DNA of 64,000 nt from Methanococcoides methylutens MM1 (GTDB lineage Archaea; Halobacteriota; Methanosarcinia; Methanosarcinales; Methanosarcinaceae), in contig NZ_CP009518.1 of assembly GCF_000970325.1 (NCBI RefSeq), positions 682,001 to 746,000 on the forward strand, written 5' to 3'. Positions 1 through 64,000 of this stretch are shown here, one piece after another. The notes under the pieces are model-generated. The model was given only the letters and a program-made list of their open reading frames with translations. It was not told the DNA's origin and ran no database searches. How positions within the stretch are numbered: position 1 is the stretch's first letter; the number at the start of each line of letters is the position of its first letter. Both the position numbers and the translations under genes were made by a program.

Positions 1-80
1 GCGTCGGTGAGTTCAAATTAAAAAAGTACGGGCCAGTCTTCATGGAAGAGATCACCCGTTATTTGAAAGGTTCTAAATGA
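1..80 (+). CDS. C-terminal end of an HRDC-type protein (partial)
   Basis: Only the last 25 codons are in the window, ending at TGA 78-80. The tail reads VGEFKLKKYGPVFMEEI and resembles the end of HRDC domains, as in RecQ-like helicases and RNase D, where a GVGExKLxxYG motif precedes the last helix. The rest of the gene lies upstream, so the enzyme class cannot be decided. It converges on the peptidase gene, whose stop lies 5 bases away. Confidence 0.5.
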   Translation, partial: VGEFKLKKYGPVFMEEITRYLKGSK

Positions 81-85
81 GCTTC

Positions 86-844
86 TCAGAGCAGGAAGTT
101 CAGTGTGAGCTGGAATATGAGGTCACCGTATACCACTGCTGCTATGAATCCGGCAGTTATTGGGATCATGAATGGCAGGCCGGGTGTGACCCATACTCTT
201 TCATCGATAAGGCCTTTTTCTGCATATTCCTGTAGTCTGGAGATAGACTCATCGTCAAGTTTTGTGCCTGAAGTGGTGAACTTATTCCTGACCTCATCGT
301 CAACCTCTTCGAAGGCTTCCATCAGTCTTATGTGAGGTTTGTCAAGTTTTGAAACTGGCGTCCTGTATCCAACGAACATGTAATGTGGTTTCTTCAGTGT
401 CTCTTTCAATGAGGGCTGCGTCATGTTGTAAAGGAATAGCCCAATCGGAACTATAATTGTCAGGATGACCGAATTTCCAAATACGCTGAATGTGAAAAGG
501 TTAAGCGGCGGTATTCCGAAGATTGGCAACTGCCTGCCGAAGAGTTCCATTGCAGGGTAGATAGGCAATATAAGTGATATCACCATCAGGACCTTTGCAT
601 CGGCGCCACCAAAGGCATTCAGGTAGAACAATATGTACACGAATGTGAAGATTAGTATGAATGAGATAGCTGTCCATTTGATGTATGGGATGCCAAACCT
701 GTAAGCATCATATAGCATGAATATGGCACCTGCTCCAAGCATCTTTGGCCAGAGTCTGTTGGTAACTCTTCTTGATTTGATATCGGAGTAGCAGGCATAG
801 ATCAGGAATGGGGCACAGACTAGTACCTTCAGAAGTTCGATCAT
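86..844 (-). CDS. Prepilin/archaellin signal peptidase (A24 family)
   Basis: A polytopic membrane aspartyl protease of 252 residues that would cleave class III signal peptides of archaellins and pilins before assembly. The two expected catalytic aspartates are visible: Asp21 in YSDIKSRRVTN after the first membrane segment, and Asp82 in FGGADAK, the archaeal form of the GxGD motif. A cytoplasmic insert of about 60 residues follows mid-protein and a membrane segment closes the C-terminus. I prefer the ATG at 844 because it overlaps the TGA of the upstream gene, indicating translational coupling; an ATG further upstream would add five residues. Likely substrates include the archaellins at 57.5-59.1 kb. 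The family call is firm; FlaK versus EppA-type specificity is not settled. Confidence 0.88.
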   Translation of the reverse strand: MIELLKVLVCAPFLIYACYSDIKSRRVTNRLWPKMLGAGAIFMLYDAYRFGIPYIKWTAISFILIFTFVYILFYLNAFGGADAKVLMVISLILPIYPAMELFGRQLPIFGIPPLNLFTFSVFGNSVILTIIVPIGLFLYNMTQPSLKETLKKPHYMFVGYRTPVSKLDKPHIRLMEAFEEVDDEVRNKFTTSGTKLDDESISRLQEYAEKGLIDERVWVTPGLPFMIPITAGFIAAVVYGDLIFQLTLNFLL

Positions 845-2124
845 CACATTTTCTCCCATTTTTTGAGTTTAAGTACCTCGGAAAGCGTACTTCCGCGCTT
901 TATTTCTTCATAAAGGCGTTTCTCGTTCTTCTCCACCTCTTTTGCACGCCTTGCAATTTCATATGCACGTTCTTTTTGTACCACAACTACACCGTTGTCA
1001 TCACCGATAATGTAATCTCCCGGGTTGACCACCTGGCTTCCACAGTTGATAGTGGCGTTAATCTCCCCAAAACCTTTCGGGTCACCTGCATTAGGAACGT
1101 TGGTTGTCGCAAACACCGGAAGGCCGATCTTTCTGATCTCATCAATATCCCTTACGGCACCATCAATGACGATCCCTGCAATACCCTTGTTCAGGCAGCT
1201 GAGTGTGGCAAGTCCTCCCCATGGTGCAATATGAGGGCTTCCATTGTAGATCACAATGACATCTCCTTTGCCTGCAGTCTCTATAGCCTCAACTGTTTTT
1301 GCCCAGTCTCCTTCAAAGGTCTGCACTGTGACAGCAGTGCCCACCATCTTTTTTCCGTCTACCATGGAACGGATGTTCTTCATGGCACCTTTTCGGTGCA
1401 TGGCGTCGGTGATGTTAGGTGTGGATACCTCTGAGAACAATCTTCTGGTCTCCTGTTCCAGTGTCTGTCTTTTGAAATCAGGGATCTCGGTGGCATCCAC
1501 ACTTTCACGTATCTTTCTTGCAGATTCTGTCACATTATCGGATTGTGTTATATTTCCTCCCACAATGACGATACTCGCGCCTGCTTTTACTGCCTGTGCA
1601 GATGTAACTGCATCAAGTCCTCCTGCAGCTGCAACCGGTATGTCCACTGCCTGAATTATCCTCTCAAGCAATGGAGTGGGGTCTTTTCCTGTCATCTGCT
1701 GGTCGATTCCTGCATGCATGTTGATGTAGTCAACCCCCATCTTTTCCAGTTCCTGTGCTCTCTTTACAGGATCTTCCACTATGATCAGGTCGGCCATCAA
1801 CCTGACGCCGTATTTTCTTGCAGACCTTACTGCGTCCTGAACGGTGGAATCATCTGCATTCCCCAGCAACATTACAATGTCAGCACCCGCTTTGGCAGCC
1901 ATCTCCACTTCAAAAGCACCGGTATCTGCGATCTTCATATCGGCAAGAATGGCATGTTCAGGGAATTCTTTTTTGAGCTGTCTGACAGCATTCATCCCTT
2001 CGCTTTTTATGAGCGGTGTTCCTGCTTCTATCCAGTTTGCGCCTCCTTCAACAGCTTCTTTTGCGATCTGTATGGCGCGATCGATCTCCAGCAGGTCAAG
2101 TGCGACCTGAATTATTGTATTAAT
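844..2124 (-). CDS. 3-hexulose-6-phosphate synthase / RraA-like fusion
   Basis: A two-domain protein. The N-terminal half (about residues 1-215) is a hexulose-phosphate synthase/OMP-decarboxylase barrel with the motif ADMKIADTG. In methanogens it usually runs in reverse, splitting hexulose 6-phosphate to ribulose 5-phosphate and formaldehyde for pentose supply. The C-terminal half is RraA/aldolase-like ([22 protein letters not shown]). The first in-frame ATG (1995) cuts off conserved N-terminal sequence: reading upstream gives QVALDLL and [13 protein letters not shown], which belong to the barrel. No ATG, GTG or TTG exists before the in-frame stop at 2176. The best start is ATT at 2124, about five bases after a GGTG ribosome-binding site; ATA or ATT a few codons later are alternatives. 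Coupled to the downstream peptidase. Confidence 0.85.
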
Positions 2125-2245
2125 ATGATCACCTTTTGGAGTTTGATAAAGTAGTATACCTGAATAAGTATAAATCTAACCGGGTATATGTTCATAGTAC
2201 TTAATAATTAATGGTATTTGAAGCCACAAAAGGGATCTGAGGAGC

Positions 2246-2692
2246 ATGGGGGACGATCAGCTTATAACCAAACAACAGCGTGAAAAGCTTCTGGCTCGCC
2301 TTCACAGACATTTATTCTGGTGTGGTGAAAGGATACCTGATGAAGTTGAGCTCGAAGGCAAGAAGGTCCCTTTGCATGAGATCACCTGGCAGCTGATCAA
2401 TAAGGAGAAGCTTACCGATGAAGATCGGGATCATATCGATCACTGTATCGTTTCTCTCAATAAAAAAGCGAAGTCCTGTGAAACTTATCTCGAGAAGACC
2501 GATATGACTCTCGATGAGGCTAAAGATGTCTTTGACAAGACTGCCGGGCTTCTGCGGGCGATCATGGACCTTAAGGACATTGAAGAACTTTCCGGTCCGG
2601 AACGTATGAAAAAGTTCCGTGAGGAAGCTGAAAAGTGCAAGGTAAAAGATGCAAAAGGATGGATGCAGTTCCTTGAAGAACTGGAAGAATAA
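2246..2692 (+). CDS. Conserved archaeal protein, DUF5788-like
   Basis: A soluble, highly charged 148-residue protein with a conserved-looking N-terminus (LHRHLFWCGERIPDEVELEG) and a helical C-terminal half. It resembles the archaeal DUF5788 family, which has no known function. It starts at ATG 2246, has its own upstream AT-rich region divergent from the HPS-RraA gene, and is followed by pyrB. No catalytic motif is visible and I assign no role. Confidence 0.65.
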   Translation: MGDDQLITKQQREKLLARLHRHLFWCGERIPDEVELEGKKVPLHEITWQLINKEKLTDEDRDHIDHCIVSLNKKAKSCETYLEKTDMTLDEAKDVFDKTAGLLRAIMDLKDIEELSGPERMKKFREEAEKCKVKDAKGWMQFLEELEE

Positions 2693-2772
2693 TTCTATTG
2701 TGGTCTATTTCCCTTTTCTCTTTCATTTTCCATAGGCAAACATTATATTTCATGCAATTCTTTTTCTTATGA

Positions 2773-3699
2773 ATGACATTCAAAGACCTTCATATCATTT
2801 CCATGAAATCCTTCTCAAGAGATATGATCGATCATATCCTTGATACTGCTGAAAAACTTGAGCCAATTGCAAGCGGTAAAACGAAATCCGATCTTCTTGC
2901 CGGGAAAGTACTGGCTGTCATGTTCTTTGAACCAAGTACAAGGACACGCATGTCCTTTGAGACTGCGATGATGCGTCTTGGGGGCGATGTATTGAGCCTT
3001 GGTTCCGTTGATGCTAGTTCCATTGCAAAAGGTGAGACCCTTGCAGATACCATCCGTGTGGTAGATGGCTATTCCAATGCCATCGTACTGAGGCATAATA
3101 AAGAGGGTGCTGCCCAGCTTGCTTCTGAATTCTCTTCAGTTCCTATTATCAATGCTGGTGATGGTGCAGGACACCATCCTACCCAGACATTCCTTGATCT
3201 TTATACTATCAGGCGGGAAAGCCATCTTGAGGGGTTGAAGATAGCTCTTGCAGGTGACCTGAAGTATGGCAGGACGGTGCATTCATTGTGCTATGCTCTT
3301 TCCCTGTACGGGGCAGAGATCACATTGATATCCCCGAAAGAACTTCGCATGCCTGCGGAGATCATAGAGGATCTCAGGAGCCGCAACATAAAGGTCACAG
3401 AAACAGATTCCATAGAAGAGGCCATAGCTGATGTGGATGTTCTTTATGCCACAAGGATACAGAAAGAACGTTTCCCGGACCCTGCTGAATACCGTAAGGT
3501 TGCCAACAGTCTCCAGATAACCACTGAACTTCTGGAAAAGGCAAAACCGGACCTTAAGGTCATGCATCCTCTTCCAAGAACGAATGAGATCGATCCTAAA
3601 GTTGATGACACTCCTCATGCCTGCTATTTCAATCAGTCCTTCTATGGGGTTCCGGTAAGGATGGCATTACTTGCACTTGTTATGGGGGCATTGGAATGA
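2773..3699 (+). CDS. pyrB: Aspartate carbamoyltransferase catalytic subunit
   Basis: Catalyses carbamoyl phosphate plus L-aspartate to N-carbamoyl-aspartate, the committed step of pyrimidine synthesis. It is 308 residues, full length for the family. The carbamoyl-phosphate site FEPSTRTRMSF lies near residue 50, and the HPLPR loop is near residue 265. Its stop overlaps the ATG of pyrI by four bases, so the two subunits are co-translated and should form the c6r6-type holoenzyme. An ATG four bases upstream is out of frame. Confidence 0.97.
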   Translation: MTFKDLHIISMKSFSRDMIDHILDTAEKLEPIASGKTKSDLLAGKVLAVMFFEPSTRTRMSFETAMMRLGGDVLSLGSVDASSIAKGETLADTIRVVDGYSNAIVLRHNKEGAAQLASEFSSVPIINAGDGAGHHPTQTFLDLYTIRRESHLEGLKIALAGDLKYGRTVHSLCYALSLYGAEITLISPKELRMPAEIIEDLRSRNIKVTETDSIEEAIADVDVLYATRIQKERFPDPAEYRKVANSLQITTELLEKAKPDLKVMHPLPRTNEIDPKVDDTPHACYFNQSFYGVPVRMALLALVMGALE

Positions 3700-4175
3700 G
3701 CCATGAAGAAACTCCTGTACCTGAGATCAGGGTACATCCGATAAAGAATGGAACGGTCATTGATCATATCACTGCAGGACAGGCGTTGAATGTCCTGAAC
3801 ATCCTCAATATTCCTAACGCAGCTTCAGGGGTCATAAGCATAATTATCAATGCACCGAGTGTACATGGGATAAAAGATGTTGTCAAGATCGAAGGAAGGG
3901 AACTGAATGTCGATGAGGTTGACAAGATCTCATTGATATCACCAAAGGCCACTATCAATATTATCAGGAACTTTGAGGTATCTGAAAAGACTCATGTCCA
4001 CATCCCTGAGATAGTGGATGGTGTGGTAAAATGCATAAATCCAAATTGTATTTCCAACAGTAACGAACCGGTTTCATCAAAGTTTACTGTAAGTACTGAT
4101 GGACAGAGGATCATCCTTCGTTGTTTGTACTGTGAAAGGATAATCTCGGAAGATATCGGGAACCACCTTCTCTGA
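3696..4175 (+). CDS. pyrI: Aspartate carbamoyltransferase regulatory subunit
   Basis: A 159-residue regulatory chain that binds nucleotide effectors and bridges catalytic trimers. The N-terminal allosteric domain has the expected NGTVIDHI opening. The C-terminal zinc domain carries its four cysteines as CINPNC and CLYC. It overlaps pyrB and is followed by a hairpin terminator at 4223, so pyrBI is a closed two-gene operon. Confidence 0.97.
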   Translation: MSHEETPVPEIRVHPIKNGTVIDHITAGQALNVLNILNIPNAASGVISIIINAPSVHGIKDVVKIEGRELNVDEVDKISLISPKATINIIRNFEVSEKTHVHIPEIVDGVVKCINPNCISNSNEPVSSKFTVSTDGQRIILRCLYCERIISEDIGNHLL

Positions 4176-4222
4176 TATCTTTTATTTTAATTTTATTCAG
4201 GTTTTTAATGCTTGTTAAGTCT

Positions 4223-4257
4223 GCATAGAATTCTCTATGCGATTATTTCTGTTTTTT
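4223..4257. terminator. Hairpin terminator between convergent pyrI and dapB
   Basis: A perfect 7-bp stem (GCATAGA 4223-4229, TCTATGC 4234-4240) with a four-base loop is followed by a T-rich run including seven Ts at 4252-4258. It sits between the converging pyrI and dapB genes and could serve the plus strand directly. Confidence 0.6.
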
Positions 4258-4290
4258 TGATAGTAGAAATTAATTAAAGTTAAAAAAGAC

Positions 4291-5082
4291 TTAGAATCCC
4301 AGGATATCATCCATTGTATAGATGCCTGGTTCTGCGTTTGCTATCCAGATAGCTGACTTCACAGCTCCTGATGCAAATGCGTTCCTGGAATGTGCCTGGT
4401 GTTTTATCTCTATGCGTTCACTGCCTCCGGCGAAGAGAACTGTGTGATCGCCTACAATATCTCCGCCACGTACTGCATGGATGCCGATCTCTTTTGCCCT
4501 TGGGGCGAGACCTTCACGTCCGTATACGAAATCCTTACCTCCCAGTGTTTCACTGATGACCTCGGCAGCTCTCATTGCAGTGCCGCTTGGTGCATCCTTT
4601 TTCTGGTTGTGGTGGGCTTCGATGACTTCGATATCATAATCTGAAAGGTATTTTGCAGTTTCCTGCAGTATCTTGAAAAAGACATTAACTCCCATGGAGT
4701 AGTTTGGTGAGATTATGCCTGTGGTATTGTTCCTGGTAATTGCATCCTCGATAAGGGAACGCTGCTCCGGGTTAAAGCCGGTAGTTCCTATTACGAGGTT
4801 AACACCTGCATCTGCTACCACCGGTGCGTTTACAACCGTTGCAGCTGCAATTGTAAAGTCTATTACTACATCCGTTTTTGATTCCTTGAGAACGGTTGCC
4901 ATGTCTGCAACGTCAGAGATCGGGACATCAAGCTTTCCGAGCTGTGCAACCTCTCCGACATCCTTTCCGATGTTCATAAGGTCGAAAGCTGCTGAAAGCT
5001 GTATACCATCCATCTGGATGATGTTCTCGATAAGTAGCTTTCCCATTCTCCCGGAAGCACCGGTAACTGCTGCGTTTATCAT
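4291..5082 (-). CDS. dapB: 4-hydroxy-tetrahydrodipicolinate reductase
   Basis: NAD(P)H-dependent second step of the diaminopimelate branch of lysine synthesis. The N-terminal nucleotide-binding motif is AVTGASGRMGK. The catalytic segment EAHHNQKKDAPSGTA near residues 150-165 has the paired histidines and lysine. The start is set at ATG 5082, which overlaps the dapA stop; an upstream in-frame ATG at 5109 would add a non-conserved nine-residue extension inside dapA. It is translationally coupled to dapA. Confidence 0.96.
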   Translation of the reverse strand: MINAAVTGASGRMGKLLIENIIQMDGIQLSAAFDLMNIGKDVGEVAQLGKLDVPISDVADMATVLKESKTDVVIDFTIAAATVVNAPVVADAGVNLVIGTTGFNPEQRSLIEDAITRNNTTGIISPNYSMGVNVFFKILQETAKYLSDYDIEVIEAHHNQKKDAPSGTAMRAAEVISETLGGKDFVYGREGLAPRAKEIGIHAVRGGDIVGDHTVLFAGGSERIEIKHQAHSRNAFASGAVKSAIWIANAEPGIYTMDDILGF

Positions 5083-5954
5083 CAGATACACCCGAGTTCT
5101 TTCAGGCAATCGACAAGCTTCTGGTCGTTCTCACTGCTGATAGGTGCAAGAGGCAACCTCAGATGGCCTGTGTTAAGCCCTATGAGTTCTACTGCACGCT
5201 TGACAGGTATGGGGTTTGTTTCTGTGAACAGTGCACGGATGAGTGGTGCCATTTCATAGTGAAGCTGCTGTGCTGTTTTCAGGTCGCCGTCTTTGGTTGC
5301 GTTTACAAGCTTTACCATCTTTTCAGGTACGACATTTGCTACTACAGAGATAACTCCGGTTCCACCAAGGCCTACTATTGGCATTGTGAGGCCGTCCTCT
5401 CCTGATATGACGTTAAAGTCTTCATCCATTGTGTTCTCGATGATCTGAGAGACCTTGTCAAGATTGCCGCTGGCTTCCTTGATGGCAAGTATATTATCCA
5501 CTTTTGCAAGTTCGAATATTACCTCGAGAGGCATGTCCTGTCCGGTACGGGATGGGACGTTGTAAAGCACGATTGGCATATCCACAGCATCTGCGATAGC
5601 CTTAAAATGAGCAATAAGTCCTGTGTTGTTCGGTTTGTTATAGTAAGGAGATATTACAAGAGCACCGGCTGCTCCCGCATCTTCTGCGTGCTTTGTCAGC
5701 TCGATAGCCTCTGCCGTGTTGTTTGAGCCTGTTCCGGCAAGTATAGGTACCTTTGCACAATCAACTGCAATATCAATGAGTTCCATGTGTTCCGCAGTGG
5801 ACAATGTGGCTGATTCGCCAGTTGTCCCGCAGGCGGCAATTCCTGAAACTCCACCATTTTCGACAAATTCGATATTCTGCTGAAGACCTGTCTTGTCTAT
5901 GGTGTCAGCTTTTGTGAAAGGAGTTATGATGGCTGGTAATACTCCTTCGAACAT
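5082..5954 (-). CDS. dapA: 4-hydroxy-tetrahydrodipicolinate synthase
   Basis: Condenses pyruvate with aspartate semialdehyde to open the lysine pathway. At 290 residues it is normal for the family. The sequence shows GTTGESATLS (substrate loop), VLYNVPSRTG (catalytic tyrosine) and AIKEASG (Schiff-base lysine near residue 160). It lies 20 bases downstream of the S17e gene and overlaps dapB, an arrangement common in methanogens. Confidence 0.97.
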   Translation of the reverse strand: MFEGVLPAIITPFTKADTIDKTGLQQNIEFVENGGVSGIAACGTTGESATLSTAEHMELIDIAVDCAKVPILAGTGSNNTAEAIELTKHAEDAGAAGALVISPYYNKPNNTGLIAHFKAIADAVDMPIVLYNVPSRTGQDMPLEVIFELAKVDNILAIKEASGNLDKVSQIIENTMDEDFNVISGEDGLTMPIVGLGGTGVISVVANVVPEKMVKLVNATKDGDLKTAQQLHYEMAPLIRALFTETNPIPVKRAVELIGLNTGHLRLPLAPISSENDQKLVDCLKELGCI

Positions 5955-5974
5955 AAAGATCCACTTCCTGAGAA

Positions 5975-6169
5975 TTAGATCTTCTTTGGATGTGCGACCT
6001 TGCGTGTAACGTAGCCTGCGACACGGTTTCTGATGACCTTGCTCTCGATTGTTGTGTACTGTGATACGAGAACCTTGTTCTGTTCAAAGTCTGTTGTGAA
6101 TACGTCTCCGTGGTTGTCGATCAGGCGGAATGCAATGTTCTTGATGTTTGTCTGTCTAATATTTCCCAT
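5975..6169 (-). CDS. rps17e: 30S ribosomal protein S17e
   Basis: A 64-residue archaeal/eukaryotic-type small-subunit protein, complete and typical: [16 protein letters not shown] at the N-terminus and [21 protein letters not shown] at the core. It heads the S17e-dapA-dapB run. A TATA-like sequence lies in the 6170-6250 region and an ATTGTATATCTCC segment (plus strand) carries the ribosome-binding site. Confidence 0.95.
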
Positions 6170-6292
6170 TGTATATCTCCAGTATGATTTAGATAGATAT
6201 GATTAAGATTATCGCCTTTATAGAAAACCTTTACATTTATACCTTTTGGATTGGGGGGCCACACCTTGCAGCTTTTCACTTGCCGGGGTGCA

Positions 6293-6583
6293 TCATCCTA
6301 TATCCGTTTTCCCCAGAAGGCGGTCCAGGGTGTTGGCATCATTGAATACTTTCTCACGCATTCCTTTGCGATTGATGTAAAGGCCTATGAATACAACTAC
6401 AAGTCCTATTTCGGGATTCATAGCCACAAGTACCGTTCCTGCAAGTATAACGGTAGATGCTACCAGTCCTTTGAGTGCACCTTTCCTGTATGATGGTATC
6501 CCTGTGCGGCGGAATATCCTGATATCCCTCAGTGTCAGAAAAAGAACTACACAATATGCTGCGATGGCTATGTATTGGTACAT
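6293..6583 (-). CDS. Small membrane protein, unknown
   Basis: A 96-residue protein when started at the ATG at 6583 (MYQYIAIAAYCVVLF). The longer open frame to 6730 adds a polar, non-membrane stretch unlikely to be translated. Hydropathy by eye suggests three membrane segments, around residues 3-17, 36-54 and 57-72, with a charged C-terminus. It lies upstream of S17e on the same strand and divergent from dinB. Function not recognised. Confidence 0.6.
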   Translation of the reverse strand: MYQYIAIAAYCVVLFLTLRDIRIFRRTGIPSYRKGALKGLVASTVILAGTVLVAMNPEIGLVVVFIGLYINRKGMREKVFNDANTLDRLLGKTDIG

Positions 6584-6732
6584 GATAATCTTCCGGATTT
6601 TTCTGATACTTATGCAGGTATAATTACTAGTCATCTTCATATCTTCTATGCATAAAATCCTTTGCCAGGATCGACCGGGATCAGAATTGATCGCAATGTC
6701 ACCTATTGTGATGTGCACAAACATTTTCAATA

Positions 6733-7833
6733 ATGCCGCTCATGTGCCTGCAAGGTGAGAACATCAGGATAATATTCCATGTGGATATGGACAGCTTCTA
6801 TTCTTCAGTGGAGGTTGCAGCAGATCCTTCCCTCAGAGGCCTGCCTGTGGTCGTAGGCTCTGATCCGATGAAAGGTGAGGGCAGGGGTGTTGTAAGCACC
6901 TGTTCCTATGAGGCGCGAAAATATGGCATACATTCAGCCATGGCCATCTCAAAGGCTTATCGCCTCTGTCCCAATGCGGTCTATCTTCGCGTGAACATGC
7001 CGCTTTACAAAAAGGTCTCTGCTAGTATTATGGAGGCTCTGAGGGAACATTCTTCGAAGTTCCAGCAGGTTAGTGTGGATGAGGCCTATCTTGATGTTAG
7101 TGACCTGGTTTCGGATTATGATTCCGCTGCAGAGCTGGCATTGAAGATCAAGGAGGAAGTTCACTTAAAGGAGGGCATCACATGTTCTATAGGTGTGGCC
7201 CCGAACAAGTCCATTGCGAAGATCGCATCAGATTACCAGAAACCTGATGGCCTGACCGTAGTGCGCCCTGAGGATGTTCGAAGTTTTCTCCATCCACTGG
7301 ATGTCTCAAGGATATCCGGTATAGGTAAAAAGACCTCCTCCATCCTTTACGAGATGGGGGTCCGGACCATTGGTGACCTGGCAACCTATGATGTGCAGGT
7401 GTTGCGTGAGCGTTTCGGGAAATTCGGTCTTGTGATGCATCAGCTGGCGAACGGGGTCGATGAACGTGTTGTGGTTGAGAGAGGTGATGTAAAGTCCATC
7501 AGCAAGGAGGATACCTTTGATCGCGATACTTCCGATATGGAGTATGTGGAAACTGTTATAGACACCCTTTCAGAGAATGTACATGGCTCCCTTTTGAAAA
7601 AGAAGTACCTTTTCAAGACCGTTACTATCAAAGTAAGACTTGAGGACTTTAGCACATACACAAGGGCAAGGACGCTGGGTGCTTACTCAAGTGATCTCAC
7701 TGCCATCAAGAGAACGGCAAATATGCTGCTTCAGGAGTTCAGGGGCAGGGGCAAGCTCAGGCTGGTTGGTGTTGGCGTTACTAAACTTGAAAAAATGGAT
7801 GAGAAACAGACACGACTTTCTGATTTCTTTTAA
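6733..7833 (+). CDS. dinB: DNA polymerase IV (Y family)
   Basis: Translesion polymerase of 366 residues. Catalytic carboxylates are in HVDMDSFYSS near the N-terminus and VSVDEAYLDVSD near residue 115. The helix-hairpin-helix ISGIGKKTSSILYEMG is near residue 195 and the little-finger domain follows. The C-terminus KQTRLSDFF resembles the PCNA-binding tail (QxxLxxFF) of archaeal Pol IV. The start is uncertain: ATG 6733 or 6742 both precede a strong AAGGTGAG at 6762, which has no good downstream start before the catalytic strand. Confidence 0.94.
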   Translation: MPLMCLQGENIRIIFHVDMDSFYSSVEVAADPSLRGLPVVVGSDPMKGEGRGVVSTCSYEARKYGIHSAMAISKAYRLCPNAVYLRVNMPLYKKVSASIMEALREHSSKFQQVSVDEAYLDVSDLVSDYDSAAELALKIKEEVHLKEGITCSIGVAPNKSIAKIASDYQKPDGLTVVRPEDVRSFLHPLDVSRISGIGKKTSSILYEMGVRTIGDLATYDVQVLRERFGKFGLVMHQLANGVDERVVVERGDVKSISKEDTFDRDTSDMEYVETVIDTLSENVHGSLLKKKYLFKTVTIKVRLEDFSTYTRARTLGAYSSDLTAIKRTANMLLQEFRGRGKLRLVGVGVTKLEKMDEKQTRLSDFF

Positions 7834-7909
7834 CTTTAACTTTTAATTTAAGCTTAGATTTTAGTTTAACCTACGATTTTGTTTAAACTGGTGGTTGCTA
7901 ACTCATTAT

Positions 7910-8719
7910 TTAACTGATAGGTGATAGCTGCCCGATGTCTGCAATGCCTGTGATGTATATCAATAGCACCAGTATCGGCTGGTGGAGCAGGTAGATCAGC
8001 AGTGACCTTCTCCCCATATAACAAAGACTTTTAACAGGCAAAAATCCTGAGATATCCGGGATGCTGGACAGAAGGTATGTTCTTTTATATTCCGGGTAAA
8101 GCAAATTGCCCATGAATATTCCTATAAGAATGATGCCAAACCAGGGGAGGAGCGGGAAGTAGTCGTATGAGTGGAATCCTGAAGACCGGAGGCCTGCCCA
8201 GAAAAGCCAGTTGATTTCGAAGGTAATGTTCTGCATCCACAGTCCGATTGCGATCACAGGTAATGCCAGTATAAGATTTGCTGTCCTGTATCTCAGGAAC
8301 GGGTATGCAAGGATGATGCCAATTCCTATGAAATGGAGTATGCCGAACACTATCACTCCCTCCCTGAGGAAAATATAGCTTCCGGCAGTTATTAGCATCC
8401 CCCAGAAGAATATTCTTAATCCTCTTTTTGCATATCTTGCAAATTCTCTTATTTCGTATCTTTCTACTTTTTCATCGATGTTTCCTGTGGCTTTCATCTG
8501 CCGGTTCCTGGAATAGCTCAGTGTAAGTGAAATACCTGCAAGAACAATGAACATTATTGCAGATGCTCTTCCGACCATGAAAATAAATCCGGAGGTCAGG
8601 TTGATATCATAGGTATTAAGATAGTTCAGGTCATAAACCAGATGAAAAGCGACCATCATAACGATGGCTATGCCTCTTAGAAGATCGATCTCCCAGAATC
8701 GTTCCTGAAGTTCTGTCAT
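7910..8719 (-). CDS. Membrane acetyltransferase-like protein (HGSNAT/DUF1624)
   Basis: A polytopic protein of 269 residues with about seven to eight membrane segments. The N-terminus (FWEIDLLRGIAIVMMVAFHLVYDL) is the hallmark of the heparan-glucosaminide N-acetyltransferase/DUF1624 family, whose conserved His lies in the first membrane helix and is thought to carry the acyl group. A polar loop around residues 75-90 is cytoplasmic. The substrate in methanogens is unknown; surface glycan acetylation is a guess. It is monocistronic and convergent with dinB. Confidence 0.8.
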   Translation of the reverse strand: MTELQERFWEIDLLRGIAIVMMVAFHLVYDLNYLNTYDINLTSGFIFMVGRASAIMFIVLAGISLTLSYSRNRQMKATGNIDEKVERYEIREFARYAKRGLRIFFWGMLITAGSYIFLREGVIVFGILHFIGIGIILAYPFLRYRTANLILALPVIAIGLWMQNITFEINWLFWAGLRSSGFHSYDYFPLLPWFGIILIGIFMGNLLYPEYKRTYLLSSIPDISGFLPVKSLCYMGRRSLLIYLLHQPILVLLIYITGIADIGQLSPIS

Positions 8720-8831
8720 TCGCCCCCCGGCTTTCAGAATTGATGTGGCAATTTTTGAGAAAAGAATTGTAAGTTAAAAGATAGGTTCGAATGTATCAAC
8801 CACTCGTTCATCTATCTATCAAACCATCCGC

Positions 8832-9269
8832 TCAATCTTTTTTCTTATTTTTCCTGCGGAACGTGGATGAAAGGTCAACAGCGTATGTGCCATCCTGCTT
8901 TATTGCCATCACGATCTCGTCACGTTCAAGAAGTGAGTTGAGATTAAGCTCGTAGGACCCCGGGCCAAGTATCCTTACGGATTCGACACGTTCTCCTTCA
9001 TCCTCAACAACTTCCCTTTCCTGATGCTCAATACCGATGATGTCATCTATTTCCTTGATGAACTTATCTGCGGGGTCTTCAGCTTCGATCTCTTCCTTTT
9101 CTTGCATCTCAGGCAGATCTTCAGCAACAGCTTCCTCTATGTCTGTTTTTTGCTCCTCCATGTCCTTAACATAAAGGAACTTGTTCCAGCCACAGTTCGG
9201 ACAGCCGCTTAGAATGACCTCGGCCCCGTCTTCAAATATTTTTTCGCATCGGGTACATTTGTGTGGCAT
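8832..9269 (-). CDS. OapC-type zinc-ribbon protein
   Basis: A 145-residue archaeal protein with an N-terminal zinc ribbon: CTRC at residues 5-8 and CPNC near residue 23. A long acidic, Glu/Asp-rich linker (about 45-85) and a C-terminal segment (ILGPGSYELNLNSLLERDEIVMAI) ending in a lysine-rich tail follow. It resembles the OapC/DUF2072 family often found near archaeal origin-associated genes. No origin repeats are visible here. Function unknown. Confidence 0.75.
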   Translation of the reverse strand: MPHKCTRCEKIFEDGAEVILSGCPNCGWNKFLYVKDMEEQKTDIEEAVAEDLPEMQEKEEIEAEDPADKFIKEIDDIIGIEHQEREVVEDEGERVESVRILGPGSYELNLNSLLERDEIVMAIKQDGTYAVDLSSTFRRKNKKKD

Positions 9270-9447
9270 CTATTCACCGTTTCCCCTATTGGTTGTGATA
9301 TATTTAAAGATTTATGGCATGAACTTATTGAAAGGTGGTCATTTCTCTGGCAAAATGGTCAAAATATAACCGCGGGAGCACGATATGCGCAACCTTTATC
9401 TATCATCACCCCGTTAGAAGGGCTACAAGCGTGAATACTCACTCTGA

Positions 9448-9522
9448 AGCGGGGTGGGGTAGCCAGGAGATCCCGACGGGCTCATAACCCGTAGACCGAT
9501 GGTTCGAATCCATCCCCCGCTA
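9448..9522 (+). tRNA. tRNA-Met initiator (CAU), copy 1
   Basis: 75 nt folding as a standard tRNA. The acceptor is AGCGGGG with CCCCGCT, so it begins with an A1-U72 pair typical of archaeal initiators. The anticodon stem has three consecutive G-C pairs (GGG/CCC) around loop CTCATAA, anticodon CAU. T loop TTCGAAT. CCA is not encoded. Confidence 0.95.
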
Positions 9523-9670
9523 TAAACTTTCTTTCTGAGATTGTTTTGCTAAGAGGTGACTTGATCTCTCCTTCAAGTTTTCGTATTGAACGCTATGTTA
9601 TTATTGCGTTGGCAACCTTTATCTATCATCAAATCGTTAGAAGGGCTGCAAGCGTGAATACTCACTCTGT

Positions 9671-9745
9671 AGCGGGGTGGGGTAGCCAGGAGATCCCGAC
9701 GGGCTCATAACCCGTAGACCGATGGTTCGAATCCATCCCCCGCTA
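9671..9745 (+). tRNA. tRNA-Met initiator (CAU), copy 2
   Basis: Identical over its 75 nt to the copy at 9448, with the same A1-U72 acceptor end and the GGG/CCC anticodon stem of an initiator. CCA is not encoded. Its own promoter copy lies upstream, so both genes should be expressed. Confidence 0.95.
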
Positions 9746-9912
9746 TGAGCTTTCCTTTTGATCTGGTTTTGACAAGGTGGTGAGGTTCCTCTATGTTCTC
9801 CTCATGTTCTCCATGGTACTTCATGGGATTTTACTGTTCTTTGATATCCTGTTTTCAAAAGGTTATTAAATAAAGATGGCATTTTTGTGTCAGGTCAATT
9901 TAATTATTCACG

Positions 9913-9938
9913 ACTTTCATATCAAACTTTCATATCAA
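9913..9938. repeat. Tandem 13-bp repeat before srp54
   Basis: Two perfect head-to-tail copies of ACTTTCATATCAA immediately upstream of the srp54 start (9961), in the probable leader or promoter-proximal region. Confidence 0.8.
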
Positions 9939-9960
9939 AATTATACAGGATGATTCTTAA

Positions 9961-11280
9961 ATGGTAATGGACAAACTCGGCAGCTCCCTGCAGGATGCAC
10001 TGAAAAAACTGGTTGGCGCCGGCCGTATTGATGAGAAAACGGTCAACGAGGTCGTAAAAGACATACAGAGGGCATTGCTTCAGGCTGATGTCAATGTCAA
10101 GCTTGTAATGAAGATGTCCAGTCACATCAAGGAGCGTGCATTGAAGGAGGAAGTTCCTTCAGGTATGAATCCTCGTGAACATGTAATAAGGATCGTCTAT
10201 CAGGAGCTTATCAATATCGTTGGTAAGAGCGCTGATATTCCGCTAAAACCACAGAAGATCATGATGATCGGTCTGCAGGGTAGCGGTAAGACAACCACCA
10301 CATCAAAACTTTCCCGTTATTTCCAGAGGAAAGGTTTGAAACCCGCTGTGGTTTGTGCTGATACGTTCCGTCCGGGTGCTTACCAGCAGCTCAGCACTCT
10401 CTGTACCAAACTGAATGTGCCTTTCTACGGTGAAGAGGGGAACCCTGATGCAGTTGGTATTGTTGAAAGAGGTCTGAAAGAACTTGAAAAGAACGATGTA
10501 CTGATCGTGGACACAGCCGGAAGACACTCTCTTGAAGCTGATCTCATCGATGAGATGGAGCAGATCCACAAGGTCGCCCAGCCTGATTACAAGTTGCTGG
10601 TGCTTGACGGTGCTATCGGTCAGCAGGCAAGCGAGCAGGCAAAAGCATTCAATGATTCCGTTGGCATCTCCGGAGTTGTGATCTCCAAACTTGACGGTAC
10701 CGCCAAGGGTGGTGGTGCACTGTCCGCTGTTTCCGAGACCAATTCATCCATTGCATTCATTGGTGTGGGTGAGACACCTGATGACCTCGAAAAGTTCGAG
10801 CCTGACAGGTTCATCTCCAGGCTTCTGGGAATGGGTGACATTAAATCACTTATCGAGAAGGCCGAGGAGACCCTTTCCGAAGAAGACATCGATATGGAAG
10901 CCATGATGAGGGGTCGTTTCACTCTCAAGGATATGTACTCCCAGCTCGAGGCAATGAACAAGCTTGGTCCTATGAAGCAGATCATGCAGATGCTTCCTAT
11001 GGGCGGTATGGGCGTGAAGCTTTCCGATGATGCTTATAAGGTCACTGAGGACAAGATGAAGGGGTACAGGATCCTGATGGATTCCATGACCGAGGAAGAG
11101 CTTCTCAACCCGAGGATGATCGGCAGCTCCAGGATCAAGAGAATATCAATGGGTTCAGGCACCAGCCCTGATGATGTGCGTGAACTTCTGAAGTATCATA
11201 AGATGATGCAAAATGCCATGAAAGGACTTCGTGGCGGTAAGTTCAATATGCAGAAGATGATGAAAAAGTTCGGGATGTGA
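9961..11280 (+). CDS. srp54: Signal recognition particle 54 kDa protein
   Basis: The GTPase of the archaeal SRP that binds 7S RNA and signal peptides and docks with FtsY. It is 439 residues: N domain 1-90, then G domain with P-loop [15 protein letters not shown] near 100, DTAGRH near 185 and [10 protein letters not shown] near 245, then the methionine-rich M domain from about 300 ([39 protein letters not shown]). ATG 9961 is used; a second ATG two codons later is possible. Its receptor FtsY is encoded at 51.9 kb. Confidence 0.97.
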
Positions 11281-11343
11281 ACGGCAAGGGGGAGGTTTGA
11301 ATCTCCTGTCACATTGCAGGCAATATCTTATTGAACAGAAGAC

Positions 11344-11392
11344 TGCTAACAGCTGTGGTCTGTTAGCATTCAACCATTTTTGTTGTTCTTTC
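11344..11392 (+). terminator. Hairpin terminator after srp54
   Basis: A perfect 9-bp stem (TGCTAACAG 11344-11352, CTGTTAGCA 11360-11368) with a seven-base loop is followed by TTTTTGTTGTTCTTTCTTTC. It lies 64 bases after the srp54 stop and between converging genes. Confidence 0.65.
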
Positions 11393-11440
11393 TTTCAAAA
11401 TTAATTAAGGTATGGATGTACCTTTCGTATTTTCTTTTTA

Positions 11441-11677
11441 TCAAGGCTGAGCCTTTCTCAGTTCTGATTTTGCCATCATGTTAGAACCGAAGACGTAGAC
11501 AAGAATAATAAAACCAAGCCACATGAAATGTTCTCCGATATCTGCTCTCCCAACATATTTGAGCAAAAGGCCTGTACCAAGGATCAACATATCTATTTTG
11601 GCGATCTTTCTGTTCCTTCTTGTGATCTCCAGATATTCCTGCTTTACAACATTATACTCTTTTTTCTCTGCTTTCAA
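11441..11677 (-). CDS. Small two-span membrane protein, unknown
   Basis: 78 residues: a basic cytoplasmic-looking N-terminus (KAEKKEYNVVKQEYLEITRRNRKIAK) then two hydrophobic stretches around residues 29-40 and 51-65. It lies 14 bases downstream of the sua5 gene on the same strand and is probably co-transcribed with it. I do not recognise a family. Confidence 0.6.
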   Translation of the reverse strand: MKAEKKEYNVVKQEYLEITRRNRKIAKIDMLILGTGLLLKYVGRADIGEHFMWLGFIILVYVFGSNMMAKSELRKAQP

Positions 11678-11691
11678 TTGATCCCTTCCGT

Positions 11692-12744
11692 TTATGCGTT
11701 GATTATCCTGTCAGCTGCTTTTCTCAATCGATTAAAGACTGCTGTTCCGATACCTTCCTTATTCAGTGTCCCATCGACCACGATGAGATCAATATTTGTA
11801 CTATCAAGATGTCGCAGACCCATAAATATACTACGGGCTGCCTGGGCAGGTATGTCCCTTTTCCCGAGAGAGTAAATTTCATCTGCTTCTATGAACTTTG
11901 CATTTTCTTCGGTTACAAAGAGGCCAATTCTTTCGCCTTCTCTATGACAGTCTGAAACAACCTTTGCTATTGCTTTTCGGACGTCTTCGACATCGCCTTC
12001 AATGAGTATGACCTTCGTTTTCGGCGAATAGTGTGTATATTTCATACCTGGTGAGCGTGCAACCTCTCCCTCTTCGAGTGTCCTGTCCTTATATCCGACG
12101 CGCACTTTGCCAATGCATTTCTTAATGTCCTCTGAAGTGACGTGCCCGGGGCGCAGTATGGTTGGTACTTTCCCTGTCATGTCAACAACGGTGGATTCAA
12201 GTCCGATCTCTGCCGCTCCGCCGTCAAGGATGGCATCTATCTTACCGTCAAGATCCTGAATAACATGTCTGGCAGTTGTCGGGCTGGGGCTTCCGGATGT
12301 GTTGGCACTGGGTGCGGCGATCGGTCGCTCTGATCTTTTTATCAGTTCAATAGCTACCGGGTTTTCCGGCATTCTCAGGCCCACAGTATCAAGCCCGCCG
12401 GTAGTAACATCAGGAACAATGTTCTTTGCTTTGAGAATAAGTGTTAGTGGGCCCGGCCAGAACTTATCCATAAGCTTGAGAGCATCTGCCGATATCTCCT
12501 CTGCAAGCTCGGAGCACTGGTCCTTATTGGCAATATGGACTATTAACGGATTGTCAGCCGGTCTTCCCTTTGCTTTGAATATTTTTAGTACTGCATCGGC
12601 GTTCAGTGCATCGGCACCAAGGCCATACACGGTCTCTGTGGGGAAGGCAACTGTTCCTCCTTCCCTGATGATATCAGCAGCCTTGTTAAGTCCTGCTTCA
12701 AAGTCCTTATCACCACTTTTAAAGACCAATGTACTTCTTTTCAT
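11692..12744 (-). CDS. sua5: Threonylcarbamoyl-AMP synthase (Sua5, two-domain)
   Basis: Makes threonylcarbamoyl-AMP from threonine, bicarbonate and ATP for t6A37 in ANN-decoding tRNAs. The N-terminal YrdC domain carries GGTVAFPTETVYGLGADALN and KAKGRPADNPLIVH, and ends near SPGMKYTHYSPKT, the linker that introduces the C-terminal Sua5 domain (ILIEGD to the end). I use ATG 12744 (MKRSTLVFKSGD); the nine codons before it overlap the end of mnhG. It sits just downstream of the Mrp operon, possibly as its distal gene. Confidence 0.93.
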   Translation of the reverse strand: MKRSTLVFKSGDKDFEAGLNKAADIIREGGTVAFPTETVYGLGADALNADAVLKIFKAKGRPADNPLIVHIANKDQCSELAEEISADALKLMDKFWPGPLTLILKAKNIVPDVTTGGLDTVGLRMPENPVAIELIKRSERPIAAPSANTSGSPSPTTARHVIQDLDGKIDAILDGGAAEIGLESTVVDMTGKVPTILRPGHVTSEDIKKCIGKVRVGYKDRTLEEGEVARSPGMKYTHYSPKTKVILIEGDVEDVRKAIAKVVSDCHREGERIGLFVTEENAKFIEADEIYSLGKRDIPAQAARSIFMGLRHLDSTNIDLIVVDGTLNKEGIGTAVFNRLRKAADRIINA

Positions 12745-12763
12745 GTTAATCCTGCTGGATACT

Positions 12764-13150
12764 TTATTCATACTCTGTTTTTAAGTTACCTATGGGGCAA
12801 GATTCTTTTTCGCAGTCCTTGCCGTACTCATCGATGACCGATCCCTGGCAGAGGCCAACACCATGCCTGTGAGCTGCCCTTCCGATCATGTGGGCTGCGA
12901 TAGGCGCGGTCAGGAACAGGAACAGACCGACTGTTATGCCCTTTACTCCTATGGGGCTGAATCCAACCTTTAAAAGGATGCTCAGCATTACACTAACTAC
13001 TCCGAGAGTACCTATCTTCGTGGTAGCATGGAGTCTGTTATACACATCAGGAAGGCGCAACAGTCCAAGCATGCCCAGGAACACGAAGAAGACTCCGATG
13101 AGTAGCAGTATTGTGCTTGCTACGTCCAGTGCAATATCTATAGCTGTCAG
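12764..13150 (-). CDS. mnhG: Na+/H+ antiporter subunit MrpG/MnhG
   Basis: Small membrane subunit of the Mrp complex, recognised by FLGMLGLLRLPDVYNRLHATTK. The first canonical start (GTG 13084) would remove most of the first membrane helix. Reading upstream in frame adds TAIDIALDVASTILLLIG, a normal MrpG N-terminus, back to a CTG at 13150 that overlaps the mnhF TGA and follows GAGGGGGTGG. I therefore propose CTG as start (128 residues). The C-terminal tail is longer than usual and contains two cysteines. Confidence 0.9.
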   Translation of the reverse strand: MTAIDIALDVASTILLLIGVFFVFLGMLGLLRLPDVYNRLHATTKIGTLGVVSVMLSILLKVGFSPIGVKGITVGLFLFLTAPIAAHMIGRAAHRHGVGLCQGSVIDEYGKDCEKESCPIGNLKTEYE

Positions 13151-13413
13151 AAGACCACCCCCTCATCAAGGTACTTGGATATAGTAACAGTGCCTACAAA
13201 TGAGATGATCGCAAGCACAAGGGCAACATCCATGAAGAATACTGATCCCTGTACGTATGAGTAGATACCGAGCATGGCAACGATAACCGTTGTCATGGCA
13301 TCCACAGCGATCACACGGTCAGGTATTGTGGGTCCTTTGATTACCCTGTATATGCATGGTATGATAGCGATGACCATGAAGGTAAGTGAGAAGTCAAGCA
13401 ATAATGAGTTCAT
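13147..13413 (-). CDS. mnhF: Na+/H+ antiporter subunit MrpF/MnhF
   Basis: 88 residues with three membrane helices and the family signature KGPTIPDRVIAVDAMTT after the first. Part of the Mrp A-G complex in the membrane. It overlaps mnhE by four bases upstream, and its stop overlaps the proposed CTG start of mnhG. Confidence 0.95.
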   Translation of the reverse strand: MNSLLLDFSLTFMVIAIIPCIYRVIKGPTIPDRVIAVDAMTTVIVAMLGIYSYVQGSVFFMDVALVLAIISFVGTVTISKYLDEGVVF

Positions 13414-13904
13414 TCGAATGCCTCCAGTACATATTTTTCAAGATCGTCCCTGATAGACTCACGTACTCCCTCTGGGTCGGATGCATCGATTGCATGTACG
13501 TAGAGAACTTTCCTGTCGTCTGAAACATCAACTGTAAGTGTTCCTGGTGTCAGGGTGATCGTATTGGCAATAGCAGTAATTCCTGTATCAGTAACCGTAC
13601 GTATTGGTACTGCAACAATTCCCGGTTTTATGTCCAGTTTCGGGCTGAGTACGATCTTTGCGACTATGATGTTCGCTTTTATGATCTCGATTAGAAGGAC
13701 TGTTAGGAACTTCAGTTTGTTTGGTATCTTTTGTATAGTGTTAGCGTATGATTGTTTTCTTGTGAAGTCATACAGTTCCCTGAACGGATATATCACGAAA
13801 GGTCCGAGCACCAGTCCTACAAGGAAGTTTGTGAACGTTATCGTTCCGTGGACAAAGCACCAGATCAGTCCAAGAGCTATTGAATAAATGAGATATCGTT
13901 TCAT
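13410..13904 (-). CDS. mnhE: Na+/H+ antiporter subunit MrpE/MnhE
   Basis: 164 residues: two N-terminal membrane segments, a basic loop, then the conserved soluble part with ITLTPGTLTVDVSDDRKVLYVHAID, diagnostic of MrpE. It overlaps mnhD (upstream) and mnhF (downstream) by four bases each. Confidence 0.95.
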   Translation of the reverse strand: MKRYLIYSIALGLIWCFVHGTITFTNFLVGLVLGPFVIYPFRELYDFTRKQSYANTIQKIPNKLKFLTVLLIEIIKANIIVAKIVLSPKLDIKPGIVAVPIRTVTDTGITAIANTITLTPGTLTVDVSDDRKVLYVHAIDASDPEGVRESIRDDLEKYVLEAFE

Positions 13905-15442
13905 CTTACCACCCTCGTCATTACCGCATCAATGTAGGGTTGCGGATCGATCAGTTGTTCCGCTATTGCCTGTGAAAGGGCGATAAGCGGTTCGGCATAG
14001 ATCCCAAAGACGAATGCCAGTGCTGCAAGTGTTACTATGGGTATTACTATCATGTAGGATGGTCCGTGTGAGGAATATTCTCCGTATTTTTCCACATCCC
14101 TGATCTCACCCCAGAACATCAGCAGCCATGCCCTGAACATGTAAAACAGGGTGAAGACTGCAAAGAACAGGGCTATTGCAATGGGTATGTAGTACTCTGC
14201 AAGAAGTCCTGCATCAAAGAGCACGAACTTTGCGATGAACCCTCCCATTGGGGGAAGTCCTGCAATGGACATGGCACCTATCAGGAAGGCCACACTCATT
14301 ACCGGGCTTGTCTTCATCATTCCGCCCATCTTTGTCATATCCCTTGTTCCTGCATGGTGGATAATTCCTCCTGAGGTAAGGAACAACATGGACTTTGCGA
14401 TCGCATGGTTCACAAGGAATACAAGGGATGCTGCAAGTGCGTAGACTGTACCGAAGCCGATTCCAAGGAAAACGTATCCGATCTGGCTGACACTGGAGTA
14501 TGCCAGTAGTCTTTTGACGTCCTTCTGTCCTACAGCGGATACTGCTCCTATGATGATCGTTGCAAGTGCCAGGAAGATTATTATCGGCTGCAACAGGAAC
14601 ATGGCATCCTTAAAGATAAGGAAGAACACCCTGAGCACTCCGTAAGCACCGACCTTGATCATAACACCACTAAGCATTGCGCTGATGGGTGATGGTGCGG
14701 TGGGGTGCACATCGGGGAGCCAGTAGTGCATCGGGAATATTGCTGCCTTGTTTCCGAATACAACGATGAACAACAATGCAATGGCATATATGTGCCATGG
14801 GAGTGTTCCTGCAGCGCTCATTGCACTTACCTTGACTGAGATGTCCGCCATGTTGAGAGTTCCCACAGTGGCGTAAAGAGATGCTACTGCAATAAGCATA
14901 ACAATGGAACCGATCATGTTCAGTACAAGGTACTTGAACGTTGCTTCCATCTTGTCTGATATTTTTGTGACGCCTCCGTTTTCGTTGGCTACCACAAGTG
15001 CACAGGAGGACAACAGGAGTATCTCAAAGAATACGAACATGTTGAATATGTCGCCTGTCAGGAAAGTTCCGTTAAGACCTGCCACAAGCAGGTTGAAGAG
15101 TGAATGGTAACTGGAACTCAGTGACTTGCCTTCTATGTAGTCCAGTGAGTAGAGCAGTGCCAGGAAGGATACCAGTGAACTTAACACAACCATTCCTGAA
15201 CTGAGCAGGTCGGCTACAAGTATGATGCCGTACTTGCCCCATTCTCCGACCTCATAGACCTGGATACCTCCGTTCCAGACCTGCCAGAGGAGTATGAAGC
15301 TGAATAGCATCATTACGAATGAGACGCCTATGTTCAATGCTTTCTGAGCTCCGGCATTGGAGCGCAAAAAGATCATGATGGCCGCCATTAGTATTGGCAC
15401 AGCTATCAGTATTATCGGAAGGTGGGATATTTCTTCCATCAT
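13901..15442 (-). CDS. mnhD: Na+/H+ antiporter subunit MrpD/MnhD
   Basis: A 513-residue, roughly 14-helix antiporter-like subunit related to NuoN/NuoM. Conserved features include the charged helix SLDYIEGKSL, a lysine-containing PMHYWLPDVHPTAPSPISAM segment and DVKRLLAYSSVSQIGY. ATG 15442 is chosen because it follows AGGAGG by eight bases and overlaps the mnhC TGA; ATG 15439 is equally possible. Confidence 0.95.
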   Translation of the reverse strand: MMEEISHLPIILIAVPILMAAIMIFLRSNAGAQKALNIGVSFVMMLFSFILLWQVWNGGIQVYEVGEWGKYGIILVADLLSSGMVVLSSLVSFLALLYSLDYIEGKSLSSSYHSLFNLLVAGLNGTFLTGDIFNMFVFFEILLLSSCALVVANENGGVTKISDKMEATFKYLVLNMIGSIVMLIAVASLYATVGTLNMADISVKVSAMSAAGTLPWHIYAIALLFIVVFGNKAAIFPMHYWLPDVHPTAPSPISAMLSGVMIKVGAYGVLRVFFLIFKDAMFLLQPIIIFLALATIIIGAVSAVGQKDVKRLLAYSSVSQIGYVFLGIGFGTVYALAASLVFLVNHAIAKSMLFLTSGGIIHHAGTRDMTKMGGMMKTSPVMSVAFLIGAMSIAGLPPMGGFIAKFVLFDAGLLAEYYIPIAIALFFAVFTLFYMFRAWLLMFWGEIRDVEKYGEYSSHGPSYMIVIPIVTLAALAFVFGIYAEPLIALSQAIAEQLIDPQPYIDAVMTRVVR

Positions 15443-15870
15443 CCCCACAACCTCCTGAGCTCACGTATGTCAGTCGTTCCATATTCCTCGTATATCCTGT
15501 ATGCAAGGATCAGTATGAATGCTGTTGTAGCGAGGCTGATGACGATGGCCGTAAGTACCAGTGCCTGGACAAGCGGGTCAACGAAATCAACATGTGTTGA
15601 AGCTGAGACCACGGGTGCCAGTACACCATCGACAAGATTGTCATTGAATATTGTTCCGGATGCCTCTCCTCCGTGTCCGTCTCCTGTGATGATGGGTACT
15701 TTTGTACCATCGAACAAGCCTGTGGAAACGATAAGCAGGTTCACTGCATGGGACAGGACGGAAAGTCCGATTATAACTTTTATGATATCCCTTCTCAGCA
15801 TTAGGAATGTTCCTATGCCGAACAGGAGTGCGATCGTAAGGGTAAGTAATGTATTATTCATTGTCATCAC
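15439..15870 (-). CDS. mnhC: Na+/H+ antiporter subunit MrpC/MnhC
   Basis: NuoK-like subunit with three membrane helices (GIGTFLMLRRDIIKVIIGLSVLSHAVNLL). At 143 residues it is longer than the usual 110-115, because of an insert rich in Gly and Asp between helices 2 and 3 (residues about 56-90). Overlaps mnhB and mnhD. Confidence 0.94.
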   Translation of the reverse strand: MMTMNNTLLTLTIALLFGIGTFLMLRRDIIKVIIGLSVLSHAVNLLIVSTGLFDGTKVPIITGDGHGGEASGTIFNDNLVDGVLAPVVSASTHVDFVDPLVQALVLTAIVISLATTAFILILAYRIYEEYGTTDIRELRRLWG

Positions 15871-16273
15871 CTACATTTTTGAAGATGAAAAGCAGTGATC
15901 CGATCACTACAAAATATACGCCCAGGTCAAACAGGCCGGCAGATACGAGCTCGATCTCTCCGAACAATGGGAGGTGGACGAACTCCACGGCACTCCTGAA
16001 GAAGTTATGTCCAAAGGCCATAGCTGCAAATGCGGTAAAGGATGCCAGTATCAGTCCGAATCCGAACCATTTGCCCCAGTCGGGGTTGAAGAACGTTTTT
16101 ACATATTTCAGTCCGAACACCACATACATAAGTGAAATGACCGAAGCGAACATCACACCTCCGATGAAACCTCCTCCCGGGTTGTTGTGTCCTGCAAGCA
16201 GGAGTGATATGGAGAACAGGATCACCAGGGGTATGCAGATCTTAGTTATTGTTTTCGTTATTATTGTGGTCAT
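15854..16273 (-). CDS. mnhB: Na+/H+ antiporter subunit MrpB/MnhB
   Basis: 139 residues and four membrane helices, with the family signature LLAGHNNPGGGFIGGVMFA. The start overlaps the mnhA stop by four bases and the end overlaps mnhC by 17 bases, giving tight translational coupling through the operon. Confidence 0.95.
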   Translation of the reverse strand: MTTIITKTITKICIPLVILFSISLLLAGHNNPGGGFIGGVMFASVISLMYVVFGLKYVKTFFNPDWGKWFGFGLILASFTAFAAMAFGHNFFRSAVEFVHLPLFGEIELVSAGLFDLGVYFVVIGSLLFIFKNVGDDNE

Positions 16274-18642
16274 TGTTCCTCACCCCGGCTGTGTATAAGA
16301 TTGTATACTCCGAGTGCTGCAAGACAGAGTACCGATATCTCTCCCAGCGTATCGTAACCTCTGAAATCAACGATGATCACATTGACAATGTTATGGCCTC
16401 CTGCGAGAGGAAGGCTGTTCTCAATGAAGTAATGTGAAAGGGATTCGAACGGTGGCACAATTCCCTGTGTTGCGTTGAGCAGTACTACGAACACGCTGGC
16501 TGCAACTGCAAGGGATATTGTCAGATCCCTGACAAGCACCGAGGTCGTTATCTTCTCCTTGTATTTCTGCGGTATCTTTGTGATGGCAAGCAGGAAGATT
16601 ATGGTGGAAAGTGTCTCTACCAATACCTGTGTCAATGCAAGGTCCGGTGCTTTCAGGTAGATGAAAAGCAGGCTTACACCGTATCCAAGTGCTGATAGTG
16701 CGATTATGGCTGGCAAATATTTTGGAAGAACTGCTGCTGCCAGTGCCGCCACGACCAGCAATATCAGAAGTATCGCTTCGTATGGCGGAATGTCAAAGTT
16801 CAGTGTGGATGGTATTATATTCGTGGCAAGTATGATCACCGGAACTGCTACCAGTGCTATCATGAGAAGCAGCATTGCGTTAATGTAATTCTTGATGTTC
16901 CCTGGCTGTGTGAAAGAGGAGAACTTAAATGCCCTGTCTTTTGCACTATCCACAGCATTGTCATAGTAGTAATTGACACTGATCCATGGGAATTTTGCAT
17001 TGAAGCTATTCTGCCATGCTGCGATCCTGTCATATTTGGTGTATATGAGGATTCCAAGTATGAAGGTGACAATGGTCATCATCAGGGATGTTGTGAAACC
17101 ATGCCAAAGCTTTACGTGCAGGTGTGCGGTTTCCAGCAGGATGCCTGATACTGTAGGCTCAATAATATGGTGGATCGGCAGTGATGGTACCACTCCGAAG
17201 AGTATCACAAGTCCTGCAAGGAATGCAGGTGGTATCAGCATTGTGAGTGGTGGTTCATGGATGTGCTCAGGGAGATGTTCCTTTGAGCGCTCTCCGAGGA
17301 ATATGCCGTCGATCAGCTTGATGGAGTAAGCAAAGGTGAAGACGCCACCAAGGACTGCGCATGCAGGGATGATGAATGTGAAAGCTCCTCCCAGCATATG
17401 TCCCATCTCAAGGGATGATTCGTAGAACATTTCCTTGCTAAGGAATCCATTGAGTGGCGGCACACCTGCCATTGCAAGTGCGGCGATGCTCGCCACGATG
17501 AACGTTATCGGCATCTCACGCCGCAACCCGCCAAGCTTTCGTATATCACGCGTGGCAGCCTCGTGTGCGACTATACCTGCGACAAGGAAAAGACAGGCTT
17601 TGAACGTTGCGTGGTTCAGGAGATGGAATGTTGCAGCTGCCACACCGATGCCGGGTTCGTGGTGTGTGGTATAACCGTACATGGTCATCATGTAAGCCAG
17701 CTGACTGATGGTTGAGTATGCCAGGATTCCCTTAATGTCGGTCTGCCTGAATGCGAGGAATCCGGCTACCAGCATTGTCAGGATGCCTATTCCGCTTACA
17801 AGGATGAACCATGCATCTGTTCCGGAGAAGATAGGGTGTATCCTTGCAACGAGGTAGATACCTGCCTTGACCATTGTTGCCGAGTGCAGGAAGGCACTGA
17901 CCGGTGTTGGGGCTTCCATTGCGTTAGGGAGCCATATATAGAAAGGACCCTGTGCAGATTTTGCTGCTGCACCAATTAAGATTAGTATAAGTGTTATCAG
18001 GAAGAGCTCGTGTTCCTTGATCGCATGAATGATCTGCGGGTCACTGAGTATTTCTGCAAGGTCGAAAGATCCTGTGATACTGCGCAGAAGCAGGAAACCT
18101 GCAAGCATAGCAAGTCCGCCGGCGGCAGTAATGAGAAGGGATTTGGTGGCACCATAGATGGATTCAGGCTTGTGCCTCCAATATCCGATAAGCATGAATG
18201 ATGTGATACTGGTGAGTTCCCAGAATATGAAAAGTTGTATCGTATTTGCGGAAAAGACCATTCCGATCATGGATCCCATGAAAAGAAGCAGGTACTGGTA
18301 GTATCTTTTCAGGTCCTCTTTCTGGGACATGTACCCGTTTGAGTAGGACATGATAAGGACGCCGATACCGGATGCAATAAACCCGATGAGCATTGCAAGC
18401 CCGTCTGCGTATATCGAGAAGTTCACGCCTGCAGAGGGTATCCAGGAGATCGTACCCTGAACTATGTGTCCTTCTTCAAGTACTTCCGGTGCTGCCATGC
18501 CGATAAGTATGAAGGATGTCAGGGCTGTGGCTGCTGCGAACCAGCCCACGCGTTGTTTTAACAGCTTTTCCATGACGGGTACAAGCCCGGCAAATATAAA
18601 CGGCAGGAATATGGCTACCGTAATTGCATTAAATGAATCCAT
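16270..18642 (-). CDS. mnhA: Na+/H+ antiporter subunit MrpA/MnhA
   Basis: Largest subunit, 790 residues. The N-terminal two thirds are NuoL/ND5-like (YYQYLLLFMGSMIGMVFSANTIQLFIFWELTS, LPNAMEAPTPVSAFLHSATMVKAG, TDIKGILAYSTISQLAYM). The C-terminal third contains the MrpA-specific MbhD/MbhE-like helices (LKAPDLALTQVLVETLSTIIF and NVIIVDFRGYDTLGEI). First gene of the A-G operon. In methylotrophic methanogens Mrp exchanges Na+ and H+ generated by Mtr and by the electron-transport chain. Divergent from the ThiF-like gene across a 118-bp promoter region. Confidence 0.96.
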   Translation of the reverse strand: MDSFNAITVAIFLPFIFAGLVPVMEKLLKQRVGWFAAATALTSFILIGMAAPEVLEEGHIVQGTISWIPSAGVNFSIYADGLAMLIGFIASGIGVLIMSYSNGYMSQKEDLKRYYQYLLLFMGSMIGMVFSANTIQLFIFWELTSITSFMLIGYWRHKPESIYGATKSLLITAAGGLAMLAGFLLLRSITGSFDLAEILSDPQIIHAIKEHELFLITLILILIGAAAKSAQGPFYIWLPNAMEAPTPVSAFLHSATMVKAGIYLVARIHPIFSGTDAWFILVSGIGILTMLVAGFLAFRQTDIKGILAYSTISQLAYMMTMYGYTTHHEPGIGVAAATFHLLNHATFKACLFLVAGIVAHEAATRDIRKLGGLRREMPITFIVASIAALAMAGVPPLNGFLSKEMFYESSLEMGHMLGGAFTFIIPACAVLGGVFTFAYSIKLIDGIFLGERSKEHLPEHIHEPPLTMLIPPAFLAGLVILFGVVPSLPIHHIIEPTVSGILLETAHLHVKLWHGFTTSLMMTIVTFILGILIYTKYDRIAAWQNSFNAKFPWISVNYYYDNAVDSAKDRAFKFSSFTQPGNIKNYINAMLLLMIALVAVPVIILATNIIPSTLNFDIPPYEAILLILLVVAALAAAVLPKYLPAIIALSALGYGVSLLFIYLKAPDLALTQVLVETLSTIIFLLAITKIPQKYKEKITTSVLVRDLTISLAVAASVFVVLLNATQGIVPPFESLSHYFIENSLPLAGGHNIVNVIIVDFRGYDTLGEISVLCLAALGVYNLIHSRGEEQ

Positions 18643-18760
18643 GTCTCCTCACTAAATAAAGTCCCTATATATAACTGTTTTTCATTACAATTATCAACCA
18701 TGATAAATTCCTAACAATCTTCTGTTTATTTATAGGGTTTTATGGGTATATATTAGATTT
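18643..18760. promoter_or_regulatory. Divergent promoter region, mnhA operon / ThiF-like gene
   Basis: The 118-bp AT-rich spacer contains TATA-like elements for both directions: CCCTATATATAACTG near 18661-18675, close to mnhA, and GGGTATATATTAG near 18741-18753, about 15-20 bases before the ThiF-like ATG, which suggests a very short leader. Confidence 0.5.
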
Positions 18761-19534
18761 ATGAACTTAACTTCCGATCAAAAGGAACGATATGCAAAGC
18801 ATATTATTATGAAGCCCATGGGTGAGGAAGGGCAAAAGCGCCTTCTGGAATCAAGGGTATTGTGTGTTGGTTCAGGCGGGCTCGGCTCACCTGTGATACA
18901 GTATCTTGCTGCTGCAGGCATTGGTAAACTTGGAATAATTGATGATGACGTTGTGGAAATGAGCAATCTGCAGCGCCAGGTTATCCATGCAGGCAACCTT
19001 GGCAGGCCGAAAGTCGAGTCTGCAAAGGAATATGTGGAAAGTCTGAACCCCGACGTTACGGTAGTATCCTACAACATGCGCCTGAGGCCCGACAATGTCG
19101 AGGATCTTATCGCTGATTACGACGTTGTTGTGGACTGCTCGGACAATTTCGCCACTCGTTATCTTCTCAACGATGCATGTGTGCTCCACAACAAGCCCCT
19201 GTTCCATGGCAGCATCTTCATGTTCGAGGGGCAGGTAATGACCATCCTCCCTCATGAGGGGCCATGCTACCGTTGCATCTTCTCCACATCACCTTCCACA
19301 GATGCAGCAAGGACTGCTGGTGTCATGGGAATTCTTCCAGGAGTAGTGGGTACCATGCAGGCAACAGAGGTAGTGAAGTACATTTCCCGCCTTGGAAAGT
19401 CGCTGGTAGGGCGCATGATCTACTACGATGCCCTCGGAATGAGGTTCGATGAGATAACTGTGAACAGGAATCCAAAATGTCCTGTTTGTGGTGAAAACCC
19501 CGAAATAACGTCAATTGATGCTGGAAATTATTGA
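18761..19534 (+). CDS. E1-like ThiF/MoeB/HesA adenylyltransferase
   Basis: Activates the C-terminal glycine of a ubiquitin-like sulfur carrier (MoaD/ThiS/SAMP) with ATP. 257 residues: nucleotide-binding GSGGLGSPVIQYLAAAG near residue 32, IDDDVVEMSNLQRQ with the ATP-contacting Arg, NDACVLHNKPLFHGS, and a zinc site from CYRC and CPVC. No rhodanese domain. It is a paralogue of the protein at 38936. It stands alone here, followed by three tRNA genes. Confidence 0.9.
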   Translation: MNLTSDQKERYAKHIIMKPMGEEGQKRLLESRVLCVGSGGLGSPVIQYLAAAGIGKLGIIDDDVVEMSNLQRQVIHAGNLGRPKVESAKEYVESLNPDVTVVSYNMRLRPDNVEDLIADYDVVVDCSDNFATRYLLNDACVLHNKPLFHGSIFMFEGQVMTILPHEGPCYRCIFSTSPSTDAARTAGVMGILPGVVGTMQATEVVKYISRLGKSLVGRMIYYDALGMRFDEITVNRNPKCPVCGENPEITSIDAGNY

Positions 19535-19588
19535 TTTATGCATTTTCCCGCTATTTGGACTGATGTCCTCGAAAGTCCCTCCGGGTGA

Positions 19589-19651
19589 CAAAGTTTTTAT
19601 ACCATAAATCGGTTATAGGAGTTTGCTTCGGGCAGCATGGTTCGAAGCAAA
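19589..19651 (+). promoter_or_regulatory. tRNA promoter and hairpin leader before tRNA-Val
   Basis: A TATA-like TTTTTATACC near 19591-19600 lies about 110 bases before the tRNA. Between them is a perfect 9-bp hairpin, TTTGCTTCG (19622-19630) with CGAAGCAAA (19643-19651), loop 12 bases. The long structured leader is unusual for a tRNA gene. Confidence 0.45.
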
Positions 19652-19708
19652 ACAGAAACAGAAGCGTTGTTCAGGATGCAATTTTACTGGACAACGGAAA
19701 AGCAAAAT

Positions 19709-19782
19709 GGGCTCGTGGTCTAGATGGTTATGACGTCGCCTTGACATGGCGGAGGTCCGGAGTTCGACTCTCCGCGGGCCCA
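19709..19782 (+). tRNA. tRNA-Val (GAC)
   Basis: 74 nt. The acceptor is GGGCTCG with CGGGCCC, the anticodon loop TTGACAT gives GAC, and the T loop is TTCGACT. The next three bases are CCA, so the 3' end is encoded, unlike the other four tRNAs in the window. Confidence 0.95.
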
Positions 19783-19851
19783 CCACAATCTTACAATAGT
19801 GTCATCCGATACCTTTATATCAAAAAAGGACATGTATCGGTTGCTCTCAAG

Positions 19852-19923
19852 GCCTAGGTAGCTCAGTGGGAGAGCGCTGCCCTGAAGAGGCAGTTGTCCC
19901 CGGTTCGAATCCGGGTCTGGGCA
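19852..19923 (+). tRNA. tRNA-Phe (GAA)
   Basis: 72 nt. The acceptor is GCCTAGG with TCTGGGC (two G-U pairs), and the anticodon stem CTGCC/GGCAG around CTGAAGA gives GAA. The T loop is TTCGAAT. CCA is not encoded. A TATA-like CCTTTATATC lies near 19812-19821. Confidence 0.95.
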
Positions 19924-19938
19924 TCAAAAATTCAGTTC

Positions 19939-20010
19939 ACACCAGTAGTGTAGTGGTTATCACCGGGCGTTGCCAACGCTCGAACCCGGGTTCGAGTCCC
20001 GGCTGGTGTA
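19939..20010 (+). tRNA. tRNA-Gly (GCC)
   Basis: 72 nt. The acceptor is ACACCAG with CTGGTGT, and the anticodon stem GGGCG/CGCTC around TTGCCAA gives GCC. The first pair is A1-U72, whereas glycine tRNAs usually begin G1-C72. It is only 15 bases after tRNA-Phe, so the two are probably one transcript. A T-rich run follows. Confidence 0.93.
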
Positions 20011-20325
20011 TTTACTTACTTTTTCTTTTAGTTTCTTACTTTATCAAACCTCTATTCTAATGTAATTGTCATTCCATGACAATTCTTTTCTTTCTGAATG
20101 ATGATCTTAGTAGTGAAAGTTATCTCTCTTTATGAAATGTCTACATCTGTAGTGTAAACTCCGAATCATCTCTCATGAATGGAATCAGATCGGATGATGA
20201 AAAATAGCTGAAAATAAGTGATGACCCATTGTTCTCACAATGAGTCCTTTATTGGTTGTAACACCGTTCTACCAATTGTGTTATGGTTTTCAGTTTATTG
20301 AGTTGATGTTTCCGGATCATGTAAT
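20011..20325. other. Intergenic region after tRNA-Gly
   Basis: No gene seen. It begins with a T-rich stretch that should terminate the tRNA transcript. A 6-bp hairpin (CATTGT 20227-20232, ACAATG 20237-20242) may end the minus-strand regulator transcript. Several short plus-strand open frames here run antisense to the regulator and are not credible. Confidence 0.6.
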
Positions 20326-20722
20326 TTATGTTGCCAATACTTCGTACTCCTTCGGAACGGTATATACATTGGCGAATTCAAATTCTCCCTGTGGGGATGC
20401 TTCACCTGTAACCTGTTGTCCGGGTATTTCTTTCAGACCATACAGGCTTTGCCTTGCGTCTTTGAAGTAGAATCTTTCCTGCAGGAAATCCTCGTCCTTC
20501 AGTCTGCCCAATGCATATCGAATAGTACGTGGGGGAAGATAACTTTGTTCGGCTATCTCTTTTTGTGTCAGGAGACCGCCGTATTCCAGTACTTTATAGA
20601 CAAGTTTTGCAGAAGGTGGCAGTCCTTCTATCGTTTTTCTAAGGCCTTTGTCCTTTGGATCATCGATCTTTTTCTTTATCTGTACTTTTTCCTTGTGATT
20701 GTCAACAAAAACGATCCCTCAT
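20326..20722 (-). pseudogene. Winged-helix regulator with an N-terminal +1 frameshift
   Basis: The reading frame to the stop at 20326 encodes a clear winged-helix protein: IEGLPPSAKLVYKVLEYGGLLTQKEIAEQS, then the recognition helix LPPRTIRYALGRLKDEDF, then a wing (ERFYFKDARQSLYGL). In that frame there is no ATG, GTG or TTG before the upstream stop at 20719, except a TTG inside the recognition helix. A well-spaced GGAG plus ATG at 20722 exists one frame off and stops after six codons. Removing one base of the T5 run (20706-20710) joins them as MRDRFVDNHKEK and gives 131 residues. The causes could be mutation, programmed shift or sequencing error. Otherwise a likely transcription repressor of archaeal type. 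Confidence 0.75.
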
Positions 20723-20771
20723 TTTATTGGCTCCTTTTTTTGTAATGTTTTCATATCGGTTGATATTAGCA

Positions 20772-20820
20772 ATTCACTATAGTGAATCACAATCGTGAAT
20801 TGTATTATATGATATATAAA
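20772..20820 (-). promoter_or_regulatory. Promoter and palindromic operator of the winged-helix gene
   Basis: On the minus strand a TATA box TTTATATATC (20820-20811) is followed about 25 bases later by a perfect 16-bp palindrome ATTCACTATAGTGAAT (20772-20787). A third half-site GTGAAT lies at 20795-20800 between the two. Half-sites overlap the expected transcription start, the layout of an autorepressed archaeal gene. Confidence 0.6.
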
Positions 20821-20836
20821 CTTATCCCCATTTTGG

Positions 20837-20854
20837 GGCTTGCCCATAAAGTCC
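20837..20854 (+). repeat. Left terminal inverted repeat
   Basis: GGCTTGCCCATAAAGTCC, perfectly complementary to 26186-26203. The inner part TTGCCCATAAAGT resembles the subterminal motif TTGACYATAAAGT. Confidence 0.85.
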
Positions 20855-20856
20855 TC

Positions 20857-20909
20857 TTGACTACAAACTACGCAATTTGACTACAAAGTGTTACACTTGA
20901 CCATAAACT
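20857..20909 (+). repeat. Left subterminal repeat array (three units, 20-bp period)
   Basis: Three copies of TTGACYAYAAAST start at 20857, 20877 and 20897, exactly 20 bp apart, so they face the same side of the helix. Two further copies lie inward at 21038 (TTGACCATAAAGT) and 21057 (TTGACTATAAATT). They look like binding sites for a protein acting at the element end. Confidence 0.85.
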
Positions 20910-21352
20910 CAAGAAATCAGCAACTTGCAATGCCCTTGTTTTTCTGAAAATGGTATCAATTTCAAAAATTCTTCGACAAGGAACACAGCATCCGTGTTTA
21001 TATAAAATTTTAAAGAAGAATTGTAGCTTCTGATTTTTTGACCATAAAGTCAAATTTTGACTATAAATTCTCTCTGTCATATGTGCGGCAACAGTTTATG
21101 GATTGAACTATTCATTTTGTCTGAAAAATGATTCAAATAAATGCAAAGCTATTGATGTTTTCCCATGGATATGACCAAACCAGGATCACATCCAGTTGAC
21201 AAAGGTCGGTTAGCTCCCACTCTTATATTCTACATTTTTTAAGCAAATGCGCTATTGGTTCAACATCTATATTCACACAGTTAACATATTTGTCCGATGT
21301 ATTCATATACTTCCAACTAAAATATATTGCCAATGTTGGGGAGTTGTTATAG
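20910..21352. other. Left non-coding arm of the element
   Basis: No gene seen. It holds the two inner motif copies at 21038 and 21057, which together form TTTGAC-CATAAA-GTCAAA, and the first copy of the 250-bp repeat (21113-21366). A TATA-like AAATATATT near 21320 should drive the first cargo gene. Confidence 0.6.
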
Positions 21353-21366
21353 ATGCAAATGAGAAT
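21113..21366 (+). repeat. Direct repeat of about 250 bp, copy 1 (promoter and start of a secreted gene)
   Basis: Runs from CATTTTGTCTGAAAAATG to the first codons ATGCAAATGA of the 21353 gene. It is closely similar to 22509-22763 and shares GTTGACAAAGGTC, TTAGCTCCCACTCTTATATT and ATTCACACAGTTAACAT. It includes the TATA element and ribosome-binding site GGGGAG. Confidence 0.85.
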
Positions 21367-21775
21367 TAAGCAAGTTATATTAGTTTGTTCAATAACTGTT
21401 TTGGTATTAGTAGCAATCTTATCCCAAGTGCCGTTTTATTCTGAAAACAATGATGAGTCAGCGTCAGTGGAAGAACCCATGGATGAAGTCCATACAGATG
21501 AACCCGTGGGAGAGGAGCCAAGGGACGAAAATTTGTTTGAAACTGATATCGCAGTGACACAAGGGAATTGTGTCAGTGCGTTGTATCCCTTACGGAATGG
21601 GGATATTCTCAAGCTTTCGGACAATTATGAACTCACAGCAAGGCACATCGATGGGGTAAACAAAGAGATTGGTATAGAGTTCTCGGAAAACGGTGTAGTG
21701 GTCAACGATGAGAATCTAACAACATCGAACAGTGATGAGACTTGGGATATTTGTTTCTTCCAAGAAAATGAATAG
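21353..21775 (+). CDS. Secreted or membrane-anchored acidic protein, unknown
   Basis: 140 residues: a hydrophobic N-terminus (QVILVCSITVLVLVAILSQV) acting as signal or anchor, then a Glu/Asp-rich spacer with repeated DEPxxEEP-type units, then a small domain with one cysteine pair (Cys near 78 and 134). The first codons ATGCAAATGA match those of the two NosD-like genes downstream, so the start is well supported. No family recognised. Confidence 0.65.
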   Translation: MQMRIKQVILVCSITVLVLVAILSQVPFYSENNDESASVEEPMDEVHTDEPVGEEPRDENLFETDIAVTQGNCVSALYPLRNGDILKLSDNYELTARHIDGVNKEIGIEFSENGVVVNDENLTTSNSDETWDICFFQENE

Positions 21776-21832
21776 CTGGTGTATAAAGTCAATTTAAAGT
21801 ATATATACCAACATCAAGAGGGTGATGTAGCC

Positions 21833-21958
21833 ATGGTTCACATTAATTTTCCATCCCCGATTCCAGAAGAAGAAATACCAATATTGGAATCGAACGTAAA
21901 GGGTATACCAGGAATTGATTATCCTGAATATGGTATTATCATGTATATGGAAGGGTAA
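21833..21958 (+). CDS. Small 41-residue protein, unknown
   Basis: ATG at 21833 preceded by AGAGGGTGATG and a TATA-like AAGTATATATACC 30 bases further up. The peptide (MVHINFPSPIPEEEIPILE at the start, MYMEG at the end) is acidic and proline-rich. Its stop is two bases before the ATG of the next gene, which supports a real coupled reading frame. No homology recognised. Confidence 0.45.
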   Translation: MVHINFPSPIPEEEIPILESNVKGIPGIDYPEYGIIMYMEG

Positions 21959-21960
21959 GC

Positions 21961-22464
21961 ATGGAAATATTTGGTATCGAAAGCAAGTGGATTGTGTTCT
22001 TTTGTATAGGCATCTTCACATTTTTCTTGAGCGGATATATTCTAAGAGGCATACATCCACCCACAAATGCCTTTTTGATGTTGCTTGTATACTGGGTGTT
22101 ATTTGGTACTGGGATACTGGCCTATAAGGAAAGATCGGCTGGATTTGTAGCAAAGGCGTTTGTCATTTCATTCATGGCGTTGCTTCTGATCTCTGTAGGT
22201 TTTTTTGCGTGGAGTGCACACCGTCATACGTATTCAACAGAGATTGATGCTGATCGTTTAGACTTTGTGCCCGAAGAATTTGTTGTTGTGACCGAAGAAG
22301 AGTTGAACGATTACCCTGCTCTGAAGGAAGCCATTGAGACCCAAACGTATGTGAAAGCAAATCCTGGCGAATGGACACGGACCATTGAATTCCTCGATTC
22401 AAAGGGATCTAGTGTTATTAAAGTGGGAGATGCGTACTATCAGATTGGTTTTACAACAGCATGA
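21961..22464 (+). CDS. Three-span membrane protein with external domain, unknown
   Basis: 167 residues: membrane segments at about 10-27, 36-51 and 65-85, then a soluble C-terminal domain of 80 residues (DFVPEEFVVVTEEELNDYPALKEAIE to YYQIGFTTA). The C-terminal part has the look of an extracytoplasmic ligand domain, but I recognise no family. It follows the 41-residue frame by two bases. Confidence 0.6.
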   Translation: MEIFGIESKWIVFFCIGIFTFFLSGYILRGIHPPTNAFLMLLVYWVLFGTGILAYKERSAGFVAKAFVISFMALLLISVGFFAWSAHRHTYSTEIDADRLDFVPEEFVVVTEEELNDYPALKEAIETQTYVKANPGEWTRTIEFLDSKGSSVIKVGDAYYQIGFTTA

Positions 22465-22508
22465 AAAAAGTCTGCTGTGTACGAAAAATCGATTTGTCCG
22501 ATAATTCA

Positions 22509-22763
22509 CATTTTTGTCCGAAAAATGATTCAAATAGATGCAAAGTTGTTGACGTTTTCCCATGGAAATTACCTAGCCAGAATCACAGCCAGTTGACAAA
22601 GGTCTGTTAGCTCCCACTCTTATATTCTACATTTTTAAGCAAATACGGATATTGGTTCACCATCTATATTCACACAGTTAACATTTTTGCCCGATGTATT
22701 TATCTACTTCTAATTGAAATATATTGCCGATGTTGGGGAGTTGTAATAGATGCAAATGAAATC
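22509..22763 (+). repeat. Direct repeat of about 250 bp, copy 2
   Basis: Second copy of the promoter-leader block found at 21113, ending with the ATGCAAATGA start of the 22750 gene. The rest of the spacer from 22465 holds no gene, but contains extra TTTGTCCGA motifs at about 22493 and 22513. Confidence 0.85.
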
Positions 22764-24459
22764 ATGCTACATATTTTACATTGCGATGGCAATTGGTTTT
22801 TTAACTATGGTCACAGGTGGTGCTGCGGCAGATACAATTACTGTCGATGATAATGGGAGTGCAAACTATACTAACATACAGGCAGCAATTGACGCTGCAA
22901 ACAATGGTGATACTATCCTTGTTTATCCTGGAATATATTCAGAATACGTTGATGTGAACAAGGAGTTAACGATAGTTGCAAAATCAGGAAATCTAGGAGA
23001 CACCATTGTTCAAGCCATAGATTCAAGTGATTATGTATTTCATATAACTGCAGACGAAGTAAAGATCAGTGGATTTTATGTGAAGGACGGCGTTGAACGT
23101 TACTGGGAGGATTCCGTACCTGGAATCTATCTCGATGGAGTTCATAATTGTGTCATTAACAACAACCAATTCTCCAATGTTTTTTATGGACTCGTTCTTG
23201 AAGCATCCAGCAACAACACATTGAGTAACAATATTGCAACATACAACATTGGCGGCATCCATCTTATCGATTCAAACTACAACATACTAGACAACAACGC
23301 CGCGTTGAACAACTCTGAGAATGGGATCCTTCTGGAACATTCTACATACAATAATCTGAATAAGAATAATGCCTTTAACAGCATTCATGGAATCCGCCTT
23401 ACCAATTCCGAGAACAACTTCCTGAGTTATAATACCGTATCAAACACTACTTGTGGAATCTATTTTGAGGCATCCGATAACAACACCTTAGACAATAATA
23501 TCGCATTGAATAACTTTATTGGGATACGTCTTATTGGATCAAGCTACTGCACATTGAAAAATAACACTGCATCAAATAATAAAGATGGTATCTACTTGGA
23601 GAGTTACTGCAACGATAATATTCTCATCAATAACAATGTATCGAATAATCATGCTGGTATCTCTTTGAGAGGGTATAATAAAAATAACACTTTGGAATAT
23701 AACAAGGTAAATTCAAATGAAAAATATGGAATAGTTCTCTTTTCTTCTAACAATAATAAGCTTAGAGATAACACTGCATCAAACAACGACATAGGCATCT
23801 TCCTTAAGTTTTCTCATTGGAATCTTCTGGAAAATAATGATGGCTCGAACGAGAGGTACGGTATATATCACAGTGCTTCCAAGTACAATACTTTGAGTAA
23901 TAACAATATCAAAGGCGAAGTTTTTTTGAAGGCATTAGCGTTTGTGTTCTTGCTAATACTAATTATGCTTAGTACCTCATATTTGCTCAAAGATAAAATT
24001 GGCAAGAAGAAATCGATTATCTCTGTTTCAATGATTTTGTTACTTCCACTTCTACCTGCATTGATTGGAGTTATATATGAACTACATTTGCTGGAAACAA
24101 TAATTTCTATTCTCCTGTGGAATTACTTGTTTATAAGATTCCTGGAATTCGGCCTGCCTGCAGCAGTCATAATTTTTTATGGATATACAACGGAAGATAA
24201 GCTTTTTTCAACGCTTTCAGGGGTATTTCTAATCCCTCTTTTCTTCATATATGCAGATATTCTTTTGGGAATGCTCGATCCCCAATCTATAATGAATCTT
24301 GGATATTGGTTGCAATGGAATGCAATTGTTGATGTATCTCCATTTATGGTACTTTATGGATTAATTGGTTATTTTGGAGCAAGAAGAACAAAACTATCCC
24401 TTATAATTTCAATTTGTATTGCTATATTCATTCTCGTTATAATCAGCGGAATCGATTGA
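22750..24459 (+). CDS. NosD-like right-handed beta-helix surface protein with membrane C-terminus
   Basis: 569 residues. A signal peptide (cut likely after GGAAA, residue 27) is followed by the methanosarcinal opening ITVDDNGSANYTNIQAAIDAANNGDTILVYPGIY. Then come about a dozen parallel beta-helix repeats of roughly 22 residues (xNNTLxxNxAxxNxxGIxL) to about residue 390, and five to six membrane helices in the last 170 residues. NosD/CASH-domain proteins typically bind or process carbohydrate; here an S-layer-associated role is inferred. The asparagine-rich repeats are prone to recombination. Confidence 0.8.
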   Translation: MQMKSCYIFYIAMAIGFLTMVTGGAAADTITVDDNGSANYTNIQAAIDAANNGDTILVYPGIYSEYVDVNKELTIVAKSGNLGDTIVQAIDSSDYVFHITADEVKISGFYVKDGVERYWEDSVPGIYLDGVHNCVINNNQFSNVFYGLVLEASSNNTLSNNIATYNIGGIHLIDSNYNILDNNAALNNSENGILLEHSTYNNLNKNNAFNSIHGIRLTNSENNFLSYNTVSNTTCGIYFEASDNNTLDNNIALNNFIGIRLIGSSYCTLKNNTASNNKDGIYLESYCNDNILINNNVSNNHAGISLRGYNKNNTLEYNKVNSNEKYGIVLFSSNNNKLRDNTASNNDIGIFLKFSHWNLLENNDGSNERYGIYHSASKYNTLSNNNIKGEVFLKALAFVFLLILIMLSTSYLLKDKIGKKKSIISVSMILLLPLLPALIGVIYELHLLETIISILLWNYLFIRFLEFGLPAAVIIFYGYTTEDKLFSTLSGVFLIPLFFIYADILLGMLDPQSIMNLGYWLQWNAIVDVSPFMVLYGLIGYFGARRTKLSLIISICIAIFILVIISGID

Positions 24460-24474
24460 AAGGAGTGTAAGTAG

Positions 24475-25908
24475 ATGCAAATGAAATCAAGTAACGCAAT
24501 CTATATTGCGATAACAATTGTCTTTTTGATAATAACATCGAGTAACGTGACAGCGGATACAATTATTGTCAACGATAATGGAAATGCAGATTATACTACC
24601 ATTCAGGCAGCCGTCAACGCATCAACCAATGGTGATACAATCCTTGTTCATCCAGGGAAGTATTCAGAAAACATTGATGTGGACAAGGAGTTAGCGATAG
24701 TCTCTGAATCTGGAAATCCAGATGATACGGCTGTTCAAGCAGCAGACTCAAATGATTCTGTATTTCATGTGACTGCGAATAACGTAACAATCAGCGGATT
24801 TAACATAACAGGTGCCAATAGCACTGAAAAAAACAGTCCTGCCTATGGAATATATCTTGATGGAGTTCCTGTATTTGTTCCCGTAAAGGATACTGAGGTC
24901 CAAGGTTGTATTATTACTAACAATCGATTGTTCAACAATAGCATAGGTGTCTTTTTGGAGGGATCCAGCAATAATGTACTGAGTAATAATACTGCATCAG
25001 GCAACCGTATCGCCATCTTTTTGTCGAGTTCCAACAACAGCGAACTGAGTAATAATGCTGTACTGAACAATGAAGGAGGCATCCTTATGTATGGAGGCTC
25101 TAATAACACATTTAACAATAACAACATTTCGAACAACGGGATTGCTATTGTTTTGCACTTTTATAGCAACGACAATACGTTTATCAATAACAGAGTTTCG
25201 GACAACGAACATGGTATCTACATTAGAGAAGCCTCAAATCTCACACTTATAAATAACACTGCAAACTTCAACAAACGTGACGGTATCTACCTTGATTCTT
25301 CTCATTACAACGTGCTGGAAGGCAACACAGCAAATTCAAACGGTGAACATGGAATCTATCTTAATGATTTTTCCTGGGGCAATTATCTGGGAAACAACAC
25401 TGCTTCGAATAATGAGCACGGAATCCTGTTGTATTATTACAGCGACCATAACTCATTGATCAACAATACTGCAAATTCGAACGAACAATATGGTATATAT
25501 CTGAATGAAATCAGTAACAACAGTATCGAGGGAAACACTGCAAACTCGAACAAAGTACATGGGATATACCTTAAGTCTTCCACCTTCAACACGATTATTA
25601 ACAATACTGCAAACTTGAACGACTATCACGGTATCAACCTCAATCAATCCAATAATAAAAGAGTGAATACCGATATCGTGACACATGATTTCAAATATTG
25701 CAAGTTCCTTGAAGATTCCAGCAATAACAACACCGTAAGTGGAAATCATCTATTCGACAATGGCAAAGGTCTCGTTGCAAATGTTTCTGAAAATAACATT
25801 GGTATCAACTACATCAACGATAGGGGAATTACCGAGATGCCTTTTATCGGTTCCGTGTTGACATTGATCATGTTGGGAATCGCATTTATGTTTATGCGAA
25901 GAAAATGA
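24475..25908 (+). CDS. NosD-like beta-helix surface protein with C-terminal anchor
   Basis: 477 residues, a paralogue of the preceding protein: same MQMKSS start, signal peptide ending near SNVTA, and IIVNDNGNADYTTIQAAV opening. More than a dozen beta-helix repeats follow (NNTANSNEQYGIYLN and variants). It ends in one membrane helix with a basic tail (IGSVLTLIMLGIAFMFMRRK) in place of the multi-span C-terminus. It starts 15 bases after the previous stop with AAAGGAGTG as ribosome-binding site, so the two are one operon. Confidence 0.82.
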   Translation: MQMKSSNAIYIAITIVFLIITSSNVTADTIIVNDNGNADYTTIQAAVNASTNGDTILVHPGKYSENIDVDKELAIVSESGNPDDTAVQAADSNDSVFHVTANNVTISGFNITGANSTEKNSPAYGIYLDGVPVFVPVKDTEVQGCIITNNRLFNNSIGVFLEGSSNNVLSNNTASGNRIAIFLSSSNNSELSNNAVLNNEGGILMYGGSNNTFNNNNISNNGIAIVLHFYSNDNTFINNRVSDNEHGIYIREASNLTLINNTANFNKRDGIYLDSSHYNVLEGNTANSNGEHGIYLNDFSWGNYLGNNTASNNEHGILLYYYSDHNSLINNTANSNEQYGIYLNEISNNSIEGNTANSNKVHGIYLKSSTFNTIINNTANLNDYHGINLNQSNNKRVNTDIVTHDFKYCKFLEDSSNNNTVSGNHLFDNGKGLVANVSENNIGINYINDRGITEMPFIGSVLTLIMLGIAFMFMRRK

Positions 25909-26129
25909 GATGCAACAGGATTAATTAAGAAACTGTTGATGGGTGGCAGTTAAAGCGAGGGGATTTAATGTATTTTATTTTTTGTCCAAAAATTGATGTT
26001 GTTGTCCAATAAGTGTCCTATTTTTCGGACAAAGTGGCAATATTGATGAAATTTTAATATTGTACATTTACAACCAAATGATGATTTTCTGTCCTTGTAA
26101 TAGTCGGAAATAGTTTGCCGATATGCGAT
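25909..26129. other. Right non-coding arm of the element
   Basis: No gene seen. It contains a cluster of TTGTCC/GGACAA motifs (25981, 26002, 26013 and the inverted copy near 26031) like those in the two 250-bp repeats, and leads into the right repeat array. Confidence 0.6.
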
Positions 26130-26182
26130 TTGACCATAAAGTGGGCTATTTGACTATAAAGTGGGGCATTTGACCACAATGT
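26130..26182 (+). repeat. Right subterminal repeat array (three units, 20-bp period)
   Basis: TTGACCATAAAGT at 26130, TTGACTATAAAGT at 26150 and TTGACCACAATGT at 26170, again exactly 20 bp apart. They have the same orientation as the left array, although the terminal repeats themselves are inverted. Confidence 0.85.
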
Positions 26183-26185
26183 AGG

Positions 26186-26203
26186 GGACTTTATGGGCAA
26201 GCC
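26186..26203 (-). repeat. Right terminal inverted repeat
   Basis: GGACTTTATGGGCAAGCC, perfect complement of 20837-20854. It is followed directly by the second CCCCATTTTGG copy, and one base later by the end of the corrinoid-protein gene. Confidence 0.85.
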
Positions 26204-26215
26204 CCCCATTTTGGC

Positions 26216-26863
26216 TTAATTCATAAGCCTTTCAGCGGCTTCTACTGCTTCTGTGGCAGTCCTGACACATGCATCAGCTCCGATGGAATCTGCATATTTC
26301 TGCGTAACCGGAGCCCCGCTGACGATTACTTTTAGATTTTGCCGGATTCCCTTTTCTTCAAGGAGCTCGATCAATTCTTCAAGGTTTCTCATCGTCGTGC
26401 TTGTCATTGAGGACACTGCAATAATGTCAGCTTCATTGTCAACGGCTGCATCGATGATCTCTGATGTATTCCTGTCCTTGCCGATATCGATAACTTCGAA
26501 TCCTGCGATCCTCAACATACTTGCTGCAATATTCTTCCCCAGGTCATGGGTATCGTTCCTGACAGTCGCCATTACGATTGTCCCCTTGCTCTTAATTTCT
26601 ATGCCTTTCTCTGCCAGTTTTTCAGCAATGAGCTTGTTTGCTTTGTCAAGGATCAAAGTTGAGTTCATCAACTGGGACAGGAAGTACTCTTTTTCTTCGA
26701 ACCTTCTGCCAATTTCACTGAGGGCTTCTGCAAACTTTTCTAAAAGGTCTTTGATCTCATATCCACTTTCCAGCCATCTTTCGATGACATCGAAGACCTT
26801 CTTTTCATTGATCTCTACCAACGATACATATGCTTCCCCAAGCAGTTCCTCTTTTGATGGCAT
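26216..26863 (-). CDS. Methyltransferase-type corrinoid protein (B12-binding)
   Basis: 215 residues in the MtaC/MtmC layout: an N-terminal helical cap (about 1-88) and a Rossmann-type cobalamin domain with NDTHDLGKN, where the histidine would ligate cobalt, then VSSMTSTT and a C-terminal VSGAPVTQKYADSIGAD. Such proteins carry a methyl group between a substrate-specific methyltransferase and an MtbA-type coenzyme M methyltransferase. No partner methyltransferase is adjacent, so the substrate is unknown. The mobile element ends one base beyond its stop codon. Confidence 0.88.
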   Translation of the reverse strand: MPSKEELLGEAYVSLVEINEKKVFDVIERWLESGYEIKDLLEKFAEALSEIGRRFEEKEYFLSQLMNSTLILDKANKLIAEKLAEKGIEIKSKGTIVMATVRNDTHDLGKNIAASMLRIAGFEVIDIGKDRNTSEIIDAAVDNEADIIAVSSMTSTTMRNLEELIELLEEKGIRQNLKVIVSGAPVTQKYADSIGADACVRTATEAVEAAERLMN

Positions 26864-26952
26864 TGCCTTCCCTCTTTAGAATATATAATAAGTTTTCAGG
26901 GGGCATGGTATATCTGTGTTTCTTAAGTAGTTCCGATATAACAGGTTCACTT

Positions 26953-27008
26953 TCACATGTGATGGATATCCATAGAGCCGATCATTCCTGAATTCCCCAC
27001 CTGGAATT
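26953..27008. promoter_or_regulatory. Cluster of palindromes upstream of the TusA-like gene
   Basis: TCACATGTGA (26953-26962) is directly followed by ATGGATATCCAT (26962-26973), both perfect palindromes. An inverted repeat AATTCC-N6-GGAATT lies at 26991-27008. These are candidate operators between the divergently read corrinoid-protein and TusA-like genes. No binding protein is known. Confidence 0.35.
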
Positions 27009-27097
27009 ATTTTGTCCTTATTTGCCTGTATCTTAGCTATTATATCTTTACAGACTGAGCTATTTCTATTACAATAATAAAGATCAAAGGTGGAAAC

Positions 27098-27331
27098 ATG
27101 ACTGAAGAACCAATAGAATTAGATCTCAGGGGGGAGATTTGTCCCTTTACTTTTGTGAAAACGAAATTACAGTTAGAAGAGCTGGAAAGCGGCGATAACC
27201 TCACTGTTATCTTTGATTATCCTCCTGCAGTGTCGAATGTTCCTAAAAGTGTGAAGAATGAAGGCCATACCATTCTTGGTATTGATAAGGAAGAAAATAA
27301 TATCTGGAAAGTGCATATCAAAAAAGCCTGA
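27098..27331 (+). CDS. TusA/SirA-like sulfur-relay protein
   Basis: 77 residues, the size and fold of TusA. The motif LDLRGEICPFTFVKTKLQLEEL keeps the active-site cysteine, but the usual CPxP is CPFT, so it is a divergent member. TusA proteins carry a persulfide to downstream acceptors. It stands at the edge of the sulfur locus with ribosome-binding site GGTGG. Confidence 0.85.
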   Translation: MTEEPIELDLRGEICPFTFVKTKLQLEELESGDNLTVIFDYPPAVSNVPKSVKNEGHTILGIDKEENNIWKVHIKKA

Positions 27332-27490
27332 CTTTTAGGCTTGTTTCTTATTTTGAATTCAAATATTTATTTTCTTCTCCTTCTCATCCTTCGTCTTTTT
27401 CTTTTAAACTGCTCTTTTAGAGTTAATTAATTTAAAAATAGACAAAATACAGATTGACCATGGTTCATGGCAATCTGCTTTTGTTCACGT

Positions 27491-28498
27491 TTAACGTATC
27501 GTCTTGCGCTTAAATTTACCCACGTGGTCCAGTATTACTTCTATTCCGTTGTTGATAAGCGCATTGAACTTCTCAGGTTTCATAGCTGAACGCCTGATGG
27601 GTTCGTGCAGATCGATCAGTAGTATCGCATCGACCCAGTTATCCCTGAGGCGATAGTTCATCGGTTCCTCGAACAGGGCGGTTGCAACTTCCTCCGAAGC
27701 TTTTGCTGCCTCCGCATCTTTGAATTTGACAGGCACATGCAAGGTTACTGATGAGCTCTTTCCACTTTCATCCTTTGGAATGTACAACCTTACGATCTCA
27801 TCACCGAAACGTCCGATGAAATGGTCCGTACCTTTCGTGAAACCAAGTGCTAGGATCGCATCCACCAGACGTGCCGGCAGGTCGTCCATAAGACAGCCAC
27901 AAAGTGCTTTTGTGATGCTTTCTTCCTTCAGTGACTCGGTGAGCTCAACAAAGGCTTCCATGGGAAATCCGAAAACGATCTCATCGTTCCTGTAATCGCT
28001 GAACATACGCGCTCCGGAACACAGGAGTGAGAGGTTCACCTTGTTCTCCATTACCGGGATGGTGGTACATTCTCCACAGACTGCGAATTCTCCCTTGAAC
28101 TTTGCATTTACCATGTCACCTTTCACTTTGGATAGGGTTGCAGCCACACGCATCAGCTTGCTGGCGGTTCCTACTACCACTACCACATCGGGTTCGAATT
28201 CACATTTGTCAAGAGGCGTGACGGTCATAGTTCTTGTATCAGCAGGCTTCATCCTTGGATATACATCTCCATAAGCAGGCTCGGTGAATCCCAGTGCAAG
28301 TTCTGCGCTTGCACAGGACATATCATCAGCCGAACAGGTATAGGATGTACCAAAGGCAGCAGCTTTTCTCACAATCTCACAGTATCGCATGGGTTGCGGA
28401 ATATCTGGCTCCTTTTCGCTGTTGAACTTGACAGCGACCGGTGTAAGGGGCAGCTCAAAGAACTGCCTGAACTGCTTTGTTAGTTCCGTATATTTCAT
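27491..28498 (-). CDS. DUF169 family protein
   Basis: 335 residues, soluble. The DUF169 pattern is seen in FELPLTPVAVKFNSEKEPD near the start, MRYCEIVRKAAAFGTSYTCSADDMSC, and GCLMDDLPARLVD, with many cysteines (near residues 40, 55, 60, 139, 142 and 201) that could bind metal or a cluster. The C-terminal 100 residues are less typical. It overlaps the SepCysS gene by four bases (ATGA), so the two are translated together. The family has no established function; context suggests sulfur or tRNA-cysteine metabolism. Confidence 0.8.
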   Translation of the reverse strand: MKYTELTKQFRQFFELPLTPVAVKFNSEKEPDIPQPMRYCEIVRKAAAFGTSYTCSADDMSCASAELALGFTEPAYGDVYPRMKPADTRTMTVTPLDKCEFEPDVVVVVGTASKLMRVAATLSKVKGDMVNAKFKGEFAVCGECTTIPVMENKVNLSLLCSGARMFSDYRNDEIVFGFPMEAFVELTESLKEESITKALCGCLMDDLPARLVDAILALGFTKGTDHFIGRFGDEIVRLYIPKDESGKSSSVTLHVPVKFKDAEAAKASEEVATALFEEPMNYRLRDNWVDAILLIDLHEPIRRSAMKPEKFNALINNGIEVILDHVGKFKRKTIR

Positions 28499-29664
28499 GC
28501 TTCATCCTCCACCGGTATGTCATACTTCCTTGCGATTTCAAGGAAAGCGTTGGCAACGTATTCTATCTGCTTTCTGCTGAGTCCGAACGTATTCAATTTG
28601 AAACTCTTGCTCATGCCCGGTTGTATTCCCATTATCTTTCGTTTCTTCAGTTCATGGTACAGGAAATAACCACGTTTCTTTGATTTGGAAGCAGCTTCGA
28701 AGAACGGGAGGGATTCGAAAGCCACGAGTGTGTGTTCTGTAGGCTTTACACCCATCTGGTGTAATCCTTCGATACGTTCGATCTGTGATGCAAGGTATCT
28801 CGCATTCTCTACTTCTTCGTCCCAGTGCTTCACACGTTCCACAACAGTAGGGAACGATGCCATTAGTGACATCACCGGAGCTCCGAAGACAGGGGAACAG
28901 CCGAACAGGGCTACTTCCTTCTTGGTGAAGCCGCGTCCGCTCCAGTCACCTCTGATTGTAGACTTGTCGAATACCTGCTGGTTCCATTCGAAGGTCGTTG
29001 CAAGTATTCCCATTGGTGCGGATGCTGCCCAGCTTTTGTGCCCGGAAGCACAGAGGAAGTCAACGCCAAGTTTCTTCCCGTCAATTGGCATAACTCCTGA
29101 TGAGTAAGCTGTGTTCAACAGGAACGGTACGCCGTATTCCTTACAGATCTTCCCCACGGATGCGGCATCTGCCACATTGCCATAGCGATAATCAACATGT
29201 GTCAGTAGCGCCAGTGCAGGCAGTGATCCGGTGTTGCGTTCCACTTCCTCGAATTTTTCCGCATATTTCTCCGGATCGATCGTAAATTCCGGGTAGCCGC
29301 TATGAGGTACCTCAACGACATTTAGCTGGTTCGCTTCTGCTGCAAGGTATGATGTATAGTGTGCAAGTGAATCCAGTACAATGGTATCGCCGGGTTCTGT
29401 GACCATGTGCATTGCAGCCCATTTTGCATGTCGGCATCCGGCTGTGAACCTCACATCGTCCATGTTCAGGAATTCTGCTATATCTGCTGTAAGGTTCCTT
29501 ACAGGCGGGTTCTGGACCAGATCGACCCTTGACTCGAAACAGTAGTCACAAACTGAATAACCATCTGCGAATTCAAGTGTTGCTTTTCTGGCTTCAGCGG
29601 TAAGTACTCCTCCTCGCTGGATAGGGTTCAGGTTGATGTATGTGCTTTCAACCCCTCTGCTCAA
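28495..29664 (-). CDS. pscS: O-phosphoseryl-tRNA:Cys-tRNA synthase (SepCysS)
   Basis: PLP enzyme converting Sep-tRNA(Cys) to Cys-tRNA(Cys) in methanogens; its sulfur donor in the cell is not firmly settled. 389 residues: YINLNPIQRGGVLT opening, the conserved pair CDYC near residue 38, FTAGCRHAKW, and the PLP lysine in CASGHKSWAASAPMG near residue 215. A third conserved cysteine lies in FGCSPVFGAP. The start codon is TTG at 29664; no ATG or GTG is available upstream of the conserved opening. Coupled to DUF169. SepRS is not in the window. Confidence 0.95.
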   Translation of the reverse strand: MSRGVESTYINLNPIQRGGVLTAEARKATLEFADGYSVCDYCFESRVDLVQNPPVRNLTADIAEFLNMDDVRFTAGCRHAKWAAMHMVTEPGDTIVLDSLAHYTSYLAAEANQLNVVEVPHSGYPEFTIDPEKYAEKFEEVERNTGSLPALALLTHVDYRYGNVADAASVGKICKEYGVPFLLNTAYSSGVMPIDGKKLGVDFLCASGHKSWAASAPMGILATTFEWNQQVFDKSTIRGDWSGRGFTKKEVALFGCSPVFGAPVMSLMASFPTVVERVKHWDEEVENARYLASQIERIEGLHQMGVKPTEHTLVAFESLPFFEAASKSKKRGYFLYHELKKRKIMGIQPGMSKSFKLNTFGLSRKQIEYVANAFLEIARKYDIPVEDEA

Positions 29665-29735
29665 ATTTTTATAAATATCAAGGTTCAGTTAGGAATTCCC
29701 CCTGGATTCTTTTGTTCTGCTACGATTCCGTTCGA

Positions 29736-29984
29736 TCAAAGGAACTCTTCAAGTTCCTCTAGTATCTCGTCCTTTTCCACTCGTCCGATCAGCGCGACCT
29801 CTCCATTAATAGCAATAGTAGGTACTTCTTCTATCCCGAGTTGCTTTGCTCTCTCAGCTCCTTCTAAGCCGGTTACGTTTATCTCCTTGAACATAACCCC
29901 TTCAGGAAGAACTTCGATTATCTGGTTCCTGACATAATGGCAGTTCATGCAAATATCGGAATAATATAGTTCTATTAATGTCAT
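29736..29984 (-). CDS. Thioredoxin-like CxxC protein
   Basis: 82 residues from the ATG at 29984: MTLIELYYSDICMNCHYVRNQ with a CMNC redox motif, cis-Pro in EEVPTIAING, then a short helix. It fits the small thioredoxin/glutaredoxin-like group of methanogens. The open frame continues upstream to 30068 and would add a hydrophobic segment (IIVVIPFVIYLTV) as a membrane anchor, so a tethered form is possible. Divergent from the small gene at 30083. Confidence 0.75.
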   Translation of the reverse strand: MTLIELYYSDICMNCHYVRNQIIEVLPEGVMFKEINVTGLEGAERAKQLGIEEVPTIAINGEVALIGRVEKDEILEELEEFL

Positions 29985-30082
29985 CGATGGTCTATTAACT
30001 GTCAGATAAATAACAAATGGTATCACGACAATTATTGCCTCCCCCATTACCTTATTAATATCTTGCATATATAAGGAGTTTC

Positions 30083-30310
30083 ATGGACGCTACTACGATC
30101 AACAGGACGAAATCAGCGATAGATGCCCTTATCGAAGTACAGCAGCTGTGGATAGACAATGTTCCGGAGTATGAGCTATCAGACAGAGAGCTTGTAGTGC
30201 TGAAAAAAAGGCTCAACCGTGCAATGGATAACATCCAGAAGATCTATGAAGACAATGAAGAAGTGATGAACAGGGCTGAAGAATCACTCAAAAAAGAAAA
30301 TGCCAGATGA
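30083..30310 (+). CDS. Small helical protein, unknown
   Basis: 75 residues, all predicted helix by composition with a coiled-coil-like C-terminal half (RLNRAMDNIQKIYEDNEEVMNRAEESL). A TATA-like CATATATAAGG with GGAG lies directly before the ATG, giving a short leader. No family recognised. Confidence 0.6.
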   Translation: MDATTINRTKSAIDALIEVQQLWIDNVPEYELSDRELVVLKKRLNRAMDNIQKIYEDNEEVMNRAEESLKKENAR

Positions 30311-30438
30311 AGCTGGCAGAGTCGATCAATAAAATTAGTGGCAATATTGCTAGAGTATACGTTGAAGTATATAATGGATAGATCCGGCATAACTTCATTC
30401 GGACCGATCCGGACCGACAAACTATTGTTTTTTTCATT

Positions 30439-31398
30439 TCAGGAAACAAGGCTGATGGCAGTATATGCCATCAGACCTGCTACCAGTGGCGATATTACCC
30501 ACATTACCACAATTCGTCTTACCATCCTATTCTTCATCGTAGCCATGCCTTTATTAGCACATCCGATTCCTATAACTGCTGCCGGTACCAGCTGCCCGAG
30601 TGCCACAGGGATACCGTAATGGGATGCAACATGTACGATGATTGCCACGATCACTTCGATGAAGATCGCACGTATGGTACAGATCTCTGCTATATCCGTC
30701 CCGACGGTCTGGAGGACACGACCTCCTATCACTATAGCTCCAATGCCAAGCGTAAGACCTCCGATAACAGCTCCTGTTGTCGCGTCCACAAATCCCGCTC
30801 CTACGAGAGGACCGACAGCATTGGCAGCATTGTTCGCACCTGCCGAATAGGCAACATAACAACCGGTCACCGTCAGGAGCTTTCCGATAGTGCTCCTTAT
30901 CTGTGCTTCCGATTCATGTTCCACAAGCCATACCACCATTCTTGGATGGATGTATTTGCCGGAAAGATAAGCCAGAACGAATGCAAGTATCGGGGTAGCG
31001 ATCCACCATCCTACTATCTCTGAAAGCAGTTGGGTATCGAGTATCCCGTAGAATATTCCTATTCCTACAATAGCACCTACTGCTGACTGGCTTGCTGATA
31101 TCGGGACCTTTAGTATGTTCCCTATGAACAGGCTGATGGCGGCTGCACTTGTTGCAATGATCGCTGCTGTGATGGTAATTGTATTACCTGGAATGATTCC
31201 TTCGCCAAGGGTCCTGATGACCTCTTCACCACTGATCAGGGCACCGAGAAGGGAAAATATTGCTATCAATATCACTGCCTGCTTTTTAGTACGGGCCCTT
31301 GCACCATATGCTGGACCCATGGCAGCAGCTGCATTGTTCCCGCCGATGTTGATCCCCATGAAGATCGCAGATGCAATTGCAGCCAGTGCTATGATCAT
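30439..31398 (-). CDS. PiT-family anion permease, probably sulfate (CysP-like)
   Basis: 319 residues, 9-10 membrane helices, with the duplicated PiT signature: GINIGGNNAAAAMGPAYGAR near the N-terminus and AYSAGANNAANAVGPLVGAG in the second half. PiT members import phosphate or, in the CysP branch, sulfate by cation symport. Sequence alone does not separate the two here. Position, divergent from the sulfite reductase-APS reductase-ATP sulfurylase genes across one promoter region, argues for sulfate or sulfite. Confidence 0.85.
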   Translation of the reverse strand: MIIALAAIASAIFMGINIGGNNAAAAMGPAYGARARTKKQAVILIAIFSLLGALISGEEVIRTLGEGIIPGNTITITAAIIATSAAAISLFIGNILKVPISASQSAVGAIVGIGIFYGILDTQLLSEIVGWWIATPILAFVLAYLSGKYIHPRMVVWLVEHESEAQIRSTIGKLLTVTGCYVAYSAGANNAANAVGPLVGAGFVDATTGAVIGGLTLGIGAIVIGGRVLQTVGTDIAEICTIRAIFIEVIVAIIVHVASHYGIPVALGQLVPAAVIGIGCANKGMATMKNRMVRRIVVMWVISPLVAGLMAYTAISLVS

Positions 31399-31614
31399 TT
31401 AGTAATAACCCCTTTTAATTCCCGTTTATCTTTATATATTCCGCATTACTTAGTCTTGTTTCCACTCATTTTTTGGAGTAAATATATAGCAAATGAAAGG
31501 TAATTTGTTATATATCGATGGGTAATGGGGCTAAAATTACCACTATAATGAGTGCAACTTTTGCCTTTTTATATACCTATATATCTCAATCTGGGGAAGT
31601 TAGGATGATAATAC
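31399..31614. promoter_or_regulatory. Divergent promoter of permease and sulfate-reduction genes
   Basis: For the minus strand AATATATAAAG (31443-31433) is a TATA box about 40 bases before the permease ATG. For the plus strand CTTTTTATATACC near 31566-31578 is followed about 25 bases later by the expected start. Between them, GGTAAT occurs at 31499 and 31521, and an inverted ATTACC at 31536, giving GGTAAT-N9-ATTACC (31521-31541). This is a candidate operator for sulfur control. Confidence 0.5.
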
Positions 31615-32475
31615 ATGGGTAATAAGACTATCAACTATGACAGGCTCAAACAAGGCGGTTTTCTTCGCCAGAGGCAGAAGGAAGACCTTTTCTCAATGCG
31701 ACTTCGTGTCGTTGGGGGTCAGCTGACTGCTGATCAGCTTCGGGCACTTGCAGACGCTTCCGAGAAGTATGGCAGGGGAGAGGTCCACATAACTGCACGG
31801 CAGGGACTTGAGATATCATACGTTCCTCTTGACGATGCAGAGGACCTTCTTGATGAGCTTGAGAAAGGAGATGTTTATCAGGGGACCTGTGGACCCAGGG
31901 TCCGCGGAGTCGTTGCATGTCAGGGAAATCTCATCTGTCCGCGTGGGCTGATCGATGCAGAGGATATTGCAAAGAAGATCGATGAAAAGTACTTTGCCAT
32001 GGAACTTCCTGGCAAGTTCAAATTTGCAGTTACTGGCTGTCCGTCATCATGTATGAAGCCACAGGAAAATGACCTTGGGGTAATGGGGGGACTTGAGCCG
32101 GAATGGGTAAATGATAAATGTACCTATTGTGGTCTCTGTCAAACAGTGTGTCCCGTGGATGCGATAAAGGTCGAGAATGGTGCCCTGGAATTTTACAGGG
32201 ACAAATGTAATCTCTGTGGGCAATGTCTACTGATATGCCCGACAGAAGCATGGGTAAAATCCCGTGAAGGTTACACGGTTTATGTTGGCGGCAAGGTCGG
32301 TAAATATCCAAGGCTTGGTGTCAAACTTACCGAGCTTGTGGATGAAGATACTCTGTTCAGGATAATCGAGAGGTCTGTGGAGTTCTTCAAGATCGAAGCA
32401 ACTTCAGGAGAACGGTTTGGAGATACTATCCAGCGTGTGGGCTTTGAAGAGTTCAAGGCTTTTGTGCTGGAATGA
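31615..32475 (+). CDS. Siroheme Fe-S sulfite reductase (small Dsr-like type)
   Basis: 286 residues. An N-terminal ferredoxin-like half domain (GGFLRQRQKEDLFSMRLRVVGG) is followed by the siroheme/4Fe-4S site: CQGNLIC near residue 103 and CPSSC near 143 (C-x5-C and C-x3-C). A two-cluster ferredoxin insert follows (CTYCGLCQTVCP, CNLCGQCLLICP). This is the compact archaeal sulfite reductase-like architecture. Beside CysH and CysDN its natural job is reducing sulfite to sulfide with reduced ferredoxin. Such proteins can also be nitrite-reducing or uncharacterised, so the role is inferred from context. Confidence 0.85.
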   Translation: MGNKTINYDRLKQGGFLRQRQKEDLFSMRLRVVGGQLTADQLRALADASEKYGRGEVHITARQGLEISYVPLDDAEDLLDELEKGDVYQGTCGPRVRGVVACQGNLICPRGLIDAEDIAKKIDEKYFAMELPGKFKFAVTGCPSSCMKPQENDLGVMGGLEPEWVNDKCTYCGLCQTVCPVDAIKVENGALEFYRDKCNLCGQCLLICPTEAWVKSREGYTVYVGGKVGKYPRLGVKLTELVDEDTLFRIIERSVEFFKIEATSGERFGDTIQRVGFEEFKAFVLE

Positions 32476-32606
32476 ATTGAGATTTCCGGGTAAGCAGCAA
32501 GTGTCTGCTATCCGGATCCCATTTCTTCATATCTCCTCAATGCTGACACTGCTGATATTATATGTCCAGCAGACGACCAGTATGAAAATCATCAGGAAAT
32601 GGAACT

Positions 32607-33350
32607 ATGCCGGAGCCAGATAAGGAATTAACAATAGAAATGGAACAATTGGCTGAAGACTATAAAAGTAGGTCTCCTCAGGAGATTCTTGAGTATGCTC
32701 TGAACAGGTTTGGATCAGATATCGCTATTGCATTCAGCGGTTCAGAGGACGTTGTGCTCATTGATATGGCAACAAAGATCAAGGCAGATGTGAATGTCTT
32801 CTCCATTGACACCGGTCGTCTGCATCCTGAAACCTACAAGTTCTTCGAAGTGGTGCGGGATCATTATAACATTAATCTGGAGATATTCTTTGCGAACAGG
32901 GAAAAGACCGAAGAATTGGTTCACAAGAAGGGTATGTTCTCTTTCTATAAGGACGGGCACAAAGAATGTTGTGCTGCCAGAAAGGTCGATCCACTCAAAC
33001 GTTCCCTTAGCAGGAGGTCTGCATGGATCACCGGCCAGCGCAAGGACCAGAGCCCCAACACACGTGCATATATTCCTGTTGTAGAGGTAGATCCTGTATT
33101 TGGGGACGGCACGCTTGTGAAGTTCAATCCTCTGGCAAACTGGACCTCCGGGCAGGTCTGGAATTACATCAGGGAGAACAATGTTCCCTACAATGAACTC
33201 CATGAAAAGGGGTATGTCAGCATTGGTTGTGAACCATGTACAAGACCTGTTCTGCCGGGGCAGCATGAACGTGAAGGACGCTGGTGGTGGGAAGAAGCAA
33301 CCAAAAAAGAATGTGGACTTCATTCGGGGAACATCAGTTCCCGGGACTGA
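32607..33350 (+). CDS. cysH: Adenylyl-sulfate (APS) reductase, Fe-S type CysH
   Basis: Reduces APS to sulfite and AMP with thiol. 247 residues: PP-loop-like [14 protein letters not shown] near residue 43, and [12 protein letters not shown]. The cysteine pairs [12 protein letters not shown] and GCEPC hold the [4Fe-4S] cluster that marks APS- rather than PAPS-specific enzymes. The catalytic cysteine is in KKECGLH near the C-terminus, so all key residues are present. It is 131 bases after the sulfite reductase and 123 before cysD, on the same strand. Confidence 0.93.
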
Positions 33351-33473
33351 AAATTAAAATTGAGACTTCAGGATCAATTCATAACAATTAGGACTTCAGA
33401 AGAAGAGAAATCAAAGTAAAAATTGAGAACATTGTAGAATATATCTATGACTAAAATTAATGGAGGGTTAAAT

Positions 33474-34382
33474 ATGGCCATTGCGGAAGAATCTTATCGG
33501 CTTTCAAATTTAAAGACGCTTGAAGCCGAAAGCATAGGCATTATCAGAGAGGTCGCTGCAGAATTCGAAAATCCGGTTATGTTGTATTCTGTGGGCAAGG
33601 ACTCGTCAGTGATGGCTCACCTGGCTATCAAGGCCTTTTACCCGAAAAAAGTACCTTTCCCCTTATTGCATATTGATACGGGATACAAGTTTCCTGAGAT
33701 GTATGAATTCAGGGATCAATATACGAAGAAACACGATCTGGACCTGAAGGTTCACAGGAACGAGGACGCTATCAAAAGAGGAATAAATCCCCTTACAGTG
33801 GGGACGGTCAAATGTTGTGCCGAGCTTAAGACGAAAGCTCTCCTTGACGGACTAAAGGAAGGTGGCTATGATGCAGCCTTTGGAGGTGCCAGAAGGGATG
33901 AAGAAAAATCAAGAGCAAAGGAAAGGATCTTTTCCTTCCGTGACAAGCATGGCCAGTGGAATCCGAAGGATCAGAAACCCGAATTATGGAACCTCTTCAA
34001 TTCAAAGATCGACCCCGGAGAATCTATCAGGGTATTTCCACTCTCTAACTGGACAGAGCTTGATATCTGGACATATATCTACCATGAGAATATTGAGATC
34101 GTGCCTCTTTACTTTGCCAAGAAAAGGCCGGTCATCGAGAAGCATGGTCAGCTAATTCCGGTCTATACGGATGAACACGAGGAAGATGTCAAAGAGGTCA
34201 TGTGCCGCTTCAGGACCTTGGGATGCCATTACTGTACAGGTGCGGTAAGGTCAGAGGCAGACACTTTGCCAAAGATCATCGAGGAGATGATGGTTGCCCG
34301 CCATTCCGAGCGTATCACAAGGGTGATCGACCACGACCAGGACAGTTCCATGGAACAAAAGAAGAAGGAGGGATACTTTTGA
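33474..34382 (+). CDS. cysD: Sulfate adenylyltransferase subunit 2
   Basis: Adenylyltransferase subunit of the heterodimeric ATP sulfurylase; forms APS from ATP and sulfate with CysN. 302 residues: PP-loop [13 protein letters not shown] near residue 40, [31 protein letters not shown], and [15 protein letters not shown]. The start is ATG 33474, seven bases after GGAGGG; the earlier ATG 33447 adds nine residues without a ribosome-binding site. Its stop overlaps the cysN start. Confidence 0.96.
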
Positions 34383-35926
34383 AGGGATCTGACTCTTTGA
34401 TCGAACAAAGCCAGAATATTGATCTGCTGCGTTTTGCCACTGCAGGAAGTGTGGACGATGGTAAATCAACCCTCATCGGGAGATTACTATACGATTCAAA
34501 ATCAATATTCGAGGACCAGTTGCATTTAATAAAGACATTCTCGAAGGCCCACAGGAATCAGGAGATCGATTATTCCCTTGTAACCGATGGTCTGAAATCA
34601 GAAAGAGAGCAGGGGATCACAATTGATGTCGCCTACAGGTTCTATTCGACCCCGAAAAGGCGCTTCATTATTGCAGATACCCCCGGGCATGAGCAATACA
34701 CGAGGAACATGGCCACAGGTGCATCTAATGCATCCCTTGCCCTGATCCTCATTGACGCCAGGAACGGAGTTGTAACACAGACAAAAAGGCATTCGTTCAT
34801 CTCGTCCCTTCTTGGGATCCGGAACTTTGTGGTAGCTGTCAATAAGATGGATCTTGTAGACTACTCAGAGGAAGTGTTCGAGAACATTGTGAGCGAGTTC
34901 AATGCTTTTGCTGACAAGTTATCGGATGAATCAATATACTTCATACCCATAAGTGCTCTCAAAGGTGACAATGTCATCGAACGAAGCGAGAACATGCCCT
35001 GGTATAAGGGTTCTACATTGCTCGATTACCTTGAGAACGTAAATGTGACTGGTGGTCGCAACCTTACTGATTTCAGGTTCCCTGTGCAGTATGTAAACTG
35101 GGGAGGTGGCGATGATTTCAGGGGTTATTGTGGAACAATAGCTTCAGGCATTATACACAAAGGTGATGAGGTCAGAGTTCTTCCTTCAGGAAAAACAAGC
35201 AGGATCTCAAGGATCGTCACGTATGATGGCGATCTCGATCATGCCTTTGCTCCCATGGCAGTGACCCTTTGCCTTGAGGATGACATTGACATCAGTCGAG
35301 GGGACATGATCGCGAAGGTTGATGATCTTCCTGTAATTGCCGGAAGTCTGGAGGCAAACATCGTATGGATGGATAGTGAGCCCATGCAGATGGGGAAGGA
35401 TTATGTTATCAAGCATACTACCAGCACTGTCAAAGGAAGTTTCTCTGAAGTGCTTCATGAGTTCGATCCGGAGGATATCAGCATGAGGTCTTCGGAGTTC
35501 CTGAGCTTGAATGAGATCGGAAAGGTCAAGGTCGAGTTAAAGGCTCCGATATTTGCTGATATCTATTCGGAGAATCGGATATCAGGTTCTTTCATTGTGA
35601 TCGATCCTCACACCAACCAGACAGCTGCTGCCGGTATGATCACTAAATACAAACAGGTATCTCCTGACAAAGCCTGCAAAGCTGTCAAGCCCAGGGTTAT
35701 CAGGTATCCGGGAGACAAAAAAGAAGAGGCACAGGCGAATTATGATCGCCTTTCCATGCAGGGTACGCATTGTATCTATGTGGATGATGAGCTGCTACAG
35801 GAAAACGTCTGCAAGGGAATCCCGGTCGATAGTGCGCAATATTCCGACACTATTGAGGGTCTGTGTGAGATCGTTACAAGATCAGGTGTTTCTGTGGTCT
35901 TGTGTTCTGATCATGTGAACAGTTGA
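34379..35926 (+). CDS. cysN: Sulfate adenylyltransferase subunit 1 (GTPase) with degenerate APS-kinase tail
   Basis: Elongation-factor-like GTPase that drives CysD. 515 residues from a TTG at 34379, which overlaps the cysD stop (TTGA) and lies six bases after GGAGGG; no ATG fits. G1 is [13 protein letters not shown]3 [18 protein letters not shown]4 NKMD, followed by two beta-barrel domains to about residue 430. The last 85 residues ([15 protein letters not shown] to the end) align in layout with the APS-kinase domain of CysNC fusions ([19 protein letters not shown] against the LLDGD strand), but the P-loop is gone (PGDKKEEAQ). It therefore appears to be a dead CysC. Confidence 0.94.
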
Positions 35927-36076
35927 ACTCATTGAGGCGGGAACTTCTGCATTTGATCGATGCATGGGGAGTTTTCCCCCCCTCTCTTTTTTTTCTTAAG
36001 CGTGCAGGTATGCGATTGAAAAAATACCAAAAGGTCTGAAGAGTAAAGCTATGGAAAAATGAATGGCCTGTTCGTG

Positions 36077-36985
36077 TTAAAGTTCCAGCTCTTCAACAAA
36101 ATGAAGGTCAAAGATATCTTTCTGCTCGAGCTTCTTTGAGATATATCCGAGTTCGTTCAACACATCTACGAATCTCATAGTGGAACCAATGTAATCTTCT
36201 GATATGCCTGCTGAGTATTTTGGTGATACTTCATACATCTCTTTCACAAAGTCGGCATCTATTATTTCAATGGTATCGGAAACGAGTTTTGATGCCTCTT
36301 CTGTATTTTCACGAATGAATTCACAGGCATTTTCATGCAATTTAATGAACTTCAAAAGAGTATCAGGTGAGTTCTCGATCATGTCACAGGTTGCAACTAT
36401 CCCGTAACTTGGGTTATCAGGCCACAGCTTTTCAGGCGGTATCACCATTTTTGCATCACAGTACCTTTTTGCCACAACAGCAAGTGATGGTGTCCCAACT
36501 GCAACTTTGATCTCCCCGTCTGCTATTGCTTCGGGGATCATGTCAGCCCACTCGTAATTCAGGACATCGATGTCATTCTCAAACCCTGCTTCCTTATTAT
36601 AGTTCCTGATGATCACATCATGAATGGAACCGGAAGGTGGACAGGCTATTAAATGCCCTTTAAATTGTTCCAAAAAAAGTATCCGATCACTTCTACATTC
36701 TTCGAGGGTCCGGAATTCAGGAGTGGTTATCATCACAGTTCCTTCAACATGACCGCCTGCAATACACTTGACCTCTAATCCGCGATCGATCCCTATCATT
36801 GTGGGGGGCAGGCCGATATATCCGATGTCCAGCTCGTTATTCTCGAGTGCATGGACGATCGCAGGTCCTCCTCCAAAAAGTTTCCACTCTGGTTCAATTC
36901 CTGCTTTTTCAAGCCAGTCTGTCCCCATCAGTATGAATGAGGTATGGTACATGGTAGAAAGGTGTCCGATTCTCAATTTCATCAT
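36077..36985 (-). CDS. NMT1/SsuA-like substrate-binding protein without signal peptide
   Basis: 302 residues of the periplasmic-binding type II fold used for sulfonates, nitrate, pyrimidines and aliphatic amines: LRIGHLSTMYHTSFILMGTDWLEK, NNELDIGYIGLPPTMIGIDRGLEVK, ACPPSGSIHDVIIRNY, AVGTPSLAVVAKRYCDA. The mature fold begins at residue 3; there is no signal peptide or lipobox and no permease or ATPase gene nearby. It could be a cytosolic sensor or enzyme-like derivative. Given the setting, a sulfur compound is a plausible ligand. Convergent with cysN. Confidence 0.75.
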   Translation of the reverse strand: MMKLRIGHLSTMYHTSFILMGTDWLEKAGIEPEWKLFGGGPAIVHALENNELDIGYIGLPPTMIGIDRGLEVKCIAGGHVEGTVMITTPEFRTLEECRSDRILFLEQFKGHLIACPPSGSIHDVIIRNYNKEAGFENDIDVLNYEWADMIPEAIADGEIKVAVGTPSLAVVAKRYCDAKMVIPPEKLWPDNPSYGIVATCDMIENSPDTLLKFIKLHENACEFIRENTEEASKLVSDTIEIIDADFVKEMYEVSPKYSAGISEDYIGSTMRFVDVLNELGYISKKLEQKDIFDLHFVEELEL

Positions 36986-37073
36986 AGGTTCACCACTTCG
37001 GGGAATGGCAGGCCTTTAGTGGTCCATTATCTTTCGGATCAACAGGCCTGTTCTTCCACTGTACTTTTAAGGA

Positions 37074-37349
37074 TCAGCCACCGCTTACTGCTGGCAAAAT
37101 TGATATTTCGTCAGAATCGGTTATTTTGGTGTCAAGTCCTGAAAGGTGCCTTATATCTTCTCCATTGACATAGACATTTACGAACCTTCGTACTTCACCA
37201 TCCTGAAGCAGACGTCTTTCAAAATCCTCCCCATACTCGCTCGTAAGTCTATCAAAAAGGGCCTTTATTGTAACAGTACCCAGATCGATATTTGTTGATC
37301 TTGTTTTTGTTATGTTGTTCAGTGCTGATGAAAATCTTATAGATACCAT
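37074..37349 (-). CDS. ThiS/MoaD-like sulfur-carrier protein
   Basis: 91 residues of beta-grasp type ending in the Gly-Gly tail (ILPAVSGG) needed for E1 adenylation and thiocarboxylate formation. YVNGEDIRHLSGLDTKITDSDEISIL is the usual MoaD/SAMP core. It lies 21 bases downstream of threonine synthase on the same strand, so they are co-transcribed. The E1 partner is probably the protein at 38936. Alternative roles are molybdopterin synthesis or protein conjugation. Confidence 0.88.
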   Translation of the reverse strand: MVSIRFSSALNNITKTRSTNIDLGTVTIKALFDRLTSEYGEDFERRLLQDGEVRRFVNVYVNGEDIRHLSGLDTKITDSDEISILPAVSGG

Positions 37350-37370
37350 TTTATTTCACCTCTTGATGTA

Positions 37371-38618
37371 TTAATTGTTGGTTTTTGTGATATTGTTGAG
37401 CTTCTTTGTGAATTCGGAATATGATGACTTTATGGACTCCGGTCTCTCAACTGCCCCCGCAATAGTATCCTGTGCTTTCAGACCATTACCTGTTACATAT
37501 ACAACTGTTCTTTCATCGGGGTCAATATGGCCGCTTTCCACAAGCTTCTTAAGACCAGCAACTGTTGTTCCGCCGGCAGGTTCTGTGAAAATTCCTTCAG
37601 TACTTGCAAGCAGGCGTATAGCCTCAAGTATCTCCTCGTTCGTTACGGATGCAGCATAACCTCCTGAAGTCTGGATCGCCTGCTTTGCATAGTATCCGTC
37701 AGCAGGATTTCCGATAGCCAGGCTGTGGGCAATTGTGTCAAGTTCCCTTATCGGGATGACTTCTGTATCGTTCTGAACAGCGGTCGATATTGGGGAACAT
37801 CCGCTTGGCTGTGAACCGGATATCCTGATGTTACTGCCTCCATCGATGAAACCTATCTTTTCAAGTTCCCTGTAACCTCTGGTCAATGCACACAATAGTG
37901 CTCCGCTTCCAAGCGGTGCAACGATGTGATCAGGAGCCCTCCATCCGAGCTGCTCGGCAGTTTCAAATGCGAGTGTTCTGGAACCTTCCGTGTAGTATGG
38001 CCTGACATTTATGTTTACAAATGCCCAGTCGGGATTTTGGTCTGCGACCTCACTTGCAAGACGATTTGCATCATCATAGGTCCCGTCAACAGCTATAACG
38101 TTTGGATCGTATGTGAGCATCTGTGTTATCTTACCAGTCTCAATGGAGGAAGGTATGAAGACGTATGCCGGAATTCCAGCTTTTGCAGCATGTGCTCCTA
38201 CTGCGGATGCGAGGTTTCCTGTGGATGCACAGCCAATTGCAGTGGCACCGAGTTCCAGAGCCTTGCTTACTGCAACTGACGTGACCCTGTCCTTGAATGA
38301 ATTCGTGGGATTCACTGAATCGTCAAGAATGTATAATTCTTTAAGTCCCAGTTCTTTACCAAGGTTCTTTGCGTGATGCAATTTATTGTAACCTGCACCA
38401 AGGTCAACATAATTAGTTCCGTCTATCGGAAGAAGGTCTGCATATCTCCAGATGGATGGTGGTCCTCTAGCTATCTTTTCCTTGCTTGCTGTGTCCTGTA
38501 CTTCATCCCAGTCGTAGTGCACTTCAAGCGGTCCGAAGCATTCGTAGCAGGTATTCTGGATACCAGCTTCATATTCAGCACCACATTCTCTGCATTTTAA
38601 ACCAATTACTTTACTCAT
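37371..38618 (-). CDS. thrC: Threonine synthase (or threonine-synthase-derived PLP enzyme)
   Basis: 415 residues. An N-terminal zinc ribbon (CRECG, CYECFG) is followed by the fold II PLP domain, with the lysine in NPTNSFKDRVTSVAVS near residue 115 and phosphate loop CASTGNLASAVGAHAAKAG. Standard activity: O-phosphohomoserine to threonine. The operon with a ThiS/MoaD carrier and the divergent E1 recall thiocarboxylate-dependent synthesis of cysteine (CysO-CysM) or homocysteine (HcyS systems). An alternative sulfhydrylase role on phosphohomoserine is therefore worth considering. It does not look like cysteate synthase at its N-terminus. Confidence 0.88.
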   Translation of the reverse strand: MSKVIGLKCRECGAEYEAGIQNTCYECFGPLEVHYDWDEVQDTASKEKIARGPPSIWRYADLLPIDGTNYVDLGAGYNKLHHAKNLGKELGLKELYILDDSVNPTNSFKDRVTSVAVSKALELGATAIGCASTGNLASAVGAHAAKAGIPAYVFIPSSIETGKITQMLTYDPNVIAVDGTYDDANRLASEVADQNPDWAFVNINVRPYYTEGSRTLAFETAEQLGWRAPDHIVAPLGSGALLCALTRGYRELEKIGFIDGGSNIRISGSQPSGCSPISTAVQNDTEVIPIRELDTIAHSLAIGNPADGYYAKQAIQTSGGYAASVTNEEILEAIRLLASTEGIFTEPAGGTTVAGLKKLVESGHIDPDERTVVYVTGNGLKAQDTIAGAVERPESIKSSYSEFTKKLNNITKTNN

Positions 38619-38935
38619 TTTGTATCTCTCCTGATATTCGGATTATTAATTATCCGTAATAAAATTAGTATATATTATTACCATTGGTTATTAGGCAATA
38701 ATTACCTTTATCTGATAATGATGTCAATTGGTTCTGTTTTTGAGACTCTTGGAGTAAAAGTAAACAAAAATGAGCAAATTTGCCGCTTTCTATATCTATT
38801 TATCAGGAAATTACAGTTTTTTGAAAATGCTGACACGAATTGAACTTGCAACTTGCAATATAGCATTTCAATGGCAATCTGGTCGGCTACGATCGATGCA
38901 ATTCAGCATGATCTATGATTTTTAGGGAGGCAAAA
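38619..38935. promoter_or_regulatory. Divergent promoter region, thrC / E1-like gene
   Basis: 317 bp without a gene. TTAGTATATATTATTACC near 38665-38682 offers a TATA element. ATTACC occurs at 38677 and 38701, and with GGTTATT (38686-38692) forms an imperfect inverted repeat GGTTATT-N8-AATTACC. The same GGTAAT/ATTACC words occur in the permease-sulfite reductase promoter. Confidence 0.4.
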
Positions 38936-39754
38936 ATGCTAGGTGAATTTACTGAAGAACAGATCAGGCGGTATTCAAGACACATAATACTGCAGGAAGT
39001 TGGTGGTAAGGGACAACAGAAGTTATTGTCTTCCAGAGTGCTCTGTATAGGTGCAGGAGGTCTTGGTTCTCCTATCATACAGTATCTGGCAGCCGCCGGA
39101 GTTGGGACCATCGGTATCGTTGATGACGACGTTGTGGACCTTAGCAATCTTCAAAGGCAGGTCATACATGGAGGTAATGTAGATGTTCCAAAGGTCGAAT
39201 CTGCAAAACAGTATGTTGAGAACCTGAACCCTGATGTGAAAGTTATAACTTATCAGGAACGGATCAGTCCTGACAATATCCTGGATATAATAAACGACTA
39301 CGACATCGTAGTGGATGGTTCTGATAATTTTGCCACCCGCTACCTGGTCAACGATGCCTGTGTGCTTGCAAAAAAACCTCTTTCTCACGGTAGCATCTTT
39401 CGTTTCGAAGGTCAGGTTACGACAATACTTCCTGATGAAGGTCCATGTTACAGGTGTCTTTTTGAGCATGCTCCGCCTGCCGGGATGGTTCCAAGCTGTC
39501 AGGAGGCCGGAGTCATCGGAGTACTTCCTGGTATAATTGGTGTCATCCAGGCAACTGAGGTCATCAAATACCTTTTGGGATTCGGGGATCTGCTGAAAGG
39601 TCGCCTTATATTCTATGATGCCTTTGGCATGTCTTTCGATGAGATCAAGGTACGTAAGAACCCTTCATGTCCGGTATGTGGGACAGAGCCTTCTATAATT
39701 TCAATTGAGGATGAGAATTATCAGCAAGGAGGCGGGGTCTGTAGTATTGGATGA
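38936..39754 (+). CDS. E1-like ThiF/MoeB adenylyltransferase
   Basis: 272 residues from ATG 38936 (MLGEFTEEQ), which follows GGGAGG by seven bases; an earlier in-frame start adds seven residues. GAGGLGSPIIQYLAAAG nucleotide site, VDDDVVDLSNLQRQ, FGMSFDEIKV, and zinc cysteines CYRC and CPVC. It presumably activates the ThiS/MoaD protein encoded at 37074. The C-terminus ends QQGGGVCSIG, a glycine-rich tail with an extra cysteine absent from the paralogue at 18761. Confidence 0.92.
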   Translation: MLGEFTEEQIRRYSRHIILQEVGGKGQQKLLSSRVLCIGAGGLGSPIIQYLAAAGVGTIGIVDDDVVDLSNLQRQVIHGGNVDVPKVESAKQYVENLNPDVKVITYQERISPDNILDIINDYDIVVDGSDNFATRYLVNDACVLAKKPLSHGSIFRFEGQVTTILPDEGPCYRCLFEHAPPAGMVPSCQEAGVIGVLPGIIGVIQATEVIKYLLGFGDLLKGRLIFYDAFGMSFDEIKVRKNPSCPVCGTEPSIISIEDENYQQGGGVCSIG

Positions 39755-39845
39755 ACTCTTTTCAGAGTGTCAGGAATAAAGGCCCTGCATATCAAAACTC
39801 AAAGTATCATAACTTAAAGTATCAAAATATCAAAGGGAATGGACA

Positions 39846-40091
39846 TCAGGCCTTGCGGACGTATATGCTGAAGACGCCTCCCTTTTCTTCAACCGCGAGC
39901 AGTACATTCCCTGTCTTTTTTGTCCATGTGGCGATGTTCTGTGGGGTCATGGCTTCATTTGCTATGACTAACAGAATCTCGCCTGTTTCCAGCTCATCCA
40001 TTAGTTCCTTTGTTCTGATAAGTGGGTATGGGCAGCACTGTCCCCTCACATCAAGCTCAAAGTCTGCTATCATTTTATCCATTTGAATCAA
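39846..40091 (-). CDS. TusA-like sulfurtransferase
   Basis: 81 residues with the full TusA signature DVRGQCCPYPLIRTKELMDEL (CPxP intact, preceded by an extra cysteine). Transfers persulfide sulfur. ATG 40091 or the internal ATGs at 40082 and 40073 may be the start. Convergent with the E1 gene and fits as the sulfur delivery partner of the carrier system. The spacer before it carries short AAAGTATCA repeats. Confidence 0.9.
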   Translation of the reverse strand: MIQMDKMIADFELDVRGQCCPYPLIRTKELMDELETGEILLVIANEAMTPQNIATWTKKTGNVLLAVEEKGGVFSIYVRKA

Positions 40092-40312
40092 CTATGATTA
40101 TGATCTGTTTAATATTGTAGATATTCAATGAGGCAATATTTACATTGTTCTTATATTTTACAATGTTACCTGTTTACTTCTTCATTGGCAGTTCTTACCT
40201 CAATCATTGTGGTTATGTAGGTGTCTGCTTCTTACTAACATGTTTCAACACTTTATCAGATCATATTACATCCGGAATATGAATATCATTCTACTAAAGG
40301 AGGAAAAGGGTC

Positions 40313-40723
40313 ATGAAAATGTTAATGTTCGATACGGAATCTTTTTGGTTTGAAACTTTCAGCAAGACCCTTGACCACGTAGATGATATCGAAAGAGAGG
40401 AATCTTTTACGGATTCTGCAGTTGTTTTCATTCATGTTGAAGCAGAGGATGAACCAAGAAAGAACAAAGTGGTAAAAAGTGCAGTTGCAAACCTGAAATG
40501 GTACTTAAATAAAGTCAATAAAAAAAGGATCGTACTGCATTCATTTGCTCATCTTTCTTCAAGCAAATCCTCTCCTGAGTTTGCAGTAGAGGTCATTTTG
40601 GCGATTCGGGATAAACTCGAGAGCAAAGGAATTGAAGCCCATACTACTGCTTTTGGCTACTTCTCGGAGTTTTCGATCCATGTTCGTGGTGAATCTCTGG
40701 CAAAAGTGTTCAAAGAGATCTGA
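40313..40723 (+). CDS. Free-standing archaeal ThrRS editing domain
   Basis: 136 residues matching only the N-terminal editing domain of archaeal threonyl-tRNA synthetase (DTD-like fold), with HSFAHLSSSKSSPE containing the conserved histidine and lysine and AFGYFSEFSIHVRGE near the end. It would hydrolyse Ser-tRNA(Thr) in trans, needed when the main ThrRS is of a type without this domain. Preceded by AAAGGAGG and an ATG at 40313. No synthetase domain follows. Confidence 0.85.
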   Translation: MKMLMFDTESFWFETFSKTLDHVDDIEREESFTDSAVVFIHVEAEDEPRKNKVVKSAVANLKWYLNKVNKKRIVLHSFAHLSSSKSSPEFAVEVILAIRDKLESKGIEAHTTAFGYFSEFSIHVRGESLAKVFKEI

Positions 40724-40819
40724 ATGCATATTCGTACATCCTTGCATTTCCATTCTTTCCGTTTTCCTCGGCCAGTTTTCAATACCTATAATTAGCAAAA
40801 GTAACATTCTTGAATATGT

Positions 40820-41452
40820 ATGGGCGATGAGGGTGGACTTCCCGAGAGCGAGGGTTTTGAAGAACTCATAAAGTACACTGTTCCAGGCTATGTATTGGGC
40901 CTTATTGCAGGCATCTTTCTTGATATGCAGGGTTATCAGACAAGCCCTGTGGGACAATGGCTGGTCAGGACGCTTTCAGGAGAAGGCGAAAGTATACTTG
41001 AAGGGATATATTCGATACGCCAGCGCTTTCTTGGGGGTGCGGGCACAATGGCTGAAGCCTACGGCTGGGGTAAGCTTTTCGGACTGGCAGTTCCATGGAT
41101 CATCGATCTTGCAAGCCGTCTTGCAGGTGTTAACGTTTATGGTGTTGAGGGCTTCTACATTCCTTACTTCTATGCACTTAGTGACCAGATAGGAGCAAAT
41201 ATTTCCGGGATGCTTTTCCTGAGAAGAAAAGAAGGTGGCTGGTCCGGAGCATTCAGCAGGTATGTACATCATCCGGTTATGCTTGCAAGTCTTGCAATAA
41301 TCGTGATCGTACCTGTGGGTCTTTTGCTTTTACGTTTATATGGTTTCAGTCCGACAACCCAAACCTTTACTGCACTTGAGACCATTGTGGCAAACCTATG
41401 CTGGGTCCCACCTCTTGTGGGCTGGTATGTTCAGAGAAAAAGAGATATCTGA
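40820..41452 (+). CDS. Multi-span membrane protein, unknown
   Basis: 210 residues. An acidic N-terminus is followed by four to five hydrophobic segments (around 20-35, 80-95, 110-130, 155-175 and 185-200). A conserved-looking [21 protein letters not shown] opening is present. It ends nine bases before the TPR gene and is probably co-transcribed with it. Family not recognised. Confidence 0.65.
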
Positions 41453-41461
41453 GGATATTAT

Positions 41462-42157
41462 ATGGCAAAGGATGATGTAAATAAGGTCGTTGAGAGGTAT
41501 ATTGCCTCCGGCAGGGCGGAAAAGGATGTTAATAAGAAAGAACATTATTTCCGGATGGCTTTGCAGCTGCAGCCCAAAAATGTGCACGCATTGAATAATC
41601 TGGCTCTTCTTTTGCAGCATGAACGCAAGTTCAGAGATGCAGTTGCCCTTTATGAAAAGATCCTGAGTATAGGTGTTGTGGCAAGACCTTATCCTGTATA
41701 CTATAATATCTCAATTTGCCTGAAGAACCTTGGTAACCTTGAAGGTGCAAAAACATACATCAACCGGGCACTGGGAATAAAACCCGGTGATGAGATGCTA
41801 TTGGAATTGAAAGAAGAGATAACTGACCTTCTAAACAGTGCGTCAAAGGGATCAGCTCCAAAGATGATTTCCAGTTCTCCGGGTGTTGGAGAAGTTTATG
41901 ATCAATGGGATCCTCCTGCCGTTTCTACACTTACCAGCCAGATGTATTATGCTGACTGGAACGATTACAAGTATCATCGTGGGCTGGGTGAGACCGATCT
42001 TCATGAAAAGGTTGTCAGGGATAAACTGGAAAAGCGAGTTTATTGCTGTAGTTCTTGTCGCTATTTCTCTGCAGGGGCCTGCAGGAAAAAGGGGAAAGCT
42101 GGCAGGAAAGTGCGGTCTGATTCTATATGCAAACAATTTATTCCGCAAAATGATTGA
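41462..42157 (+). CDS. TPR protein with C-terminal cysteine cluster
   Basis: 231 residues. Three TPR-like helix pairs run from about 20 to 120 (HALNNLALLLQHERKFRDAVALYEK, YYNISICLKNLGNLEGAKTYINRALG), then a linker. The C-terminal metal-site-like segment is YCCSSCRYFSAGACRKK...SICKQF, with five to six cysteines. It may be a scaffold for the membrane protein encoded just upstream. The Cys cluster could bind zinc or Fe-S. Confidence 0.75.
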   Translation: MAKDDVNKVVERYIASGRAEKDVNKKEHYFRMALQLQPKNVHALNNLALLLQHERKFRDAVALYEKILSIGVVARPYPVYYNISICLKNLGNLEGAKTYINRALGIKPGDEMLLELKEEITDLLNSASKGSAPKMISSSPGVGEVYDQWDPPAVSTLTSQMYYADWNDYKYHRGLGETDLHEKVVRDKLEKRVYCCSSCRYFSAGACRKKGKAGRKVRSDSICKQFIPQND

Positions 42158-42494
42158 TCAGTTTTGCTTTGATTGAATAAAGTGGCACTCCACATTTAAT
42201 ATTTAATTATGCGGTCAGAATGTATATTAAACAAGTCTATATATGTATATATATTTTGGGAAACAATTTCTTTTTTGAAGAAACCCGTTTATTTATCGAA
42301 AGGTTTATCTATCAAGTTGTTGTACTCTAATTTGCCTTTAGGAGAGAACGCTGAGACCATTCCTGAACACAAACAAATTACTATTGTACCACCAACATAT
42401 TCCCCCACTCAACTCAAAGTTCTCTTCTAATGGTTCCATTCAAAAGATTCATATCCTATATGGAACTAATTTTTGATTGTAAGTGGTGATCAAT
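42158..42494. other. AT-rich intergenic region
   Basis: No convincing gene. TATA-like TATATATGTATATATATTTTGG near 42237-42258 is too far from the next start to be its only promoter. A short open frame across 42209-42430 has biased composition and no ribosome-binding site. Confidence 0.5.
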
Positions 42495-43757
42495 ATGAAA
42501 GTAAAATCTTTACTCACAAATAGTTTTACGAATAGTTTTACGAATAGTTTTTCAGGCCCCCCTGGCAACAAAATTTTCAGTCACCTTCTTGTGATATTTT
42601 TATTTTTGCTGTCAGTGTGCACCTTTATTGCCCCAGTCTCTGCAGAGACTTTAGTGATCCTATCTCCGGATAATCAATCTGCAGAAGTGGGATCTGAATT
42701 TGTTGTTAATGTCTATGTAGAACCAGATGTGCCTATCTCGGGGATGCAGTTCGACCTTTATTTTGATGGTTCTATGCTTAATGTAAAAAGTGTGTCAGAA
42801 GGTGATCTTTTTAGCAAGACTGCGACTACTTTTTTCAATAAAGGCACTATTGACAATACAGCAGGTAGTATCATATATTCTCATGGTGTAATTCTTGGGA
42901 AAGAAGAAGTTAATAATCCCGGCGTACTTGCAACTATTGTTTTTGAACCTCTCAGGGAGGGTACTTCAGATCTGAACTTTGCAAATGTTATAATAAGCAA
43001 TTCCAGTGGATCATCGGTTCCGATATCTGTGAATGATGCTGTTGTGATAATATCTGATACATCATCTACAGGGGTAAATACAGGTAGTAGTGGTTCCGGA
43101 AGTAGTGGTGGAGGTGGCGGTGGTGCTACCGGTGAAGCTTTTGACAATATTCTTGTGAAAGATGCTTCTACTTCCAATGTAGTTGCAGGAGAGTTGTCGA
43201 GATACGAATTCAGTGAAGAAAGATCCCCAATTGGCTATATTCAGTTCAAGGGTGTGAGCAATGCAGGTCAGATCAGTACACTCATTGAAGTTTTGGAGGG
43301 AACTTCTACGCTTGTAGGTTCACAGGCCCCGGGAGTTGTATATCAGAACATGAACATCTGGGTAGGTAATGCTGCATTTGGTGATGATAATATAGAGGAT
43401 GCTGTTATAGGTTTCAGGGTAAGTAAAGAATGGCTTTTTGAAAATGATATTGAAGCATCAAACGTTGCATTATATCGCTATAGTGATGAGAAATGGAACC
43501 GGCTTTCTACGATCATTATTGAAGGAGATGATCAATACAGCTATTTTGAAGCAGAAACTCCTGGTTTCTCACCATTTGCAATAACTGCGATCACGGAGAA
43601 ACCGGGCTCAACAGAAACTGAGGATTCTGTTGATGAAGTTTCTTCAGAGGATGCTGGCATCAATGACAATGATGATCAAGCCTTGAGTCAGAACATGGTT
43701 CTGGTGATTTTTATTGTTTTCATGTTCCTGGCTATAAAGCGTGGCAGAGGTAGTTAA
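42495..43757 (+). CDS. Secreted cohesin-type / PGF-pre-PGF surface protein
   Basis: About 420 residues from ATG 42495 after GGTGATC. A signal peptide (HLLVIFLFLLSVCTFIAPVSA) is preceded by an NSFTNSFTNSF repeat. A cohesin-like domain follows (LSPDNQSAEVGSEFVVNVYVEPDVPI to about 190), then a Gly/Ser-rich linker. Next comes a PGF-pre-PGF domain (FKGVSNAGQISTLIEVLEG, MNIWVGNAAFG, SKEWLFENDIE, TPGFSPFAITA), a Glu-rich spacer and one membrane helix with a basic tail. Probably an S-layer-associated protein, possibly binding dockerin-type partners; none is in the window. Confidence 0.82.
   Translation: MKVKSLLTNSFTNSFTNSFSGPPGNKIFSHLLVIFLFLLSVCTFIAPVSAETLVILSPDNQSAEVGSEFVVNVYVEPDVPISGMQFDLYFDGSMLNVKSVSEGDLFSKTATTFFNKGTIDNTAGSIIYSHGVILGKEEVNNPGVLATIVFEPLREGTSDLNFANVIISNSSGSSVPISVNDAVVIISDTSSTGVNTGSSGSGSSGGGGGGATGEAFDNILVKDASTSNVVAGELSRYEFSEERSPIGYIQFKGVSNAGQISTLIEVLEGTSTLVGSQAPGVVYQNMNIWVGNAAFGDDNIEDAVIGFRVSKEWLFENDIEASNVALYRYSDEKWNRLSTIIIEGDDQYSYFEAETPGFSPFAITAITEKPGSTETEDSVDEVSSEDAGINDNDDQALSQNMVLVIFIVFMFLAIKRGRGS
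42519..42552 (+). repeat. In-frame 12-bp tandem repeat
   Basis: AATAGTTTTACG at 42519 and 42531 with a third partial copy at 42543, encoding NSFT units ahead of the signal peptide. Slippage would lengthen or shorten the N-terminus by four residues without changing frame. Confidence 0.9.
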
Positions 43758-43912
43758 TCCTCTGTCATATTTTCTCATAATATATTTATATTTTTAGCAA
43801 TTCTCCCAGTAGTTTAGTTATATTATTTGTTAGAGAAATCGAGAAACAAGAACAGGGTGAATTGAATAAAGGAAAAAATGAAAAGAAAAGGGGAGAATGA
43901 GCTAGAAACAAG

Positions 43913-44848
43913 TCAGTCTATTTTGATTATACTATTACTATTGTAAGATTCTATAGCTGCAAGTGCAACTTTCAATGCATGCTTTCCATCACTGCCTGAC
44001 TCCAGTGGTGTCTTTCCTTCCCTCACACAGGTAATGAAATGTTCAAGTTCTTTTTGAAGCGGTTCCGCTTTCTCAACTTTTGCATCTCTTATCCATTTTT
44101 CATCATGGATTGTTACAGTCTGGTCTACATAGTCCAGATAGCCAACACCTTCTACTCCGATAACTTCCATTTTCCTCACTTTATGGGGGGTCAGCCAGTT
44201 AATGTTGACAACACCTGCCTGCTCTTCATCAAATCTTAGCATCATGGATGCATGGTCTTCTTTAGAGTGTATATCCTTACCTGCAATGGCATATACTTCA
44301 GAGACATCACCGCCGTACATGTATGCTATAGCATCGATATCATGTACTCCGAGATCCAGAATGATTCCTACATCCCTTATCCTTGGATTGTATGGACCAA
44401 CTCTCTTTGTCGAGATAGAAACTATCTTTCCAAGGAGTCCACTATCTATTATTTCTTTCATCTTTGTAGTTGCAGGATTGAATCTCTCAATTTGACCTAC
44501 CATAAGGATAACACCAGCTTTATCGGCAGCTTCTATCATTGTGTCGGCATTTTTAAGGTTATCCGCAATTGGTTTTTCCACAAGTACATTGGTATTTGCA
44601 TTTATAGCATCTAATGTGACCTCTTTGTGATGTGTGGTAGGAACAACAACGCTTACAGCATCGAGGTCTTCTTTTAAAAGTTCATTATAGTCATTAAAGG
44701 CTTTGACACCATATTTCTCAGCCATTTCTTCGACCCTGTATCTGTCAACGTCAGAGATCGCTACAAGTTCCACTCCTTCCATTTCACTGTAGATCCTTAC
44801 ATGGTGCTGCCCCATAGCACCGACTCCGATAACTCCTACACGCAACAT
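43913..44848 (-). CDS. Gfo/Idh/MocA oxidoreductase (WbpB-like)
   Basis: 311 residues. Rossmann motif GVGAMGQHHVRIYSEM and EKPIADNLKNADTMI with the catalytic lysine typical of the family. In an operon with an aminotransferase and a hexapeptide acetyltransferase it most likely oxidises C3 of UDP-GlcNAc-uronate, the first committed step toward UDP-2,3-diacetamido-2,3-dideoxy-glucuronate for N-glycans or S-layer sugars. Separated by one base from the aminotransferase gene. Confidence 0.87.
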   Translation of the reverse strand: MLRVGVIGVGAMGQHHVRIYSEMEGVELVAISDVDRYRVEEMAEKYGVKAFNDYNELLKEDLDAVSVVVPTTHHKEVTLDAINANTNVLVEKPIADNLKNADTMIEAADKAGVILMVGQIERFNPATTKMKEIIDSGLLGKIVSISTKRVGPYNPRIRDVGIILDLGVHDIDAIAYMYGGDVSEVYAIAGKDIHSKEDHASMMLRFDEEQAGVVNINWLTPHKVRKMEVIGVEGVGYLDYVDQTVTIHDEKWIRDAKVEKAEPLQKELEHFITCVREGKTPLESGSDGKHALKVALAAIESYNSNSIIKID

Positions 44849-44849
44849 T

Positions 44850-45926
44850 TTACTTTACCCCCGCAATTACATTTTCAATTACCTGTTCAATATCTTGCTC
44901 TGAAACACCCGGATGTACTGGTAGTGAAACAACTTCCTTAGCTGCTTTTTCACAGATCGGCAGATCATAATTGTACCCTGCTTCAATATATGTTGGCTGC
45001 ATATGTATTGGTATCGGATAATATACACCCGTGCCAATCTCGTTCTGTTTCAATTTTGTGACCAGTTCTTCACGGTTGTTTACTCTTATTGTATATTGGT
45101 GGAACACATGCCCACACCCTTTCCTGATGGTCGGGACAGTGATTCCGGGTATGTCTTTTAGCCTTTCAGATAGGAGATATGCATTCTTTCTGCGTGCAGA
45201 GTTGTATCTCTCGATCTTTTTGAGCTGAACCAGTCCTATGGCAGCTGCAATATCTGTCATTCTGAAATTATAACCAACCATCTCATGCAAGTAGCGCTCC
45301 TGTGATCCATGTGCACGTATCATTCTTGCTTTTCGTGCGACCTCACTATCATTGGTAGTAATGATACCGCCTTCACCCGTGGTCATATTCTTTGTAGGAT
45401 AGAAGCTGAAAGCACCTGTTCCAAAAGAGCCAACTTTCTTGCCATTATATATAGCACCATGGGCCTGGCATGCATCTTCAATAATGGCAAGGCCATGGTC
45501 CTCTGCAATTTCATTTATAGCTTTCATCTCTGCCGGATGTCCGTAGAGATGCACCGGCATCAGTGCCTTTGTATCGTTGGTTATACTGTCCTCTATCTTC
45601 TCCGGGTCGATATTGAATGTTTCAGGATCTATATCTGCAAATACTGGTTTTGCACCGGTATACATAATGCTGTTAGCAGTTGCTATGAAACTGAATGAAG
45701 TTGTGATGACCTCATCGCCTTTACCGATCCCATGTGCCAGAAGGGCAGTATGAAGTGCAGCTGTTCCTGAGTTCACTGCCACTGCATGTTCTGTACCGAT
45801 ATAGTCAGCAAAAGCAGATTCAAATTCTGCAACACGTTTACCTTCTGCAATGATCCCTGATGTCATTACCTTAGAGACTGCATCTATCTCCTCTTTTCCA
45901 ATGTCCGGTTTTGCTATTGGAATCAC
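44850..45926 (-). CDS. DegT/DnrJ/EryC1 sugar aminotransferase (WbpE-like)
   Basis: 358 residues. PLP lysine in [14 protein letters not shown] near residue 180, [21 protein letters not shown] and DACQAHGA. It would transfer an amino group to C3 of the keto sugar made by the neighbouring oxidoreductase. Middle gene of the three-gene operon, 40 bases after the acetyltransferase gene. Confidence 0.92.
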
Positions 45927-45966
45927 TATATTGCTCCTGTGTTCTTCTTTCTTTCATCAGCAATTA

Positions 45967-46620
45967 TCAGATATCATTAAGTGAACGCATTTCTTCCGGC
46001 AATTCCTGTATCTTTGCCGGGCTTCCCATCGCAAGTTGCCACGGAGGAACATCTTTCGTAACTAATGCACCACCGGCTACGAAGGCACCCTCTCCGATCT
46101 CAACTCCTGGAAGTATGGTGGCATTTGCACCAATAGATGCTCCTTTTCGAATAATGGGCCCCTCGGGATTGTACTCTTTACGTATTGGATACTTATCATT
46201 CGCAAGGATTGCACATGGGCCGATGAAGACGTTGTCCTCAATGGTCACATGGGTGGGGATGTATGCATTGCCCTGGATACTGACATTGTTTCCGATGGTC
46301 ACATTCCCGTCGATGATAGCGTTGGTCCCTATCAGGACATTGTCTCCGATATTGGTGTTCTCACGTATCATACAGTTGTGTCCGGTCCTGAAGTTGTTTC
46401 CAGTCCTTACATTACTGAAGATCGTTGTGTTCGGTCTTATGAAGGATCCCGATCCGATCTCACATCCGGGAAAATCAGAATCTTCGATAGATTTCCCGTT
46501 CTGAAGTATTTCTGTAAGGATTCTGTGCTCTGGATATCCAATGATCACGTTCTCAAGTATTACTGAATTATCTCCGACAATACTTGATCCATATATCTTT
46601 GCAGAACTATGTATGTTCAA
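45967..46620 (-). CDS. Left-handed beta-helix N-acetyltransferase (WbpD-like)
   Basis: 217 residues made of hexapeptide repeats ([LIV]GxNVx[27 protein letters not shown]), with the loop-out and C-terminal [22 protein letters not shown] typical of WbpD-type amino-sugar acetyltransferases. Predicted to acetylate the 3-amino group produced by the aminotransferase, with acetyl-CoA. First gene of the operon. Confidence 0.9.
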
Positions 46621-46936
46621 ATTATTATCTCCCTACGAGATCCCAGATGTCTAACTCCCCGAAAGCTTGAATCTCTTAATAAGATATTACGTTCCCATTA
46701 TATTATAATTTTCTAATAATGGTGCAACATTTTTATTGTATTTACTTATTTTATGATTTATGCTAATATAGCATTTTTGCATTCCTTCTCAGGGGGTAAG
46801 TGTTATTGGGGTCGAGTGGATGTTTTTATCTTTGTTTTTGAATTTTTGGATTTTTAATGATATATCATGTTCTGTTTTTTTAAATGATTGGATGTTGCCA
46901 AATCCTTTATATGTATAAACTGCAATTCCACCCTCT
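46621..46936. promoter_or_regulatory. Divergent promoter region, sugar operon / purA
   Basis: 316 bp, very AT-rich, no gene seen. For purA a TATA box CCTTTATATG (46905-46914) lies about 25 bases before the ATG, so the transcript should be leaderless or nearly so; indeed no ribosome-binding site precedes the ATG. TTATATTATAATT near 46697-46709 may serve the sugar operon. Confidence 0.5.
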
Positions 46937-48208
46937 ATGTTTACTATTCTGACAGGATCACAGTTTGGTGATGAAGGAAAAGGAAAGATCGTTGACTTGC
47001 TTTCAAAAGACTACGATCTTGTCGTCAGGTTTCAGGGTGGCGACAACGCCGGTCATACTGTAACGGTTGGTGAAGATGTCTATAAACTTCATTTGATACC
47101 TTCCGGATTCTTGCTTGATTCAAGGGTGTTGATAGGTCCGGGTACTGTACTGAACCCTGAGGTTCTGGCAGAAGAGATCGATATGCTTGCTGAAGGTGGT
47201 GTAGAGGTCCATTCCGATAAGCTTGGTATCGATGCAAAGACCAGTATAATCATGCCTTATCATATTGAAATGGACGGTCTCCGAGAATCCTCCCGTAAGG
47301 AGAAGATCGGTACTACCAAGAGAGGCATTGCCTTTGCTTATATGGACAAGATCGCGAGGGATGAGATTCGTATGGGCGACCTGGTTGATTCCGAGAAACT
47401 TATGAACAGACTTTCATTGATAACAGCTTCCAAAGAGGCAGCTATCAAGGAGCTTGGTGGCGATCCTTCAATTGTTACTGATAAAGAGCTTATTGATAAG
47501 TATCTGGAACTTGGTCAGAGGCTGGCTCCTTATATCACTGATGTATCCTATGAGATCAACACAGCTATTGCAGATGGTAAGAATGTGATGGCTGAGGGTG
47601 CACAGGGTTCTCACCTTGATGTAATCCATGGTACTCAGAAGTTTGTAACCTCTTCAAGCACCATTGCAGGTTCCGCATGTGCAAATCTTGGTGTCGGACC
47701 TACAAAGGTGGATGAGGTTCTTGGTATTGTTAAAGCTTATATTACAAGGGTCGGTGAAGGTCCGCTTCCAACAGAGCTTGATGATGAGGCTGGAAAACAT
47801 TTGCATGATGTGGGGCATGAGTTTGGTACAACTACAGGCAGGTCCCGCAGATGTGGATGGTTCGACCTCCCACTTCTGAAGAAGGCAATTTTCCTGAACG
47901 GCTACACAAGTGTCGCATTGACAAAACTGGACGTACTTACAGGCCTTGACACCATCAGGCTTTGTGTTGCCTATGATCTTGATGGGGAACGCCTCGAGTA
48001 TCCGCCGATCGACACTTCCGATCTTGGCAGGTGTAAACCTATCTATGAAGATATGCAGGGTTGGTCTGATGATCTCACGGATGTCAAGACCTATGCAGAT
48101 GTACCTGAGCTTGCCCGCAATTATGTTGAAAAGCTTGAAGAATTAATGGGTGTGCCCATTGAGTATGTGTCCGTAGGGCCTGGCAGGGAGCAGACTTTCA
48201 GGAAATAA
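46937..48208 (+). CDS. purA: Adenylosuccinate synthetase
   Basis: Joins IMP and aspartate with GTP in AMP synthesis. 423 residues: GSQFGDEGKGKIVD (catalytic Asp), GGDNAGHTVTV (catalytic His), and TTGRSRRCGWFDL near residue 295. Monocistronic with a probably leaderless transcript. Confidence 0.97.
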   Translation: MFTILTGSQFGDEGKGKIVDLLSKDYDLVVRFQGGDNAGHTVTVGEDVYKLHLIPSGFLLDSRVLIGPGTVLNPEVLAEEIDMLAEGGVEVHSDKLGIDAKTSIIMPYHIEMDGLRESSRKEKIGTTKRGIAFAYMDKIARDEIRMGDLVDSEKLMNRLSLITASKEAAIKELGGDPSIVTDKELIDKYLELGQRLAPYITDVSYEINTAIADGKNVMAEGAQGSHLDVIHGTQKFVTSSSTIAGSACANLGVGPTKVDEVLGIVKAYITRVGEGPLPTELDDEAGKHLHDVGHEFGTTTGRSRRCGWFDLPLLKKAIFLNGYTSVALTKLDVLTGLDTIRLCVAYDLDGERLEYPPIDTSDLGRCKPIYEDMQGWSDDLTDVKTYADVPELARNYVEKLEELMGVPIEYVSVGPGREQTFRK

Positions 48209-48410
48209 TCTGTTTAAGATATAATCCAATGCATGGTGGGGGCTGTATATATGGAGACTGCCGAAACACGTATATACTAACCGATAAATTACAACCCTAT
48301 TTCCATGCACAAATTATGGTAGATAATTATACTTGCTGGCGACAAGTTTATCGAATAAACCAAATACAAACAAAAATCTAATCAATACATTTCATTCCAA
48401 GGAGGATAAA

Positions 48411-48860
48411 ATGACTACAGCATATGATGTTCCTGCTGCAGATATTATTGCAAAGCTGGCAGAGAAACTAGAAGAGAACGATCAGATCAATGCTCCCGAA
48501 TGGGCAGCTCACGTTAAGACAGGTGTTCACAAGGAACTGCCACCTATTGATAATAGCTGGTGGTACACCCGCTGTGCAGCTATCATGAGGACAATTTACA
48601 TGAAGGGTCCTATTGGTGTTGAGAGACTCAGGTCTGTCTATGGTGGCAAGAAGAACAGGGGTGCAAACCCATCCAAGAAAGCAAAAGGAAGCGGTTCAGT
48701 TGCAAGGGAAGCACTCCAGCAGCTCGAGAGTGCAGGTTTTGTGCGCACTTTGAAGAGCGGAAGGGTAATTGCTCCTGCAGGCCAGTCCATTCTTGACAAC
48801 ACAGCAGTAGAGGTCAAGAACGATCTTGTCGAGACAATTCCGGAACTTGCAAAGTACTGA
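48411..48860 (+). CDS. rps19e: 30S ribosomal protein S19e
   Basis: 149 residues from ATG 48411, six bases after AAGGAGG. The open frame continues upstream, but the extra 26 residues are not S19e sequence. Diagnostic stretches: [50 protein letters not shown]. Likely promoter CACGTATATACTAAC near 48268-48282. Confidence 0.96.
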
Positions 48861-48966
48861 ATGGGTTGTAAGGGAGTTGATCTCCCTGCTCAGCTACATA
48901 ATAGTTGCTTATAATGGTCCCCTGGCGGATCATTTATGATTTAATCGGAAAGGAAGTGATGAAGTA

Positions 48967-49320
48967 ATGGTGGACGATCTTGAAGCTATTCGAAGGAAAA
49001 GACTTGCTGAGATGCAACAACAGCAGGCAGCTCCTCAGATGGAGAATGATGCCCAGGCTGCATACCAGCAGGAACAGGCACAGGCTGAAAGGGATGCCCA
49101 GGTCCAGGCGGTCCTTCGTCAGATAATGACTCCTGAGGCAAGAGAAAGGCTTACTCGCCTGAAACTATCACGCAAGGAACTGGCAGAACAGCTTGAATCC
49201 CAGCTTGTGATGTTAGCTCAGAGCGGTCGTCTGCAGTCCAGAATAGACGATGAAAGGCTAAAATTGCTTCTTTCACAGATGCAGCCCAAAAAACGTGAAC
49301 CTACCATCACACGTATGTGA
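48967..49320 (+). CDS. PDCD5-family DNA-binding protein
   Basis: 117 residues. A Gln/Glu-rich helical N-terminus (IRRKRLAEMQQQQAA) and the compact PDCD5 core ARERLTRLKLSRKELAEQLE...LLLSQMQPKKRE. Archaeal homologues are small basic nucleic-acid-binding proteins. Lies between S19e and the PP-loop gene, overlapping the latter by four bases, as in many euryarchaea. Confidence 0.92.
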   Translation: MVDDLEAIRRKRLAEMQQQQAAPQMENDAQAAYQQEQAQAERDAQVQAVLRQIMTPEARERLTRLKLSRKELAEQLESQLVMLAQSGRLQSRIDDERLKLLLSQMQPKKREPTITRM

Positions 49321-49916
49321 ACATGAAAGCTCAGGTACTGTTCAGTGGAGGAAAAGACAGTTCATTATCTGCGATCTTACTTGACCCATTCTTTGATGTT
49401 GAGCTCGTGACTTGCAGTTTCTCGGTCCTTCCGGTTGGGAAAATTGCAAAGGTTGCCGCAGATGAGCTGGGTTATTCCCACAGAGTACTGGAACTTGATA
49501 CAGGTATACTGGAATCGGCTCTGGATATAATTATTGAAGATGGATATCCGAGGAATGCTATCAATTACATACACCGTATCGTGATCGAGACCCTTGCAAG
49601 GGAAGAGGATGTCTCTTTGATCGCAGATGGTGTAAGGCGTGATGATCGTGTTCCAAAGCTTACCGATGCAGAGGTTCGGAGCATAGAGGACCGTTTCGGT
49701 GTAGACTATGTATGCCCTCTTCAGGGCTATGGCAGAAGCGCAGTTAATAAGCTGGTAAGTCGGTATCTGGTAATAGAGGAAGGTCAGAGTGACAGTATTG
49801 CGAAAGCGGACTATGAGACCGAACTTCGCGAACTGATAAGGCAGCAATATGGTGATGATAAAGTACTTGAGATCTTTCCGGAGCATGTTCAGTCAAGGGT
49901 TATCGGGCGTGTCTGA
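49317..49916 (+). CDS. PP-loop ATPase, alpha-hydrolase type
   Basis: 199 residues with the ATP-pyrophosphatase motif QVLFSGGKDSSLSAILLD at the N-terminus and ADGVRRDDRVPKLTD mid-protein. PP-loop enzymes adenylate tRNA or small molecules, for example in thiolation or amidation. The substrate is not known for this archaeal family. Conserved linkage with PDCD5, L39e and L31e suggests a translation-related role. Confidence 0.85.
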   Translation: MNMKAQVLFSGGKDSSLSAILLDPFFDVELVTCSFSVLPVGKIAKVAADELGYSHRVLELDTGILESALDIIIEDGYPRNAINYIHRIVIETLAREEDVSLIADGVRRDDRVPKLTDAEVRSIEDRFGVDYVCPLQGYGRSAVNKLVSRYLVIEEGQSDSIAKADYETELRELIRQQYGDDKVLEIFPEHVQSRVIGRV

Positions 49917-50062
49917 TGATGTCCGGTCGTGCAACTCTTTATGTAATGGTACTCAAAAACAGGAATTGATCGTACATAGATTAATAATTTATAGGATAAT
50001 CGATTTATAGACGCAAATCTTTTAGATTGGCGTTACAATTAATCAAATCACAGGTGAGATAA

Positions 50063-50218
50063 GTGAGCCACAATACAAAAGGACAGAAAATAAGGTTGGC
50101 AAAGGCGCATAACCAGAATCAGCGCGTTCCAACCTGGGTTATCATAAAGACTAACAGACAAGTTGTTAGCCACCCTAAGAGAAGACACTGGAGAAGAAAC
50201 AGTTTAGACGTAAAGTAA
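50063..50218 (+). CDS. rpl39e: 50S ribosomal protein L39e
   Basis: 51 residues, highly basic and typical: [44 protein letters not shown]. Start is GTG 50063 seven bases after AGGTGAG. Head of the L39e-L31e-IF6-L18a-prefoldin-FtsY cluster; it ends 10 bases before the L31e ATG. Confidence 0.96.
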
Positions 50219-50228
50219 GGTGATGACA

Positions 50229-50495
50229 ATGGCAGAAGACGCGGTAAAGGAACAGATATACACAATTCCACTTCGTGAGGCAAAGCTTGCACCAAGGTGG
50301 AAACGTTCCAGCAGGGCAGTTTCACTTATCAGGAAATTCCTGATAAGACACATGAAGGCAGATCCTTCACAGATCAAGATTGATGCTTCCGTCAACCATA
50401 AGATTTGGGAAAGAGGTTCCCAGAAACCACCATCGTCCATACGCATTCGTGCAGCTATGTTCGACGATGGTGAAGTTCAGGCAGAACTTGCCTGA
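50229..50495 (+). CDS. rpl31e: 50S ribosomal protein L31e
   Basis: 88 residues from ATG 50229 ([18 protein letters not shown]), placed six bases after AGGTGATG; upstream GTG/ATG codons lie inside that site. Core [23 protein letters not shown] and [15 protein letters not shown]. Confidence 0.96.
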
Positions 50496-50544
50496 TCCCT
50501 CTTTCAATTGATGGATATTATTTAACAAAAGTGTAAGGACAATA

Positions 50545-51198
50545 ATGATCAAAACAGTGAACATTTATGACAATCCCGTGTTAGGGGTTTTTGCTACATG
50601 CACTGAAGATGTGGCAGTTGTTCCTATCGGTACAACTAAGAAGGTCGTTGATCTGCTTACAGAAATGCTTGATGTAAAGGTAGTTTCTACATTGGTCAAT
50701 GGCAGTACTGTTGTAGGTTCTCTTTCCAGGGGCAACTCGAATGGTTTTTTACTATGCAGGGATGCCAGTATCAACGATCTAAAAGACGTTGATGTCCCTG
50801 TGGAAGTGCTTCCAGACAGGCTCACAGCCACTGGAAACGTGATCCTGGCAAATGATAACGCTGCACTTGTGCATCCGGATATCAGTGACAGGTCAATGGA
50901 GATTATATCAAGGGTTCTTGGTGTTGATGTTCACAGAGGTACGATCGCAGGTCTCGGTACTGTCGGGATGTCCGGAGTAGTTACTAACAGAGGTCTTCTG
51001 GTTCATCCAATGGTGACACAGGAAGAGCTTGCACATCTTGAGGAAGTATTTGATCTTCCTGTGGATGTGGGAACTACAAATTACGGCTCACAGGCAGTAG
51101 GTTCAGGCTTACTGGCCAACTCAAAGGGTTATGTGGCAGGTTCCAATACTACCGGACATGAACTGGGCAGAATTGAGGATGCTCTGTTCTTTGATTGA
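50545..51198 (+). CDS. eif6: Translation initiation factor 6
   Basis: 217 residues forming the five-fold pentein repeats of IF6, which binds the large subunit and prevents premature joining. Recognisable segments: [78 protein letters not shown]. Confidence 0.97.
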
Positions 51199-51243
51199 TC
51201 ATAATATTGTCTAAAATAAACATTATAAAACAGGTGATTCCGT

Positions 51244-51420
51244 ATGCAGAATTATGTTGTAAAAGGCACATTCAAAGCAGGTCATTCTTGGGAAAATTTC
51301 ACAAAGACCATTGAGAGTCAGAACGAGAAGAATGCTCGCGAAAAGACGTATTCTATCTTCGGCAGCAAACATGGTCTCAACAGGTCATTGATCAAGATCG
51401 ATAGTGTCGTAGAGGCGTGA
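51244..51420 (+). CDS. rpl18a: 50S ribosomal protein L18a (LX)
   Basis: 58 residues, ATG 51244 to TGA 51418-51420: [19 protein letters not shown], then [15 protein letters not shown] and IKIDSV. Follows AACAGGTGATTC. The next gene starts six bases after its stop. Confidence 0.95.
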
Positions 51421-51425
51421 AGTAC

Positions 51426-51842
51426 ATGTCAGAAATAAGTGAGCAGGATGTGAGAAATCTCGCAGTTCAGCACCGTGAGCTCCAGCAACAGGCAGAATCC
51501 CTGCAGCAGCAGATGGGAATGGTTCAGATGTCCATCGAAGACTGCACACGTGCTATAGCAACCCTTGATGAGCTTGATGCAGTTTCAGGTTCCATCAATA
51601 CAATGATCCCTCTGGGAGGTGGAACATTTATACATGCAGATGTTTCCAACGTCGAAAAGGTTGTTGTAGGTCTTGGCGCAGGTATCAGTGCGGAGAAATC
51701 CCCGTCTGAAGCAAAAGAACTCCTTAATGGACGCAAGGAGGAGCTAGGTAAGGTAATTGAACGCCTGAATGGATCACTTTCTCAGATCGGCCAGCGTATC
51801 CAATCCATAGAATCTATGATTGGTAACAAAGGTCCTCAGTGA
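51426..51842 (+). CDS. pfdA: Prefoldin subunit alpha
   Basis: 138 residues from ATG 51426. Two long coiled-coil helices (SEQDVRNLAVQHRELQQQAESLQQQMG and EELGKVIERLNGSLSQIGQRIQSIES) flank the beta hairpins with VPLGGG-type sequence MIPLGGGTFIHADV. Forms the jellyfish-shaped hexameric chaperone with prefoldin beta, which is not in the window. Confidence 0.95.
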   Translation: MSEISEQDVRNLAVQHRELQQQAESLQQQMGMVQMSIEDCTRAIATLDELDAVSGSINTMIPLGGGTFIHADVSNVEKVVVGLGAGISAEKSPSEAKELLNGRKEELGKVIERLNGSLSQIGQRIQSIESMIGNKGPQ

Positions 51843-51902
51843 ACCCTGTTCATGAAGTTCTGATCCTCTTTTTATTTTTATTATTTTTAAGGATGAGTTT
51901 GC

Positions 51903-53072
51903 GTGTTCAATAAACTCAAGGATAAACTCAATAATTTCAAGCAATCCATCGGTAAGACCATCGATGAGAAGGCAGTTGATCTCGAAGAACCAATAGTGGA
52001 ATCTGTAGAAGGGCCTATAGAAGAAACTACAGAAGCACCTATTGAAGAAACGATGGTTGAAGAGGTCACAGAGGTTGCTGAAGAAGTGCCTGCTGAACCG
52101 GTCAAGGTAGCTGCAGAACCTTCCACACAGGGACAATCAGATGTTCCTGAAACCCAGTCTGAAAAAAAAGCTTCATTCAAGCAGAAGATAGGATTTGCCC
52201 AAAAGGCAAAGGCGCTCGTTTTTGAGCGTGAGGTCATACTTGATGAGGATGATATCAGTGATGCTCTCTGGGAGCTTGAGATGGCTTTGCTTGAAAGTGA
52301 TATTGCTATCACTGTGGCTGAAGCGATCGTTGAAGCCGTCAAGGAAGAACTTGTAGGCAGCCGTAAGAAGATCGGTAGCAACACTGGTGAGCTCGTGGAA
52401 CAGGCACTCAGGAATGCTATCTACAATGTGATGGCAGCCAATGTCTTCGATCTTGATGAATACATCGAGAAAGCTGACAAACCTGTTCACATCGTTTTCA
52501 TTGGTATCAACGGTACCGGGAAGACAACTACTATCTCTAAGATGGCAAAACGGCTGAAAGACATGAACTATTCTGTTGTTATTGCAGCAGGTGATACTTT
52601 CAGGGCCGGGGCAATCGACCAGATCGCCATCCATGCAGAAAGGATCGGTGTCAAACTGATAAAACATCAGGAAGGCGGGGACCCTGCCGCAGTCGTCTAT
52701 GATGCTGTGCAGCATGCAAAGGCCAACAATGCGGATGTTATTCTATCTGATACAGCAGGAAGGATGCATACAAATGTCAACCTTATGGCCCAGCTTGAGA
52801 AGGTCTGCCGTGTAAGCACTCCTGACCTGATCATCTTCGTTGATGAAGCGGTTGCAGGGAACGATGCTGTGGAACGTGCAGAACAGTTCAACGGAGCAGT
52901 ACCTATTGATGGTTCCATACTGACCAAAACAGATGCGGATTCAAAAGGCGGTGCTGCGATCTCAATTGCATATATCACCGGGAAACCGATCCTGTTCCTT
53001 GGAATGGGTCAGGGATACGATGATCTGCAGAAGTTCGATCCAAAATGGTTTGTGGATCAGCTTTTTGAATAA
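51903..53072 (+). CDS. ftsY: Signal recognition particle receptor FtsY
   Basis: 389 residues from GTG 51903. An acidic A domain of about 85 residues rich in Glu, Pro, Val and Thr (IEETTEAPIEETMVEEV) is followed by the NG domain: P-loop GINGTGKTTTISKMA, DTFRAGAIDQ, SDTAGRMHTN, TKTDADSKGGAAIS. Docks Srp54-ribosome complexes at the membrane. Last gene of the ribosomal cluster, followed by a terminator. Confidence 0.96.
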   Translation: MFNKLKDKLNNFKQSIGKTIDEKAVDLEEPIVESVEGPIEETTEAPIEETMVEEVTEVAEEVPAEPVKVAAEPSTQGQSDVPETQSEKKASFKQKIGFAQKAKALVFEREVILDEDDISDALWELEMALLESDIAITVAEAIVEAVKEELVGSRKKIGSNTGELVEQALRNAIYNVMAANVFDLDEYIEKADKPVHIVFIGINGTGKTTTISKMAKRLKDMNYSVVIAAGDTFRAGAIDQIAIHAERIGVKLIKHQEGGDPAAVVYDAVQHAKANNADVILSDTAGRMHTNVNLMAQLEKVCRVSTPDLIIFVDEAVAGNDAVERAEQFNGAVPIDGSILTKTDADSKGGAAISIAYITGKPILFLGMGQGYDDLQKFDPKWFVDQLFE

Positions 53073-53156
53073 AAGAATGGCTTAAAAAGGTCTGAATCTT
53101 AGGATCAATTCTTTCTAAGATAGGGCTAAATTAAGCAAAATAAGATCTTAACAAAA

Positions 53157-53205
53157 AAGGTCTTTGAGATATAATATTTCAAAGACCTTCTCAGTTATTT
53201 TTGAA
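53157..53205. terminator. Bidirectional hairpin terminator between ftsY and trpA
   Basis: A perfect 11-bp stem AAGGTCTTTGA (53157-53167) with TCAAAGACCTT (53179-53189), loop 11 bases. It has an A run on the left flank and T-rich DNA on the right, so it can act on both converging transcripts. Confidence 0.7.
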
Positions 53206-53244
53206 ATAATCTTATTCTTCACTTAGGACAATTTCAGGATACTA

Positions 53245-54024
53245 TTATTTCTTCCTGCATCCATCCTTAATGTCCTTTGCAAGCTCCTCAAGCCTCTGGT
53301 TAACATTTTCCCCGGATGCTATAATATCCACGAAGGCGGATCCGACAATTACTCCGTCTGCTCCGGCAGAAACCACTCTTGAGGCTTGATCCCCGTTGGA
53401 TATCCCAAAGCCTACAGCTTTTGGTACATCGGTCTTGACTCTGGAGAGTATCTGTGCTGTTGCATCCGTGACATCTGAACGTGCTCCGGTAACACCAAGT
53501 CTTGATACAATATAGACGAATCCTGAACATTTCTCCAGTATCATCTTTATTCTGTCATCGGTGGTGACAGGAGTGATCAGGAATATCAGGTCAATGTCCT
53601 TATTGGAGCATGCCTTTGCAAGATCTTCACTTTCCTCGGCAGGCAGGTCTGGTATTATGAGTCCGCTAATGCCTGAGTTGACACAATCCTCTACAAAACT
53701 GTCAAGACCTCGCTGGAATACCAGGTTGTAATATGTCATGCATACGAGTGGTACATCCACATCAAGGGATGCAACAAGCTCAAAATACCTGTCAGGGTTC
53801 ATTCCGGCTTTCAGTGCTCTCTCGGATGCTTCCTGTATGGTAGGTCCGTCTGCGACAGGGTCGGAAAATGGTAATCCAAGTTCAATTATGTCTGCACCGC
53901 CTTTGATCAGCGCATCAACGATCTCCGGAGTTGACTCGATATCCGGATCGCCTGCACAAACGTATGACAATAATGCAGCTTCATTCCTATCCTTAAGTTC
54001 ATTGAATTTAGTAGATAACTTCAT
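53245..54024 (-). CDS. trpA: Tryptophan synthase alpha chain
   Basis: Cleaves indole-3-glycerol phosphate and passes indole to TrpB. 259 residues from ATG 54024, one base after the trpB stop; the longer frame overlaps trpB. ELGLPFSDPVADGPTIQEAS holds the catalytic Asp, and GFGISNGDQASRV binds phosphate. The tail ends in DGCRKK. Confidence 0.95.
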   Translation of the reverse strand: MKLSTKFNELKDRNEAALLSYVCAGDPDIESTPEIVDALIKGGADIIELGLPFSDPVADGPTIQEASERALKAGMNPDRYFELVASLDVDVPLVCMTYYNLVFQRGLDSFVEDCVNSGISGLIIPDLPAEESEDLAKACSNKDIDLIFLITPVTTDDRIKMILEKCSGFVYIVSRLGVTGARSDVTDATAQILSRVKTDVPKAVGFGISNGDQASRVVSAGADGVIVGSAFVDIIASGENVNQRLEELAKDIKDGCRKK

Positions 54025-54025
54025 A

Positions 54026-55210
54026 TTACTCACCCAGGTCGATCTTTCGAACAGCTTCAAGGTCCTTGTCTCCTCTTCCTGAGAGGTTGATCACCACAAG
54101 CTCACCAAGTTCACCTGATTCTGCTGCTTCCATAACATGGGCAACAGCATGTGAGGATTCCAGTGCAGGGATGATGCCTTCCATGAGGCTCAGTTCGTGG
54201 AATGCCTTGAGTGCCATATCATCATTTGCAACACGAGGCGTGATCCTGCCAATGTCTGCGAGGTATGCCAGTTCCGGCCCGACTCCTGAATAATCCAGTC
54301 CGGCAGAGACTGAACTTGATTCCAGTATCTGTCCATATTTGTCCTGAAGGATCCTGGTGCGAGCTCCCTGAAGTACGCCATCCTCTCCTACAGAAAGGGA
54401 TGCAGAGTGAAGTGCAGCTTTTTCTGTGCATTTCATACCACTTCCTCCGGCTTCCACAGCAACAAGATCCACATCCTTGTCTTCAACGAACGGGTGGAAT
54501 ATTCCCATTGCGTTACTGCCGCCTCCTGTACATGCTACAATGGAATCGGGGTATCGGCCTTCTTTTTCCAGTATCTGCTGTTTGACCTCGTTTCCGATAA
54601 CGCTCTGGAAGTCCCTTACCATCATTGGATATGGGTGTGGCCCCACTACAGAACCTATCAGGTAATGTGTGTTCTCAACGTTAGAGACCCAGTCCCTTAA
54701 GGCCTCATTAATCGCATCCTTGAGTGTCTTTGAACCGGATTCAACCGGATGGACCGTGGCACCCATAAGCTCCATGCGGTAAACGTTCATTCTTTGTCTG
54801 ACTGTATCCTTTGCTCCCATGTAAACGTGGGTCTGGAATCCCATGTTTGTACCTGCCATGGCAGTTGCAGTTCCATGTTGGCCTGCTCCTGTCTCAGCTA
54901 CAAGTCTTGTTTTTCCCATGTATTTTGCAAGCAATGCCTGGCCGATGGTATTGTTCAGCTTGTGTGCACCACCATGTACTAGATCCTCCCTTTTCAGGTA
55001 GATCTTGACACCGTACTTCTTGCTCATGTTCTTTGCATAATACAATGGGGTCTCGCGTCCTGCAAAATCTTTGAGGTAATAGTCCAGTTCCTTAAGGAAT
55101 TCGGGATCGTTCCTGTACTTTTCATATCCTTCCTCAAGTTCCTCAAGGGCCGGCATAAGTATCTCGGGGACAAATTGTCCTCCATACTTGCCATACTTTG
55201 GTCCACTCAT
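54026..55210 (-). CDS. trpB: Tryptophan synthase beta chain
   Basis: 394 residues, the conventional TrpB1 type. PLP lysine in [21 protein letters not shown] near residue 90, [23 protein letters not shown] phosphate loop. Overlaps trpC by four bases and is followed by trpA. Confidence 0.97.
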
Positions 55211-56055
55211 ATCATTTCCTCCTCATTGTCATTTGTATCTGGTTCAAGTGCATCAACAAGTTCCTTTGTCTTGCTGTATATGTCGTCGTTTTTCACTATG
55301 GATGTTCCTATCAGTATTGCATCGGCACCGGCTGAGATCATCCTTCTGACGTCGTCTGCAGTATGAACTCCGCTTTCACTTATTATGAGATGGTCAGTGC
55401 CGCTTTTGCGATCATGTTCCTTTATCAATGGTATAAGTTCTTCCGTCGTTGAAATATCAATTATCATGGTTGTAAGGTCCCTGTTGTTGATCCCGATTAT
55501 CTTCGCAGAGGTCTCAAGGGCATTGAGCAATTCTTCTTCGTTATGTACCTCTACCAGAGGTTCGAACCCCTTTGAGCGTGCATACAGGATGAACTCCTCA
55601 AGCTTTTCATTCAGAAGGCCCGCTATGAGCAATATAAGGTCACTTTTAACTTCGTCGAACTGGACCTTATCGATTATGAAATCCTTCCTGAGGACAGGTA
55701 TTGATACATTTTCCCTGACAGATTTCAGGTTATCTATCGTTCCATCAAAAAATTCAGGTTCAGTCAGGACGGATATCGCAGCTGCTCCTGCTCTTTCCAT
55801 TTCCATAGCTATTCTTTTTGCTTCTGAAGGATCGATATCCCTTATTTTCATTGACGGGGATGCCGGCTTTACCTCTGAGATTATAGGGGCTTTACCTTTC
55901 TGTTTTTTTGATAATATTGAGTTGATAATGGTATTTGTATCTCTGGCTGTATCGTGGGCTGAACTATTTGGCAGAACTTCATTGCTCTTCATTTTGTGAA
56001 GTTCTTTGACCCGCTTTTCAGTTGAATTGACAATTTCATGTATTGCAGAATGCAT
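55207..56055 (-). CDS. trpC: Indole-3-glycerol phosphate synthase
   Basis: 282 residues from ATG 56055 ([15 protein letters not shown]) after [22 protein letters not shown] near residue 60, [25 protein letters not shown] and [28 protein letters not shown] are typical. Heads a trpC-trpB-trpA unit; trpD, E, F and G are not nearby. Confidence 0.95.
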
Positions 56056-56122
56056 ATTAACCACTTATGTACAACAATGCTCAATGATGTACATAAAGTT
56101 AATAGTATATACGTTTTGCGGA

Positions 56123-56485
56123 TTATGGTAGTCGTTCAAGCATCTTTCTGATCATCTTTGTCTTCTTGTAGAATGCCGAACTATCCTTTAGAAAATTAGC
56201 AGCTATAAGTCCTTTATCCGTAATGATATATCCGCCACGTTGTACCTTTTCAGCAAGACCTTCAAGCTGGAATACATTCTTCATCTTGCTTCCTATGCTT
56301 CCGCGATCAGCGATCTGGTCTGTGTATTCCCTGATCTGTGAGAATTCCGTGATCTTTCCTTCGTTCTTCTTGAGCACAAGCAGAATCACGCGATACTGGA
56401 TATCTCCAGGTCCCTGATTGATGCCAAGGGACTGGTAGAATTCTGCAACTTCTTTTTCATGTGCAATATCGATCACTTCAGGCAT
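56123..56485 (-). CDS. Winged-helix-like small protein, unknown
   Basis: 120 residues, helix-rich with a possible winged-helix fold: VILLVLKKNEGKITEFSQIREY, then GSIGSKMKNVFQLEGLAEKVQRGGYIITDKGLIAANFL, which reads as recognition helix and wing. A lysine-rich C-terminus. It overlaps the upstream membrane-protein gene by eight bases, suggesting a sensor-regulator pair. Family uncertain. Confidence 0.65.
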   Translation of the reverse strand: MPEVIDIAHEKEVAEFYQSLGINQGPGDIQYRVILLVLKKNEGKITEFSQIREYTDQIADRGSIGSKMKNVFQLEGLAEKVQRGGYIITDKGLIAANFLKDSSAFYKKTKMIRKMLERLP

Positions 56486-57266
56486 TTACATCTACCTCGG
56501 GATCGTTCTCTTCTGCTTCATTGTATGGCTCATAGTTCTTTTCTTCAATCCCAAGCTTTTCCTGGAGTGTCATTGGTGGGAAATAGGACAGATACGCCAG
56601 GATCGTGCCGATCAGTATGAAAATCCTTGCAACCAGCTGCATTACATCGAGGTTGGTGATCATATCTATGAGCATGAAATCTATGACAAAGGATATGGCC
56701 ACGAGTAGCAGAGCTGTATGGTATAGCTGTTTTTTTGGGACTTTCCTGAGAACGATCAATGCCATTATTCCCAATATCATTGCAGTTGGTAATATGAACA
56801 ATCCCACAAGGTAGATATCGATTGCAATATCGCTATTCACAGTTATTATGGATGTCCAGTATGAGGTATTTGGTTGCATGATCCCCTGATTGAACAGGAA
56901 TATCAGGTATGCTAATCCGAAGGTGGAGAAGATAACTCCTGTGAACGTACTTGTCTTTTTATTGCCTGTAAGTATATATATCAATGTATATACCAGAGGA
57001 ACAGAAGTGAAAGTAAAGGGTACTGCTGCTGCATAATAAATAGACATATCAAGTCCTGTATTGCCAGAGTAAGCAGATATCATACGTAATGCAGTGAAGA
57101 AATATGTAATGGCGATAAGTACCCAAAGAGCTGTCAGTGCTCTGAGTGAGGGTTTTGTATTATCGTTCCATAACGGTTTTGTCTTTACGATCACTGCTGC
57201 AAATGTTATGGATATGATCGTGATGGCAAAACATATCGTAGTGTTTAAAAGTAGTCCTGCACTCAT
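56478..57266 (-). CDS. Seven-span membrane protein, possible sensor
   Basis: 262 residues from ATG 57266 (MSAGLLLNTTICFAITIIS), just after AAGGGT. Seven hydrophobic segments are visible, followed by a cytoplasmic acidic tail (EKLGIEEKNYEPYNEAEENDPEVD). The layout resembles 7TM sensory or histidine-kinase-like input modules, but no output domain is attached. Overlap with the winged-helix gene suggests joint function. Not otherwise recognised. Confidence 0.65.
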   Translation of the reverse strand: MSAGLLLNTTICFAITIISITFAAVIVKTKPLWNDNTKPSLRALTALWVLIAITYFFTALRMISAYSGNTGLDMSIYYAAAVPFTFTSVPLVYTLIYILTGNKKTSTFTGVIFSTFGLAYLIFLFNQGIMQPNTSYWTSIITVNSDIAIDIYLVGLFILPTAMILGIMALIVLRKVPKKQLYHTALLLVAISFVIDFMLIDMITNLDVMQLVARIFILIGTILAYLSYFPPMTLQEKLGIEEKNYEPYNEAEENDPEVDVNA

Positions 57267-57308
57267 TTTATTACCCTTTTTAAGCAAGTAATGACTTTTT
57301 AACATCAA

Positions 57309-57504
57309 ATTATTTATTCTGTTTGGTATGTATGTGTTATTTGTTTGAAATTTCCAACCGGAGAGTATATATACTAATTATCTCATACTCATTATGATAA
57401 TTATATCTTTAAGTACTATATAGCATTGTTTGTTCCGGTTGAACTTGAACGAACGTGTGTTGAGTACTTGATACCAACCCATACTCTTAATTTGGAGGCC
57501 CAAA
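57309..57504 (+). promoter_or_regulatory. Archaellin promoter region
   Basis: AGTATATATACT (57364-57375) is a palindromic TATA element. An 8-bp inverted repeat CAACCGGA (57356-57363) and TCCGGTTG (57433-57440) brackets the region between TATA and the leader. The first archaellin starts at GTG 57505 after GGAGG. Confidence 0.45.
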
Positions 57505-58290
57505 GTGAAATCTGAAAAATTAAATTTCATTCGCAAAGATTCCTGTGGACAGGTTGGTATTGGAACCCTTATTATCTTCCTCGCCATGATCCTGGTGGCT
57601 TCTGTGGCAGCTGGTGTGCTTATCCAGACTTCCGGTGTACTACAGCAAAAGGCACAGGCAACCGGTACCCAGGCAACCGAGGAGATCACTTCAAACCTGA
57701 AGATCATAGGTATTGAAGGTATCAGGGCAAATGATGGCGGATCCAATATGTCCGACTCAATTGACCTTCTCAAGATAAAAACGGGTTTGAGTGTTGGCAC
57801 CAGTGAAGTTGATCTTAGCACACTTATAATTACCATTTCAGATGGTCAGGTGACCAATGATCTGGTCTATGGTAGTAATACCATCCTTTATGGAAGTCAA
57901 ATGGATGGTTTTACCGGTGATGTTACCACCGGAGATCTTACAGCACTGTTGAATAATACGCATGCAGTTGCAGGACCTAACATCGCATCCTTCTTCACAG
58001 TTGAAAGGATGAGGGATGAGGACAATTCCCTTGCTGCTTCCACACCTGTACTTAACTCAGGAGATATTGCTATCATCTACATCGGAACTGCAAGTTCTGA
58101 TGCAGTAAGTTACACTTACCTTGGTGACTTCAACGCGACAGAGTCCGGCGTAAGCCTGAAGGATTCCGGTCTGATCCTTAACTCAAGGACAGAAGTGGAC
58201 CTCCAGATCACTCCGGAAAAAGGAGCACAGACGATCTCAACTTTTGTGATCCCTACTCTGAACATAGATGAAAAATACATGATAAGGTAA
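57505..58290 (+). CDS. flaB: Archaellin (archaeal flagellin) 1
   Basis: 261 residues. The class III signal [25 protein letters not shown] should be cut after the Gly of DSCG, leaving a hydrophobic N-terminal helix for filament assembly. The globular beta domain follows, with NNTH and NATE sequons. Start is GTG 57505, seven bases after GGAGG. The cysteine next to the cleavage site is unusual against the RGQ or RAQ normally seen. 39 bases before archaellin 2. Confidence 0.92.
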   Translation: MKSEKLNFIRKDSCGQVGIGTLIIFLAMILVASVAAGVLIQTSGVLQQKAQATGTQATEEITSNLKIIGIEGIRANDGGSNMSDSIDLLKIKTGLSVGTSEVDLSTLIITISDGQVTNDLVYGSNTILYGSQMDGFTGDVTTGDLTALLNNTHAVAGPNIASFFTVERMRDEDNSLAASTPVLNSGDIAIIYIGTASSDAVSYTYLGDFNATESGVSLKDSGLILNSRTEVDLQITPEKGAQTISTFVIPTLNIDEKYMIR

Positions 58291-58329
58291 ATTTCGATTA
58301 TTGAATTAACTCTACGAGGAGATGAATAA

Positions 58330-59112
58330 ATGAAAGCAAACAACAAACATCTGATGAAAAAAGATGAGCGTGCACAGGTAGGTATCGGCACACTTATCAT
58401 CTTCATCGCAATGGTATTGGTAGCCGCAGTCGCTGCCGCAGTATTGATCCAGACATCTGGAGTTCTCCAGGAAAGAGCATCATCAACCGGCCAGCAGGCT
58501 GCTCAGGAAGTATCATCCAACATGATGGTCAAGAGCATTGAAGGTGTAAGATCTGCTGATTCAGATGCAGATCTGTCTGAATCTGTAGACCTTCTTAAGC
58601 TCAAAGTAGCACTCAACATTGGAAGCTCTGACATAGACCTCAACCAGGTTGTCATCACTGTAACTGATGGAGTTGCTACAAATGATCTTGTCTATGCTGG
58701 CAACGATAAAACATATGGTGTCCCTATGGCTGGTTTCAATTCATCTGCAACTTCTGCTGAAAATATGGTTGAGCTACTTACAAACAACACAGCTGCAGCT
58801 GGTGATAATGGTCAGTATTTCTTTGTTGTTGAGAAAGTCAGAGATGAAGATGAATCATTCTCTCAGGAAAGCCCAATCATGAATCAGGGGGACCTTGTTA
58901 CAATTTACATTTCTTCTGTATCAAGCACTTCTGCTGCAGATGCTGCAACTCTTGATGGTCAATCCGTAACAACCCCTAATAGTACCGGTCTTACTGTAGA
59001 GCCAAGATCTGAAATCAGTATATTGATGACTCCTGAAGCAGGTTCATCAACCACTGCTACTTTCACTGCACCATCCTTCGGTGTAGACACAAACATTGGA
59101 CTTTATCCATAA
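58330..59112 (+). CDS. flaB: Archaellin (archaeal flagellin) 2
   Basis: 260 residues, paralogue of the upstream protein. Signal [16 protein letters not shown], cut before or after Ala as in the usual RAQ form. Helix [22 protein letters not shown], then the beta domain with several Asn-X-Thr/Ser sequons (NNTA, NSTG). ATG 58330 follows GAGGAG. A strong terminator follows at once, so this may be the major filament subunit. Confidence 0.94.
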
Positions 59113-59150
59113 GGTGAACTAATTCACCTTATTCTTTTTTCTTTTCTGAT
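59111..59150 (+). terminator. Intrinsic-type terminator after archaellin 2
   Basis: An 8-bp stem AAGGTGAA (59111-59118) with TTCACCTT (59123-59130), loop CTAA, followed by ATTCTTTTTTCTTTTCTG. The stem begins inside the archaellin stop codon, giving almost no 3' untranslated region. Confidence 0.8.
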
Positions 59151-59299
59151 ATCTTAAAATTTAAAAATACTTTTCTGTAGTTATCAATTTATACCTGTTT
59201 CTTTATACTAGATTCAAGTTAGTAAGCTAAAATCATGAAATTATACATGATTTTTACATATTAGAAAGTACATAGCCTTATGCAAGGGGTTATTTTCAT

Positions 59300-60253
59300 A
59301 TGGTGGCATTATTGAAAAAAACGTTATTCTGTACATTGATGTGTGCGGTCATGCTGCTTGTAGCGGGTAGCGGATGCCTTGGTTCAGGCGGGGATGAAGT
59401 GGTAAATGAAACTGTCACATCATTCCTGACCTCTTTTAATGAAGGCGATGTTGACATTGCATTCTCATACTATGAAGGCAAGGATTTCCTTGTGCCTGCA
59501 ACGCTTGAGATCAAGTTCAAGAACAAGGGTATTTTAGTCGGTTCCATTGAGCAGTTCGAATTGAAAGACACGGTTGTTCAGGATGATGTCGCTTACACAA
59601 CGGCAGTATGTACGGTAACACGCTTTGAAAGAAACAAGGCTGCAGGTACAGATGAGAAACTGATCTATTTCAGACTCCAGAAGGTTGGTGGTATCTGGCT
59701 GATCACAAAAGTGAGTCTCGACGGTCCGATCTCAACTGCCGAAGCACTTGAGAATGTAGAAGCATCTCCGACACCGCTTGATCCTATCATAAACAATATT
59801 CCCATTATCTCGGGGGTAACTGTTGCTATACTGGTCCTTGGTGTCTATCTTAACAAGAAGGAGAAATCCGGCGGAGGTTCTGGTGCTCCAGTGGTGGATA
59901 TATCCACTGCTGTTCCTGTTGAGAAAGAGGCTCTGGCGCAATTCATCAGGGCCATGCCAGCTCAAATGTATTCTCCAGGCTCGAAAGCCCCGGTGGATGT
60001 ATGGATCAAGAACTTCTCACAGCAACAGTATGATAACGTGACGATCATTGGTAACTTCCCAGGAACGGTTAAAGTAAAGAAACCTGCATTATCATTTGGC
60101 AAAATTAGTCCTGGTGAGACTGTGAAAAAGACCTGGGTTGTCACTCCGTCTGTTCCCGGGTGGGTGGCCATAGAAGATCCAATGGTCGTTTTCGATTATG
60201 CAGGTGCCAGATATTCAGGGCAGCTTGATCCTGTATGGCTTAATGTCCAGTGA
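59300..60253 (+). CDS. Lipoprotein-like surface protein with internal membrane helix, unknown
   Basis: 317 residues. Signal with lipobox-like LLVAGSGC (Cys near residue 26), then an NTF2/DUF4878-like domain (VTSFLTSFNEGDVDIAFSYYEGKDF to about 140). A membrane helix (IISGVTVAILVLGVYLN, about 170-188) precedes a C-terminal beta-sandwich domain (APVDVWIKNFSQQQYDNVTIIGNFPG). The two domains would lie on opposite sides of the membrane. It follows the archaellins but has its own upstream region. Role unknown. Confidence 0.7.
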   Translation: MVALLKKTLFCTLMCAVMLLVAGSGCLGSGGDEVVNETVTSFLTSFNEGDVDIAFSYYEGKDFLVPATLEIKFKNKGILVGSIEQFELKDTVVQDDVAYTTAVCTVTRFERNKAAGTDEKLIYFRLQKVGGIWLITKVSLDGPISTAEALENVEASPTPLDPIINNIPIISGVTVAILVLGVYLNKKEKSGGGSGAPVVDISTAVPVEKEALAQFIRAMPAQMYSPGSKAPVDVWIKNFSQQQYDNVTIIGNFPGTVKVKKPALSFGKISPGETVKKTWVVTPSVPGWVAIEDPMVVFDYAGARYSGQLDPVWLNVQ

Positions 60254-60358
60254 AATGAAAGGTATCTTTTACCCATCTTCTTCATTTTTTAGTGTGTATT
60301 TTTAATAGATGAGTTACATATTCTATTCTGTTATTTAACAAATCAGGGGAGATAGTTT

Positions 60359-60601
60359 ATGGTAAAAGTAACTCTTGTTCATGCTTCATGGTGTCACGTT
60401 TGTCCTGCTGCTAAAAAGTTATGGAACGATCTCAAATCTGAACATGACTTTGATTATGAGGAAGTGGATATTGACACTCCGGAGGGTGATAAGCTCTCTG
60501 AAAAGTATTCAATAATGTCTGTTCCCACAACTATAATCGATGGTGAGATCGCTTTTATTGGAGTCCCTGATAAGGGAGAAGCGCTTCAGAAGCTATCCTG
60601 A
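60359..60601 (+). CDS. Thioredoxin/glutaredoxin-like protein
   Basis: 80 residues with active site HASWCHVCPAAKK and cis-Pro in MSVPTTIIDGE. Small methanogen-type thioredoxin. The thioredoxin reductase gene follows 13 bases later, so they form a redox pair. Confidence 0.9.
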   Translation: MVKVTLVHASWCHVCPAAKKLWNDLKSEHDFDYEEVDIDTPEGDKLSEKYSIMSVPTTIIDGEIAFIGVPDKGEALQKLS

Positions 60602-60614
60602 TGGGGGTATTCAA

Positions 60615-61535
60615 GTGGTATATGATCTGGTCATTATAGGTGGAGGCCCGGCGGGCCTTTCTGCCGGAATATATGCTGTTCGTTACGGGTTGAACACTCT
60701 GGTCCTTGAGAAAGGCTTTGTAAGCGGGCAGATTTCGACTACCGGTGAAGTAGAGAACTATCCGGGCTTTACTTCTATAAGTGGAATGGAACTGATGGAT
60801 AAGTTCTCTGAGCATGCGAAAGCTGCCGGTGTTGTAGTGGAGAGCAGGGATGTTCTTGATGTGAGATCCGAAGGTGAGCTTAAGGTCATAAGTACGGATT
60901 CCGGTGATCTGGAAACTTTCAGTCTGATCATAGCAACAGGTGCAAGCCCAAGGAAGCTAGGAGTTTCCGGAGAGGATGGCTTCCGTGGAAAGGGTGTCTC
61001 GTATTGTGCTACCTGTGATGGTCCATTCTTCAAAGGCAAGAACGTGCTTGTTGTAGGCGGTGGTGAATCTGCAATTACAGATTCTCTGATACTTTCAGAT
61101 CTTGCTGCTTCGGTATGTGTGGTACACCGCAGGGATGAACTCCGGGCATCAAAGGTGCTTCAGGACAGGGCTTTTGCAAAACCTAATATAGAATTCTCTT
61201 GGAACACTGTCCTTGAGGAGATAATTGGGGATTCCGTTGTCAGGGAGGTAATACTTCGAAATGCGATTTCCGGTGAGACCTGGACAAGTCCTATCGATGG
61301 TATATTCATATATGTAGGGGTTGAACCTAACACCGGTTTCATTGATGTTGAAAAGGATGACTATGGATTCATTGTGACCGATGGGAAAATGGCCACCTCA
61401 AAAGCCGGCATATTCGCAGCTGGTGATTGCAGGGCAGGGGTTCTGCGTCAGGTGATAACTGCTGCAAGCGATGGTGTCATTGCGGCATTTGAAGCCTATG
61501 AATATGTGTCTGCTATGAAGCACAAAGGTGAATGA
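60615..61535 (+). CDS. trxB: Thioredoxin reductase
   Basis: 306-residue flavoprotein: FAD site LVIIGGGPAGLSAGIYAVRYG, redox pair YCATCDGPFF near residue 133, nucleotide site VVGGGESAITDSL, and AAGDCRAGVLRQV near the C-terminus. GTG 60615 is chosen because it directly precedes the FAD strand and follows GGGGG; longer in-frame starts lie within the thioredoxin gene. The second nucleotide site lacks a clear HRRDxxR tail (HRRDELRAS), so NADPH or F420H2 use is not decided from sequence. Confidence 0.94.
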   Translation: MVYDLVIIGGGPAGLSAGIYAVRYGLNTLVLEKGFVSGQISTTGEVENYPGFTSISGMELMDKFSEHAKAAGVVVESRDVLDVRSEGELKVISTDSGDLETFSLIIATGASPRKLGVSGEDGFRGKGVSYCATCDGPFFKGKNVLVVGGGESAITDSLILSDLAASVCVVHRRDELRASKVLQDRAFAKPNIEFSWNTVLEEIIGDSVVREVILRNAISGETWTSPIDGIFIYVGVEPNTGFIDVEKDDYGFIVTDGKMATSKAGIFAAGDCRAGVLRQVITAASDGVIAAFEAYEYVSAMKHKGE

Positions 61536-61683
61536 ACTTTATCGTAATCCTGCTATTCCCTGGGCTTTTGCAAAATATACAAATGATGGCTAACAAATAA
61601 TAGTTAATAGCTAACAACTGCTATATACTAAACAATGTTTAATAATTAATGGTAAATGTCTCAATTTCAGGTGGTTTATAAAA

Positions 61684-62076
61684 ATGAAATGTTTGACGAT
61701 TTGTGAAGATTCAACTTCAGAGGACCTCAATCCAATTGCAGAAGCAGTACACGCACTTCTGGGAATTCCCACTACTATACGTAGTAGGAACTGTCATGGG
61801 ATCCGGATGGAGAAAGGCCAGATACTGGACGATGATTATACAGGTCCTGTTCTGGAAGAAGTATTGGAAAAGAATGAGATCATCAGGAAAGTTCCTACCA
61901 CAGGCGTCTACAAGGGCAAGGCGGTGGTTGTTGTTCCGATCAGGTCTAATGAGGGTGAGGTATTGGGTGCCCTTGGACTTGTGGATCTTGTTGCAGCTCT
62001 TGATATTCTTTCTGTCTTCCGTGAATATCCTGATATTGTTGATGAGGTGGAGGAAGCTAAAAAGCGTATGTCATAA
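61684..62076 (+). CDS. DUF2111 methanogen protein
   Basis: 130 residues of the methanogen-specific DUF2111 family: IAEAVHALLGIPTTIRSRNCHGIRMEKG, GVYKGKAVVVVPIRSNEGEVLGALGLVDL. PAS/GAF-like alpha-beta composition. Function unknown. Confidence 0.85.
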   Translation: MKCLTICEDSTSEDLNPIAEAVHALLGIPTTIRSRNCHGIRMEKGQILDDDYTGPVLEEVLEKNEIIRKVPTTGVYKGKAVVVVPIRSNEGEVLGALGLVDLVAALDILSVFREYPDIVDEVEEAKKRMS

Positions 62077-62237
62077 TGGCATACGGCTCTTTTCATTTGT
62101 TTTTATTCCTTGCCTATCTTCCTTTTCTTTTCATTAACTTTCCTTTCACTTATTTTCGTTTCATTTTATTCTTTATATTTCGTTTTAATTAGACGCGACA
62201 ACAAAAGACTCTTTAATATTCAGGACAATTACTGGCG
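62077..62237. terminator. Polypyrimidine spacer
   Basis: On the plus strand this 160-bp spacer is nearly all T and C from 62090 to 62190, with repeated TTTCATT/TTTCCTTT runs. Archaeal termination occurs at such U-rich stretches, but the length here is notable. No hairpin is visible. Confidence 0.4.
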
Positions 62238-63125
62238 ATGATAGATGACGTACTCAAGGTTTTCAGGAAACTGGATAGTAAGGACCTTCGAATTTTGACC
62301 GGTATCGAGATCGGGATGAAAAATTTTGAATGGGTTCCTCTCGAAGAGATCCGTAAATATACCAAAATGAATTTCGATCAACTTGAGTACAGGCTTCTCA
62401 GGCTTTTTAAGTCCAATATGGTAGTGGGGACAAAAACTCCGTATGAAGGCTATCAGATCTATTTTGACGGCTACGATGCACTTGCACTGAATACATTTGT
62501 CAAAAGGGAAAGTGTCAGTGCCATAGGTGAAGAGATCGGTGTGGGCAAGGAATCAGTTGTCCATGAGGCCATCAGGGAACCTGAGCTTGCGATCGCAGAT
62601 CCTATTCCTGTTATTATCAAGTTCCACAGGGAAGGCAGGACAAGCTTCAAGCGTGTAAAAAGAGTACGTGACCACCTTGTTGACAGGGAGCATTTTTCCT
62701 GGATATATGCAGCACGTCTGGCTGCCAAAAGGGAGTATGATATTCTCCAGGAATTATACGGCAAGGTTTCCATACCCAAACCTCTTGATTACAACAGGCA
62801 TGCCATCGTCATGGCTCCAGCGAAGGGGAGTATCCTTGTAAAGACCAAACTTCTGGAACCGGTATGGGTCCTCGATGAGATCCTTTCACAGATTAAGGTC
62901 GTTTACTCTCTTGGGATCATACACTCAGACCTCAGTGAATACAACATCTTCGTCAGTGATGAGGGCGTGGAGTTCATAGACTGGCCACAGTATGTTACAG
63001 TGGACCATCCACATGCAGATGAGCTGCTTGAGCGGGATGTGTTCAATGTGCTGACACATTTCAGGCGGAAGTATAATCTGGAAAAGGACATGGGCGAGGT
63101 TCTCAGCTTTATAAAAGAAGACTGA
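62238..63125 (+). CDS. rio2: Serine/threonine kinase RIO2
   Basis: 295 residues: N-terminal winged helix (VFRKLDSKDLRILTGIEIGM to about 85), then the RIO kinase with P-loop GEEIGVGKESVVHEA, lysine in VIIKFHREGRTSFK, catalytic loop HSDLSEYNIFV and metal site FIDWPQYV. Acts in small-subunit maturation. Confidence 0.95.
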   Translation: MIDDVLKVFRKLDSKDLRILTGIEIGMKNFEWVPLEEIRKYTKMNFDQLEYRLLRLFKSNMVVGTKTPYEGYQIYFDGYDALALNTFVKRESVSAIGEEIGVGKESVVHEAIREPELAIADPIPVIIKFHREGRTSFKRVKRVRDHLVDREHFSWIYAARLAAKREYDILQELYGKVSIPKPLDYNRHAIVMAPAKGSILVKTKLLEPVWVLDEILSQIKVVYSLGIIHSDLSEYNIFVSDEGVEFIDWPQYVTVDHPHADELLERDVFNVLTHFRRKYNLEKDMGEVLSFIKED

Positions 63126-63170
63126 TCAGTATGCTATAGTTATATGCTATAGCTACCAAATTTTAATTAT

Positions 63171-64000
63171 ATGCTTATTGATAGTGGGGTAATATTCGGT
63201 ATCGACATAGCAAAAGGCTCCTCCAGGGCAAAGGAGCTACCAAGGTATGCGGTCGCTGTGCTGAAAGAGGGGGAAATAACCCAACATAAAATGGTGCGTC
63301 TTCCCCACATCCTGAAGATGGTCCGTGAAGAACATCCTGAATATATAGCAGTGGATAACATTTTCGAGCTCGCACCGGCAAAGAAAGAGCTTGTGCGATT
63401 CCTGGAGAAGCTTCCTGAAGGTGTCAGGTTGGTACAGGTCACAGGCGGCCTGCACAAAAAATCCCTGTTGCATCTTGCAAGGGAGAATGGATTGTCCTTC
63501 AACCAGTTCGATCCCAATGAAGAGGCGGAGACCTGTGCACGTTTAGCCAGTATGGGAATTGGTTCTGAAGTCTCCCTTTTTGAGGATATCACGAAGATCA
63601 AGGTGAGTCGTGCACGTTCCCTCGGGCGTGGAGGTTGGAGCCAGAACAGGTATCGTCGAAAGGTCCACGGGGCTGTGAGAGAAAGGGCCCGTGAGGTTGA
63701 AGCGATACTCAAGAAAGCCTCAAAGGAGCGAGGTTATTCGTATGATTCCAGGATCTCAAAGGGTTTCGGGGGGTATGTGCGTGCGGAGTTCACAGTATTT
63801 GCGAAGAGGGATCAGGTTCCTGTTGGCTCCGGTTCCACGGCAGATGCTCAGGTCCGTGTGAGCAGTGTGGTGCGTGATAAGATCCAGTACACTTCTTTGA
63901 AGAAGCTCAAAAGGCGCCCAACGATTGTGGGTATTGACCCCGGGACCACTGTGGGGATAGCCATACTATCCTTCGAAGGTGAACTTCAGCTTCTGAAAAG
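63171..64000 (+). CDS. DUF460 protein, N-terminal part (runs off the window)
   Basis: 276 codons are present with no stop. RNase H-like folds are suggested twice: FGIDIAKGSSRAKELPRYAVAVLKEG at the start and IVGIDPGTTVGIAIL near residue 260, the DUF460 pattern of archaea. A Lys/Arg-rich segment lies between. ATG 63171 is preceded by the direct repeat ATGCTATAG (63131 and 63144). A nuclease or nucleic-acid role is inferred only from the fold. Confidence 0.85.
   Translation, partial: MLIDSGVIFGIDIAKGSSRAKELPRYAVAVLKEGEITQHKMVRLPHILKMVREEHPEYIAVDNIFELAPAKKELVRFLEKLPEGVRLVQVTGGLHKKSLLHLARENGLSFNQFDPNEEAETCARLASMGIGSEVSLFEDITKIKVSRARSLGRGGWSQNRYRRKVHGAVRERAREVEAILKKASKERGYSYDSRISKGFGGYVRAEFTVFAKRDQVPVGSGSTADAQVRVSSVVRDKIQYTSLKKLKRRPTIVGIDPGTTVGIAILSFEGELQLLK

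Follow-up and report, generated by a model that had tools for sequence, protein, structure and literature searches.

We analysed 64,000 nucleotides of the Methanococcoides methylutens MM1 genome (the window), in which a small siroheme protein, a Group III Dsr-LP, probably serves as sulfite reductase in an archaeal pathway of assimilatory sulfate reduction of the APS type. In the proposed pathway, sulfate would be imported by a CysP-like permease, converted to APS by CysDN and then to sulfite by CysH. The Dsr-LP would reduce sulfite to sulfide, a six-electron step, at its siroheme-[4Fe-4S] centre, with a low-potential ferredoxin as the likely electron source, feeding in via two inserted [4Fe-4S] clusters. 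Two protomers may contribute to the active sites in the way known from Fsr, and the sulfide produced would pass to SepCysS and to the sulfur carriers encoded alongside. The basis for this pathway is gene order, conservation, catalytic residues and the predicted fold, and from these we infer the activity, the donor, the dimer and the direction of flux. The features of the locus are listed in Table 1.

Table 1. Features of the sulfur island in the window (positions count from the first nucleotide of the window).
Feature	Position	Strand	Remarks
TusA-like protein	27098..27331	+	77 aa; tblastn 2e-13, reading frame
SepCysS, Sep-tRNA:Cys-tRNA synthase	28495..29664	-	sulfide consumer
Thioredoxin/glutaredoxin-like protein	29736..30068	-	possible cysH donor
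CysP-like PiT-family permease	30439..31398	-	divergent from Dsr-LP; in 21/22 fetched A1 loci
Operator-like inverted repeat GGTAAT-N9-ATTACC	31521..31541	.	divergent cysP/Dsr-LP promoter region
TATA-box-like stretch, Dsr-LP promoter	31566..31575	+	read by eye; conserved among relatives
Group III Dsr-LP, proposed assimilatory sulfite reductase	31615..32475	+	286 aa; siroheme-[4Fe-4S] and two [4Fe-4S]
Codon of Cys92	31888..31890	+	loop cysteine of cysH-linked Dsr-LPs, absent from clade B
Hairpin just past the Dsr-LP stop	32485..32516	+	two compensated pairs, 6 Methanococcoides
cysH, [4Fe-4S] APS-reductase type	32607..33350	+	profile match (TIGR00424/TIGR02055)
cysD, sulfate adenylyltransferase small subunit	33447..34382	+	
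cysN, sulfate adenylyltransferase large subunit	34379..35926	+	TTG start overlaps cysD stop
SsuA/NMT1-like binding protein	36077..36985	-	
SAMP1/MoaD/ThiS-like carrier	37074..37349	-	Gly-Gly end
Threonine-synthase-like PLP enzyme (ThrC-like)	37371..38618	-	
Second copy of the operator-like motif	38686..38706	.	upstream of ThrC-like/carrier genes and of E1
E1-like (ThiF/UbaA family) adenylyltransferase	38915..39754	+	
TusA	39846..40091	-	

The Dsr-LP reading frame fills its interval exactly, from an ATG start to a TGA stop. Pfam places NIR_SIR_ferr at residues 18-84 (2.1e-24) and NIR_SIR at residues 93-284 (4e-32), and two Fer4 motifs (residues ~163-185 and 195-213) lie within the NIR_SIR span. 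The siroheme-cluster motif (C102-X5-C108...C142-X3-C146) and the eight ferredoxin cysteines (C169/172/175/179 and C198/201/204/208) are invariant in all 105 rows of the clades A1, B and P described below. Reading frame, domains and cysteine motifs confirm the first-pass annotation, which had described a single siroheme half with two ferredoxin clusters in 286 residues. By the definitions in the accessible text of PMC3448663 the sequence is assigned to Group III, subgroup d: it has the siroheme-coupled [4Fe-4S] motif with peripheral and additional [4Fe-4S] clusters, it carries R29, R97, K134 and K136, and it is a single half without Fsr-N. Its named close relatives are from Methanococcoides (86-92% identical), and the nearest solved proteins are the Fsr chains 7np8, 9tn7 and 7npa. 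All NCBIfam matches were below threshold, the best being AsrC (TIGR02912). That identity was rejected, the score being 172.4 bits against a cut-off of 324.1 and the partners asrA and asrB being absent; the neighbours are cysP and cysH. Also rejected were DsrAB (DsrB 100.8 against 341.5 bits, DsrA 79.8 against 392.85 bits) and Fsr, whose fused F420H2-oxidase N-terminal half is absent.

An AlphaFold2 model made with a 40-row alignment (pLDDT 93.3, pTM 0.89) was compared with solved structures using VIA-align, and matched M. jannaschii Fsr over 282 residues with Z 30.9 and an rmsd of 2.1 A; the Z scores were 30.6 for MtFsr (7npa), ~24 for DsrA and ~20 for assimilatory reductases. R29, R62, R97, K134 and K136 correspond to Arg355, Arg388, Arg423, Lys460 and Lys462 in the list of MjFsr catalytic residues of PMC10229431, and all five are kept in 54/54 rows of the linked clades. 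These residues bear on two other readings of the enzyme. A nitrite reductase might be suspected from the Group II Fsr of ANME-2c, which with F420H2 acts on nitrite but not on sulfite (PMC9295563), and from MtFsr, which favours nitrite (PMC10229431). We consider this highly improbable, because Group II Fsr departs from the five catalytic Arg/Lys and has lost two binding arginines, whereas the Dsr-LP keeps all of them, and none of the neighbouring genes inspected was identified as one for nitrate or nitrite. It is extremely unlikely that the Dsr-LP works in reverse, oxidising sulfide to sulfite for coenzyme M (CoM) synthesis as has been proposed for Dsr-LP and alSir proteins (PMC3448663, PMC6286981), since Arg62 (MjFsr Arg388) and the CX5CXnCX3C motif, given as assimilatory traits in PMC10229431, are tied there to one-way reduction, and where cysH is present a source of sulfite already exists.

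In a 126-row tree, clade A1 has 23 rows, all adjoining cysH, and clade P has 33 rows, from the Methanoperedens-like group f5, 28 of which adjoin cysH. Clade B has 49 rows, and cysH was nearby in none of the 15 loci fetched with wide flanks. The assimilatory role is proposed for the cysH-linked clades (54 rows) and does not extend to the unlinked clade B of Group III Dsr-LPs, which is of similar size (49 rows). The best tree groups clade B with A1 rather than with P (92/96; 85/86 in a reduced set), while a topology test did not reject A1 and P as one clade (p-AU 0.336), so that the linkage to cysH may have arisen once or twice. Given this test, the idea that two lineages of Dsr-LP were joined to cysH separately is not upheld.

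The placement of the Dsr-LP directly ahead of cysH-cysD-cysN was already noted in the first-pass annotation and holds, all on the same strand, with the refinement of a TTG start for cysN at 34379. The C-terminus of CysN (35680-35926) extends ~80 residues past the part matched by CysN models. Within a sample of 149 genomes of the order, 90 had a Dsr-LP match (1e-60) and 61 a bacterial-type cysH (1e-40), with none in 88. When the surroundings of cysH in MM1 and in all 60 other cysH genomes were compared, a Dsr-LP lay directly upstream on the same strand in 51 of the 61, and thus the adjacency is not due to chance. Three of these 51 loci have a TusA gene between Dsr-LP and cysH, overlapping the former by 4 bp. 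Adjacency is lacking in ten cysH genomes (G014, G065, G069, G076, G078, G085, G093, G094, G117 and G064), but in G064 the Dsr-LP and cysH are at contig ends, and G101 is likewise at a contig end. Linked-clade Dsr-LP and cysH are both present in 53 of the 149 genomes and both absent from 87; eight have cysH only, and the single genome with the Dsr-LP only is 68% complete. Put differently, cysH occurs in 53/54 genomes with the linked-type Dsr-LP versus 8/95 without. The genomes are related, and therefore a Fisher p-value overstates their independence and is uninformative in itself. Both states are found inside genera g1 (8 both, 1 neither), g3 (3 both, 4 neither) and g5 (7 both, 5 cysH only, 12 neither), which indicates that the two genes are gained or lost together. 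In a phylum sample of 391 genomes, 32 of the 33 with a bacterial-type cysH fall in the order.

The ATP sulfurylase behind Dsr-LP-cysH varies, being cysD in 14/22 and Sat in 5/22 fetched A1 loci, and Sat in 17/30 fetched P loci. As the CysDN and Sat families are non-homologous (PMC6286981) and are exchanged by lineage, the Dsr-LP appears as the constant partner of cysH. A canonical two-half reductase of the NirA/SiR family (483 aa) was found at 1e-30 in 2/149 genomes, G076 and G085, and these are the only 2 of 32 Methanoperedens-like (f5) cysH genomes without a linked-clade Dsr-LP; their two-half reductases are 96% identical, so the replacement was probably one event. In G056 the linked Dsr-LP is the sole PF01077 protein of the genome. 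Taken together, linkage, co-occurrence, ATP-sulfurylase exchange and the one replacement give good support to the earlier proposal that sulfite is the natural substrate, and, as expected for an assimilatory enzyme, the gene is linked to those that activate sulfate and reduce APS. Among NCBIfam profiles CysH has its highest score with an APS reductase, and a search of the whole genome found no APS kinase (best 23.6 bits, over a P-loop stretch only), which would fit an APS rather than a PAPS route.

Several observations count against the proposed role. The 2.39-Mb MM1 genome encodes five PF01077 proteins, and the four besides the Dsr-LP, which are a paralogue with 50% identity (413258-414097), a 644-aa protein like Group II Fsr and two small proteins of the alSir type, could do the sulfite step. 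In addition, the linked Dsr-LP is missing from eight cysH genomes; four of these, Methanolobus-like, have retained cysH-cysD-cysN together with a sodium:solute symporter, and their siroheme candidates are only a clade B Dsr-LP and alSir. Among the Fsr proteins of the order, L230 (G014:C1:645500-653500) is of the Group I type and groups with MjFsr (100/99), unlike most of the order; its genome belongs to g4, a genus that also includes a Methanohalobium MAG (L074).

Coenzyme M can be made from sulfite by the cysteate synthase route. CysH could accordingly make sulfite for CoM, with the Dsr-LP only trimming an excess or setting the sulfite pool, and both the need for sulfite in CoM synthesis (PMC3448663, PMC6286981) and the cysH linkage agree with this. 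Such a role is nevertheless quite unlikely, since most relatives must make CoM without a bacterial-type cysH (absent in 88/149) and the island also holds sulfide users, namely SepCysS and sulfur-carrier genes. Another reading is sulfite detoxification: in Methanococcus maripaludis a Group III Dsr-LP confers sulfite resistance, with sulfite as a sulfur source (PMC12138975), and hence the group is not wholly without an assigned function. The Dsr-LP would then clear external or CysH-leaked sulfite and protect methyl-CoM reductase, with assimilation secondary. Detoxification has been proposed for Methanoperedens (PMC12138975, PMC12246660) and for Methanohalophilus (PMC6491703), and Fsr detoxifies sulfite in Methanocaldococcus (PMC10229431). 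Against the assimilatory role itself, Methanococcoides burtonii and ANME were inhibited by sulfite (PMC6286981). Long exposure of Methanoperedens to sulfide raised both sat and the Group III Dsr-LP (PMC12138975); the joint response favours a shared pathway, yet induction when sulfide is plentiful is odd for assimilation. We still regard detoxification as an unlikely main role, because it leaves unexplained why the Dsr-LP tracks cysH and ATP sulfurylase, and because unlinked siroheme proteins (clade B, alSir and Fsr) are widespread.

The most novel feature of the Dsr-LP is an unexplained cysteine, Cys92, in the active-site loop next to the siroheme, five residues before the sulfite-binding R97. 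It is present in 51/51 cysH-linked enzymes versus 0/49 clade B paralogues; by clade, it is found in 23/23 A1 rows and 31/31 linked-clade P rows, and in 0/2 unlinked P paralogues. Together with Arg31, Pro94 and Pro209 it makes up the four positions separating linked rows from clade B. Cys92 is not exclusive to neighbours of cysH, as it occurs in 10/10 rows of P2 and in 3/21 rows from outside the order (G308, G436 and G428), with 0/3 among the AsrC compared. G093 has a linked-clade row with Cys92, yet its cysH is not adjacent, and G452 and G423, outside the order, have an E1 gene nearby yet no Cys92. The P2 proteins are two further Dsr-like clades of Methanoperedens-like f5 (L219, L220, L222-L227, L135 (6985-7962) and L221), which lack the equivalent of Cys108 in the siroheme-cluster motif and keep the loop cysteine and the five catalytic Arg/Lys. 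In one of them, L222, the Dsr-like gene and a TusA gene overlap at the start of the former. The alSir rows L004, L005, L231-L233, L235 and L236 all (7/7) show another loop cysteine of this superfamily, two positions ahead of the Arg equivalent to R97.

The assimilatory NirA of M. tuberculosis (1zj8) has an aligned cysteine, like Cys92 five residues before the matching active-site Arg, though it differs from the Dsr-LP in being a two-half monomer without ferredoxin inserts. NirA is said to have a Cys-Tyr bond, and we take the aligned cysteine to be the one in this bond. A Cys92-Tyr8 bond of the same kind was considered and dropped, because Tyr8 is present in 21/23 A1 rows but P has Val or Ile, and no partner Tyr for Cys92 is conserved across both linked clades A1 and P. 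PDB titles list mutations of M175 in plant nitrite reductase and of N149 in E. coli SiR, and partly from the alignments we presume these residues to lie in the Cys92 loop. The loop is a candidate sequence marker that may help to tell assimilatory Group III Dsr-LPs from others.

The inverted repeat between cysP and the Dsr-LP is the only exact match to GGTAAT-N9-ATTACC in 2.39 Mb. It is found in the same place, with at most one mismatch, in 8/8 Methanococcoides genomes with the locus, MM1 included; G037, G075, G088 and G139 have it with one or two mismatches. The loose palindrome with one mismatch gave 8 sites against 10 in a reversed control and is therefore weak on its own. A combined pattern, allowing one mismatch, gave two sites in 2.39 Mb and none in the control, the pattern having been built from those same sites. 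The 21-bp motif is thus common to two divergent promoter regions of the island (31521-31541 and 38686-38706). In most P loci the Dsr-LP is separated from the next gene by -4 to 23 bp, and in Methanococcoides by 54-135 bp (starts uncurated); co-transcription with cysH is plausible in relatives with short gaps. In MM1 the spacing is 131 bp and contains the conserved hairpin, so a single transcript cannot be assumed. The hairpin has no clear T run, and may be a transcript end or a processing site.

The genes around the locus suggest a wider sulfur island. Counted over 22 fetched A1 loci, the CysP-like permease is present in 21, TusA2 in 20, the SsuA-like protein, MoaD/SAMP and E1 in 16 each and SepCysS in 11. 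The SAMP1/MoaD-like carrier gene lies 21 bp behind that of the threonine-synthase-like enzyme (37074-38618), an arrangement that recalls carrier-dependent insertion of sulfur into amino acids. No JAB protease gene was found in the 64-kb window, the only one over the cut-off in the genome being at 1418598, outside the window. Outside the order, the Cys92-bearing Dsr-LP of G308 stands in the order MetY-E1-JAB-DsrLP-TusA and that of G436 has E1, TusA and SsuA-like neighbours. Perhaps the cysH-linked Dsr-LPs form a sulfite reductase class of their own, with Cys92 either taking part in catalysis or holding the product sulfur and passing it via TusA to E1-activated SAMP/ThiS, and sulfate sulfur would then enter biosynthesis bound rather than as free sulfide. 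The hints are the 4-bp overlap of TusA with the Dsr-LP in three loci, the TusA beside Cys92-bearing Dsr-LPs in G308 and G436, and the motif common to both promoter regions of the island; with these hints, we hold the idea to be conceivable and rather improbable.

If the Dsr-LP is indeed the last step of an assimilatory pathway, part of the methylotrophic Methanosarcinales and most sampled Methanoperedens-like genomes would hold a complete APS-type pathway, one that few methanogens were thought to use, and a small Dsr-LP would complete it. This would change the reading of sulfur supply, of sulfite toxicity and of the 2025 sulfide-stress data on Methanoperedens. Sulfate-dependent growth is proven in a single methanogen, and Methanocaldococcus infernus has the full gene set yet does not use sulfate (PMC10322725), so gene content alone is no predictor of growth.

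Parts of this system have appeared in earlier work. PMC6286981 records CysDN for Methanococcoides methylutens and Methanolobus tindarius, adds that four Methanosarcinales and Methanoperedens have a second APS reductase of bacterial type, and in 2018 called the Group III Dsr-LPs biochemically uncharacterized; the words operon, adjacent and neighbor are absent from its main text. In the literature text consulted, we found no earlier report of Dsr-LP-cysH-Sat/CysDN linkage or of the loop cysteine. The Group IIId Dsr-LPs of PMC3448663 are alike in being freestanding siroheme-[4Fe-4S] proteins with peripheral and additional clusters and four sulfite-binding Arg/Lys, whereas the MM1 enzyme is linked to cysH and ATP sulfurylase and has Cys92, Pro94 and Arg31, residues absent or almost absent from clade B. 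The C-terminal half of Fsr (MjFsr 7np8, MtFsr 7npa) is alike in fold, catalytic residues and cluster motifs, but is without Cys92, and the Dsr-LP is without the F420H2-oxidase half and consequently needs a separate electron donor. AsrC (TIGR02912) has the same domain layout, and the three sequences compared lack Cys92.

The closest parallel in gene arrangement is with the class 4e ThiS/MoaD-E1-JAB-SirA operons, including that of Wolinella, which combine sulfite reductase, APS/PAPS reductase and ATP sulfurylase with E1, a ThiS/MoaD carrier and SirA/TusA in one neighbourhood; Iyer et al. (2006, PMC1779556) predicted that such operons channel sulfur from sulfate onto ThiS/MoaD carriers. The MM1 island differs in being archaeal, in having a ThrC-like enzyme in place of O-acetylhomoserine sulfhydrylase and in having no JAB in the window. 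Its class 4e-like genes share a neighbourhood and are spread over several operons, and the likeness drawn here is one of gene arrangement. For Wolinella, a Sir-HcyS pathway was reportedly described by Krishnamoorthy and Begley in 2011. Since bacterial sulfate-to-ThiS operons have been known since 2006 and sulfite resistance by a Group III protein is known in Methanococcus, the MM1 system is not a new kind; its arrangement is an archaeal variant.
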